A stretch of 64,000 nucleotides of DNA. Source: Kappaphycus alvarezii (lineage: Eukaryota > Rhodophyta > Florideophyceae > Gigartinales > Solieriaceae). The notes under the pieces were generated by a model, which had not been told where the DNA came from, ran no database searches, and saw only the letters and a program-made list of their open reading frames with translations. Positions 1 to 64,000 of this stretch are shown here, in pieces (within the stretch, counting starts at the first letter, position 1; every line of letters starts with the position of its first letter). Location of the stretch: the NCBI GenBank assembly GCA_002205965.3, contig NADL03000217.1:1-64000 (forward strand), read 5' to 3'. The translations under genes and the position numbers were made by a program.

Positions 1-1206
1 TGCCACAGTACAGTCATTTTTCTTTACAGTACACTTGTCACGAACAAACTGAACATCAAGTCCATTGTCGACCATCTGGCGTACTGAAATTAGAGAAAAG
101 GCAAAACTGGGAACGTGTAGCACATTGGTGAGCTTACAGGATTTTTCAATGCCGTTTACTGATAGCATCAAATGAACGTTTCCGACTCCAGCCACAATCG
201 CACAAGCCTTGGTTCCCATCTCAACGCGGCTGTTCGAGACCTCACGGTAGTCTGTAAAGAGGCTTCTGTCAAACGTCATGTGCGCGGAGCACCCGGAATC
301 TATAAGCCAGGTGTTAGAGGTTATTTTAACGTTAGACTTATCCGCTTTGTTCACCAGACAAATGTACTCCACCTCATTCACTTCCGAGCCATCTTTTTCT
401 TGAGCGATCATTGCCGTTGGCTTCTGTAATTGCCTCCGCTGGAATCGTTCGGGTGGAGAAGGTCGCTTTCCATTGACATCCTTTCCCCAGCAACGGGAGG
501 CGGTGTGTCCGGTGTGACCACAATTAGTGCACGTCAAGGAAGACTGGCGCCGTCCTTCGAAAACGTTCCCAATAAGGGCGGCACTTGAAGTCATCTGTCG
601 CCTGGACGACTTCATCGAAGCTCGTTGTTCCTCTTGAAGTAGACGACTTTTGACATACTCCACTCCAAAGGAGTTGTCTTCAGATCCAAGAGCGTCCAGA
701 GCAACAATGAGGCTGTGAAAACGCGGTGGAAGGCCGTTAAGCACTGCCATAGCCATCTCTTTGTCATCGATAACGACCCCCATAGACTTCAAGCGAGCCG
801 CCAGGTGTCTCACACGTCCAATATACGGAAGCACCTTCTCATTTTCTAGCATACTGACAGTGTAAAACTCTCTACGAGCAGCCAACTTGTTCAGCAGCGT
901 ATGTCGCTCAAACACCTCTAGAATAGCATCCCACATACCTTTGGCAGTAACAGCATCTCTTACATGGTCCAAATGGTCATCAGAAAGAGACAGCCCTATA
1001 ATTGCTCTGGCTTTTCGATCTCCCTGCTTCCAAGTCCTATACGTAGAAGAATTTTCATCAGCAGGGACGTTATCATCGGTAATGTACTGTTCTACATCGC
1101 GCAGTGCCAGAAGTAGCTGAATTTTCTGCTTCCACACATAAAAATTCGTATCCGTCAGCTTCTCTATCTTCATTGACCCTCCTCCTTGATCTTCTCCGCC
1201 ACTCAT
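1..1206 (-). CDS. Copia Gag-protease, 5' part of the Gag-Pol polyprotein (partial, open to window edge)
   Basis: This is a 402-codon frame without a stop, running off the start of the window. Residues ~12-200 are a copia-type Gag (UBN2-like): an N-terminal tract containing FYVWKQKIQLLLALRD, then a helical region containing RHTLLNKLAARR. Residues ~226-239 form a CCHC zinc knuckle (C-x2-C-x4-H-x4-C) that binds RNA in the family. Residues ~302-308 hold the aspartic protease motif IDSGCSA; the protease cleaves the polyprotein. The ATG at 1206-1204 is chosen because the frame is open from it; a second in-frame ATG at 1173-1171 is also possible. The matching region of copy 2 carries frameshifts and a stop, so the intact frame here suggests recent activity or selection. 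The edge truncation hides integrase and RT. Confidence 0.9.
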   Translation of the reverse strand, partial: MSGGEDQGGGSMKIEKLTDTNFYVWKQKIQLLLALRDVEQYITDDNVPADENSSTYRTWKQGDRKARAIIGLSLSDDHLDHVRDAVTAKGMWDAILEVFERHTLLNKLAARREFYTVSMLENEKVLPYIGRVRHLAARLKSMGVVIDDKEMAMAVLNGLPPRFHSLIVALDALGSEDNSFGVEYVKSRLLQEEQRASMKSSRRQMTSSAALIGNVFEGRRQSSLTCTNCGHTGHTASRCWGKDVNGKRPSPPERFQRRQLQKPTAMIAQEKDGSEVNEVEYICLVNKADKSNVKITSNTWLIDSGCSAHMTFDRSLFTDYREVSNSRVEMGTKACAIVAGVGNVHLMLSVNGIEKSCKLTNVLHVPSFAFSLISVRQMVDNGLDVQFVRDKCTVKKNDCTVA

Positions 1207-1369
1207 TGCAAATAGGTTAGAGGTGCTTATGTTCTGTTCGAAGATCCCAAGCCGGGGACCGATAGTCCCTTGCAATGGCAAGCCCACCTCTATAAGAACA
1301 CAGCACACGAAACTCTAAGCTAAATGCAAAGGCCGAGCACTCGCTTTTAACCAAAGTATAGGATCCCTT
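1207..1369 (-). promoter_or_regulatory. Conserved leader between zinc-finger ORF and gag, with hairpin
   Basis: This non-coding stretch matches the leader of copy 2 very closely over about 90 bases, more tightly than the zinc-finger coding region does. It contains GGGAC-TATCG-GTCCC (1255-1269 on the minus strand), a perfect 5-bp stem with a 5-base loop that is identical in copy 2. A pyrimidine-rich stretch ending in TTAG near 1320 could serve as a splice acceptor for a gag mRNA. A packaging, dimerisation or translation-control role is inferred only from position and conservation. Confidence 0.5.
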
Positions 1370-2034
1370 TTACTGCTGAGACAAAACTACTTTCAAGTGA
1401 TCTTTCCCGTTCTCGTGGCGTTTCAGAACTTCGTGGGAGTCGAACACTCTATCACAAACAGTACACCTAGGGGTCTCCTTTCTGTTCGCTACTCTAGTCC
1501 TATGACCCTTAGAATGAACGTGATCGTAGAATGTCTTAGCACTATTGCAGCTAATCTGGCAGGTCTTGCAGTACCTCTTGTGCCTCGGCGGAACTCGCTT
1601 CTTCGCCTTCAGCTCCCTTTTCGCGACTCGATCGGCAAGCGCTTTGGCTTTCTTGGCCGAGAGTCGTTGAATTTTTCTAATTGGCGTCTGTGGAGGTACT
1701 GACCTGCGGGGGATCCTATATCCTTCCTGGGCGACAGAGAGGGCGAGCGTCGGCGGCGGTGGTGTTGTCGGTTCAATAACCTCGATCCTCTCCACACTTG
1801 ACCTCCTCCCTGACGGTAAACCTCTGACCGATGGAGCCCTGGGCACTCGCGGCACCAGGGCTAATTCCGAGTCTAGCACAACCCCGCAGAAGCAGGCACA
1901 GATAGTGGAAGTGATCGTCAGTAACAGCTTTATGGAATTACAAGTCTTTAGACCAACCAAAAGGTGCAAAGAGAATCACTTCGATGTGCAAAGAAATGGA
2001 ATTATTCAAATAACTTACCAGAAACGTGAGACAT
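1370..2034 (-). CDS. Accessory two-zinc-finger protein encoded upstream of gag (spliced, 2 exons)
   Basis: The predicted protein has 172 residues, from exon 1 (2034-2019, ATG plus 13 bases) and exon 2 (1872-1370, ending TAA). Exon 2 alone has no ATG, so the spliced start is needed; joining the exons keeps the frame. Residues 6 to ~75 are low-complexity and proline-rich. Residues ~79-105 are strongly basic (Lys/Arg), resembling a nuclear-localisation or nucleic-acid-binding stretch. Two zinc fingers follow at ~107-129 and ~142-164, both C-x2-C-x12-H-x5-H, the spacing of U1-like/matrin-type fingers that often bind RNA or structured nucleic acid. A homologue sits at the same place in copy 2. Standard copia elements carry no such ORF. 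Function is unknown; RNA binding, packaging or nuclear targeting is inference. A TTG-started 199-residue reading was rejected. Confidence 0.7.
1873..2018 (-). other. Predicted 146-bp intron of the zinc-finger ORF
   Basis: The donor is G|GTAAGT at 2018 and the acceptor is GTGCTAG|AC at 1873. Copy 2 has a 145-bp counterpart with G|GTAAGC and the same acceptor. In both copies the join yields the same residues (Asp-Ser-Glu-Leu) after a short Met-Ser exon. The unspliced upstream frame is not kept between copies because of an indel, which supports splicing over read-through. Confidence 0.65.
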
Positions 2035-2115
2035 ATTCAACAGGCTGAGACAAACAAAACGAAACAGGGCAACGACACAGGGCGACTTACGGGAATCAAA
2101 GACAGAGATAGCGTT

Positions 2116-2132
2116 GAACTGGGCCCATAACC
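2116..2132 (-). other. Primer-binding site for initiator tRNA-Met half-molecule
   Basis: GGTTATGGGCCCAGTTC lies directly after the LTR end. Its GGTTATGGGCCCAG core is complementary to the anticodon stem-loop of eukaryotic initiator tRNA-Met, not to the tRNA 3' end. That is the copia-type arrangement in which a cleaved 5' half-tRNA primes minus-strand DNA synthesis. It is identical in copy 2. Confidence 0.85.
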
Positions 2133-2504
2133 TGATGATGAGTTGCGATAGGGAAGGCTGGTGGGAGAGAGGATGAAGCTGCGGGCTTAGCTACCCAGAA
2201 TTTACTTGGTGCTCGAAAACTTCGACCTTAAGTACATTCTAAAACTACTCGCTACTTCATTTCCTCCATTTACAAAATCCCATAAACCAAACCATTTGGG
2301 CAAGTTGAAAGATATTGGCCCAGCAAAAACGTTCTTTGAGTCCATTTTCGAACTGCTTCCAAAGCTGCCAAATTTGCATAAAACAAACTGGCCCACTAGA
2401 CACATGAATGCAGTGCCTTATTTCCGCAGCCTGTCGGCACCGAATTTGCTTGGGCCATAATAACGTACTCAAACCCTCATACAAATCATAGAATATGGTA
2501 AATG

Positions 2505-2940
2505 TTCTGAGATGCAGCCGGAGGGTGTAGCCAGGCACGTAAAAGTAACTAGAAACCTCATACATATTATAGAATCAAGAATCGCTTCCATAGTGCAGCC
2601 GGAGGATGCAGCCGGGTGCAGGGAATCATAACTAGGATCCTCATACACATTATAGAATCAGGAGTCACTTCCATAATGCAGCCGGAGGATGCAGCCGGGG
2701 CAGGGAATCATAACTAGGATCCTCATACACATTATAGAATCAAGAGTCGCTTCCATAATGCAGCCGGAGGATGCAGCCGGGTGCAGAATCATAACTAGGA
2801 TCCTCATACACATTATAGAATCAAGAGTCGCTTCCATAATGCAGCCGGAGGATGGAACCGACAGTGCAGTGGTGGAATGCAGTCGTGGATGCAGCCAGGG
2901 AGTGTAGTAGTGGAATGCAGCCGGCGGATGCAGCCGGCTA
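2505..2940 (-). repeat. LTR-internal ~80-bp tandem subrepeats plus degenerate GCAGCCGG runs
   Basis: Four copies of a ~78-82 bp unit can be followed by the core CCTCATACA near 2556, 2639, 2720 and 2801, each with GCAGCCGGAGGATG. After 2860 the pattern degenerates into short GCAGCC-type repeats. The core (ATCATAACTAG, CCTCATACA, GAATCA) matches the 73-bp subrepeat of copy 2 and of the large array, so repeat expansion in this LTR position predates the split of the two subfamilies. Confidence 0.85.
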
Positions 2941-3004
2941 TCTACTGTACGTTCAATCAACGGAGCGGTGTAATTATGACAACGATTCGCATAACACCCC
3001 TTAC

Positions 3005-3115
3005 TGTATGAATTCAAGTACAGTACGAAGTACAATACAAAGTACAGTACGAAGTATAGTACGAAGTACAGGACGAGTATAGTACGAAGTGCAGTACGAA
3101 GTACAGTTCCACAAC
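3005..3115 (-). repeat. GTAC-rich short tandem repeat in LTR
   Basis: Irregular repeats of about 10-15 bases built on AGTACAGTACGA and AGTATAGTACGA. GTAC is self-complementary, so the run can form several small hairpins. The same kind of motif, in fewer copies, lies at the homologous place in copy 2 and in every array unit (GTACAGTACTTGG, GTACAGTGCGAAGTACAG). Translated frames across it are repeat artefacts. Confidence 0.8.
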
Positions 3116-3129
3116 TGACAATAGTACAA

Positions 3130-3623
3130 CACGTGGACACCACTGCACCAATAGTTTCTACGCTTTTCTGTACCACGTGTACATCGCATACACCAATGCC
3201 AACCTGTACACGTGTATATGTCTTATTCAGCACAGCTCCCGTACACTACATTCCTCACACCCTTACAGCACATTTCCCTACGTAAAGGGACCCCTAAACA
3301 ACATTTTGACCTCTAAAATAGCTCATAAATAACCGTATATCCCATACTGCCTTTGAACAACTAAAACCAGCCAAGGAACCTCTACAACACCTGACACGTG
3401 TACATCCTGGGCCAATAGAATTGCAGTATTGTCCCTGTCAGCGAATAGGATTAAAGCAGGCAATTCTTAGCCTAGGCATTATGGGCCAAGTTCCACTTGT
3501 CAACAATTATGCAAAATTTGCATTTTTCGTCGACCCCCTGAAAATGGCCTTTCGTCCCCGGCAACTTTGCTTTTCGGGTAAATTTGGCATATATTTCCCT
3601 TCAGAACCACATGTGTCCACGTG
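3130..3623 (-). promoter_or_regulatory. Cluster of CACGTG palindromes in LTR of copy 1
   Basis: The exact hexamer CACGTG occurs at 3130, 3174, 3209, 3395 and 3618, mostly as CACGTGTAC or GTACACGTG. The copy 2 LTR and each intact array unit keep four such sites although the surrounding sequence has diverged. CACGTG is the E-box/G-box core bound by bHLH and bZIP factors in eukaryotes. A promoter or enhancer role in the U3 part is inferred. Confidence 0.5.
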
Positions 3624-3707
3624 TACACATATACAGCTTCCCAACCTCCGTGCGAGACGTCTAGTCAGTGCGATGGGCGTGTGATCGTCTCACGAAATCA
3701 CCAAACA

Positions 3708-5017
3708 TTTACTACCCGAAGATTGAGGTCAGTTGCTTCCTGTGGAATTGGCATTAAGTGTATAGGCTTATATATAGACGATTGGTTGAATGCTGGAGGA
3801 CCGGGTCCATACCAGCCAACAATTATGCAATATTGACTGTTTGACCTTTTCAATGGTCTTTAAGACAATTTTCTGGCACCCAAGCGGCTATAAACCTCGG
3901 CCATCTTCACATACATGTGACATGGGAGGCATGGTCACATACCGAAACATTGACAATAGTTTCGTTGTTCAAGACGTTGGCCTTAATGTCGTCTTTTTCT
4001 TCCATCCCGTTCTCTACAGTTAGTCTCATTAAGTTGAGTAAACATTTGGGTACTTGGGGACTAGTAGAACCGACATACCCCAGCCGAGAATTTTTCTGTA
4101 AGCTTTCCTTGCCGAAGGGCGCACATGACAGTAAAAAACCGAAGCAGGCTAAAAAAAGTGCATGGTGGCCAGCCGGCGACAACGGAGGGAGGGACCGGAA
4201 CAAGCGAAAGTGAAAGATTTCGGTCCTTTTCTCAAGAAACAGATATTAGAACAAAAGAACGTCTGGTAACTGGGGTTGGTTTATTGTCATCTGTGCGATG
4301 AATGGGTGTTTATGAGTAAAAGTGGGGAATAATGAGATATTTTATTTCATCGTCTCACACTTCTAGCGGGGGGACTCAAAACGGAGTTTAGAGAGAAGGA
4401 AAGGAGAAAACAGAAACAATCAAACTTTGCCCTCATGAATTTGCATGCAAACATACCTGAATCAGAGAGCGAGGCAGCTGGAGCGCTGCTAAAGGAACAT
4501 CAGAGACGATAGTAGAGGATTTCAGCAAGTTGTGGGCAAAGGTTGTATGGAATGTACCTGTACTCCCACAAAAATCCAGATGAGTCATCTTTATATACAC
4601 AGTACTGTAGCATACTTCATAAATTCTATACTTTGTTAAGTCTGTAGAATGTACTAGACCGTAGAGGTGTAACTGTAGGATTGTACTATCTAAAATATAC
4701 CGAAGTAAGTAATACGATGACGTGGGGCTCTTTGTCAAATAAAAACATTGAAGTAAAATCAAACTTCTAAATTCATTCAAGCAATGCAGTCTCCCTATTA
4801 CACCACTGCGCAATAGAGAACTGAAATAACAAAAGCAAACAAATCTCTTAACACAGCGGTGTGACAGAGACGTTGTTACACTAATCAGTCCACCGGGCTG
4901 TTGACGTACTCGTCAATGGTACTGCAGTAGTATTTTGTATTTCCAAGTATAGTGCTGGAAAACCCTAGTTACCATGGTAGATCCAAATTCCATAATTTCT
5001 ACAAAGTACCACCTTGG
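3708..5017. other. No identifiable gene; possible remnant of gypsy 3' flank or LTR
   Basis: Only short overlapping frames on both strands are present and none resembles a known protein. From about 4900 to 4370 on the minus strand the sequence lies downstream of the gypsy pol remnant and contains a TATATAAAG at 4597-4589, so it could be that element's 3' LTR; a TGTAACAAC near 4880 could be its start. No second LTR copy is available to confirm this. CAACAATTATGCAA occurs both here (3817) and in the neighbouring LTR (~3500), a weak sign of older repeat sequence. Confidence 0.3.
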
Positions 5018-7741
5018 TTACCACTCAAAATCATAGTGTGGGTTATAACCTATTAAAAATAGGAACTTGTATCCCCTCATAATTTCCTTATGTGACAAAG
5101 AAGCCTCAACTTCTTGCTCTGTCCCAGTGGGCAATTGGAGTGGGTCAGGAACAGGAGGAACAGTTAAAGAAATTTCATATGGCTGCTCCAAGTGTGGAGT
5201 TGTGCGGATGATATGAATTGTTTGGTGGATCTTAAAGTGCGCAGGGAAATCCAATGGAACAGCATTCCTATTAATGAGCTCCTTTTCCACAAATGGCCCA
5301 ATTGTTCGCGCACCAAGCCTTTTCGAACCCTTCGACCTAGTGTACACATCCGTCAACAATAAGCGGATTGGTCCATAGCTTTAAGCCGACCTTGTTATAT
5401 GTAACCTTGTATCCCCTCGAAACGTAGGCAGCTTGCCGAGCTTTTTCAACTTTTGTAGGCATATTTAGCATCCTCAAGAGAAACTTGAGCTTGACTCGAA
5501 AGTTGTCCAAACTCTGAAGAGTTATGCATATGCTACCTAAAAATTCTACCGAAGATTTAGGTATCCATCCAGGGTCCATCTCAAAATGGTTACATACACA
5601 GATCGTCGTTGACAGCCGAATTGTATGTAAATTCTACGAAAGGTAGCAGTTCATACCAGGCCTCCTGATGATACGAGCCATAACAAAGAATATAGTTCTC
5701 GATCTTCCCATTCATAATTTCGGAAGCACAATCTATTTGTGGGTGTCTGCAAATAGAATTTATTAGTTTCACCCCACAAAAATTCATCAGTGTTTTCCAA
5801 AACTTTGAAACGAACTTGTTATCCCTGTCCGAGGTCAAATACTTCGGCAGACCGTGGTTCTTAAGGATGTTCGAAAATAGGTCCCTAGCCTTGTCTGCAG
5901 CAGTATTCTGACGTTTTCGATTTCAGAAAATGGGTTCGAATAGTAAGTCGGTCAACCCAGGTCGTAATTGCATCACGACGCTCTTCATCATGGGTCGCCT
6001 AACAATAAAATTTTGGCTAGTGATCCAAATCTGCGGTCAGCAATTCCAGCGACATTGGATCTGTCAACAATTTTTTTGATTAGAGTCCTTATACTGCTGA
6101 CAGGTAAGACATCCTTCAAAGTACTTTCGAACATCCTGGCTTTTATGTCCCCAGTGAAGTTATCTAATCTTGACAGAGTCCTCGCAAATTCAAAATGTCC
6201 ACCAACTTCGAGTCGTGAGAAAATCGAAAAATATCCGACAACGACCTTAGCGGTACACACAAATTTCCATTACAAAAGAAACGAACCCTCCTTTCGGAAC
6301 ATTGGCAGAAAAATGTCCCAAGTTTCTGCCTCTGAACCTCATCCTTGGCCATTTTACTTCCATGAATTTTACCACTGGACCGAGGAACTGTTCATCATCA
6401 TACTGAGAGATGATTTGATCTCCATCAATGTAGGGAACCCCAAAGTCATTCACTGAGACGTCACGATCTTCTCTCCTCACATAGGAGCCCGTGATAATGC
6501 GTCTTCCGAGACGTGAATTTTTCCTGGCTTGAGGTTGATTGGATATTACGAATTACAGAGAGTCTCGAACCAACGTGCTTTTTTACAACTCAGCTTCGGT
6601 TTTGTGAAGAAGCTCTTAAGCACCTGATTGTCTGCGAAAAAAATCAAATTCAGAACGTTCGAGATAGCACCTGAGTCTTCCAGGAAAATCAATCAAAGCC
6701 AAAATATCTCTGCTATTTGCATTGTAATCTGAGTCAGTTGGTGAAAGCTTCTTTGAATAGAAAGAAATTACACTGTCCCTTCCATTCTCATCCAACTGTG
6801 TTAGAGTTTCACCGACAGCGATTTGTGGAGCATCTGCATGAACACGAAATTACTTTTTGGAATTAGGAGCGACTAAGATTAGAGCCAGTTTCATTGCTCC
6901 TTTAGCTCCTGGAAAGCTTGATCACACTGTTGATCCATATCCCGATTCCTCGATTTTTTTCTTCAGATCTGTCAGAGGTTCAACAATTTCGGAGAACTTC
7001 GGTACGAAAGTACGGAAAATTGTATGAGACCAAAAAATACTTCTCCACTCCGTCAAAGAAACAGTTTTTGGCCAAGTCTAGAATACCTCAAACTTGGCAG
7101 AATTGATACTAGTGCCGTCCTCCGCAGCAATTAAACTCAGGAGCGCAAGCACATTCTGAAGGAAAGAGCATCTGGTCGGGATATATACAGTTTCATATTC
7201 CTTAAGTCGCTTCAATACAATTTCCAGATGTTCATAATGTCCCTCTTTGTTTTGCTGAGGTTGGAAGGCCATCCATGTTAAAAAACCACGAAAATACCCA
7301 CCCAGTTTGAAAAAGATCTGGCTCATTAACTTTCGGAACGTAGCAGGAGCATATCGACGTCCCGTAGGCATAAAAAAATTTTCGAAATGCCCATATTTTG
7401 TATTGAACAAGTCTCTTCGATGTCTTCTGCTTTCAACCATATCTGATGAAATCCTGTTTCTAGATCAAGCTCGGAGAGAACTCTCGCATCTCCAGGGTTA
7501 TTGAACTTTTCGTCGGGACGAGGTTGTGAAGCATTACTCCATTTTGCGATGCTATTTAAAGCACGCTAATCGACAACACCTGTAAGCTTTCCATTTTTTC
7601 TGTCAAAAAGAAAAGAGGTGCTCTAAAATTTTATTTACTAGATCTAATCTTCTCTTTCTTCAAAAGAGAATCGACTTACTCTTTTTCTGTTCTCAGTTCA
7701 GATGGATACAACTTGAGCAGAGGCCGATGAGGTGCCTTTAC
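5018..7741 (-). pseudogene. Decayed Ty3/gypsy pol (RT, RNase H, integrase, chromodomain-like end)
   Basis: On the minus strand the gypsy domain order can be traced through many frameshifts and stops. RT starts near 7741 (SPSEL- and RKNGKL-type segment) and continues at 7440-7078 (TKYGHFE, YAPATF, HLEIVLKRL). RNase H is at ~6900-6600 (VHADA, ISFYSKKLSP). The integrase zinc region is at ~6350-6100 (HDSK, GHFEFARTLSRL). The integrase core is at ~5960-5590 (TTWVDRLT, TSDRDNKF, CRHPQIDCASEIMN). The C-terminal region at ~5480-5018 contains LGARTIGPF and DFPAHFKIH, then a chromodomain-like tail (RGYKFLFLIGYNP). The RT catalytic (Y/F)xDD box is not preserved. Gag and protease are missing: pol stops exactly where the copy 2 LTR begins, so copy 2 inserted into or replaced the 5' half. 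Confidence 0.85.
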
Positions 7742-7815
7742 TGCTGTTGATTTGGCAAGACGATCACATGACCCCACATCGGTGCCAAACCTCATAAGAG
7801 GCATGAGGCATGTTC

Positions 7816-8064
7816 CACGTGTACACATGCACACGTGTCGAATGAAGGGTGGCGCTAAGGCATTCCGGAAGAAATCCAAAGTTCCCAGGGACGAAAGTAC
7901 GATTTTGAGAATCAGCGATTTAGAGGGCAAAATGTTGTTTATGGGGTGATTTTACGTAGGGTAGGGTACTATAAGTGGATGATGAGTATACTGTATGAGA
8001 GATATGCTGAGGAAAGCTATGTACACGTGTACGGGGAGGCAGCTGTGTATGTGATGTACACGTG
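7816..8064 (+). promoter_or_regulatory. CACGTG cluster in 5' LTR of copy 2
   Basis: Exact CACGTG hexamers lie at 7816, 7832, 8024 and 8059, in the first quarter of the LTR (U3 by position), and recur in each complete array unit. A TATA-like ACTATAAGTGG lies between the pairs near 7968, but its counterpart in copy 1 is not conserved. The promoter role is inferred. Confidence 0.45.
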
Positions 8065-8257
8065 GTACAGCTAAGAAAGAAACCTTTTTGTGCAGTGTTG
8101 TACACGTACTGTACTAGTGCCAAATGAGGAACTGTACTTCGCACTGTACATCGTAAATACCAAGTACTGTACTCCTTACTATACCTGAGTTTGTACAGTA
8201 GGAATCAATTATGGCAATACTGTCATGACTGCTAGAAAGAGGTATTTGATTTTATAT

Positions 8258-8772
8258 TATGTATGAGGATTCTAGTTATGATTAAGGGTTTTATCCAGCT
8301 GCATCCAAAAATCGGTTATGTGATTCCATCATACGTATGGGTTTCTAGTTATGATATTGGTTTGTACAACTGCATCCAAAAATCAGTTATGTGATTCCAT
8401 CATACGTATGTGGTTTCTAGTTATGATATTGGTTTGTACAACTGCATCCAAAAATCAGTTATGTGATTCCATCATACGTATGTGGTTTCTAGTTATGATA
8501 TTGGTTTGTACAACTGCATCCAAAAATCATTTATGTGATTCCATCATACGTATGTGGTTCTAGTTATGATATTGGTTTGTACAACTGCATCCAAAAATTC
8601 AGTTATGTGATTCCATCATACGTATGTGGTTTCTAGTTATGATATTGGTTTGTATAACTGCATCCAAAAATCAGTTATGTGATTCCATCATATGTATGAG
8701 GTTTCGTAATTATGATGAAGATTGGACCGACTGCATCCAAAAATCAGTTATGTGATTCTATGTTACGTATGA
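8258..8772 (+). repeat. 73-bp subrepeat block (7 copies) in 5' LTR of copy 2
   Basis: Tandem ~73-bp units contain CTAGTTATGATA, CTGCATCCAAAAATCAG and TATGTGATTCCATCATA. Three versions are recognised by the bases just before CTGCATCC: CAG (GGTTTTATCCAG), ACAA (GGTTTGTACAA) and CCGA (ATTGGACCGA). The block ends in a small hairpin, ACGGA-TTGAG-TCCGT. Confidence 0.9.
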
Positions 8773-9101
8773 CGGATTGAGTCCGTTATTTTGGCACAAG
8801 GAATTTCGTTTCCGGTAAGTCTGCAAAATAAGGTACAGTATTGATGTGTGTATTGGGCCAACCTATTTACACAAATTTGTGTTCCAAATTTGCCCCTAAT
8901 GACTGTTATCACCGGGCCAAGATCTTGAAATCCGCTCAAATGGCTCAGTTTGTGGGATTCTGTTAGTGGACGCAGTGAGTTAGAAAGTAGTTGTAGGTTG
9001 TACTTAAGGCCAGGATTTTAGAGTTCCGAGTAAATTCTGGGTAGCCAAGCCCGCAACTTCATCCGTCCAGCAAAGTCCTTCACCCTCTCCGATTCCCATT
9101 A

Positions 9102-9118
9102 GGTTATGGGCCCAGTTC
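9102..9118 (+). other. Primer-binding site for initiator tRNA-Met half-molecule (copy 2)
   Basis: GGTTATGGGCCCAGTTC, identical to the site in copy 1 and directly adjoining the LTR end. Complementarity is to the anticodon arm of initiator tRNA-Met, as used by Drosophila copia. Confidence 0.85.
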
Positions 9119-9197
9119 AACGCCGTCTCTTTCTCTGAACCCCGTAAGTCGCCGTGTGTTGCTGCATTGTTTTCTTGTCTATCTCATTCTCTTGATT

Positions 9198-9871
9198 ATG
9201 TCTACTCGTTCCGGTAAGCTATTTGAATAATTCCATTTCTTTGCACATCGAAGTGATTCTCTTTGCACCTTTTGGTTGGTCTAAAGACTCATAATCCCAA
9301 AAAGCTGTTACTGACGATCACTTCCACTTTTGTGCCTGCTTTTGCGGGGTTGTGCTAGACTCGGAATTAGCCCTGGTGCCCGAGTGCCCAGGGCTGCGAC
9401 AGTTAGGACCTTGCCATCTGTGTGGGAGGACAGTTGTGGAATCGATCGAAGTACTCGAACCAGAAGGACCGCCGCCGAAGACGCTCGCGCTTCCCTCGTC
9501 TAGGGAAAGGTATAGGATCCCTCGTAAGTCAGTACCTCTGGATAAGCCAATAAAAAAAGTTCAACGCCTCTCGGCAAAAGAAAGCTAAAGCCTCGCCGAT
9601 CGAGTTGCCAAGAAGGAACTAAAGGCAAAACGAAGAGTTCCGCCGAGGAAAAAGAAAAGGTACTGCAAGCTCTGTGATATTAGCTGCAATAGCGCACAGA
9701 CATTCTACGATCACATCAATTCTAAGGGTCATAGGACTAGAGAGGAAAAAACAAGAAAAAAGACCCCTAGGTGTACTGCTTGTGATAGAGTGTTCGATTT
9801 CCCACGAGGTTTTCAAGCGTCACGAGAACGGGAAGGAACACTTGAAAGTAGTTTTGTCCCAGAGAATTTAA
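9198..9871 (+). pseudogene. Accessory two-zinc-finger protein, frameshifted copy
   Basis: This is the homologue of the copy 1 zinc-finger ORF at the same position between primer-binding site and gag. Exon 1 is 9198-9213 (ATG, Met-Ser-Thr-Arg-Ser), exon 2 is 9359-9871. The frame is broken near 9580 (insertion in an A-rich run) and near 9798 (before the second His-containing helix). Despite this, both fingers keep all eight metal ligands and the C-x2-C-x12-H-x5-H spacing when each segment is read in its own frame: CKLCDIS...H...H and CTACDRVF...H...H. The basic linker and the C-terminal KVVLSQ are also kept. Retention of ligands through an otherwise diverged sequence suggests past protein-level selection before inactivation. 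Confidence 0.75.
9214..9358 (+). other. Predicted 145-bp intron of the zinc-finger ORF (copy 2)
   Basis: Donor G|GTAAGC at 9214, acceptor GTGCTAG|AC at 9358. Sequence and length match the copy 1 intron closely, including the shared segment TTTGAATAATTCCATTTC. Confidence 0.6.
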
Positions 9872-10091
9872 AGAGATCCATTTGTTTGTTTGAGCGACGT
9901 CTTTGGCCTTTGCTTTAGTCTAGAGTTCGTTGCTGTGTTCTTATAGAGGTGGGCTTGCCACTACAAGGGACTATCGGTCCCCGGCTTGGATCTTCGAACA
10001 GAACATTAGCACCTCTAGAATATTGCAATGAGTAGCGAGAAGATAGAATGAATATTGCAATGAGTAGCGAGAAGATCAAGGAGGAGGATCG
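9872..10091 (+). promoter_or_regulatory. Leader between zinc-finger ORF and gag (copy 2), with hairpin and 32-bp duplication
   Basis: It contains the same GGGAC-TATCG-GTCCC hairpin (9967-9981) and the same surrounding ~90 bases as copy 1. A 32-bp tandem duplication covers the upstream gag ATG (10028 and 10060). A single-base loss after that ATG puts it out of frame, so it runs into a stop at 10093 just as the downstream gag ATG (10092) begins. Confidence 0.55.
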
Positions 10092-13000
10092 ATGAAGATC
10101 GAAAAGCTCACGGATACCAATTTCTACGTGTGGAAACAGAAGATTCAGCTCCTGTTGGCCCTTCGCGATGTGGAACAGTATATTACTGATGGCACCGTTC
10201 CTGAAGATGAACAATCTTCCACTTACAAGGCATGGAAGCAAGGGGATCGAAAGGCCGGGCCATCATCGGCCTGTCGCTGTCCGATGATCACCTGGATCAT
10301 GTGAGAGATGCTGTCACAGCCAAAGAAATGTAGGACGCCATCTTGGAAGTTTTTGAGCGCCACACATTACTAAATAAGCTGGCGGCCCGGAGAGACTTGT
10401 ACACGGTCACCATGCTAGACAATGAGAACGTTTTGCCATACATAGGACGTGTGCGACACCTAGCAGCTCGCTTAAAGTCAATGGGAGTCATCATTGATGA
10501 CAAGGAAATGGCTATGGCAGTTCTCAATGGTCTTCCGCAGAGGTTTCAAAATCTCATTGTAGCGCTTGACGCTCTTGGATCCGAAGATAACACGTTCGGA
10601 GTAGAATATGTAAAAAGTCGCCTGCTCCAAGAGGAGCAACGTGCATCGATGGCTTACTAGAAGGCAGAATCCGCCAAGGTCTGCTCTTATTGGGCACATC
10701 CCTGAGGCAAGGCGTGTTTCGACTTTGACATGCACCAACTGTGGTCACAATGGACACTCCGCTGCCCGCTGCTGGGGAAAGGACATCAACGGAAGGCGAC
10801 CACCGCCACCTGACCGGTTCCTACGTATACAGTCACAGAAGCCTACTGCGATGATTGCTCAAGAGCAAGAAGATCTGGAAATTAATGAAGTCGAGTACAT
10901 ATGTCTGATGAACAAGGTAGATAACTCTGGTATCAACATAACCTCAAACACTTGGCTTATCGACTCTGGATGCTCCGCACACATGACATTTGACAAGAGA
11001 CTGTTCTCCGACTACAGGGAGGTCTCAAACAGCCGCGTAGAAATGGGAACAAAAGCGTGTGCAGTAGTAGCTGGAGTCGGGACCGTCCCCATTACGCTTT
11101 TAGTGAGCGGAGTTCAAAAGTCATGCAAGCTCACCAATGTGCTGCACGTTCCAAGCTTTGCTTTTTCCCTAATCTCTGTACGTAAGATGGTCGATAATGG
11201 ATTTGACGTTGAGTTCGTTCGTGACAAGTGCACTGTGAAGAGGAGTGACTGCATCGTGGCTACTGCCACAAGTCGAGGAGAGCTGTATGTGCTTGACACA
11301 TGTAACGAGGTTCATTCGGCGCACAAAGCCTCTTTGAAGACATGGCATGAAAGATTGGCCCACGTTCACACTCAAGGAATATTGTCCATGGCTCGTAAGA
11401 ACGTGGTAAGTGGACTTCATATCTCCTCTTCAGATATAACAAGAGACGCTAGCTCATCTTCTGACTGTGAATCTGTGACATGTGATGCGTGTGTGTTAGG
11501 AAAAGCAACTCGTGCTGTGATTCCTAAACAGCGCTCTGGAGGCAGGGCCAAACATTTTAGACTTGGTCCATTCGGACGTCTGCGGCCCACTCCAAGTACA
11601 GTCAGTAGGTGGTGCTAGATACTTTGTCACTTTTATCGATGACCACTCAAACTGGAGTGTTGTCTATCCGATGAAGAGTAAAGATGAAACGTTCCATTTT
11701 TATCAGAAGTTTGCCCAATATGCCTTCACACACACTGGTCAACGCGTGAAAGTGCTTCGATCTGATCGTGGAGGAGAGTATCTTTCTTCAGAGTTCCAAT
11801 CCTTTCTATCGTCACAAGGAACTGTTCATCAAACGACCGCTGCATACACACCTGAACAGAATGGTGTGGCAGAACGGCTCAATCGTACCCTGATTGATCT
11901 CGTCAGGTCTATGCTGTCCCATATGAAGGTTCCGAAAGCTTTCTGGGCTGAAGCTCTTGATAACGCAGTTTACGTTCGCAATCGTGTCACGACAAGAGCT
12001 TTGGGTGGTCTCGTTACTCCATTTCACCTATGGATGAAGAAAAAGCCCGATGTATCTCACCTACGTGTGTTTGGATGTCAATGCTGGTACAAGGTGCCTG
12101 GTAATGAGGTGCGTAAACTTGACGACCGCGCAACAACGGGAATGTTTGTTGGGTATCCGCCGGGAACTAAGGCCTACAAAATTTGGGATGACAATTTACA
12201 TCGCATTGTTATTTCCAGGGATGTGCAGTTCGATGAGTCGAGACCAGGGGCTTGCTCTTACGATGAACATTTCCGATGATAATGATATGGACGTTGACCC
12301 AGTGGAGACGACCGATACTGACGAAATTGAGTCTGAAACATCTAATGGTGATAATGAACATGGCATTGAAACAGGGTCACCGGCGGAGGTTGAGAACTTT
12401 CAAAGTCAAGGTATTGAGCCCGACTCAACTAATGAGACTTTGCAACCAGAAGAAGTGAGTGGTGAGCAAGATGCTGGTCCCGGCGATGTGGAACCTCGCC
12501 GCTCCACTCGTTCACGACGCCCACCCCGACAGTGGTGGACAGGCCTGGTGGGAACCAGCTTACTCACACCTTCCTGTGGCGACATCAACATACCGAACTC
12601 CTTTAAAGAGGCGATGGGTGGACCACAACCACAGTTCTGGCAGAAAGCGATTGATAAGGAGCTAGAGTCCCAACGCAAAAACAAAACCTGGGCACTAGTT
12701 CCACGATCGGAAGGTGCCAATATTCTAACTTCTCGCTGGGTATTTACTGTAAAGGACATGCCGGACGATAACGGCACGTTGACTCAAAAGGGAAAAGGTC
12801 GCCTGGTTGTGCGGGGCTTTCAACAAATTGAGGGGATTGATTACTCAGAGACTTTTGCGCCGGTGATCAAATTTACAACGATTCGATTGTTGTTGGCGAT
12901 TGTAGCCCACTTCGATTTAGAGCTTCATCAAATGGACGTGGTCACGGCCTTTCTGAACGGTGACTTAGAAGAGGATATTTATATGGAGCAGCCTGAAGGT

Positions 13001-14155
13001 ATCGTTGACTCTTCCAGGCCCAATCATGTTTGCAAACTTCTCAAGGCTATCTATGGTCTTAAGCAAGCGAGTCGACAATGGCACAAAAAGATTGACGATT
13101 TCCTAATTCACACTCTTGGCTTCAAGACTACGAGAAGTGACGCCTGTCTATATACAAACATATCAGAAAAAGGTGTTATGCTGATTGCCCTATATGTGGA
13201 TGACTTGCTTCTTGCGGGAAGTGACCTGAAAGCCGTGACCTGGATGAAAGGTGAACTGAACAAGAGATTTGAGATGAAAGATTTAGGCGAGGCCAAAAAG
13301 TGCATTGGGCTTGAAATAAGTAGAAAAAGGGTCCCTAGACGGATCTATATCTCGCAGACAGAGTATGCCAAGTCCATTTTGAAACGTTTTGGTATGGCCA
13401 GTTGCAATCCCGTGAGGACTCCGATGGAACAAGGATTACACCCTGAGATGTCAACTAGCCCGTATTGCGATGTACCATATCGACAGATCATTGGCTGCTT
13501 AATGTTTCTTATGGTAGGGTCACGTCCAGATCTTGCATATGTGGTGGGAAAACTGTCCCAACACTGTGAGAACCCTCGCGAGGACCACTGGCAAGCAGCC
13601 AAACGAGTTCTGAGATATATCAAAGGAACGCTCTCACTAGGTGTAATTCTAGATGGAAATCTCCCAGTGCAAACTCTAGAGGGCTTCAGCGATGCAGACT
13701 GGGGTGGTTGCTTGGACTCGAGAAAGTCCACCAGTGGATATGTGTTCAAACTGTGTGGGGGAGCTATTAGTTGGTCATCTAGGAGACAAACGGTCGTTGC
13801 GAAATCCACATGCGAAGCGGAGTATATTGCACTGTGTGAGGCTTGCAAAGAGGCAGCTTGGCTCAGGTGCCTTCTTGCAGACGCATTGGGAAAGTCGAAA
13901 GACAGCACAGTTACAATCGGGTGTGATAATGCTGGTACAATAGCGTTTGCGGGTAACGAAGGAGTGAACAGGCGAAATAAGCACATTGACATATCATATC
14001 ATTTTGTCCGAGATGCTGTGACTCGAAAGATTGTTTCACTGTTTCACGTACCTTCTACAGATATGCCAGCAGATATACTCACCAAGCCTCTTGGTCGCAT
14101 TCAATTCATACAATGCATAAAATCTCTAGGCCTCGGAGAGCTGCACGATGCTTAG
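10092..14155 (+). pseudogene. Copia Gag-Pol polyprotein, inactivated
   Basis: The full domain order is present, about 1,355 codons. Gag (UBN2-like) is at 10092-10660 and the CCHC knuckle at 10731-10772. The protease motif IDSGCSA is at ~10959. The integrase HHCC zinc region is at ~11342-11510 and its DDE core at ~11563-12030 (HSDVCGPL, FIDDHSNW, ENGVAERLNRT). RT is at ~12660-13400, with motif A MDVVTAFLNG and the catalytic box YVDDLLLAG at ~13195. RNase H is at ~13680-14040 (SDADWGG, CEAEYIAL, CDNAGTIA). Compared with copy 1, a base is lost near 10255, a Trp codon is TAG at 10331, and the frame shifts near 10655; further shifts lie near 11550 and 12265. From 12265 to the TAG at 14153 the RT-RNase H part is uninterrupted. 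The catalytic residues remain, so inactivation is recent in that part. Confidence 0.9.
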
Positions 14156-14166
14156 GTCATGTAATC

Positions 14167-14174
14167 GAGGGGGG
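14167..14174 (+). other. Polypurine tract of copia copy 2
   Basis: GAGGGGGG lies directly before the TGTTG of the 3' LTR and 11 bases after the gag-pol stop. This is the expected plus-strand primer site. Confidence 0.75.
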
Positions 14175-15743
14175 TGTTGTTGATTTGGCAAGACGATCAC
14201 ATGACCCCACATCGGTGCCAAACCTCATAAGAGGCATGAGGCATGTTCCACGTGTACACATGCACACGTGTCGAATGAAGGGTGGCGCTAAGGCATTCCG
14301 GAAGAAATCCAAAGTTCCCAGGGACGAAAGTACGATTTTGAGAGATCAGCGATTTAGAGGGCAAAATGTTGTTTATGGGGTGATTTTACGTAGGGTAGGG
14401 TACTATAAGTGGATGATGAGTATACTGTATGAGAGATATGCTGAGGAAAGCTATGTACACGTGTACGTGGTGGCAGTTGTGTATGTGATGTACACGTGGT
14501 ACAGCTAAGAGAAGAAACCTTTTTGTGCAGTGTTGTACACGTACTGTACTAGTGCCAAATGAGGAACTGTACTTCGCACTGTACATCGTAATATACCAAG
14601 TACTGTACTCCTTACTATACCTGAGTTTGTACAGTAGGAATCAATTATGGCAATACTGTCATGACTGCTAGAAAGAGGTATTTGATTTTATATTATGTAT
14701 GAGGATTCTAGTTATGATAAGGGTTTTATCCAGCTGCATCCAAAAATCAGTTATGTGATTCATCATATGTATGAGGTTTCTAGTTATGATATTGGTTTTA
14801 CACTGCATCCAAAAATCAGTTATGTGATTCCATCATACGTATGTGGTTTCTAGTTATGATATTGGTTTGTACAACTGCATCCAAAAATCAGTTATGTGAT
14901 TCCATCATACGTATGTGGTTTCTAGTTATGATATTGGTTTGTACAACTGCATCCAAAAATCAGTTATGTGATTCCATCATATGTATGAGGTTCGTAATTA
15001 TTGAAGATTGGACCGACTGCATCCAAAAATCAGTTATGTGATTCTATTTACGTATGTGGTTTCTAGTTATGATATTGGTTTGTACAACTGCATCCAAAAA
15101 TCAGTTATGTGATTCCATCATATGTATGAGGTTCTAGTTATGATGAAGATTGGACCGACTGCATCCAAAAATCAGTTATGTGATTTCCATCATATGTATG
15201 AGGTTTCTAGTTATGACATTGGTTTGTACAACTGCATCCAAAAATCAGTTATGTGATTCCATCATACGTATGTGTTTCTAGTTATGATATTGGTTTGTAC
15301 AACTGCATCCAAAAATCAGTTATGTGATTCCATCATATGTATGAGGTTCGTAATTATGATGAAGATTGGACCGACTGCATCCAAATATCAGTTATGTGAT
15401 TCTATTTACGTATGACGGATTGGCACAAGGGAATTCGTTTCCGGTAAGTCTGCAAAATAAGGTACTGTATTGATGTGTGTATTGGGCCAACCTATTTACA
15501 GAAATTTGTCAACTTTGGAAGCAGTTCCAAATTTGCCCCTAATGACTGTTATCACCGGGCCAAGATCTTGAAATCCGCTCAAATGGCTCAGTTTGTGGGA
15601 TTCTGTTAGTGGACGCAGTGAGTTAGAAAGTAGTTGTAGGTTGTACTTAAGGCCAGGATTTAGAGTTCCGAGTAAATTCTGGGTAGCCAAGCCCGCAACT
15701 TCATCCGTCCAGCAAAGTCCTTCACCCTCTCCGATTCCCATTA
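14175..15743 (+). repeat. 3' LTR of copia copy 2
   Basis: 1,569 bp, from TGTTGTTGATTTGG to CCCATTA. It has ten 73-bp subrepeats (about 14696-15410) against seven in the 5' LTR, and three of them are the CCGA-type that occurs once elsewhere. Near 15510 it has AACTTTGGAAGCAGTTCC, which resembles copy 1, where the 5' LTR and array have the shorter form. It also lacks the ACGGA hairpin arm (GACGGATTGGCACAAGG). The two LTRs of this element are therefore not simple duplicates of each other. Confidence 0.85.
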
Positions 15744-17285
15744 AAAACAGTTCTGGGCCGAAGCTCTGGAGACTGCTGTATACATTCGAAACAGAGTTAA
15801 AACTCGCGCACTTCCAAGCCACACGACCCTGCATCATATTGGTACGGGCGCAAGCCCAATTTATCGCACCTTCGTACGTTGGAAGTAAATGTTGGTACAC
15901 CATCCCGGCAAGCCAGTTGAGTAAAGTTCGACTACCGAGCATGGGAAGCAATTATACTTGGATATGCGGAAGCCAGCAAAGCTTAAAAGCTGTGGATCCT
16001 GAATTACACAAGGTAGTTGTTTCCAGAGATGTCAGATTCAGTGAGAGCGAATCCTGCAACTCCGAAATAAATGAAAACAAATCAGATGAGCGTCTCGCAA
16101 TTAGCTCTGATGAGGATTTTGTAGGGGTTGGCGTTGAACAGGACGATCAAGTTCAGTTTCCTACACTGGACACAGCCGAGATGGTTACAGCTTCGCGACA
16201 AGTTATTCAGGGACAAAGCAATGACCAGGCTAATGCTGGAAACGACCCGACGGTCGCTGAAAACGTTGGTATAGATAACGAAATCTCTGAGCCCTCTCAT
16301 GTGAATGTAGCTCCACGGAGATCTGAGAGGATTCGAAGGGCCCCAAATGCTTGGTGGAGGTCTAATATATTCTTGACACCTAATGACACGGCTCTCGTCA
16401 CAAATATTGTCAGCATCACGTACCGACACGCGGCGACAGGCCGGGACGCAGATTTTTGGAAGTCTGCCATCGAGTCCGAGCGAGACTCGATCATTCGGAA
16501 CAAAACATGGAAGTTAGTCCCACGTTTGGAGGCCTCAAATATTCTGACTCCAAAATGGGTGTCTGCAATAAAAGATGCCCAGGACTCCAACGGTGGCTTT
16601 TCTCGAAAATCGAAGACGCGTCTTGTCGCTCGTGGATTCCAACAGGTCAAAGGGGTAGATTATAATGAGACATACGCCCCTGTCGTGAAGCTCAAGTCAA
16701 TTCGGGTGCTTTTGGCACTTGTAGCGCATCAGGATCTGGAGCTGCATGAAATGAACGTTAAGACGGCATTTCTGAACGGTGATATGGAAGAGGACGTGCA
16801 CATGGAGCAGCCGGATGGGTTTAAAGACACCTCGAAACCGAATCATGTCTGCAAGTTTCTGAAGGCCTTGTATGGTTTGAAACAGGTACATAGGCGGTGG
16901 CACCAGAAAATCGATGACTTTCTTGTTGATGGGCTCAAGTTCGGAAGTAGCACTAATGATGCCTGTGTTTATGTAAAATTGGACCCAACCTCCGACTCAA
17001 TCATGATTATCCTCCTGTATGTTGATGACTTGCTGCTTGCAGGAAACGGCGTGGAGGCTATTGCATGGATGAAGGGGAGCTGAACCGCCGTTTTGAAATG
17101 AAAGATTCGGGAGAGGCGAAAATGGTTGTTGGCCTTGAAATTTCTCGCCGGAGATCCGAACGCTCCTTGTGTTTATTCCAGCCACGGTTTGTAGACAGCG
17201 TTCTAGAGCGATTTGGAATGCAGAATTGTAGACCTGTTCCAACTCCTATGAATATTAGTACTGACGAGTTAAACGTGGATCGGTC
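15744..17285 (+). pseudogene. Internal fragment of a second copia family (integrase end to RT)
   Basis: The fragment starts inside integrase (FWAEALETAVYIRNRV near 15750), passes the variable linker (RRSERIRRAPNAWW) and contains most of RT (RLVARGFQQVKGVDYNETYAPV, YGLKQ, YVDDLLLAGN), ending shortly after the catalytic palm. It is clearly related to copy 2 RT but belongs to another family. Frameshifts lie near 15830-15900, and a base is lost from a G run near 17075. RT motif A reads MNVKTAFLNG, where the catalytic Asp of the family is replaced by Asn. It has no LTR of its own: the left edge abuts a forward LTR end and the right edge a reversed LTR end of the copy 2 family, so it sits at an orientation switch. 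Confidence 0.85.
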
Positions 17286-17527
17286 TAATGGGAATCGGAG
17301 AGGGTGAAGGACTTTGCTGGACGGATGAAGTTGCGGGCTTGGCTAACCAGAATTTACTCGGAACTCTAAAATCCTGGCCTTAAGTACAACCTACAACTAC
17401 TTTCTAACTCACTGCGTCCACTAACAGAATCCCACAAACTGAGCCATTTGAGAGGATTTCAAGATCTTGGCCCGGTGAACATGCCTCATGCCTCTTATGA
17501 GGTTTGCCACCGATGTGGGGTCATGTG
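17286..17527 (-). repeat. Array unit 0, internally deleted (242 bp)
   Basis: Edge unit next to the second copia fragment. It keeps the LTR 3' end up to GGCCCGGTGA and jumps to AACATGCCTCATG, losing all subrepeats and most of U3. Confidence 0.9.
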
Positions 17528-18575
17528 TAATGGGAATCGGAGAGGGTGAAGGACTTTGCTGGATGGATGAAGTTGCGGGCTTGGCTACCCAGAATTTACT
17601 CGGAACTCTAAAATCCTGGCCTTAAGTACAACCTACAACTACTTTCTAACTCACTGCGTCCACCAACAGAATCCCACAAACTGAGCCATTTGAGCGGATT
17701 TCAAGATCTTGGCCCGGTGATAACAGTCATTAGGGGCAAATTTGGAACACAAATTTGTGTAAATAGGTTGGCCCAATACACACATCAATACAGTACCTTA
17801 TTTTGCAGACTTACCGGAAACGAATTCCCTTGTGCCAAAATAACGGACTCAATCCGTCATACGTAAAATAGAATCACATAACTGATTTTTGGATGCAGTC
17901 GGTCCAATCTTCATCATAATTACGAACCTCATACATATGATGAATCACATAACTGATTTTTGGATGCAGTTGTACAAACCAATATCATAACTAGAAACCC
18001 ATACGTATGATGGAATCACATAACTGATTTTTGGATGCAGCTGGATAAAACCCTTAATCATAACTAGAATCCTCATACATAATATAAAATCAAATACCTC
18101 TTTCTAGCAGTCATGACAGTATTGCCATAATTGATTCCTACTGTACAAACTCATGTATAGTAAGGAGTACAGTACTTGGTATATTACGATGTACAGTGCG
18201 AAGTACAGTTCCTCATTTGGCACTAGTACAGTGCGTGTACATCACTGCACAAAAAGTTTTCTTCTCTTAGCTGTACCACGTGTACATCACATACACAACT
18301 GCCACCACGTACACGTGTACATAGCTTTCCTCAGCATATCTCTAATACAGTATACTCATCATCCACTTATAGTACCCTACCCTACGTAAAATCACCCATA
18401 AACAACATTTTGCCCTCTAAATCGCTGATCTCTCAAAATCGTACTTTCGTCCCTGGGAACTTTGGATTTCTTCCGGAATGCCTTAGCGCCCCCTTCATTC
18501 TACACGTGTGCATGTGTACACGTGGAACATGCCTCATGCCCCTTATGAGGTTTGGCACCGATGTGGGGTCATGTG
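17528..18575 (-). repeat. Array unit 1 (1,048 bp, 3 subrepeats)
   Basis: Shortest complete unit, with one subrepeat of each version. Has ACTCATGTATAG and GTACAGTGCGTG variants shared with units 3 and 4. Confidence 0.9.
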
Positions 18576-19843
18576 TAATGGGAATCGGAGAGGGTGAAGG
18601 ACTTTGCTGGATGGATGAAGTTGCGGGCTTGGCTACCCAGAATTTACTCGGAACTCTAAAATCCTGGCCTTAAGTACAACCTACAACTACTTTCTAACTC
18701 ACTGCGTCCACTAACAGAATCCCACAAACTGAGCCATTTGAGAGGATTTCAAGATCTTGGCCCGGTGATAACAGTCATTAGGGGCAAATTTGGAACACAA
18801 ATTTGTGTAAATAGGTTGGCCCAATACACACATCAATACAGTACCTTATTTTGCAGACTTACCGGAAACGAATTCCCTTGTGCCAAAATAACGGACTCAA
18901 TCCGTCATACGTAAAATAGAATCACATAACTGATTTTTGGATGCAGTCGGTCCAATCTTCATCATAATTACGAACCTCATACATATGATGGAATCACATA
19001 ACTGATTTTTGGATGCAGTTGTACAAACCAATATCATAACTAGAAACCACATACGTATGATGGAATCACATAACTGATTTTTGGATGCAGTTGTACAAAC
19101 CAATATCATAACTAGAAACCTCATACATATGATGGAATCACATAACTGATTTTTGGATGCAGCTGGATAAAATCCGTAATCATAACTAGAAACCTCATAC
19201 ATATGATGGAATCACATAACTGATTTTTGGATGCAGTTGTACAAACCAATATCATAACTAGAAACCACATACGTATGATGAAATCACATAACTGATTTTT
19301 GGATGCAGCTGGATAAAACCCTTAATCATAACTAGAATCCTCATACATAATATAAAATCAAATACCTCTTTCTAGCAGTCATGACAGTATTGCCTTAATT
19401 GATTCCTACTGTACAAACTCAGGTATAGTAAGGAGTACAGTACTTGGTATATTACGATGTACAGTGCGAAGTACAGTTCCTCATTTGGCACTAGTACAGT
19501 ACGTGTACAACACTGCACAAAAAGGTTCCTTCTCTTAGCTGTACCACGTGTACATCACATACACAACTGCCACCACGTACACGTGTACATAGCTTTCCTC
19601 AGCATATCTCTCATACAGTATACTCATCATCCACTTATAGTACCCTACCCTACGTAAAATCACCCATAAACAACATTTTGCCCTCTAAATCGCTGATCTC
19701 TCAAAATCGTACTTTCGTCCCTGGGAACTTTGGATTTCTTCCGGAATGCCTTAGCGCCCCCTTCATTCTACACGTGTGCATGTGTACACGTGGAACATGC
19801 CTCATGCCTCTTATGAGGTTTGGCACCGATGTGGGGTCATGTG
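18576..19843 (-). repeat. Array unit 2 (1,268 bp, 6 subrepeats)
   Basis: Exact junctions on both sides. Carries the GCCTTAATTG variant. Confidence 0.9.
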
Positions 19844-21617
19844 TAATGGGAATCGGAGAGGGTGAAGGACTTTGCTGGATGGATGAAGTTGCGGGCTTGG
19901 CTACCCAGAATTTACTCGGAACTCTAAAATCCTGGCCTTAAGTACAACCTACAACTACTTTCTAACTCACTGCGTCCACTAACAGAATCCCACAAACTGA
20001 GCCATTTGAGAGGATTTCAAGATCTTGGCCGGTGATAACAGTCATTAGGGGCAAATTTGGAACACAAATTTGTGTAAATAGGTTGGCCCAATACACACAT
20101 CAATACAGTACCTTATTTTGCAGACTTACCGGAAACGATTCCCTTGTGCCAAAATAACGGACTCAATCCGTCATACGTAAAATAGAATCACATAACTGAT
20201 TTTTGGATGCAGTCGGTCCAATCTTCATCATAATTACGAACCTCATACATATGATGGAATCACATAACTGATTTTTGGATGCAGTTGTACAAACCAATAT
20301 CATAACTAGAAACCACATACGTATGATGGAATCACATAACTGATTTTTGGATGCAGTTGTACAAACCAATATCATAACTAGAAACCTCATACATATGATG
20401 GAATCACATAACTGATTTTTGGATGCAGCTGGATAAATCCGTAATCATAACTAGAAACCTCATACATATGATGAAATCACATAACTGATTTTTGGATGCA
20501 GTTGTACAAACCAATATCATAACTAGAAACCACATACGTATGATGGAATCACATAACTGATTTTTGGATGCAGCTGGATAAACCCGTAATCATAACTAGA
20601 AACCTCATACATATGATGGAATCACATAACTGATTTTTGGATGCAGCTGGATAAAATCCGTAATCATAACTAGAAACCTCATACATATGATGAAATCACA
20701 TAACTGATTTTGATGCAGTTGTACAAACCAATATCATAACTAGAAACCACATACGTATGATGGAATCACATAACTGATTTTTGGATGCAGCTGGATAAAA
20801 CCCGTAATCATAACTAGAAACCTCATACATATGATGGAATCACAAACTGATTTTTGGATGCAGCTGGATAAAATCCGTAATCATAACTAGAAACCTCATA
20901 CATATGATGAAATCACATAACTGATTTTTGGATGCAGTTGTACAAACCAATATCATAACTAGAAACCACATACGTATGATGGAATCACATAACTGATTTT
21001 TGGATGCAGCTGGATAAAATCCGTAATCATGACTAGAAACCTCATACATATGATGAAATCACATAACTGATTTTTGGATGCAGCTGGATAAAACCCTTAA
21101 TCATAACTAGAATCCTCATACATAATATAAAATCAAATACCTCTTTCTAGCAGTCATGACAGTATTGCCATAATTGATTCCTACTGTACAAACTCATGTA
21201 TAGTAAGGAGTACAGTACTTGGTATATTACGATGTACAGTGCGAAGTACAGTTCCTCATTTGGCACTAGTACAGTGCGTGTACATCACTGCACAAAAAGT
21301 TTTCTTCTCTTAGCTGTACCACGTGTACATCACATACACAACTGCCACCACGTACACGTGTACATAGCTTTCCTCAGCATATCTCTCATACAGTATACTC
21401 ATCATCCACTTATAGTACCCTACCCTACGTAAAATCACCCCATAAACAACATTTTGCCCTCTAAATCGCTGATCTCTCAAAATCGTACTTTCGTCCCTGG
21501 GAACTTTGGATTTCTTCCGAATGCCTTAGCGCCCCCCTTCATTCTACACGTGTGCATGTGTACACGTGAACATGCCTCATGCCTCTTATGAGGTTTGGCA
21601 CGATGTGGGGTCATGTG
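19844..21617 (-). repeat. Array unit 3 (1,774 bp, 13 subrepeats)
   Basis: Among the longest units. Its subrepeats run as trimers (TTGTAC, CTGG-ACCC, CTGG-ATCC versions), giving a ~219-bp inner period. Carries the AATCATGACTAG variant. Confidence 0.9.
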
Positions 21618-23396
21618 TAATGGGAATCGGAGAGGGTGAAGGACTTTGCTGACGGATGAAGTTGCGGCTTGGCTACCCAGAATTTACTCGGAACTCTAAA
21701 ATCCTGCGCCTTAAGTACAACCTACAACTACTTTCTAACTCACTGCGTCCACTAACAGAATCCACAAACTGAGCCATTTGAGAGGATTTCAAGATCTTGG
21801 CCCGGTGATAACAGTCATTAGGGGCAAATTTGGAACACAAATTTGTGTAAATAGGTTGGCCCAATACACACATCAATACAGTACCTTATTTTGCAGACTT
21901 ACCGGAAACGAATTCCCTTGTGCCAAATAACGGACTCAATCCGTCATACGTAAAATAGAATCACATAACTGATTTTTGGATGCAGTCGGTCCAATCTTCA
22001 TCATAATTACGAACCTCATACATATGATGGAATCACATAACTGATTTTTGGATGCAGTTGTACAAACCAATATCATAACTAGAAACCACATACGTATGAT
22101 GGAATCACATAACTGATTTTTGGATGCAGTTGTACAAACCAATATCATAACTAGAAACCTCATACATATGATGGATCACATAACTGATTTTTGGATGCAG
22201 CTGGATAAAATCCGTAATCATAACTAGAAACCTCATACATATGATGAAATCACATAACTGATTTTTGGATGCAGTTGTACAAACAATATCATAACTAGAA
22301 ACCACATACGTATGATGGAATCACATAACTGATTTTTGGATGCAGCTGGATAAAACCCGTAATCATAACTAGAAAACCTCATACATATGATGGAATCACA
22401 TAACTGATTTTTGGATGCAGCTGGATAAAATCCGTAATCATAACTAGAAACCTCATACATATGATGAAATCACATAACTGATTTTTTGGATGCAGTTGTA
22501 CAAACCAATATCATAACTAGAAACCACCATACGTATGATGGAATCACATAACTGATTTTTGGATGCAGCTGGATAAAACCCGTAATCATAACTAGAAACC
22601 TCATACATATGATGGAATCACATAACTGATTTTTGGATGCAGCTGGATAAAATCCGTAATCATAACTAGAAACCTCATACATATGATGAAATCACATAAC
22701 TGATTTTTGGATGCAGTTGTACAAACCAATATCATAACTAAAACCACATACGTATGATGGAATCACATAACTGATTTTTGGATGCAGCTGGATAAAATCC
22801 GTAATCATAAACTAGAAACCTCATACATATGATGGAATCACATAACTGATTTTTTGGATGCAGCTGGATAAAACCCTTAATCATAACTAGAATCCTCATA
22901 CATAATATAAAATCAATACCTCTTTCTAGCAGTCATGACAGTATTGCCATAATTGATTCCTACTGTACAAACTCATGTATAGTAAGGAGTACAGTACTTG
23001 GTATATTACGATGTACAGTGCGAAGTACAGTTCCTCATTTGGCACTAGTACAGTGCGTGTACATCACTGCACAAAAAGTTTTCTTCTCTTAGCTGTACCA
23101 CGTGTACATCACATACACAACTGCCACCACGTACACGTGTACATAGCTTTCCTCAGCATATCTCTCATACAGTATACTCATCCCACTTATAGTACCCTAC
23201 CCTACGTAAAATCACCCCATAAACAACATTTTGCCCTCTAAATCGCTGATCTCTCAAAATCGTACTTTCGTCCCTGGGAACTTTGGATTTCTTCCGGAAT
23301 GCCTTAGCGCCCCCTTCATTCTACACGTGTGCATGTGTACACGTGGAACATGCCTCATGCCTCTTATGAGGTTTGGCACCGATGTGGGGTCATGTG
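21618..23396 (-). repeat. Array unit 4 (1,779 bp, 13 subrepeats)
   Basis: Same subrepeat order as unit 3, so a tandem duplicate of it. Several single-base indels. Confidence 0.9.
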
Positions 23397-24883
23397 TAAT
23401 GGGAATCGAGAGGGTGAAGGACTTTGCTGGACGGATGAAGTTGCGGGCTTGGCTACCCAGAATTTACTCGGAACTCTAAAATCCTGGCCTTAAGTACCCT
23501 ACAACTACTTTCTAACTCACTGCGTCCACTAACAGAATCCCACAAACTGAGCCATTTGAGAGGATTTCAAGATCTTGGCCCGGTGATAACAGTCATTAGG
23601 GGCAAATTTGGAACACAAATTTGTGTAAATAGGTTGCCCAATACACACATCAATACAGTACCTTATTTTGCAGACTTACCGGAAACGAATTCCCTTGTGC
23701 CAAAATAACGGACTCAATCCGTCATACGTAAAATAGAATCACATAACTGATTTTTGGATGCAGTCGGTCCAATCTTCATCATAATTACGAACCTCATACA
23801 TATGATGGAATCACATAACTGATTTTTGGATGCAGTTGTACAAACCAATATCATAACTAGAAACCACATACGTATGATGGAATCACATAACTGATTTTTG
23901 GATGCAGCTGGATAAAATCCGTAATCATAACTAGAAACCTCATACATATGATGAAATCACATAACTGATTTTTGGATGCAGTTGTACAAACCAATATCAT
24001 AACTAGAAACCACATACGTATGATGGAATCACATAACTGATTTTTGGATGCAGCTGGATAAAACCCGTAATCATAACTAGAAACCTCATACATATGATGG
24101 AATCACATAACTGATTTTTGGATGCAGCTGGATAAAATCCGTAATCATAACTAGAAACCTCATACATATGATGAAATCACATAACTGATTTTTGGATGCA
24201 GTTGTACAAACCAATATCATAACTAGAAACCACATACGTATGATGGAATCACATAACTGATTTTTGGATGCAGCTGGATAAAATCCGTAATCATAACTAG
24301 AACCTCATACATATGATGAAATCACATAACTGATTTTTGGATGCAGCTGGATAAAACCCTTAATCATAACTAGAATCCTCATACATAATATAAAATCAAA
24401 TACCTCTTTCTAGCAGTCATGACAGTATTGCCATAATTGATTCCTACTGTACAAACTCATGTATAGTAAGGAGTACAGTACTTGGTATATTACGATGTAC
24501 AGTGCGAAGTACAGTTCCTCATTTGGCACTAGTACAGTACGTGTACAACACTGCACAAAAAGGTTTCTTCTCTTAGCTGTACCACGTGTACATCACATAC
24601 ACAACTGCCACCACGTACACGTGTACATAGCTTTCCTCAGCATATCTCTCATACAGTATACTCATCATCCACTTATAGTACCCTACCCTACGTAAAATCA
24701 CCCCATAAACAACATTTTGCCCTCTAAATCGCTGATCTCTCAAAATCGTACTTTCGTCCCTGGGAACTTTGGATTTCTTCCGGAATGCCTTAGCGCCCCC
24801 CTTCATTCTACACGTGTGCATGTGTACACGTGGAACATGCCTCATGCCTCTTATGAGGTTTGGCACCGATGTGGGGTCATGTG
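23397..24883 (-). repeat. Array unit 5 (1,487 bp, 9 subrepeats)
   Basis: Like units 3 and 4 but short by about four subrepeats. Still has ACTCATGTATAG. Confidence 0.9.
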
Positions 24884-26518
24884 TAATGGGAATCGGAGAG
24901 GGTGAAGGACTTTGCTGGATGGATGAAGTTGCGGGCTTGGCTACCCAGAATTTACTCGGAACTCTAAAATCCTGGCCTTAAGTACAACCTACAACTACTT
25001 TCTAACTCACTGCGTCCACTAACAGAATCCCACAAACTGAGCCATTTGAGAGGATTTCAAGATCTTGGCCCGGTGATAACAGTCATTAGGGGCAAATTTG
25101 GAACACAAATTTGTGTAAATAGGTTGGCCCAATACACACATCAATACAGTACCTTATTTTGCAGACTTACCGGAAACGAATTCCCTTGTGCCAAAATAAC
25201 GGACTCAATCCGTCATACGTAAAATAGAATCACATAACTGATTTTTGGATGCAGTCGGTCCAATCTTCATCATAATTACAAACCTCATACATATGATGGA
25301 ATCACATAACTGATTTTTGGATGCAGTTGTACACCCAATATCATAACTAGAAACCACATACGTATGATGGAATCACATAACTGATTTTTGGATGCAGTTG
25401 TACAAACCAATATCATAACTAGAAACCTCATACATATGATGGAATCACATAACTGATTTTTGGATGCAGCTGGATAAAATCCGTAATCATAACTAGAAAC
25501 CTCATACATATGATGAAATCACATAACTGATTTTTGGATGCAGTTGTACAAACCAATATCATAACTAGAAACCACATACGTATGATGGAATCACATAACT
25601 GATTTTTGGATGCAGCTGGATAAAACCCGTAATCATAACTAGAAACCTCATACATATGATGGAATCACATAACTGATTTTTGGATGCAGCTGGATAAAAT
25701 CCGTAATCATAACTAGAAACCTCATACATATGATGGAATCACATAACTGATTTTTGGATGCAGTTGTACAAACCAATATCATAACTAGAAACCACATACG
25801 TATGATGGAATCACATAACTGATTTTTGGATGCAGCTGGATAAAACCGTAATCATAACTAGAAACCTCATACATATGATGGAATCACATAACTGATTTTT
25901 GGATGCAGCTGGATAAAATCCGTAATATAACTAGAAACCACATACGTATTATGGAATCACATAACTGATTTTTGGATGCAGCTGGATAAAACCCTTAATC
26001 ATAACTAGAATCCTCATACATAATATAAAATCAAATACCTCTTTCTAGCAGTCATGACAGTATTGCCTTAATTGATTCCTACTGTACAAACTCAGGTATA
26101 GTAAGGAGTACAGTACTTGGTATATTACGATGTACAGTGCGAAGTACAGTTCCTCATTTGGCACTAGTACAGTACGTGTACAACACTGCACAAAAAGGTT
26201 TCTTCTCTTAGCTGTACCACGTGTACATCACATACACAACTGCCACCACGTACACGTGTACATAGCTTTCCTCAGCATATCTCTCATACAGTATACTCAT
26301 CATCCACTTATAGTACCCTACCCTACGTAAAATCACCCCATAAACAACATTTTGCCCTCTAAATCGCTGATCTCTCAAAATCGTACTTTCGTCCCTGGGA
26401 ACTTTGGATTTCTTCCGGAATGCCTTAGCGCCCCCCTTCATTCTACACGTGTGCATGTGTACACGTGGAACATGCCTCATGCCTCTTATGAGGTTTGGCA
26501 CCGATGTGGGGTCATGTG
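24884..26518 (-). repeat. Array unit 6 (1,635 bp, 11 subrepeats)
   Basis: First unit with ACTCAGGTATAG and GTACAGTACGTG, the versions found through most of the rest of the array. Confidence 0.9.
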
Positions 26519-27639
26519 TAATGGGAATCGGAGAGGGTGAAGGACTTTGCTGGATGGATGAAGTTGCGGGCTTGGCTACCCAGAATTTACTCGGAACTCT
26601 AAAATCCTGGCCTTAAGTACAACCTACAACTACTTTCTAACTCACTGCGTCCACTAACAGAATCCCACAAACTGAGCCATTTGAGCGGATTTCAAGATCT
26701 TGGCCCGGTGATAACAGTCATTAGGGGCAAATTTGGAACACAAATTTGTGTAAATAGGTTGGCCCAATACACACATCAATACAGTACCTTATTTTGCAGA
26801 CTTACCGGAAACGAATTCCCTTGTGCCAAAATAACGGACTCAATCCGTCATACGTAAAATAGAATCACATAACTGATTTTTGGATGCAGTCGGTCCAATC
26901 TTCATCATAATTACGAACCTCATACATATGATGGAATCACATAACTGATTTTTGGATGCAGTTGTACAAACCAATATCATAACTAGAAACCACATACGTA
27001 TGATGGAATCACATAACTGATTTTGGATGCAGTGGATAAAATCCGTAATCATAACTAGAAACCTATACATATGATGAAATCACATAACTGATTTTTGGAT
27101 GCAGCTGGATAAAACCCTTAATCATAACTAGAATCCTCATACATAATATAAAATCAAATACCTCTTTCTAGCAGTCATGACAGTATTGCCATAATTGATT
27201 CCTACTGTACAAACTCAGGTATAGTAAGGAGTACAGTACTTGGTATATTACGATGTACAGTGCGAGTACAGTTCCTCATTTGGCACTAGTACAGTACGTG
27301 TACAACACTGCACAAAAAGGTTTCTTCTCTTAGCTGTACCACGTGTACATCACATACACAACTGCCACCACGTACACGTGTACATAGCTTTCCTCAGCAT
27401 ATCTCTCATACAGTATACTCATCATCCACTTATAGTACCCTACCCTACGTAAAATCACCCCATAAACAACATTTTGCCCTCTAAATCGCTGATCTCTCAA
27501 ATCGTACTTTCGTCCCTGGGAACTTTGGATTTCTTCCGGAATGCCTTAGCGCCCCCCTTCATTCTACACGTGTGCATGTGTACACGTGGAACATGCCTCA
27601 TGCCTCTTATGAGGTTTGGCACCGATGTGGGGTCATGTG
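26519..27639 (-). repeat. Array unit 7 (1,121 bp, 4 subrepeats)
   Basis: Short unit with a TTGAGCGG variant shared with units 8-10. Confidence 0.9.
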
Positions 27640-28978
27640 TAATGGGAATCGGAGAGGGTGAAGGACTTTGCTGGATGGATGAAGTTGCGGGCTTGGCTAC
27701 CCAGAATTTACTCGAACTCTAAAATCCTGGCCTTAAGTACAACCTACAACTACTTTCTAACTCACTGCGTCCACTAACAGAATCCCACAAACTGAGCCAT
27801 TTGAGCGGATTTCAAGATCTTGGCCCGGTGATAACAGTCATTAGGGGCAAATTTGGAACACAAATTTGTGTAAATAGGTTGGCCCAATACACACATCAAT
27901 ACAGTACCTTATTTTGCAGACTTACCGGAAACGAATTCCCTTGTGCCAAATAACGGACTCAATCCGTCATACGTAAAATAGAATCACATAACTGATTTTT
28001 GGATGCAGTCGGTCCAATCTTCATCATAATTACGAACCTCATACATATGATGGAATCACATAACTGATTTTTGGATGCAGTTGTACAAACCAATATCATA
28101 ACTAGAAACCACATACGTATGATGGAATCACATAACTGATTTTTGGATGCAGTTGTACACACCAATATCATAACTAGAAACCACATACGTATGATGGAAT
28201 CACATAACTGATTTTTGGATGCAGCTGGATAAAACCCGTAATCATAACTAGAAACCTCATACATATGATGAAATCACATAACTGATTTTTGGATGCAGTT
28301 GTACAAACCAATATCATAACTAGAAACCACATACGTATGATGGAATCACATAACTGATTTTTGGATGCAGCTGGATAAAATCCGTAATCATGACTAGAAA
28401 CCTCATACATATGATGAAATCACATAACTGATTTTTGGATGCAGCTGGATAAAACCCTTAATCATAACTAGAATCCTCATACATAATATAAAATCAAATA
28501 CCTCTTTCTAGCAGTCATGACAGTATTGCCATATTGATTCCTACTGTACAAACTCAGGTATAGTAAGGAGTACAGTACTTGGTATATTACGATGTACAGT
28601 GCGAAGTACAGTTCCTCATTTGGCACTAGTACAGTACGTGTACAACACTGCACAAAAAGGTTTCTTCTCTTAGCTGTACCACGTGTACATCACATACACA
28701 ACTGCCACCACGTACACGTGTACATAGCTTTCCTCAGCATATCTCTCATACAGTATACTCATCATCCACTTATAGTACCCTACCCTACGTAAAATCACCC
28801 CATAAACAACATTTTGCCCTCTAAATCGCTGATCTCTCAAAATCGTACTTTCGTCCCTGGGAACTTTGGATTTCTTCCGGAATGCCTTAGCGCCCCCCTT
28901 CATTCTACACGTGTGCATGTGTACACGTGGAACATGCCTCATGCCTCTTATGATTTGGCACCGATGTGGGGTCATGTG
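27640..28978 (-). repeat. Array unit 8 (1,339 bp, 7 subrepeats)
   Basis: Shares the AATCATGACTAG variant with units 28-31, far away in the array. Confidence 0.9.
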
Positions 28979-30304
28979 TAATGGGAATCGGAGAGGGTGA
29001 AGGACTTTGCTGGATGGATGAAGTTGCGGGCTTGGCTACCAGAATTTACTCGGAACTCTAAAATCCTGGCCTTAAGTACAACCTACAACTACTTTCTAAC
29101 TCACTGCGTCCACTAACAGATCCCACAAACTGAGCCATTTGAGCGGATTTCAAGATCTTGGCCCGGTGATAACAGTCATTAGGGGCAAATTTGGAACACA
29201 AATTTGTGTAAATAGGTTGGCCCAATACACACATCAAATACAGTACCTTATTTTTGCAGACTTACCGGAAACGAATTCCCTTGTGCCAAAATAACGGACT
29301 CAATCCGTCATACGTAAAATAGAATCACATAACTGATTTTTGGATGCATCGGTCCAATCTTCATCATAATTACGAACCTCATACATATGATGGATCACAT
29401 AACTGATTTTTGGATGCAGTTGTACAAACCAATATCATAACTAGAACCACATACGTATGATGGAATCACATAACTGATTTTTGGATGCAGTTGTACACAC
29501 AATATCATAACTAGAAACCACATACTATGATGGAATCACATAACTGATTTTTGGATGCAGCTGGATAAAAATCCGTAATCATAACTAGAAACCTCATACA
29601 TATGATGAAATCACATAACTGATTTTTGGATGCAGTTGTACAAACCAATATCATAACTAGAAACCACATACGTATGATGGAATCACATAACTGATTTTTG
29701 GATGCAGCTGGATAAAATCCGTAATCATAACTAGAAACTCAACTACGTATGATGAATCACATAACGATTTTTGGATGCAGCTGGATAAAACCCTTAATCA
29801 TAACTAGAATCCTCATACATAATATAAATCAAATACCTCTTTCTAGCAGTCATGACAGTATTGCCATAATTGATTCTACTGTAAACTCAGGTATAGTAAG
29901 GAGTACAGTACTTGGTATATTACGATGTACAGTGCGAAGTACAGTTCCTCATGGCACTAGTACAGTACGTGTACAACACGCACAAAAAGGTTTCTTCTCT
30001 TAGCTGTACCACGTGTACATCACATACACAACTGCCACCACGTACACGTGTACATAGCTTTCCTCAGCATATCTCTCATACAGTATACTCATCATCCACT
30101 TATAGTACCCTACCCTACGTAAAATCACCCCATAAACAACATTTTGCCCTCTAAATCGCTGATCTCTCAAAATCGTACTTTCGTCCCTGGGAACTTTGGA
30201 TTTCTTCCGGAATGCCTTAGCGCCCCCCTTCATTCTACACTGTGCATGGTGTACACGTGGAACATGCTCTGCCTTTGAGGTTTGGCACCGATGTGGGTCA
30301 TGTG
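28979..30304 (-). repeat. Array unit 9 (1,326 bp, 7 subrepeats, indel-rich)
   Basis: Many one-base losses, including damage to the 5'-terminal region near 30240-30300. Confidence 0.85.
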
Positions 30305-31611
30305 TAATGGGAATCGGAGAGGGTGAAGGATGCGGATGATGAAGTTGCGGGCTTGGCTACCAGAAACTCGGAACTCTAAAATCCTGGCCTTAAGTACAAC
30401 CTACAACTACTTTCTAACTCACTGCGTCCACTAACAGAATCCCACAAACTGAGCCATTTGAGCGGATTTCAAGATCTTGGCCCGGTGATAACAGTCATTA
30501 GGGGCAAATTTGGAACACAAATTTGTGTAAATAGGTTGGCCCAATACACACATCAATACAGTACCTTATTTTGCAGACTTACCGGAAACGAATTCCCTTG
30601 TGCCAAAATAACGGACTCAATCCGTCATACGTAAATAGAATCACATAACTGATTTTTGGATGCAGTCGGTCCAATCTTCATCATAATTACGAACCTCATA
30701 CATATGATGGAATCACATAACTGATTTTGGATGCAGTTGTACAAACCATATCATAACTAGAAACCACATACGTATGATGGAATCACATAACTGATTTTTG
30801 GATGCAGTTGTACAAACCAATATCATAACTAGAAACCACATACGTATGATGGAATCACATAACTGATTTTTGGATGCAGCTGGATAAAATCCGTAATCAT
30901 AACTAGAAACCACATACGTATGATGGAATCACATAACCGATTTTGGATGCAGCTGGATAAAACCCTTAATCATAACTAGAATCCTCATACATAATATAAA
31001 ATCAAATACCTCTTTCTATCACAAGTACCATAATTGTTCCTACTGTACAAACTCATGTATAGTAAGGAGTACAGTACTTGGTATATTCATAATCATAACT
31101 AGAATCCTCATACATAATATAAAATCAAATACCTCTTTCTAGCAGTCATGACAGTATTGCCATAATTGATACCTACTGTACAAACTCAGGTATAGTAAGG
31201 AGTACAGTACTTGGTATATTACGATGTACAGTGCGAAGTACAGTTCCTCATTTGGCACTAGTACAGTACGTGTACAACACTGCACAAAAAAGGTTTCTTC
31301 TCTTAGCTGTACCACGTGTACATCACATACACAACTGCCACCACGTACACGTGTACATAGCTTTCCTCAGCATATCTCTCATACAGTATAACTCATCATC
31401 CACTTATAGTACCCTACCCTACGTAAAATCACCCCATAAACAACATTTTGCCCTCTAAATCGCTGATCTCTCAAAATCGTACTTTCGTCCCTGGGAACTT
31501 TGGATTCTTCCGGAATGCCTTAGCGCCCCCTTCATCTACACGTGTGCATGTGTACACGCGGAACATGCCTCATGCCTCTTATGAGGTTTGGCACCGATGT
31601 GGGGTCATGTG
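30305..31611 (-). repeat. Array unit 10 (1,307 bp, 5 subrepeats plus 123-bp duplication)
   Basis: Indel-rich near 30330. Contains a local tandem duplication at offset 123 bp (about 30967-31212). Its first copy carries ACTCATGTATAG and its second ACTCAGGTATAG, so the two halves came from different unit types. Confidence 0.85.
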
Positions 31612-32937
31612 TAATGGAATCGGAGAGGGTGAAGGACTTTGCTGGACGGATGAAGTTGCGGGCTTGGCTACCCAGAATTTACTCGGAACTCTAAAATCCT
31701 GGCCTTAAGTACAACCTACAACTACTTTCTAACTCACTGCGTCCACTAACAGAATCCCACAAACTGAGCCATTTGAGAGGATTTCAAGATCTGGCCCGGT
31801 GATAACAGTCATTAGGGGCAAATTTGGAACACAAATTTGTGTAAATAGGTGGCCCAATACACACATCAATACAGTACCTTATTTTGCAGACTTACCGGAA
31901 ACGAATTCCCTTGTGCCAAAATAACGGACTCAATCCGTCATACGTAAAATAGAATCACATAACTGATTTTGGATGCAGTCCCAATCTTCATCATAATTAC
32001 GAACCTCATACATATGATGGAATCACATAACTGATTTTTGGATGCAGTTGTACAACCAATATCATAACTAGAAACCACATACGTATGATGGAATCACATA
32101 ACTGATTTTTGGATGCAGCTGGATAAAATCCGTAATCATAACTAGAAACCTCATACATATGATAAATCACATAACTGATTTTTGGATGCAGTTGTAAACC
32201 AATATCATAACTAGAAACCACATACGTATGATGGAATCACATAACTGATTTTTGGATGCAGTTGTACAAACCAATATCATAACTAGAAACACATACGTAT
32301 GATGGAATCACATAACTGATTTTTGGATGCAGCTGGATAAAATCCGTAATCATAACTAGAAACCTCATACATATGATGAAATCACATAACCGATTTTTGG
32401 ATGCAGCTGGATAGAACCCTTAATCATAACTAGAATCCTCATACATAATATAAAATCAAATACCTCTTTCTAGCAGTCATGACAGTATTGCCTTAATTGA
32501 TTCCTACTGTACAAACTCAGGTATAGTAAGGAGTACAGTACTTGGTATATTACGATGTACAGTGCGAAGTACAGTTCCTCATTTGGCACTAGTACAGTAC
32601 GTGTACAACACTGCACAAAAAGGTTTCTTCTCTTAGCTGTACCACGTGTACATCACATACACAACTGCCACCACGTACACGTGTACATAGCCCTCAGCAT
32701 ATCTCTCATACAGTATACTCATCATCCACTATAGTACCCTACCCTACGTAAAATCACCCCATAAACAACATTTTGCCCTCTAAATCGCTGATCTCTCAAA
32801 ATCGTACTTTCGTCCCTGGGAACTTTGGATTTCTTCCGGAATGCCTTAGCGCCCCCTTCATTCTACACGTGTGCATGTGTACACGTGGAACATGCCTCAT
32901 GCCTCTTATGAGGTTTGGCACCGATGTGGGTCATGTG
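31612..32937 (-). repeat. Array unit 11 (1,326 bp, 7 subrepeats)
   Basis: First unit of the repeated eight-unit block (block 1). Carries GCCTTAATTG and CATAACCGATTT. Confidence 0.9.
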
Positions 32938-34552
32938 TAATGGGAATCGCGAGAGGGTGAAGACCACGGATGAAGTTGCGGGCTTGGCTACCCAGAATTA
33001 CTCGGAACTCTAAAATCCTGGCCTTAAGTACAACCTACAACTACTTCTAACTCACTGCGTCCACTAACAGAATCCCACAAACTGAGCCATTTGAGAGGAT
33101 TTCAAGATCTTGGCCCGGTGATAACAGTCATTAGGGCAAATTTGGAACACAAATTTGTGTAAATGGTTGGCCCAATACACACATCAATACAGTACCTTAT
33201 TTTGCAGACTTACCGGAAACGAATTCCCTTGTGCCAAAATAACGGACTCAATCCGTCATACGTAAATAGAATCACATAACTGATTTTGGATGCAGTCGGT
33301 TCCAATCTTCATCATAATTACAAACCTCATACATATGATGGAATCACATAACTGATTTTGGATGCAGTTGTACACACCAATATCATAACTAGAAACCAAC
33401 ATACGTATGATGGAATCACATAACTGATTTTTGGATGCAGTTGTACAAACCAATATCATAACTAGAAACCTCATACATATGATGGAATCACATAACTGAT
33501 TTTTGGATGCAGCTGGATAAAATCCGTAATATAACTAGAAACCTCATACATATGATGAAATCACATAACTGATTTTTGGATGCAGTTGTACAAACCAATA
33601 TCATAACTAGAAACCACATACGTATGATGGAATCACATAACTGATTTTTGGATGCAGCTGGATAAAACCGTAATCATAACTAGAAAACCTCATACATATG
33701 ATGGAATCAACATAACTGATTTTTGGATGCAGCTGGATAAAATCCGTAATCATAACTAGAAACCTCATACATATGATGAAATCACAAACTGATTTTGATG
33801 CAGTTGTACAAACCAATATCATAACTAGAAACCACATACGTATGATGAATCACATAAATTTTTGGATGCAGCTGGATAAAACCCGTAATCATAACTAGAA
33901 ACCTCATACATATGATGGAATCACATAACTGATTTTTGGATGCAGCTGGAAAAATCCTAATCATAACTGAAACCACATACGTATGATGGAATCACATAAC
34001 TGATTTTTGGATGCAGCTGGATAAAACCCTTAATCATAACTAGAATCCTCATACATAATATAAAATCAAATACCTCTTTCTAGCAGTCATGACAGTATTG
34101 CCTTAATTGATTCCTACTGTACAAACTCAGGTATAGTAAGGAGTACAGTACTTGGTATATTACGATGTACAGTGCGAAGTACAGTTCCTCATTTGGCACT
34201 AGTACAGTACGTGTACAACACTGCACAAAAAGGTTTCTTCTCTTAGCTGTACCACGTGTACATCACATACACAACTGCCACCACGTACACGTGTACATAG
34301 CTTTCCTCAGCATATCTCTCATACAGTATACTCATCATCCACTTATAGTACCCTACCCTACGTAAAATCACCCCATAAACAACATTTTGCCCTCTAAATC
34401 GCTGATCTCTCAAAATCGTACTTTCGTCCCTGGGAACTTTGGATTTCTTCCGGAATGCCTTAGCGCCCCCTTCATTCTACACGTGTGCATGTGTACACGT
34501 GGAACATGCCTCATGCCTCTTATGAGGTTTGGAACCGATGTGGGGTCATGTG
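32938..34552 (-). repeat. Array unit 12 (1,615 bp, 11 subrepeats)
   Basis: Ends with the TTTGGAACCGATG variant instead of TTTGGCACCGATG. Several single-base indels. Confidence 0.9.
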
Positions 34553-36114
34553 TAATGGGAATCGGAGAGGGTGAAGGACTTTGCTGGATGGATGAAGTTG
34601 CGGGCTTGGCTACCCAGAATTTACTCGGAACTCTAAAATCCTGGCCTTAAGTACAACCTACAACTACTTTCTAACTCACTGCGTCCACTAACAGAATCCA
34701 CAAACTGAGCCATTTGAGAGGATTTCAAGATCTTGGCCCGGTGATAACAGTCATTAGGGGCAAATTTGGAACACAAATTTGTGTAAATAGGTTGGCCCAA
34801 TACACACATCAATACAGTACCTTATTTTGCAGACTTACCGGAAACGAATTCCCTTGTGCCAAAATAACGGACTCAATCCGTCATACGTAAAATAGAATCA
34901 CATAACTGATTTTTGGATGCAGTCGGTCCAATCTTCATCATAATTACGAACCTCATACATATGATGGAATCACATAACTGATTTTTGGATGCAGTTGTAC
35001 AAACCAATATCATAACTAGAAACCACATACGTATGATGGAATCACATAACTGATTTTTGGATGCAGTTGTACAAACCAATATCATAACTAGAAACCACAT
35101 ACGTATGATGGAATCACATAACTGATTTTTGGATGCAGCTGGATAAAATCCGTAATCATAACTAGAAACCTCATACATATGATGAAATCACATAACTGAT
35201 TTTTGGATGCAGTTGTACAAACCAATATCATAACTAGAAACCACATACGTATGATGGAATCACATAACTGATTTTTGGATGCAGCTGGATAAAACCCGTA
35301 ATCATAACTAGAAACCTCATACATATGATGGAATCACATAACTGATTTTTGGATGCAGCTGGATAAAATCCGTAATCATAACTAGAAACCTCATACATAT
35401 GATGAAATCACATAACTGATTTTTGGATGCAGTTGTACAAACCAATATCATAACTAGAAACCACATACGTATGATGGAATCACATAACTGATTTTTGGAT
35501 GCAGCTGGATAAAACCCGTAATCATAACTAGAAACCTCATACATATGATGGAATCACATAACTGATTTTTGGATGCAGCTGGATAAAACCCTTAATCATA
35601 ACTAGAATCCTCATACATAATATAAAATCAAATACCTCTTTCTAGCAGTCATGACAGTATTGCCATAATTGATACCTACTGTACAAACTCAGGTATAGTA
35701 AGGAGTACAGTACTTGGTATATTACGATGTACAGTGCGAAGTACAGTTCCTCATTTGGCACTAGTACAGTACGTGTACAACACTGCACAAAAAGGTTTCT
35801 TCTCTTAGCTGTACCACGTGTACATCACATACACAACTGCCACCACGTACACGTGTACATAGCTTTCCTCAGCATATCTCTAATACAGTATACTCATCAT
35901 CCACTTATAGTACCCTACCCTACGTAAAATCACCCCATAAACAAGATTTTGCCCTCTAAATCGCTGATCTCTCAAAATCGTACTTTCGTCCCTGGGAACT
36001 TTGGATTTCTTCCGGAATGCCTTAGCGCCCCCTTCATTCTACACGTGTGCATGTGTACACGTGGAACATGCCTCATGCCTCTTATGAGGTTTGGCACCGA
36101 TGTGGGGTCATGTG
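34553..36114 (-). repeat. Array unit 13 (1,562 bp, 10 subrepeats)
   Basis: Clean sequence; two full subrepeat trimers. Carries the TCTAATACAG variant. Confidence 0.9.
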
Positions 36115-37735
36115 TAATGGGAATCGGAGAGGGTGAAGGACTTTGCTGGACGGATGAAGTTGCGGGCTTGGCTACCCAGAATTTACTCGGAACTCTAAAA
36201 TCCTGGCCTTAAGTACAACCTACAACTACTTTCTAACTCACTGCGTCCACTAACAGAATCCCACAAACTGAGCCATTTGAGAGGATTTCAAGATCTTGGC
36301 CCGGTGATAACAGTCATTAGGGGCAAATTTGGAACACAAATTTGTGTAAATAGGTTGGCCCAATACACACATCAATACAGTACCTTATTTTGCAGACTTA
36401 CCGGAAACGAATTCCCTTGTGCCAAAATAACGGACTCAATCCGTCATACGTAAAATAGAATCACATAACTGATTTTTGGATGCAGTCGGTCCAATCTTCA
36501 TCATAATTACAAACCTCATACATATGATGGAATCACATAACTGATTTTTGGATGCAGTTGTACACACCAATATCATAACTAGAAACCACATACGTATGAT
36601 GGAATCACATAACTGATTTTTGGATGCAGTTGTACAAACCAATATCATAACTAGAAACCTCATACATATGATGGAATCACATAACTGATTTTTGGATGCA
36701 GCTGGATAAAATCCGTAATCATAACTAGAAACCTCATACATATGATGAAATCACATAACTGATTTTTGGATGCAGTGTAAAACCAATATCATAACTAGAA
36801 ACCACATACGTATGATGGAATCACATAACTGATTTTTGGATGCAGCTGGATAAAACCCGTAATCATAACTAGAAACCTCATACATATGATGGAATCACAT
36901 AACTGATTTTTGGATGCAGCTGGATAAAATCCGTAATCATAACTAGAAACCTCATACATATGATGAATCACATAACTGATTTTTGGATGCAGTTGTAAAA
37001 CCGTAATCATAACTAGAAACCCATACGTATGATGAAATCACATAACTGATTTTTGGATGCAGTGTACAAACCAATCATAACTAGAAACCTCATACGTATG
37101 ATGGAATCACATAACTGATTTTTGATGAGCTGGATAAAATCCGTAATCATAACTAGAAACTCATACATAATGAATCACATAACTGATTTTTGGATGCAGC
37201 TGGATAAAACCCTTAATCATAACTAGAATCCTCATACATAATATAAATCAAATACCTCTTTCTAGCAGTCATGACAGTATTGCCATAATTGATTCCTACT
37301 GTACAAACTCAGGTAATAGTAAGGAGTACAGTACTTGGTATATTACGATGTACAGTGCGAAGTACAGTTCCTCATTTTGCACTAGTACAGTACGTGTACA
37401 ACACTGCACAAAAAGGTTTCTCTTCTAGCTGTACCACGTGTACATCACATACACAACTGCCACCACGTACACTGTACATAGCTTTCCTCAGCATATCTCT
37501 AATACAGTATACTCATCATCCACTTATAGTACCCTACCCTACGTAAAATCACCCCATAAACAACATTTTGCCCTCTAAATCGCTGATCTCTCAAAATCGT
37601 ACTTTCGTCCCTGGGAACTTTGGATTTCTTCCGGAATGCCTTAGCGCCCCCCTTCATTCTACACGTGTGCATGTGTACACGTGGGAACATGCCTCATGCC
37701 TCTTATGAGGTTTGGCACCGATGTGGGGTCATGTG
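36115..37735 (-). repeat. Array unit 14 (1,621 bp, 11 subrepeats, indel-rich)
   Basis: Many one-base indels between 36770 and 37440. TCTAATACAG variant. Confidence 0.85.
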
Positions 37736-39355
37736 TAATGGGAATCGGAGAGGGAAGGACTTTGCTGGACGGAAAGTTGCGGGCTTGGCTACCCAGAATT
37801 TACTCGGAACTCTAAAATCCTGGCCTTAAGTACAACCTACAACTACTTTCTCTAACACCTGCCACTAACAGAATCCCACAAACTGAGCCATTTGAGAGGA
37901 TTTCAAGATCTTGGCCCGGTGATAACAGTCATTAGGGGCAATTGGAACACAAATTTGGTAAATAGGTTGGCCCAATACACAGCATCAATACAGTACTTAT
38001 TTTGCAGACTTACCGAAACGAATTCCTTTGCCAAAAATACGGACTCAATCCGTCATACGTAAAATAGAATCACATAACTGATTTTTGATGCAGTCGGTCC
38101 AATCTTCATCATAATACAAACCTCATACATATGATGGAATCACATAACTGATTTTTGGATGCAGTTGTACAACAATATCATAACTAGAAAACCACATACG
38201 TATGATGGAATCACATAACTGATTTTTGGATGCAGTTGTACAAACCAATATCATAACTAGAAACCTCATACATATGATGGAATCACATAACTGATTTTTG
38301 GATGCAGCTGGATAAAATCCGTAATCATAACTAGAAACCTCATACATATGATGAAATCACATAACTGATTTTTGGATGCAGTTGTACAAACCAATATCAT
38401 AACTAGAAACCACATACGTTGATGGAATCACATAACTGATTTTTGGATGCAGCTGGATAAAACCCGTAATCATAACTAGAAACCTCATACATATGATGGA
38501 ATCACATAACTGATTTTTGGATGCAGCTGGATAAAATCCGTAATCATAACTAGAAACCTCATACATATGATGAAATCACATAACTGATTTTTGGATGCAG
38601 TTGTACAAACCAATATCATAACTAGAAACCACATACGTATGATGGAATCACATAACTGATTTTTGGATGCAGCTGGTAAAACCCGTAATCATAACTAGAA
38701 ACCTCATACATATGATGGAATCACATAACTGATTTTTGGATGCAGCTGGATAAAATCCGTAATCATAACTAGAAACCACATACTATGATGGAATCACATA
38801 ACTGATTTTTGGATGCAGCTGGATAAAACCCTTAATCATAACTAGAATCCTCATACATAATATAAAATCAAATACCTCTTTCTAGCAGTCATGACAGTAT
38901 TGCCTTAATTGATTCCTACTGTACAAACTCAGGTATAGTAAGGAGTACAGTACTTGGTATATTACGATGTACAGTGCGAAGTACAGTTCCTCATTTGGCA
39001 CTAGTACAGTACGTGTACAACACTGCACAAAAAGGTTTCTTCTCTTAGCTGTACCACGTGTACATCACATACACAACTGCCACCACGTACACGTGTACAT
39101 AGCTTTCCTCAGCATATCTCTCATACAGTATACTCATCATCCACTTATAGTACCCTACCCTACGTAAAATCACCCCATAAACAACATTTTGCCCTCTAAA
39201 TCGCTGATCTCTCAAAATCGTACTTTCGTCCCTGGGAACTTTGGATTTCTTCCGGAATGCCTTAGCGCCCCCCTTCATTCTACACGTGTGCATGTGTACA
39301 CGTGGAACATGCCTCATGCCTCTTATGAGGTTTGGAACCGATGTGGGGTCATGTG
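37736..39355 (-). repeat. Array unit 15 (1,620 bp, 11 subrepeats)
   Basis: TTTGGAACCGATG and GCCTTAATTG variants, as in units 12, 18, 20, 23 and 26. Indels near 37750-38110. Confidence 0.9.
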
Positions 39356-40696
39356 TAATGGGAATCGGAGAGGGTGAAGGACTTTGCTGGATGGATGAAG
39401 TTGCGGGCTTGGCTACCCAGAATTTACTCGGAACTCTAAAATCCTGGCCTTAAGTACAACCTACAACTACTTTCTAACTCACTGCGTCCACTAACAGAAT
39501 CCCACAAACTGAGCCATTTGAGAGGATTTCAAGATCTTGGCCCGGTGATAACAGTCATTAGGGGCAAATTTGGAACACAAATTTGTGTAAATAGGTTGGC
39601 CCAATACACACATCAATACAGTACCTTATTTTGCAGACTTACCGGAAACGAATTCCCTTGTGCCAAAATAACGGACTCAATCCGTCATACGTAAAATAGA
39701 ATCACATAACTGATTTTTGGATGCAGTCGGTCCAATCTTCATCATAATTACGAACCTCATACATATGATGGAATCACATAACTGATTTTTGGATGCAGTT
39801 GTACAAACCAATATCATAACTAGAAACCACATACGTATGATGGAATCACATAACTGATTTTTGGATGCAGCTGGATAAAACCGTAATCATAACTAGAAAC
39901 CTCATACATATGATGGAAATCACATAACTGATTTTTGGATGCAGTTGTACAAACCAATCATAACTAGAAACCACATACGTATGATGGAATCACATAACTG
40001 ATTTTTGGATGCAGTTGTACAAACCAATATCATAACTAGAAACCACATACGTATGATGGAATCACATAACTGATTTTTGGATGCAGCTGGATAAAATCCG
40101 TAATCATAACTAGAAACCTCATACATATGATGAAATCACATAACGATTTTTGGATGCAGCTGGATAGAACCCTTAATCATAACTAGAATCCTCATACATA
40201 ATATAAAATCAAATACCTCTTTCTAGCAGTCATGACAGTATTGCCTTAATTGATTCCTACTGTACAAACTCAGGTATAGTAAGGAGTACAGTACTTGGTA
40301 TATTACGATGTACAGTGCGAAGTACAGTTCCTCATTTGGCACTAGTACAGTACGTGTACAACACTGCACAAAAAGGTTTCTTCTCTTAGCTGTACCACGT
40401 GTACATCACATACACAACTGCCACCACGTACACGTGTACATAGCTTTCCTCAGCATATCTCTAATACAGTATACTCATCATCCACTTATAGTACCCTACC
40501 CTACGTAAAATCACCCCATAAACAACATTTTGCCCTCTAAATCGCTGATCTCTCAAAATCGTACTTTCGTCCCTGGGAACTTTGGATTTCTTCCGGAATG
40601 CCTTAGCGCCCCCCTTCATTCTACACGTGTGCATGTGTACACGTGGAACATGCCTCATGCCTCTTATGAGGTTTGGCACCGATGTGGGGTCATGTG
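39356..40696 (-). repeat. Array unit 16 (1,341 bp, 7 subrepeats)
   Basis: Clean. Same subrepeat number and place in the block as unit 24. Confidence 0.9.
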
Positions 40697-42256
40697 TAAT
40701 GGGAATCGGAGAGGGTGAAGGACTTTGCTGGACGGATGAAGTTGCGGGCTTGGCTACCCAGAATTTACTCGGAACTCTAAAATCCTGGCCTTAAGTACAA
40801 CCTACAACTACTTTCTAACTCACTGCGTCCACTAACAGAATCCCACAAACTGAGCCATTTGAGAGGATTTCAAGATCTTGGCCCGGTGATAACAGTCATT
40901 AGGGGCAAATTTGGAACACAAATTTGTGTAAATAGGTTGGCCCAATACACACATCAATACAGTACCTTATTTTGCAGACTTACCGGAAACGAATTCCCTT
41001 GTGCCAAAATAACGGACTCAATCCGTCATACGTAAAATAGAATCACATAACTGATTTTTGGATGCAGTCGGTCCAATCTTCATCATAATTACGAACCTCA
41101 TACATATGATGGAATCACATAACTGATTTTTGGATGCAGTTGTACAAACCAATATCATAACTAGAAACCACATACGTATGATGGAATCACATAACTGATT
41201 TTTGGATGCAGCTGGATAAAACCGTAATCATAACTAGAAACCTCATACATATGATGAATCACATAACTGATTTTTGGATGCAGTTGTACAAACCAATATC
41301 ATAACTAGAAACCACATACGTATGATGGAATCACATAACTGATTTTTGGATGCAGTTGTACAAAACCAATATCATAACTAGAAACCACATACGTATGATG
41401 GAATCACATAACTGATTTTTGGATGCAGCTGGATAAAATCCGTAATCATAACTAGAAACCTCATACATATGATGAATCACATAACTGATTTTTGGATGCA
41501 GCTGGATAAATCCGTAATATCATAACTAGAAACCTCATACATATGATGAATCACATAACTGATTTTTGGATGCAGTTGTACAAACCAATATCATAACTAG
41601 AAACCACATACGTATGATGGAATCACATAACTGATTTTTGGATGCAGCTGGATAAAATCCGTAATCATAACTAGAAACCTCATACATATGATGGAATCAC
41701 ATAACTGATTTTTGGATGCAGCTGGATAAAACCCTTAATCATAACTAGAATCCTCATACATAATATAAAATCAAATACCTCTTTCTAGCAGTCATGACAG
41801 TATTGCCATAATTGATTCCTACTGTACAAACTCAGGTATAGTAAGGAGTACAGTACTTGGTATATTACGATGTTACAGTGCGAAGTACAGTTCCTCATTT
41901 GGCACTAGTACAGTACGTGTACAACACTGCACAAAAAGGTTTCTTCTCTTAGCTGTACCACGTGTACATCACATACACAACTGCCACCACGTACACGTGT
42001 ACATAGCTTTCCTCAGCATATCTCTAATACAGTATACTCATCATCCACTTATAGTACCCTACCCTACGTAAAATCACCCATAAACAACATTTTGCCCTCT
42101 AAATCGCTGATCTCTCAAAATCGTACTTTCGTCCCTGGGAACTTTGGATTTCTTCCGGAATGCCTTAGCGCCCCCCTTCATTCTACACGTGTGCATGTGT
42201 ACACGTGGAACATGCCTCATGCCTCTTATGAGGTTTGGCACCGATGGGGTCATGTG
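40697..42256 (-). repeat. Array unit 17 (1,560 bp, 10 subrepeats)
   Basis: TCTAATACAG variant. Pairs with unit 25 in block 2. Confidence 0.9.
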
Positions 42257-43887
42257 TAATGGGAATCGGAGAGGGTGAGGACTTTGCTGGACGGATGAAG
42301 TTGCGGGCTTGGCTACCCAGAATTTACTCGGAACTCTAAAATCCTGGCCTTAAGTACAACCTACAACTACTTTCTAACTCACTGCGTCCACTAACAGAAT
42401 CCCACAAACTGAGCCATTTGAGAGGATTTCAAGATCTTCCCGGTGATAACAGTCATTAGGGGCAAATTTGGAACACAAATTTGTGTAAATAGGTTGGCCC
42501 AATACACACATCAATACAGTACCTTATTTTGCAGACTTACCGGAAACGAATTCCCTTGTGCCAAAATAACGGACTCAATCCGTCATACGTAAAATAGAAT
42601 CACATAACTGATTTTTTGGATGCAGTCGGTCCAATCTTCATCATAATTACAAACCTCATACATATGATGGAATCACATAACTGATTTTTGGATGCAGTTG
42701 TACACACCAATATCATAACTAGAAACCACATACGTATGATGGAATCACATAACTGATTTTTGGATGCAGTTGTACAAACCAATATCATAACTAGAAACCT
42801 CATACATATGATGGAATCACATAACTGATTTTTGGATGCAGCTGGATAAAATCCGTAATCATAACTAGAAACCTCATACATATGATGAAATCACATAACT
42901 GATTTTTGGATGCAGTTGTACAAACCAATATCATAACTAGAAACCACATACGTATGATGAATCACATAACTGATTTTTGGATGCAGCTGGATAAAACCCG
43001 TAATCATAACTAGAAACCTCATACATATGATGGAATCACATAACTGATTTTTGGATGCAGCTGGATAAAATCCGTAATCATAACTAGAAACCTCATACAT
43101 ATGATGAAATCACATAACTGATTTTTGGATGCAGTTGTACAAACCAATATCATAACTAGAAACCACATACGTATGATGGAATCACATAACTGATTTTTGG
43201 ATGCAGCTGGATAAAACCGTAATCATAACTAGAAACCTCATACATATGATGGAATCACATAACTGATTTTTGGATGCAGCTGGATAAAATCCGTAATCAT
43301 AACTAGAAACCATACGTATGATGGAATCACATAACTGATTTTTGGATGCAGCTGGATAAAACCCTTAATCATAACTAGAATCCTCATACATAATATAAAA
43401 TCAAATACCTCTTTCTAGCAGTCATGACAGTATTGCCTTAATTGATTCCTACTGTACAAACTCAGGTATAGTAAGGAGTACAGTACTTGGTATATTACGA
43501 TGTACAGTGCGAAGTACAGTTCCTCATTTGGCACTAGTACAGTACGTGTACAACACTGCACAAAAAGGTTTCTTCTCTTAGCTGTACCACGTGTACATCA
43601 CATACACAACTGCCACCACGTACACGTGTACATAGCTTTCCTCAGCATATCTCTCATACAGTATACTCATCATCCACTTATAGTACCCTACCCTACGTAA
43701 AATCACCCCATAAACAACATTTTGCCCTCTAAATCGCTGATCTCTCAAAATCGTACTTTCGTCCCTGGGAACTTTGGATTTCTTCCGGAATGCCTTAGCG
43801 CCCCCTTCATTCTACACGTGTGCATGTGTACACGTGGAACATGCCTCATGCCTCTTATGAGGTTTGGAACCGATGTGGGGTCATGTG
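42257..43887 (-). repeat. Array unit 18 (1,631 bp, 11 subrepeats)
   Basis: TTTGGAACCGATG and GCCTTAATTG variants. Last unit of block 1. Confidence 0.9.
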
Positions 43888-45227
43888 TAATGGGAATCGG
43901 AGAGGGTGAAGGACTTTGCTGGATGGATGAAGTTGCGGGCTTGGCTACCCAGAATTTACTCGGAACTCTAAAATCCTGGCCTTAAGTACAACCTACAACT
44001 ACTTTCTAACTCACTGCGTCCACTAACAGAATCCCACAAACTGAGCCATTTGAGAGGATTTCAAGATCTTGGCCCGGTGATAACAGTCATTAGGGGCAAA
44101 TTTGGAACACAAATTTGTGTAAATAGGTTGGCCCAATACACACATCAATACAGTACCTTATTTTGCAGACTTACCGGAAACGAATTCCCTTGTGCCAAAA
44201 TAACGGACTCAATCCGTCATACGTAAAATAGAATCACATAACTGATTTTTGGATGCAGTCGGTCCAATCTTCATCATAATTACGAACCTCATACATATGA
44301 TGGAATCACATAACTGATTTTTGGATGCAGTTGTACAAACCAATATCATAACTAGAAACCACATACGTATGATGGAATCACATAACTGATTTTTGGATGC
44401 AGCTGGATAAAACCCGTAATCATAACTAGAAACCTCATACATATGATGAATCACATAACTGATTTTTGGATGCAGTTGAAAAATCCGTATCATAACTAGA
44501 AACCTCATACATATGATGAATCACATAACTGATTTTTGGATGCAGTTGTACAAACCAATATCATAACTAGAAACCACATACGTATGATGGAATCACATAA
44601 CTGATTTTTGGATGCAGCTGGATAAAATCCGTAATCATAACTAGAAACCTCATACATATGATGAAATCACATAACTGATTTTTGGATGCAGCTGGATAAA
44701 CCCTTAATCATAACTAGAATCCTCATACATAATATAAAATCAAATACCTCTTTCTAGCAGTCATGACAGTATTGCCATAATTGATTCCTACTGTACAAAC
44801 TCAGGTATAGTAAGGAGTACAGTACTTGGTATATTACGATGTACAGTGCGAAGTACAGTTCCTCATTTGGCACTAGTACAGTACGTGTACAACACTGCAC
44901 AAAAAGGTTTCTTCTCTTAGCTGTACCACGTGTACATCACATACACAACTGCCACCACGTACACGTGTACATAGCTTTCCTCAGCATATCTCTAATACAG
45001 TATACTCATCATCCACTTATAGTACCCTACCCTACGTAAAATCACCCCATAAACAACATTTTGCCCTCTAAATCGCTGATCTCTCAAAATCGTACTTTCG
45101 TCCCTGGGAACTTTGGATTTCTTCCGGAATGCCTTAGCGCCCCCCTTCATTCTACACGTGTGCATGTGTACACGTGGAACATGCCTCATGCCTCTTATGA
45201 GGTTTGGCACCGATGTGGGGTCATGTG
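43888..45227 (-). repeat. Array unit 19 (1,340 bp, 7 subrepeats)
   Basis: First unit of block 2. Carries TCTAATACAG, which unit 11 lacks. Confidence 0.9.
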
Positions 45228-46861
45228 TAATGGGAATCGGAGAGGGTGAAGGACTTTGCTGGACGGATGAAGTTGCGGGCTTGGCTACCCAGAATTTACT
45301 CGGAACTCTAAAATCCTGGCCTTAAGTACAACCTACAACTACTTTCTAACTCACTGCGTCCACTAACAGAATCCCACAAACTGAGCCATTTGAGAGGATT
45401 TCAAGATCTTGGCCCGGTGATAACAGTCATTAGGGGCAAATTTGGAACACAAATTTGTGTAAATAGGTTGGCCCAATACACACATCAATACAGTACCTTA
45501 TTTTGCAGACTTACCGGAAACGAATTCCCTTGTGCCAAAATAACGGACTCAATCCGTCATACGTAAAATAGAATCACATAACTGATTTTTGGATGCAGTC
45601 GGTCCAATCTTCATCATAATTACAAACCTCATACATATGATGGAATCACATAACTGATTTTTGGATGCAGTTGTACACACCAATATCATAACTAGAAACC
45701 ACATACGTATGATGGAATCACATAACTGATTTTTGGATGCAGTTGTACAAACCAATATCATAACTAGAAACCTCATACATATGATGGAATCACATAACTG
45801 ATTTTTGGATGCAGCTGGATAAAATCCGTAATCATAACTAGAAACCTCATACATATGATGAAATCACATAACTGATTTTTTGGATGCAGTTGTACAAACC
45901 AATATCATAACTAGAAACCACATACGTATGATGGAATCACATAACTGATTTTTGGATGCAGCTGGATAAAACCCGTAATCATAACTAGAAACCTCATACA
46001 TATGATGGAATCACATAACTGATTTTTGGATGCAGCTGGATAAAACCGTAATCATAACTAGAAACCTCATACATATGATGAATCACATAACTGATTTTTG
46101 GATGCAGTTGTACAAACCAATATCATAACTAGAAACCACATACGTATGATGGAATCACATAACTGATTTTTGGATGCAGCTGATAAAACCGTAATCATAA
46201 CTAGAAACCTCATACATATGATGGAATCACATAACTGATTTTTGGATGCAGCTGGATAAAATCCGTAATCATAACTAGAAACCACATACGTATGATGGAA
46301 TCACATAACTGATTTTTGGATGCAGCTGGATAAAACCCTTAATCATAACTAGAATCCTCATACATAATATAAAATCAAATACCTCTTTCTAGCAGTCATG
46401 ACAGTATTGCCTTAATTGATTCCTACTGTACAAACTCAGGTATAGTAAGGAGTACAGTACTTGGTATATTACGATGTACAGTGCGAAGTACAGTTCCTCA
46501 TTTGGCACTAGTACAGTACGTGTACAACACTGCACAAAAAGGTTTCTTCTCTTAGCTGTACCACGTGTACATCACATACACAACTGCCACCACGTACACG
46601 TGTACATAGCTTTCCTCAGCATATCTCTCATACAGTATACTCATCATCCACTTATAGTACCCTACCCTACGTAAAATCACCCCATAAACAACATTTTGCC
46701 CTCTAAATCGCTGATCTCTCAAAATCGTACTTTCGTCCCTGGGAACTTTGGATTTCTTCCGGAATGCCTTAGCGCCCCCTTCATTCTACACGTGTGCATG
46801 TGTACACGTGGAACATGCCTCATGCCTCTTATGAGGTTTGGAACCGATGTGGGGTCATGTG
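45228..46861 (-). repeat. Array unit 20 (1,634 bp, 11 subrepeats)
   Basis: TTTGGAACCGATG variant at its right end, matching unit 12. Confidence 0.9.
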
Positions 46862-48420
46862 TAATGGGAATCGGAGAGGGTGAAGGACTTTGCTGGATGG
46901 ATGAAGTTGCGGGCTTGGCTACCCAGAATTTACTCGGAACTCTAAAATCCTGGCCTTAAGTACAACCTACAACTACTTTCTAACTCACTGCGTCCACTAA
47001 CAGAATCCCACAAACTGAGCCATTTGAGAGGATTTCAAGATCTTGGCCCGGTGATAACAGTCATTAGGGGCAAATTTGGAACACAAATTTGTGTAAATAG
47101 GTTGGCCCAATACACACATCAATACAGTACCTTATTTTGCAGACTTACCGGAAACGAATTCCCTTGTGCCAAAATAACGGACTCAATCCGTCATACGTAA
47201 AATAGAATCACATAACTGATTTTTGGATGCAGTCGGTCCAATCTTCATCATAATTACGAACCTCATACATATGATGGAATCACATAACTGATTTTTGGAT
47301 GCAGTTGTACAAACCAATATCATAACTAGAAACCACATACGTATGATGGAATCACATAACTGATTTTTGGATGCAGTTGTACAACCAATATCATAACTAG
47401 AAACCACATACGTATGATGGAATCACATAACTGATTTTTGGATGCAGCTGGATAAAAATCCGTAATCATAACTAGAAACCTCATACATATGATGAAATCA
47501 CATAACTGATTTTTGGATGCAGTTGTACAAACCAATATCATAACTAGAAACCACATACGTATGATGGAATCACATAACTGATTTTTGGATGCAGCTGGAT
47601 AAAACCCGTAATCATAACTAGAAACCTCATACATATGATGGAATCACATAACTGATTTTTGGATGCAGCTGGATAAAATCCGTAATCATAACTAGAACCT
47701 CATACATATGATGAATCACATAACTGATTTTTGGATGCAGTTGTACAAACCAATATCATAACTAGAAACCACATACGTATGATGGAATCACATAACTGAT
47801 TTTTGGATGCAGCTGGATAAAATCCGTAATCATAACTAGAAACCTCATACATATGATGGAATCACATAACTGATTTTGGATGCAGCTGGATAAAACCCTT
47901 AATCATAACTAGATCCTCATACATAATATAAAATCAAATACCTCTTTCTAGCAGTCATGACAGTATTGCCATAATTGATTCCTACTGTACAAACTCAGGT
48001 ATAGTAAGGAGTACAGTACTTGGTATATTACGATGTACAGTGCGAAGTACAGTTCCTCATTTGGCACTAGTACAGTACGTGTACAACACTGCACAAAAGG
48101 TTTCTTCTCTTAGCTGTACCACGTGTACATCACATACACAACTGCCACCACGTACACGTGTACATAGCTTTCCTCAGCATATCTCTAATACAGTATACTC
48201 ATCATCCACTTATAGTACCCTACCCTACGTAAAATCACCCCATAAACAACATTTTGCCCTCTAAATCGCTGATCTCTCAAAATCGTACTTTCGTCCCTGG
48301 GAACTTTGGATTTCTTCCGGAATGCCTTAGCGCCCCCCTTCATTCTACACGTGTGCATGTGTACACGTGGAACATGCCTCATGCCTCTTATGAGGTTTGG
48401 CACCGATGTGGGGTCATGTG
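46862..48420 (-). repeat. Array unit 21 (1,559 bp, 10 subrepeats)
   Basis: TCTAATACAG variant, matching unit 13. Confidence 0.9.
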
Positions 48421-50035
48421 TAATGGGAATCGGAGAGGGTGAAGGACTTTGCTGGACGGATGAAGTTGCGGGCTTGGCTACCCAGAATTTACTCGGAACT
48501 CTAAAATCCTGGCCTTAAGTACAACCTACAACTACTTTCTAACTCACTGCGTCCACTAACAGAATCCCACAAACTGAGCCATTTGAGAGGATTTCAAGAT
48601 CTTGGCCCGGTGATAACAGTCATTAGGGGCAAATTTGGAACACAAATTTGTGTAAATAGGTTGGCCCAATACACACATCAATACAGTACCTTATTTTGCA
48701 GACTTACCGGAAACGAATTCCCTTGTGCCAAAATAACGGACTCAATCCGTCATACGTAAAATAGAATCACATAACTGATTTTTGGATGCAGTCGGTCCAA
48801 TCTTCATCATAATTACAAACCTCATACATATGATGGAATCACATAACTGATTTTTGGATGCAGTTGTACACACCAATATCATAACTAGAAACCACATACG
48901 TATGATGGAATCACATAACTGATTTTTGGATGCAGTTGTACAAACCAATATCATAACTAGAAACCACATACATATGATGGAATCACATAACTGATTTTTG
49001 GATGCAGCTGGATAAAACCGTAATCATAACTAGAAACCTCATACATATGATGGAATCACATAACTGATTTTTGGATGCAGTTGTAAAACCAATCATAACT
49101 AGAAACCTCATACATATGATGGAATCACATAACTGATTTTTGGAAACAAACCAATATCATAACTAGAAACCACATACGTATGATGGAATCACATAACTGA
49201 TTTTTGGATGCAGCTGGATAAAACCCGTAATCATAACTAGAAACCTCATACATATGATGAATCACATAACTGATTTTTGGATGCAGCTTGTACAAATCCG
49301 TAATCATAACTAGAAACCATACATATGATGAATCACATAACTGATTTTTTGGATGCAGTGTAAAACCAATATCATAACTAGAAACCACATACGTATGATG
49401 GAATCACATAACTGATTTTTGGATGCAGCTGGATAAAATCCGTAATCATAACTAGAAACCTCATACATATGATGGAATCACATAACTGATTTTTGGATGC
49501 AGCTGGATAAAACCCTTAATCATAACTAGAATCCCATACATAATATAAATCAAATACCTCTTTCTAGCAGTCATGACAGTATTGCCATAATTGATTCCTA
49601 CTGTACAAACTCAGGTATAGTAAGGAGTACAGTACTTGGTATATTACGATGTACAGTGCGAAGTACAGTTCCTCATTTGGCACTAGTACAGTACGTGTAC
49701 AACACTGCACAAAAAGGTTTCTTCTCTTAGCTGTACCACGTGTACATCACATACACAACTGCCACCACGTACACGTGTACATAGCTTTCCTCAGCATATC
49801 TCTATACAGTATACTCATCATCCACTTATAGTACCCTACCCTACGTAAAATCACCCCATAAACAACATTTTGCCCTCTAAATCGCTGATCTCTCAAATCG
49901 TACTTTCGTCCCTGGGAACTTTGGATTTCTTCCGGAATGCCTTAGCGCCCCCCTTCATTCTACACGTGTGCATGTGTACACGTGGAACATGCCTCATGCC
50001 TCTTATGAGGTTTGGCACCGATGTGGGGTCATGTG
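48421..50035 (-). repeat. Array unit 22 (1,615 bp, 11 subrepeats, indel-rich)
   Basis: Matches unit 14 in position and number. Damaged subrepeats near 49080-49370. Confidence 0.85.
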
Positions 50036-51668
50036 TAATGGGAATCGGAGAGGGTGAAGGACTTTGCTGGACGGATGAAGTTGCGGGCTTGGCTACCCAG
50101 AATTTACTCGGAACTCTAAAATCCTGGCCTTAAGTACAACCTACAACTACTTTCTAACTCACTGCGTCCACTAACAGAATCCCACAACTGAGCCATTTGA
50201 GAGGATTTCAAGATCTTGGCCCGGTGATAACAGTCATTAGGGGCAAATTTGGAACACAAATTGTGTAAATAGGTTGGCCCAATACACACATCAATACAGT
50301 ACCTTATTTTGCAGACTTACCGGAAACGAATTCCCTTGTGCCAAAATAACGGACTCAATCCGTCATACGTAAATAGAATCACATAACTGATTTTTGGATG
50401 CAGTCGGTCCAATCTTCATCATAATTACAAACCTCATACATATGATGGAATCACATAACTGATTTTGGATGCAGTTGTACACACACCAATATCATAACTA
50501 GAAACCACAATACGTATGATGGAATCACATAACTGATTTTTGGATGCAGTTGTACAAACCAATATCATAACTAGAAACCTCATACATATGATGGAATCAC
50601 ATAACTGATTTTTGGATGCAGCTGGATAAATCCGTAATCATAACTAGAAACCTCATACATATGATGAAATCACATAACTGATTTTTGGATGCAGTTGTAC
50701 AAACCAATATCATAACTAGAAACCACATACGTATGATGGAATCACATAACTGATTTTTGGATGCAGCTGATAAAACCCGTAATCATAACTAGAAACCTCA
50801 TACATATGATGGAAATCACATAACTGATTTTTGGATGCAGCTGGATAAAATCCGTAATCATAACTAGAAACCTCATACATATGATGAAATCACATACTGA
50901 TTTTTGGATGCAGTTGTTACAAACCAATATCATAACTAGAAACCACATACGTATGATGGAATCACATAACTGATTTTTGGATGCAGCTGGATAAAACCGT
51001 AATCATAACTAGAAACCTCATACATATGATGGAATCACATAACTGATTTTTGGATGCAGCTGGATAAAATCCGTAATCATAACTAGAACCACATACGTAT
51101 GATGGAAATCACATAACTGATTTTTTGGATGCAGCTGGATAAAACCCTTAATCATAACTAGAATCCTCATACATAATATAAAATCAATACCTCTTTCTAG
51201 CAGTCATGACAGTATTGCCTTAATTGATTCCTACTGTACAAACTCAGGTATAGTAAGGAGTACAGTACTTGGTATATTACGATGTACAGTGCGAAGTACA
51301 GTTCCTCATTTGGCACTAGTACAGTACGTGTACAACACTGCACAAAAAGGTTTCTTCTCTTAGCTGTACCACGTGTACATCACATACACAACTGCCACAC
51401 GTACACGTGTACATAGCTTTCCTCAGCATATCTCTCATACAGTATACTCATCATCCACTTATAGTACCCTACCCTACGTAAAATCACCCCATAAACAACA
51501 TTTTGCCCTCTAAAATCGCTGACTCTCAAAATCGTACTTTCGTCCCTGGGAACTTTGGATTTCTTCCGGAATGCCTTAGCGCCCCCCTTCATTCTACACG
51601 TGTGCATGTGTACACGTGGAACATGCCTCATGCCTCTTATGAGGTTTGGAACCGATGTGGGTCATGTG
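50036..51668 (-). repeat. Array unit 23 (1,633 bp, 11 subrepeats)
   Basis: TTTGGAACCGATG and GCCTTAATTG variants, matching unit 15. Several indels. Confidence 0.9.
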
Positions 51669-53002
51669 TAATGGGAATCGGAGAGGGTGAAGGACTTTGC
51701 TGGATGGATGAAGTTGCGGCTTGGCTACCCAGAATTTACTCGGAACTCTAAAATCCTGGCCTTAAGTACAACCTACAACTACTTTCTAACTCACTGCGTC
51801 CACTAACAGAATCCCACAAACTGAGCCATTTGAGAGGATTTCAAGATCTTGGCCCGGTGATAACAGTCATTAGGGGCAAATTTGGAACACAAATTTGTGT
51901 AAATAGGTTGGCCCAATACACACATCAATACAGTACCTTATTTTGCAGACTTACCGGAAACGAATTCCCTTGTGCCAAAATAACGGACTCAATCCGTCAT
52001 ACGTAAAATAGAATCACATAACTGATTTTTGGATGCAGTCGGTCCAATCTTCATCATAATTACGAACCTCATACATATGATGGAATCACATAACTGATTT
52101 TTGGATGCAGTTGTACAACCAATATCATAACTAGAAACCACATACGTATGATGGAATCACATAACTGATTTTTGGATGCAGTGTAAAACCGTAATCATAA
52201 CTAGAAACCATACGTATGATGGAATCACATAACTGATTTTTGGATGCAGTTGTACAAACCAATATCATAACTAGAAACCACATACGTATGATGGAATCAC
52301 ATAACTGATTTTTGGATGCAGTTGTACAAACCAATATCATAACTAGAAACCACATACGTATGATGGAATCACATAACTGATTTTTGGATGCAGCTGGATA
52401 AAATCCGTAATCATAACTAGAAACCTCATACATATGATGAAATCACATAACCGATTTTTGGATGCAGCTGGATAAAACCCTTAATCATAACTAGAATCCT
52501 CATACATAATATAAAATCAAATACCTCTTTCTAGCAGTCATGACAGTATTGCCATAATTGATTCCTACTGTACAAACTCAGGTATAGTAAGGAGTACAGT
52601 ACTTGGTATATTACGATGTACAGTGCGAAGTACAGTTCCTCATTTGGCACTAGTACAGTACGTGTACAACACTGCACAAAAGGTTTCTTCTCTTAGCTGT
52701 ACCACGTGTACATCACATACACAACTGCCACCACGTACACGTGTACATAGCTTTCCTCAGCATATCTCTAATACAGTATACTCATCATCCACTTATAGTA
52801 CCCTACCCTACGTAAAATCACCCCATAAACAACATTTTGCCCTCTAAATCGCTGATCTCTCAAAATCGTACTTTCGTCCCTGGGAACTTTGGATTTCTTC
52901 CGGAATGCCTTAGCGCCCCCTTCATTCTACACGTGTGCATGTGTACACGTGGAACATGCCTCATGCCTCTTATGAGGTTTGGCACCGATGTGGGGTCATG
53001 TG
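51669..53002 (-). repeat. Array unit 24 (1,334 bp, 7 subrepeats)
   Basis: Matches unit 16, including a changed last subrepeat (CATAACCGATTT here, CATAACGATTT there). Confidence 0.9.
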
Positions 53003-54553
53003 TAATGGGAATCGGAGAGGGTGAAGGACTTTGCTGGACGGATGAAGTTGCGGGCTTGGCTACCCAGAATTTACTCGGAACTCTAAAATCCTGGCCTTAA
53101 GTACAACCTACAACTACTTTCTAACTCACTGCGTCCACTAACAGAATCCCACAAACTGAGCCATTTGAGAGGATTTCAAGATCTTGGCCCGGTGATAACA
53201 GTCATTAGGGGCAAATTTGGAACACAAATTTGTGTAAATAGGTTGGCCCAATACACACATCAATACAGTACCTTATTTTGCAGACTTACCGGAAACGAAT
53301 TCCCTTGTGCCAAAATAACGGACTCAATCCGTCATACGTAAAATAGAATCACATAACTGATTTTTGGATGCAGTCGGTCCAATCTTCATCATAATTACGA
53401 ACCTCATACATATGATGGAATCACATAACTGATTTTTGGATGCAGTTGTACAAACCAATATCATAACTAGAAACCACATACGTATGATGGAATCACATAA
53501 CTGATTTTTGGATGCAGTTGTACACGTATCATAACTAGAAACCTCATACATATGATGGAATCACATAACTGATTTTTGGATGCAGCTGGATAAAACCGTA
53601 ATCATAACTAGAAACCTCATACATATGATGAATCACATAACTGATTTTTGGATGCAGTTGTAAAACCAATATCATAACTAGAAACCACATACGTATGATG
53701 GAATCACATAACTGATTTTTGGATGCAGCTGGATAAAACCGTAATCATAACTAGAAACCTCATACATATGATGGAATCACATAACTGATTTTTGGATGCA
53801 GCTGGATAAAATCCGTAATCATAACTAGAAACCTCATACATATGATGAAATCACATAACTGATTTTTGGATGCAGTTGTACAAACCAATATCATAACTAG
53901 AAACCACATACGTATGATGGAATCACATAACTGATTTTTGGATGCAGCTGGATAAAATCCGTAATCATAACTAGAAACCTCATACATATGATGGAATCAC
54001 ATAACTGATTTTTGGATGCAGCTGGATAAAACCCTTAATCATAACTAGAATCCTCATACATAATATAAAATCAAATACCTCTTTCTAGCAGTCATGACAG
54101 TATTGCCATAATTGATTCCTACTGTACAAACTCAGGTATAGTAAGGAGTACAGTACTTGGTATATTACGATGTACAGTGCGAAGTACAGTTCCTCATTTG
54201 GCACTAGTACAGTACGTGTACAACACTGCACAAAAAGGTTTCTTCTCTTAGCTGTACCACGTGTACATCACATACACAACTGCCACCACGTACACGTGTA
54301 CATAGCTTTCCTCAGCATATCTCTCAGTATACTCATCATCCACTTATAGTACCCTACCCTACGTAAAATCACCCATAAACAACATTTTGCCCTCTAAATC
54401 GCTGATCTCTCAAAATCGTACTTTCGTCCCTGGGAACTTTGGATTTCTTCCGGAATGCCTTAGCGCCCCCCTTCATTCTACACGTGTGCATGTGTACACG
54501 TGGAACATGCCTCATGCCTCTTATGAGGTTTGGCACCGATGTGGGGTCATGTG
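53003..54553 (-). repeat. Array unit 25 (1,551 bp, 10 subrepeats)
   Basis: Matches unit 17 in number and place. Confidence 0.9.
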
Positions 54554-56187
54554 TAATGGGAATCGGAGAGGGTGAAGGACTTTGCTGGACGGATGAAGTT
54601 GCGGGCTTGGCTACCCAGAATTTACTCGGAACTCTAAAATCCTGGCCTTAAGTACAACCTACAACTACTTTCTAACTCACTGCGTCCACTAACAGAATCC
54701 CACAAACTGAGCCATTTGAGAGGATTTCAAGATCTTGGCCCGGTGATAACAGTCATTAGGGGCAAATTTGGAACACAAATTTGTGTAAATAGGTTGGCCC
54801 AATACACACATCAATACAGTACCTTATTTTGCAGACTTACCGGAAACGAATTCCCTTGTGCCAAAATAACGGACTCAATCCGTCATACGTAAAATAGAAT
54901 CACATAACTGATTTTTGGATGCAGTCGGTCCAATCTTCATCATAATTACAAACCTCATACATATGATGGAATCACATAACTGATTTTTGGATGCAGTTGT
55001 ACACACCAATATCATAACTAGAAACCACATACGTATGATGGAATCACATAACTGATTTTTGGATGCAGTTGTACAAACCAATATCATAACTAGAAACCTC
55101 ATACATATGATGGAATCACATAACTGATTTTTGGATGCAGCTGGATAAAATCCGTAATCATAACTAGAAACCTCATACATATGATGAAATCACATAACTG
55201 ATTTTTGGATGCAGTTGTACAAACCAATATCATAACTAGAAACCACATACGTATGATGGAATCACATAACTGATTTTTGGATGCAGCTGGATAAAACCCG
55301 TAATCATAACTAGAAACCTCATACATATGATGGAATCACATAACTGATTTTTGGATGCAGCTGGATAAAATCCGTAATCATAACTAGAAACCTCATACAT
55401 ATGATGAAATCACATAACTGATTTTTGGATGCAGTTGTACAAACCAATATCATAACTAGAAACCACATACGTATGATGGAATCACATAACTGATTTTTGG
55501 ATGCAGCTGGATAAAACCGTAATCATAACTAGAAACCTCATACATATGATGGAATCACATAACTGATTTTTGGATGCAGCTGGATAAAATCCGTAATCAT
55601 AACTAGAAACCACATACGTATGATGGAATCACATAACTGATTTTTGGATGCAGCTGGATAAAACCCTTAATCATAACTAGAATCCTCATACATAATATAA
55701 AATCAAATACCTCTTTCTAGCAGTCATGACAGTATTGCCTTAATTGATTCCTACTGTACAAACTCAGGTATAGTAAGGAGTACAGTACTTGGTATATTAC
55801 GATGTACAGTGCGAAGTACAGTTCCTCATTTGGCACTAGTACAGTACGTGTACAACACTGCACAAAAAGGTTTCTTCTCTTAGCTGTACCACGTGTACAT
55901 CACATACACAACTGCCACCACGTACACGTGTACATAGCTTTCCTCAGCATATCTCTCATACAGTATACTCATCATCCACTTATAGTACCCTACCCTACGT
56001 AAAATCACCCCATAAAACATTTTGCCCTCTAAATCGCTGATCTCTCAAAATCGTACTTTCGTCCCTGGGAACTTTGGATTTCTTCCGGAATGCCTTAGCG
56101 CCCCCTTCATTCTACACGTGTGCATGTGTACACGTGGAACATGCCTCATGCCTCTTATGAGGTTTGGAACCGATGTGGGGTCATGTG
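54554..56187 (-). repeat. Array unit 26 (1,634 bp, 11 subrepeats)
   Basis: TTTGGAACCGATG and GCCTTAATTG variants, matching unit 18. Last unit of block 2. Confidence 0.9.
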
Positions 56188-57535
56188 TAATGGGAATCGG
56201 AGAGGGTGAAGGACTTTGCTGGATGGATGAAGTTGCGGGCTTGGCTACCCAGAATTTACTCGGAACTCTAAAATCCTGGCCTTAAGTACAACCTACAACT
56301 ACTTTCTAACTCACTGCGTCCACTAACAGAATCCCACAAACTGAGCCATTTGAGAGGATTTCAAGATCTTGGCCCGGTGATAACAGTCATTAGGGGCAAA
56401 TTTGGAACACAAATTTGTGTAAATAGGTTGGCCCAATACACACATCAATACAGTACCTTATTTTGCAGACTTACCGGAAACGAATTCCCTTGTGCCAAAA
56501 TAACGGACTCAATCCGTCATACGTAAAATAGAATCACATAACTGATTTTTGGATGCAGTCGGTCCAATCTTCATCATAATTACGAACCTCATACATATGA
56601 TGGAATCACATAACTGATTTTTGGATGCAGTTGTACAAACCAATATCATAACTAGAAACCACATACGTATGATGGAATCACATAACTGATTTTTGGATGC
56701 AGTTGTAAAATCCAATCATAACTAGAAACCTCATACATATGATGGAATCACATAACTGATTTTTGGATGCAGTTGTACAAACCAATATCATAACTAGAAA
56801 CCACATACGTATGATGGAATCACATAACTGATTTTTGGATGCAGTTGTACAAACCAATATCATAACTAGAAACCACATACGTATGATGGAATCACATAAC
56901 TGATTTTTGGATGCAGCTGGATAAAATCCGTAATCATAACTAGAAACCTCATACATATGATGAAATCACATAACCGATTTTTGGATGCAGCTGGATAAAA
57001 CCCTTAATCATAACTAGAATCCTCATACATAATATAAAATCAAATACCTCTTTCTAGCAGTCATGACAGTATTGCCTAATTGATTCCTACTGTACAAACT
57101 CAGGTATAGTAAGGAGTACAGTACTTGGTATATTACGATGTACAGTGCGAAGTACAGTTCCTCATTTGGCACTAGTACAGTACGTGTACAACACTGCACA
57201 AAAAGGTTTCTTCTCTTAGCTGTACCACGTGTACATCACATACACAACTGCCACCACGTACACGTGTACATAGCTTTCCTCAGCATATCTCTCATACAGT
57301 ATACTCATCATCCACTTATAGTACCCTACCCTACGTAAAATCACCCCATAAACAACATTTTGCCCTCTAAATCGCTGATCTCTCAAAATCGTACTTTCGT
57401 CCCTGGGAACTTTGGATTTCTTCCGGAATGCCTTAGCGCCCCCTTCATTCTACACGTGTGCATGTGTACACGTGGAACATGCCTCATGCCTCTTATGAGG
57501 TTTGGCACCGATGTGGGGTCATGTGTAATGGGAAT
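56188..57535 (-). repeat. Array unit 27 (1,348 bp, 7 subrepeats)
   Basis: Continues the block pattern (7 subrepeats, CATAACCGATTT as in unit 11). The pattern stops after it. Confidence 0.9.
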
Positions 57536-58866
57536 CGGAGAGGGTGAAGGACTTTGCTGGACGGATGAAGTTGCGGGCTTGGCTACCCAGAATTTACTCG
57601 GAACTCTAAAATCCTGGCCTTAAGTACAACCTACAACTACTTTCTAACTCACTGCGTCCACTAACAGAATCCCACAAACTGAGCCATTTGAGAGGATTTC
57701 AAGATCTTGGCCCGGTGATAACAGTCATTAGGGGCAAATTTGGAACACAAATTTGTGTAAATAGGTTGGCCCAATACACACATCAATACAGTACCTTATT
57801 TTGCAGACTTACCGGAAACGAATTCCCTTGTGCCAAAATAACGGACTCAATCCGTCATACGTAAAATAGAATCACATAACTGATTTTTGGATGCAGTCGG
57901 TCCAATCTTCATCATAATTACGAACTCTACATATGATGGAATCACATAACTGATTTTTGGATGCAGTTGTACAAACCAATATCATAACTAGAAACCACAT
58001 ACGTATGATGGAATCACATAACTGATTTTTGGATGCAGTTGTACAACCAATATCATAACTAGAAACCTCATACATATGATGGAATCACATAACTGATTTT
58101 TGGATGCAGCTGGATAAAATCCGTAATCATAACTAGAAACCTCATACATATGATGAAATCACATAACTGATTTTTGGATGCAGTTGTACAAACCAATATC
58201 ATAACTAGAAACCACATACGTATGATGGAATCACATAACTGATTTTTGGATGCAGCTGGATAAAATCCGTAATCATGACTAGAAACCTCATACATATGAT
58301 GAAATCACATAACTGATTTTTGGATGCAGCTGGATAAAACCCTTAATCATAACTAGAATCCTCATACATAATATAAAATCAAATACCTCTTTCTAGCAGT
58401 CATGACAGTATTGCCATAATTGATTCCTACTGTACAAACTCAGGTATAGTAAGGAGTACAGTACTTGGTATATTACGATGTACAGTGCGAAGTACAGTTC
58501 CTCATTTGGCACTAGTACAGTACGTGTACAACACTGCACAAAAAGGTTTCTTCTCTTAGCTGTACCACGTGTACATCACATACACAACTGCCACCACGTA
58601 CACGTGTACATAGCTTTCCTCAGCATATCTCTCATACAGTACACTCATCATCCACTTATAGTACCCTACCCTACGTAAAATCACCCCATAAACAACATTT
58701 TGCCCTCTAAATCGCTGATCTCTCAAAATCGTACTTTCGTCCCTGGGAACTTTGGATTTCTTCCGGAATGCCTTAGCGCCCCCCTTCATTCTACACGTGT
58801 GCATGTGTACACGTGGAACATGCCTCATGCCTCTTATGAGGTTTGGCACCGATGTGGGGTCATGTG
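57536..58866 (-). repeat. Array unit 28 (1,331 bp, 7 subrepeats)
   Basis: First of a local group (units 28-31) carrying AATCATGACTAG. Confidence 0.9.
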
Positions 58867-60207
58867 TAATGGGAATCGGAGAGGGTGAAGGACTTTGCTG
58901 GATGGATGAAGTTGCGGGCTTGGCTACCCAGAATTTACTCGGAACTCTAAAATCCTGGCCTTAAGTACAACCTACAACTACTTTCTAACTCACTGCGTCC
59001 ACTAACAGAATCCCACAAACTGAGCCATTTGAGAGGATTTCAAGATCTTGGCCCGGTGATAACAGTCATTAGGGGCAAATTTGGAACACAAATTTGTGTA
59101 AATAGGTTGGCCCAATACACACATCAATACAGTACCTTATTTTGCAGACTTACCGGAAACGAATTCCCTTGTGCCAAAATAACGGACTCAATCCGTCATA
59201 CGTAAAATAGAATCACATAACTGATTTTTGGATGCAGTCGGTCCAATCTTCATCATAATTACGAACCTCATACATATGATGGAATCACATAACTGATTTT
59301 TGGATGCAGTTGTACAAACCAATATCATAACTAGAAACCACATACGTATGATGGAATCACATAACTGATTTTTGGATGCAGTTGTACACACCAATATCAT
59401 AACTAGAAACCTCATACATATGATGGAATCACATAACTGATTTTTGGATGCAGCTGGATAAAATCCGTAATCATAACTAGAAACCTCATACATATGATGA
59501 AATCACATAACTGATTTTTGGATGCAGTTGTACAAACCAATATCATAACTAGAAACCACATACGTATGATGGAATCACATAACTGATTTTTGGATGCAGC
59601 TGGATAAAATCCGTAATCATGACTAGAAACCTCATACATATGATGAAATCACATAACTGATTTTTGGATGCAGCTGGATAAAACCCTTAATCATAACTAG
59701 AATCCTCATACATAATATAAAATCAAATACCTCTTTCTAGCAGTCATGACAGTATTGCCATAATTGATTCCTACTGTACAAACTCAGGTATAGTAAGGAG
59801 TACAGTACTTGGTATATTACGATGTACAGTGCGAAGTACAGTTCCTCATTTGGCACTAGTACAGTACGTGTACAACACTGCACAAAAAGGTTTCTTCTCT
59901 TAGCTGTACCACGTGTACATCACATACACAACTGCCACCACGTACACGTGTACATAGCTTTCCTCAGCATATCTCTCATACAGTATACTCATCATCCACT
60001 TATAGTACCCTACCCTACGTAAAATCACCCCATAAACAACATTTTGCCCTCTAAATCGCTGATCTCTCAAAATCGTACTTTCGTCCCTGGGAACTTTGGA
60101 TTTCTTCCGGAATGCCTTAGCGCCCCCCATTCTACACGTGTGCATGTGTACACGTGGAACATGCCTCATGCCTCTTATGAGGTTTGGCACCGATGTGGGG
60201 TCATGTG
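58867..60207 (-). repeat. Array unit 29 (1,341 bp, 7 subrepeats)
   Basis: AATCATGACTAG group; very similar to unit 28. Confidence 0.9.
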
Positions 60208-61620
60208 TAATGGGAATCGGAGAGGGTGAAGGACTTTGCTGGATGGATGAAGTTGCGGGCTTGGCTACCCAGAATTTACTCGGAACTCTAAAATCCTGGC
60301 CTTAAGTACAACCTACAACTACTTTCTAACTCACTGCGTCCACTAACAGAATCCCACAAACTGAGCCATTTGAGCGGATTTCAAGATCTTGGCCCGGTGA
60401 TAACAGTCATTAGGGGCAAATTTGGAACACAAATTTGTGTAAATAGGTTGGCCCAATACACACATCAATACAGTACCTTATTTTGCAGACTTACCGGAAA
60501 CGAATTCCCTTGTGCCAAAATAACGGACTCAATCCGTCATACGTAAAATAGAATCACATAACTGATTTTTGGATGCAGTCGGTCCAATCTTCATCATAAT
60601 TACGAACCTCATACATATGATGGAATCACATAACTGATTTTTGGATGCAGTTATACAAACCAATATCAAACTAGAAACCACATACGTATGATGGAATCAC
60701 ATAACTGATTTTTGGATGCAGTTGTACACAACCAATATCATAACTAGAAACCACATACGTATGATGGAATCACATAACTGATTTTTGGATGCAGTTGTAC
60801 ACACCAATATCATAACTAGAAACCTCATACATATGATGGAATCACATAACTGATTTTTGGATGCAGCTGGATAAAATCCGTAATCATAACTAGAAACCTC
60901 ATACATATGATGAAATCACATAACTGATTTTTGGATGCAGTTGTACAAACCAATATCATAACTAGAAACCACATACGTATGATGGAATCACATAACTGAT
61001 TTTTGGATGCAGCTGGATAAAATCCGTAATCATGACTAGAAACCTCATACATATGATGAAATCACATAACTGATTTTTGGATGCAGCTGGATAAAACCTT
61101 AATCATAACTAGAATCCTCATACATAATATAATCAAATACCTCTTTCTAGCAGTCATGACAGTATTGCCATAATTGATTCCTACTGTACAAACTCAGGTA
61201 TAGTAAGGAGTACAGTACTTGGTATATTACGATGTACAGTGCGAAGTACAGTTCCTCATTTGGCACTAGTACAGTACGTGTACAACACTGCACAAAAAGG
61301 TTTCTTCTCTTAGCTGTACCACGTGTACATCACATACACAACTGCCACCACGTACACGTGTACATAGCTTTCCTCAGCATATCTCTCATACAGTATACTC
61401 ATCATCCACTTATAGTACCCTACCCTACGTAAAATCACCCCATAAACAACATTTTGCCCTCTAAATCGCTGATCTCTCAAAATCGTACTTTCGTCCCTGG
61501 GAACTTTGGATTTCTTCCGGAATGCCTTAGCGCCCCCCTTCATTCTACACGTGTGCATGTGTACACGTGGAACATGCCTCATGCCTCTTATGAGGTTTGG
61601 CACCGATGTGGGGTCATGTG
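60208..61620 (-). repeat. Array unit 30 (1,413 bp, 8 subrepeats)
   Basis: Has the private variant CAGTTATACAAACC, shared only with unit 31. Confidence 0.9.
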
Positions 61621-63032
61621 TAATGGGAATCGGAGAGGGTGAAGGACTTTGCTGGATGGATGAAGTTGCGGGCTTGGCTACCCAGAATTTACTCGGAACT
61701 CTAAAATCCTGGCCTTAAGTACAACCTACAACTACTTTCTAACTCACTGCGTCCACTAACAGAATCCCACAAACTGAGCCATTTGAGCGGATTTCAAGAT
61801 CTTGGCCCGGTGATAACAGTCATTAGGGGCAAATTTGGAACACAAATTTGTGTAAATAGGTTGGCCCAATACACACATCAATACAGTACCTTATTTTGCA
61901 GACTTACCGGAAACGAATTCCCTTGTGCCAAAATAACGGACTCAATCCGTCATACGTAAAATAGAATCACATAACTGATTTTTGGATGCAGTCGGTCCAA
62001 TCTTCATCATAATTACGAACCTCATACATATGATGGAATCACATAACTGATTTTTGGATGCAGTTATACAAACCAATATCATAACTAGAAACCACATACG
62101 TATGATGGAATCACATAACTGATTTTTGGATGCAGTTGTACAAACCAATATCATAACTAGAAACCACATACGTATGATGGAATCACATAACTGATTTTTG
62201 GATGCAGTTGTACACACCAATATCATAACTAGAAACCTCATACATATGATGGAATCACATAACTGATTTTTGGATGCAGCTGGATAAAATCCGTAATCAT
62301 AACTAGAAACCTCATACATATGATGAAATCACATAACTGATTTTTGGATGCAGTTGTACAAACCAATATCATAACTAGAAACCACATACGTATGATGGAA
62401 TCACATAACTGATTTTTGGATGCAGCTGGATAAAATCCGTAATCATGACTAGAAACCTCATACATATGATGAAATCACATAACTGATTTTTGGATGCAGC
62501 TGGATAAAACCCTTAATCATAACTAGAATCCTCATACATAATATAAAATCAAATACCTCTTTCTAGCAGTCATGACAGTATTGCCATAATTGATTCCTAC
62601 TGTACAAACTCAGGTATAGTAAGGAGTACAGTACTTGGTATATTACGATGTACAGTGCGAAGTACAGTTCCTCATTTGGCACTAGTACAGTACGTGTACA
62701 ACACTGCACAAAAAGGTTTCTTCTCTTAGCTGTACCACGTGTACATCACATACACAACTGCCACCACGTACACGTGTACATAGCTTTCCTCAGCATATCT
62801 CTCATACAGTATACTCATCATCCACTTATAGTACCCTACCCTACGTAAAATCACCCATAAACAACATTTGCCCTCTAAATCGCTGATCTCTCAAATCGTA
62901 CTTTCGTCCCTGGGAACTTTGGATTTCTTCCGGAATGCCTTAGCGCCCCCCTTCATTCTACACGTGTGCATGTGTACACGTGGAACATGCCTCATGCCTT
63001 TATGAGGTTTGGCACCGATGTGGGGTCATGTG
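61621..63032 (-). repeat. Array unit 31 (1,412 bp, 8 subrepeats)
   Basis: Near-duplicate of unit 30 with the same private CAGTTATACAAACC variant, so a recent duplication. Confidence 0.9.
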
Positions 63033-64000
63033 TAATGGGAATCGGAGAGGGTGAAGGACTTTGCTGGATGGATGAAGTTGCGGGCTTGGCTACCCAGAAT
63101 TTACTCGGAACTCTAAAATCCTGGCCTTAAGTACAACCTACAACTACTTTCTAACTCACTGCGTCCACTAACAGAATCCCACAAACTGAGCCATTTGAGC
63201 GGATTTCAAGATCTTGGCCCGGTGATAACAGTCATTAGGGGCAAATTTGGAACACGAATTTGTGTAAATAGGTTGGCCCAATACACACATCAATACAGTA
63301 CCTTATTTTGCAGACTTACCGGAAACGAATTCCCTTGTGCCAAAATAACGGACTCAATCCGTCATACGTAAAATAGAATCACATAACTGATTTTTGGATG
63401 CAGCTGGATAAAATCCGTAATCATAACTAGAAACCTCATACATATGATGGAATCACATAACTGATTTTTGGATGCAGTTGTACAAACCAATATCATAACT
63501 AGAAACCACATACGTATGATGGAATCACATAACTGATTTTTGGATGCAGCTGGATAAAACCCGTAATCATAACTAGAAACCTCATACATATGATGAAATC
63601 ACATAACTGATTTTTGGATGCAGCTGGATAAAACCCTTAATCATAACTAGAATGCTCATACATAATATAAAATCAAATACCTCTTTCTAGCAGTCATGAC
63701 AGTATTGCCATAATTGATTCCTACTGTACAAACTCAGGTATAGTAAGGAGTACAGTACTTGGTATATTACGATGTACAGTGCGAAGTACAGTTCCTCATT
63801 TGGCACTAGTACAGTACGTGTACAACACTGCACAAAAAGGTTTCTTCTCTTAGCTGTACCACGTGTACATCACATACACAACTGCCACCACGTACACGTG
63901 TACATAGCTTTCCTCAGCATATCTCTCATACAGTATACTCATCATCCACTTATAGTACCCTACCCTACGTAAAATCACCCCATAAACAACATTTTGCCCT
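63033..64000 (-). repeat. Array unit 32 (cut by window end, 4 subrepeats)
   Basis: Lacks the TCGG-type first subrepeat that every other complete unit has; a CTGG-type subrepeat directly follows the ACGTAAAATAG edge. The array continues beyond the window. Confidence 0.9.

Follow-up and report, generated by a model that had tools for sequence, protein, structure and literature searches.

The window analyzed here, a 64,000-nt stretch of Kappaphycus alvarezii DNA, belongs to contig C216, which is 82,536 bp long; the whole assembly comprises 884 contigs totaling 336,021,096 bp. The window holds two copies of one long terminal repeat (LTR) retrotransposon in opposite orientations, with the following features:

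1..1206, minus strand: gag and the start of pol of copy 1; Pfam Retrotran_gag_2 and Pol_BBD; open to the window edge, 402 codons
1225..1300, minus strand: conserved leader block before gag, containing a hairpin at 1269-1255
1370..1872, minus strand: exon 2 of the zinc-finger gene, encoding a basic linker and two C-x2-C-x12-H-x5-H fingers; stop at 1372-1370
1873..2018, minus strand: putative 146-nt GT-AG intron, GTAAGT to CTAG, with a TACTGAC branch-like motif
2019..2034, minus strand: first exon of the zinc-finger gene (16 nt, phase 1), starting with an ATG; a 10-codon ORF if unspliced
2119..2132, minus strand: primer-binding site (PBS) GGTTATGGGCCCAG, the exact complement of an initiator-tRNA-like anticodon arm in fragment L084
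2133..3707, minus strand: 5' LTR of copy 1, its outer end taken from the first-pass annotation
7742..15743, plus strand: copy 2 of the element with both LTRs, which are ~96% identical over 1039 columns
9199..9871, plus strand: zinc-finger gene of copy 2 (subfamily B), with a frameshift; both ends are approximate

The family is Ty1/copia, as identified by its gag and pol profiles, the LTR pair, the PBS and, in copy 2, the order of gag_pre-integrs (10851-11618) before RVT_2 (12050-14155). The ATG at 2034 lies 98 nt downstream of the start of the PBS. A search for a full initiator-tRNA gene returned a fragment only (L084:1500-1545); this sequence ends soon after the anticodon arm, and neither ARAGORN nor Rfam calls a tRNA there.

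The LTRs contain internal tandem repeats, of 72 bp in copy 2 (8261-8771 and 14694-15402) and 82 bp in copy 1 (2546-2854). A piece of another copia pol (15941-17083; ~64% DNA identity to copy 2) lies between copy 2 and a head-to-tail array of this element's LTR in a single orientation, which occupies 17285-64000 and continues to position 70521 of C216 (L002). The last part of the LTR is present in 32 full copies within the window, and another 5 lie past its edge. The units start at LTR position 24, with position 1 found only in the outermost unit, and the array is an LTR-born satellite.

A zinc-finger gene between the PBS and gag

The first-pass annotation described a two-finger gene at the same place in both copies, intact in copy 1 and frameshifted with its metal ligands retained in copy 2. 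The C-x2-C-x12-H-x5-H motifs were located at 1570 and 1465 (minus strand) in the leader of copy 1, between the PBS and gag, and at 9664 (plus strand) in copy 2, where the second finger lies beyond the frameshift and its ligands are visible in the sequence. The distance from stop to gag ATG, previously given as 157-164 bases, measures 163 nt for copy 1 and, for the subfamily B copies L034 and L037, 160 nt. The description of copy 1 as intact stands once the 146-nt intron (2018-1873) is removed, but not for a plain ORF: the zinc-finger frame (1975-1373) contains no methionine, and translation from the ATG at 2034 in unspliced RNA meets a stop after 10 codons, in both subfamilies. The GT-AG intron explains both the methionine-free frame and the dead-end ATG. 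Its donor, branch-like motif and acceptor TAG were judged by eye and, together with the phase, are all kept across three subfamilies. Exon 1 begins with ATG in 47 of the 49 distinct loci with the donor motif and with TTG in the other 2. Joined in phase, the two exons would encode, we infer, a basic protein of 172 amino acids. A longer gag product made by splicing from exon 1 was considered and rejected; from a conserved TATAG/AG site, subfamily A is in frame but subfamily B and the more distant relative L001 (see below) run into stops.

Pfam identifies two zf-C2H2_jaz (PF12171) stretches in the protein (43.2 bits against a curated cut-off of 22.6; 4e-11), and zf-met is also matched. In the AlphaFold model of exon 2, a helix and a pair of finger-like units are predicted with modest confidence (mean pLDDT 60). 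A fold search with this model returned nothing at E 0.001; the top-ranked structures were DNA-binding fingers.

Occurrence in the genome

The assembly was searched with the zinc-finger protein, and all 150 scored candidates (of 2240 first-look candidates) matched, 7 of them with an internal stop by hand count; this list is biased toward good copies. The matches were always in the leader of the element (42 of 42 fetched from the genome). A fairer sample was drawn by gag, with the L001 sequence as query. L001 is a 5.4-kb contig assigned to a Robiginitomaculum metagenome-assembled genome (MAG); the copia element on it has an uninterrupted gag-pol frame, and the contig is presumably a eukaryotic contaminant in the bacterial MAG of the public record. 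Its gag and pol are 60% and 61% identical to those of this family. All 103 scored candidates from this search (of 4854) matched, and 26 have a 1404-aa open frame (hand count).

The zinc-finger gene or its remains are present in 38 of 38 loci chosen by gag. Among the first 30, of which 19 are, by coordinates, elements already fetched with the zinc finger, exact donor and acceptor motifs occur in 29, and the full-length frame with the usual end occurs in 23. The thirtieth locus, L046, is a subfamily B copy with the gene frameshifted near its start, and L054 has more than 166 codons but a shifted end. The eight further gag loci, all absent from the zinc-finger list, retain the gene or its remains in every case, although L082 keeps the last codons only. 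Over 53 distinct loci (L004 to L075), mostly chosen by zinc-finger score, exon 2 is full in 42, the donor motif is present in 49 and the acceptor motif in 51. These genome-wide zinc-finger and gag-locus counts rule out a few stray copies as the source of the pattern. In 19 loci gag is open to the end of the view, and in 4 of these (L054, L057, L060 and L065) the zinc-finger frame is broken; the gene may therefore act in trans or be dispensable, or some of the breaks may be assembly errors.

Zinc-finger matches recur ~6.5 kb apart on contigs C98, C884 and C722, and subfamily B matches recur ~4.2 kb apart on C199, which would fit a tandem arrangement in which neighboring internal regions have one LTR in common. 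Elsewhere in the assembly, 36 stretches of OAA-type lectin repeats are clustered on C625 and C786; one such lectin gene has as its best PDB match the lectin SfL-1 (1.2e-144), from Solieria filiformis, so the lectin genes indicate a red-algal host, probably within the Solieriaceae. The RuBisCO large chain is absent from the assembly.

Selection on the zinc-finger frame

Alignment of the copy 1 gene with its frameshifted counterpart in copy 2 (4 of 166 codons left out for gaps) gave dN 0.167 and dS 0.699, a ratio of 0.24 (bootstrap 0.15-0.39). The two shifted frames of the same pair gave 0.94 and 3.25, which rules out a chance ORF. Intact representatives of subfamilies A and B (L013 and L034) yielded dN 0.147, dS 0.748 and a ratio of 0.20 (0.12-0.30), and the finger domain alone a ratio of 0.18 (0.08-0.35); the comparison of A with the close A' was uninformative (0.43; 0.10-1.61). 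Changes at codon positions 1, 2 and 3 numbered 33, 20 and 55, which excludes a noncoding leader that only happens to look like coding sequence. The zinc-finger gene is thus under purifying selection, a result that comes from essentially one contrast, A versus B. This selection is weaker than that on gag; the visible gag-pro of the two window copies has a dN/dS of 0.05. With ratios far below 1 and the gene or its remains retained in the gag-chosen loci, the results support the earlier proposal that this copia family carries an additional gene.

The leader as RNA

The intron is nearly invariant between A and B, with 138 of 144 compared bases identical and 2 gap columns, whereas dS exceeds 1 in the linker of exon 2. 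Conservation extends into the first codons of exon 2, where no change separates the window copies (11 codons compared) and one base differs between intact A and B. Predicted folding of the intron exceeds that of shuffled sequences (z of -2.75 and -2.25), and folding of the whole pre-gag region is not clearly better than that of shuffles (z of -0.85 in copy 1, -1.76 in copy 2 and 0.34 in L001).

The leader is also depleted in ATGs. The 926-nt PBS-to-gag leader of A has two, of which one belongs to the PBS and the other to exon 1; shuffled versions have 10.4 on average (0 of 1000 as low). The zinc-finger exon has none. The leaders of B and A' likewise have 2 each, against means of 10.0 (0 of 1000 as low) and 10.8 (1 of 1000). 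Across the 49 distinct loci with both anchors (4 of 53 lacked one and were left out), the leader has two ATGs in 43, three in 4 and one in 2. Four nearly identical copies each have 0 ATGs in the 666 nt formed by exon 2 and the spacer, and 926-nt windows farther downstream in those copies have at least 17. In L001, the 463 nt before gag, all the leader that the contig holds, have 0 ATGs against a shuffle mean of 5.2 (2 of 1000 as low), and gag-pol windows have at least 16. No zinc finger is found in those 463 nt, and a search of the MAG for one gave no match, in a search run without a positive control. The ATG-free leader therefore seems more widespread than the zinc-finger gene. Scans of viral contigs with pol, the zinc-finger protein and gag revealed no relative.

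L001 shares the pre-gag hairpin. Three of its 6 pairs are changed on both sides in L001, with all cells paired; the comparison involves three sequences only, and 16 of 500 shuffles reach the same result. Rfam returned nothing useful on the whole window or on the leader. The near-invariant intron, the ATG-poor leader and the covarying pre-gag hairpin are new in this analysis.

A proposed regulatory role

An RNA-binding role for the protein, raised in the first-pass annotation, is plausible because the predicted product is basic and belongs to a class named for RNA binding. The reading we favor, with a rough probability of 0.55, is that the leader holds an accessory gene, expressed by splicing, whose RNA-binding product regulates the element's own unspliced RNA. 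Splicing of the 16-nt exon to exon 2 would yield the 172-aa basic regulator, and the unspliced RNA would serve as genome and gag-pol message. In the latter, the upstream ATGs would open 10-codon ORFs only, after which ribosomes could scan the ATG-free zinc-finger exon to reach gag. The most likely target of the protein would be the leader RNA of the element itself. Binding, which may take place in the nucleus, would favor the export, protection or packaging of unspliced RNA, a job like that of Rev or CERV; the invariant intron, missing from the spliced message, would mark genomic RNA. Counted against this regulator are L001, with no finger in its visible leader, the 4 of 19 gag-open loci with a broken gene, the TTG in 2 of 49 loci, the weak pre-gag fold and the DNA-binding top fold matches.

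A more specific version, a 'complex' copia element, is offered tentatively. The leader would act as a splice switch that produces either a nuclear RNA-binding regulator or gag-pol, with the zinc-finger exon doubly used, as coding sequence or as ATG-free scanned leader, and the invariant intron would be a packaging or export signal recognized by the protein.

Alternatively, the protein could bind DNA or chromatin, at the LTR or at preferred insertion sites, and steer transcription or integration, which we regard as unlikely though the most credible of the competing explanations. C2H2 fingers are able to bind DNA, the top fold matches are DNA-bound (none at E 0.001), local targeting would be in keeping with the head-to-tail copies, and many copies are ~6.5 kb apart. 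Recombination between LTRs can also yield tandem copies, however; the Pfam class is of the jaz/zf-met type, and the conserved leader RNA is left unexplained. Less likely still is a role against silencing by the host, in which the protein might, for instance, bind small or double-stranded RNA. The name of jaz-type fingers does refer to double-stranded RNA binding (Pfam description) and the copy number of the family is high, but the invariant intron goes unexplained.

We give equally little weight to a gene that is real but unspliced, whose product would start at a non-ATG codon of the open frame or be reached from the 10-codon ORF through a frameshift. Upstream, this frame stays open as far as 1975 and contains no methionine, and the TTG at the start of exon 1 in 2 of 49 distinct loci could be read the same way. 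Such a gene does not account for the donor, branch-like motif, acceptor and phase kept in three subfamilies, and the exon-2 frame read upstream of the acceptor has no coding pattern (ratio 1.46, few changes). Finally, a captured piece of a host gene, or a frame that arose incidentally within a noncoding but conserved leader, with no protein function is very improbable: L001 does without the gene in its visible leader and the frame is broken in some gag-open loci, but the dN/dS of 0.20 with shifted-frame controls near or above 1, the codon-position pattern and the full frame in 42 of 53 distinct loci, mostly picked by zinc-finger score, all argue for a functional protein.

If the RNA-binding regulator is correct, an extra gene outside the usual copia plan may let the element control its own RNA, and the model makes sharp predictions: a single splice junction, a single protein and a single leader RNA. 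The ATG-free coding exon also shows clearly how a single stretch of sequence can be under two constraints.

Comparison with known systems

The family resembles other Ty1/copia elements (Pseudoviridae) in its copia-type gag, the order of gag-pre-integrase and RVT_2, the LTRs and the PBS, and differs in the additional two-exon zinc-finger gene between PBS and gag. Its PBS, GGTTATGGGCCCAG, is of the anticodon-arm type, as in Drosophila copia. Copia elements are known from red algae, among them the GalEa-like PyRE10G (PMC3587641). The CoRex1/GalEa1 PBS is TGGTAGCAGAGC, corresponding to a tRNA 3' end (PMC3587641); this GalEa-type PBS was looked for at the PBS of the present family and was not found. 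Described elements with an extra ORF likewise conserve it in most copies, but the ORF lies mostly between pol and the 3' LTR, and the portions of these accounts that were covered contain no pre-gag zinc-finger gene. Nor does the literature covered in part, including PMC7264820, describe any copia lineage in which a zinc-finger gene sits between PBS and gag, which is no proof that such a lineage is unpublished.

The closest parallel is one of logic, not of sequence, and comes from a different type of element. In the nematode LTR retrotransposon Cer1, the accessory protein CERV is produced from a spliced element mRNA and is required for nuclear export of unspliced Cer1 RNA, and the first exons of its gene share the frame of gag (PMC10309623). 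The zinc-finger gene, unlike that of CERV, precedes gag; it has a conserved splice-like layout, and its splicing and any export role of the CERV or Rev kind are putative. If that role is real, it would suggest that RNA-level self-regulation arose in red-algal retrotransposons too, in a high-copy family with many open gag-pol frames. Spliced regulators are typical of complex retroviruses, and we know of none made by splicing in copia elements; to our knowledge, a Rev-like circuit of this kind would be new for Ty1/copia.
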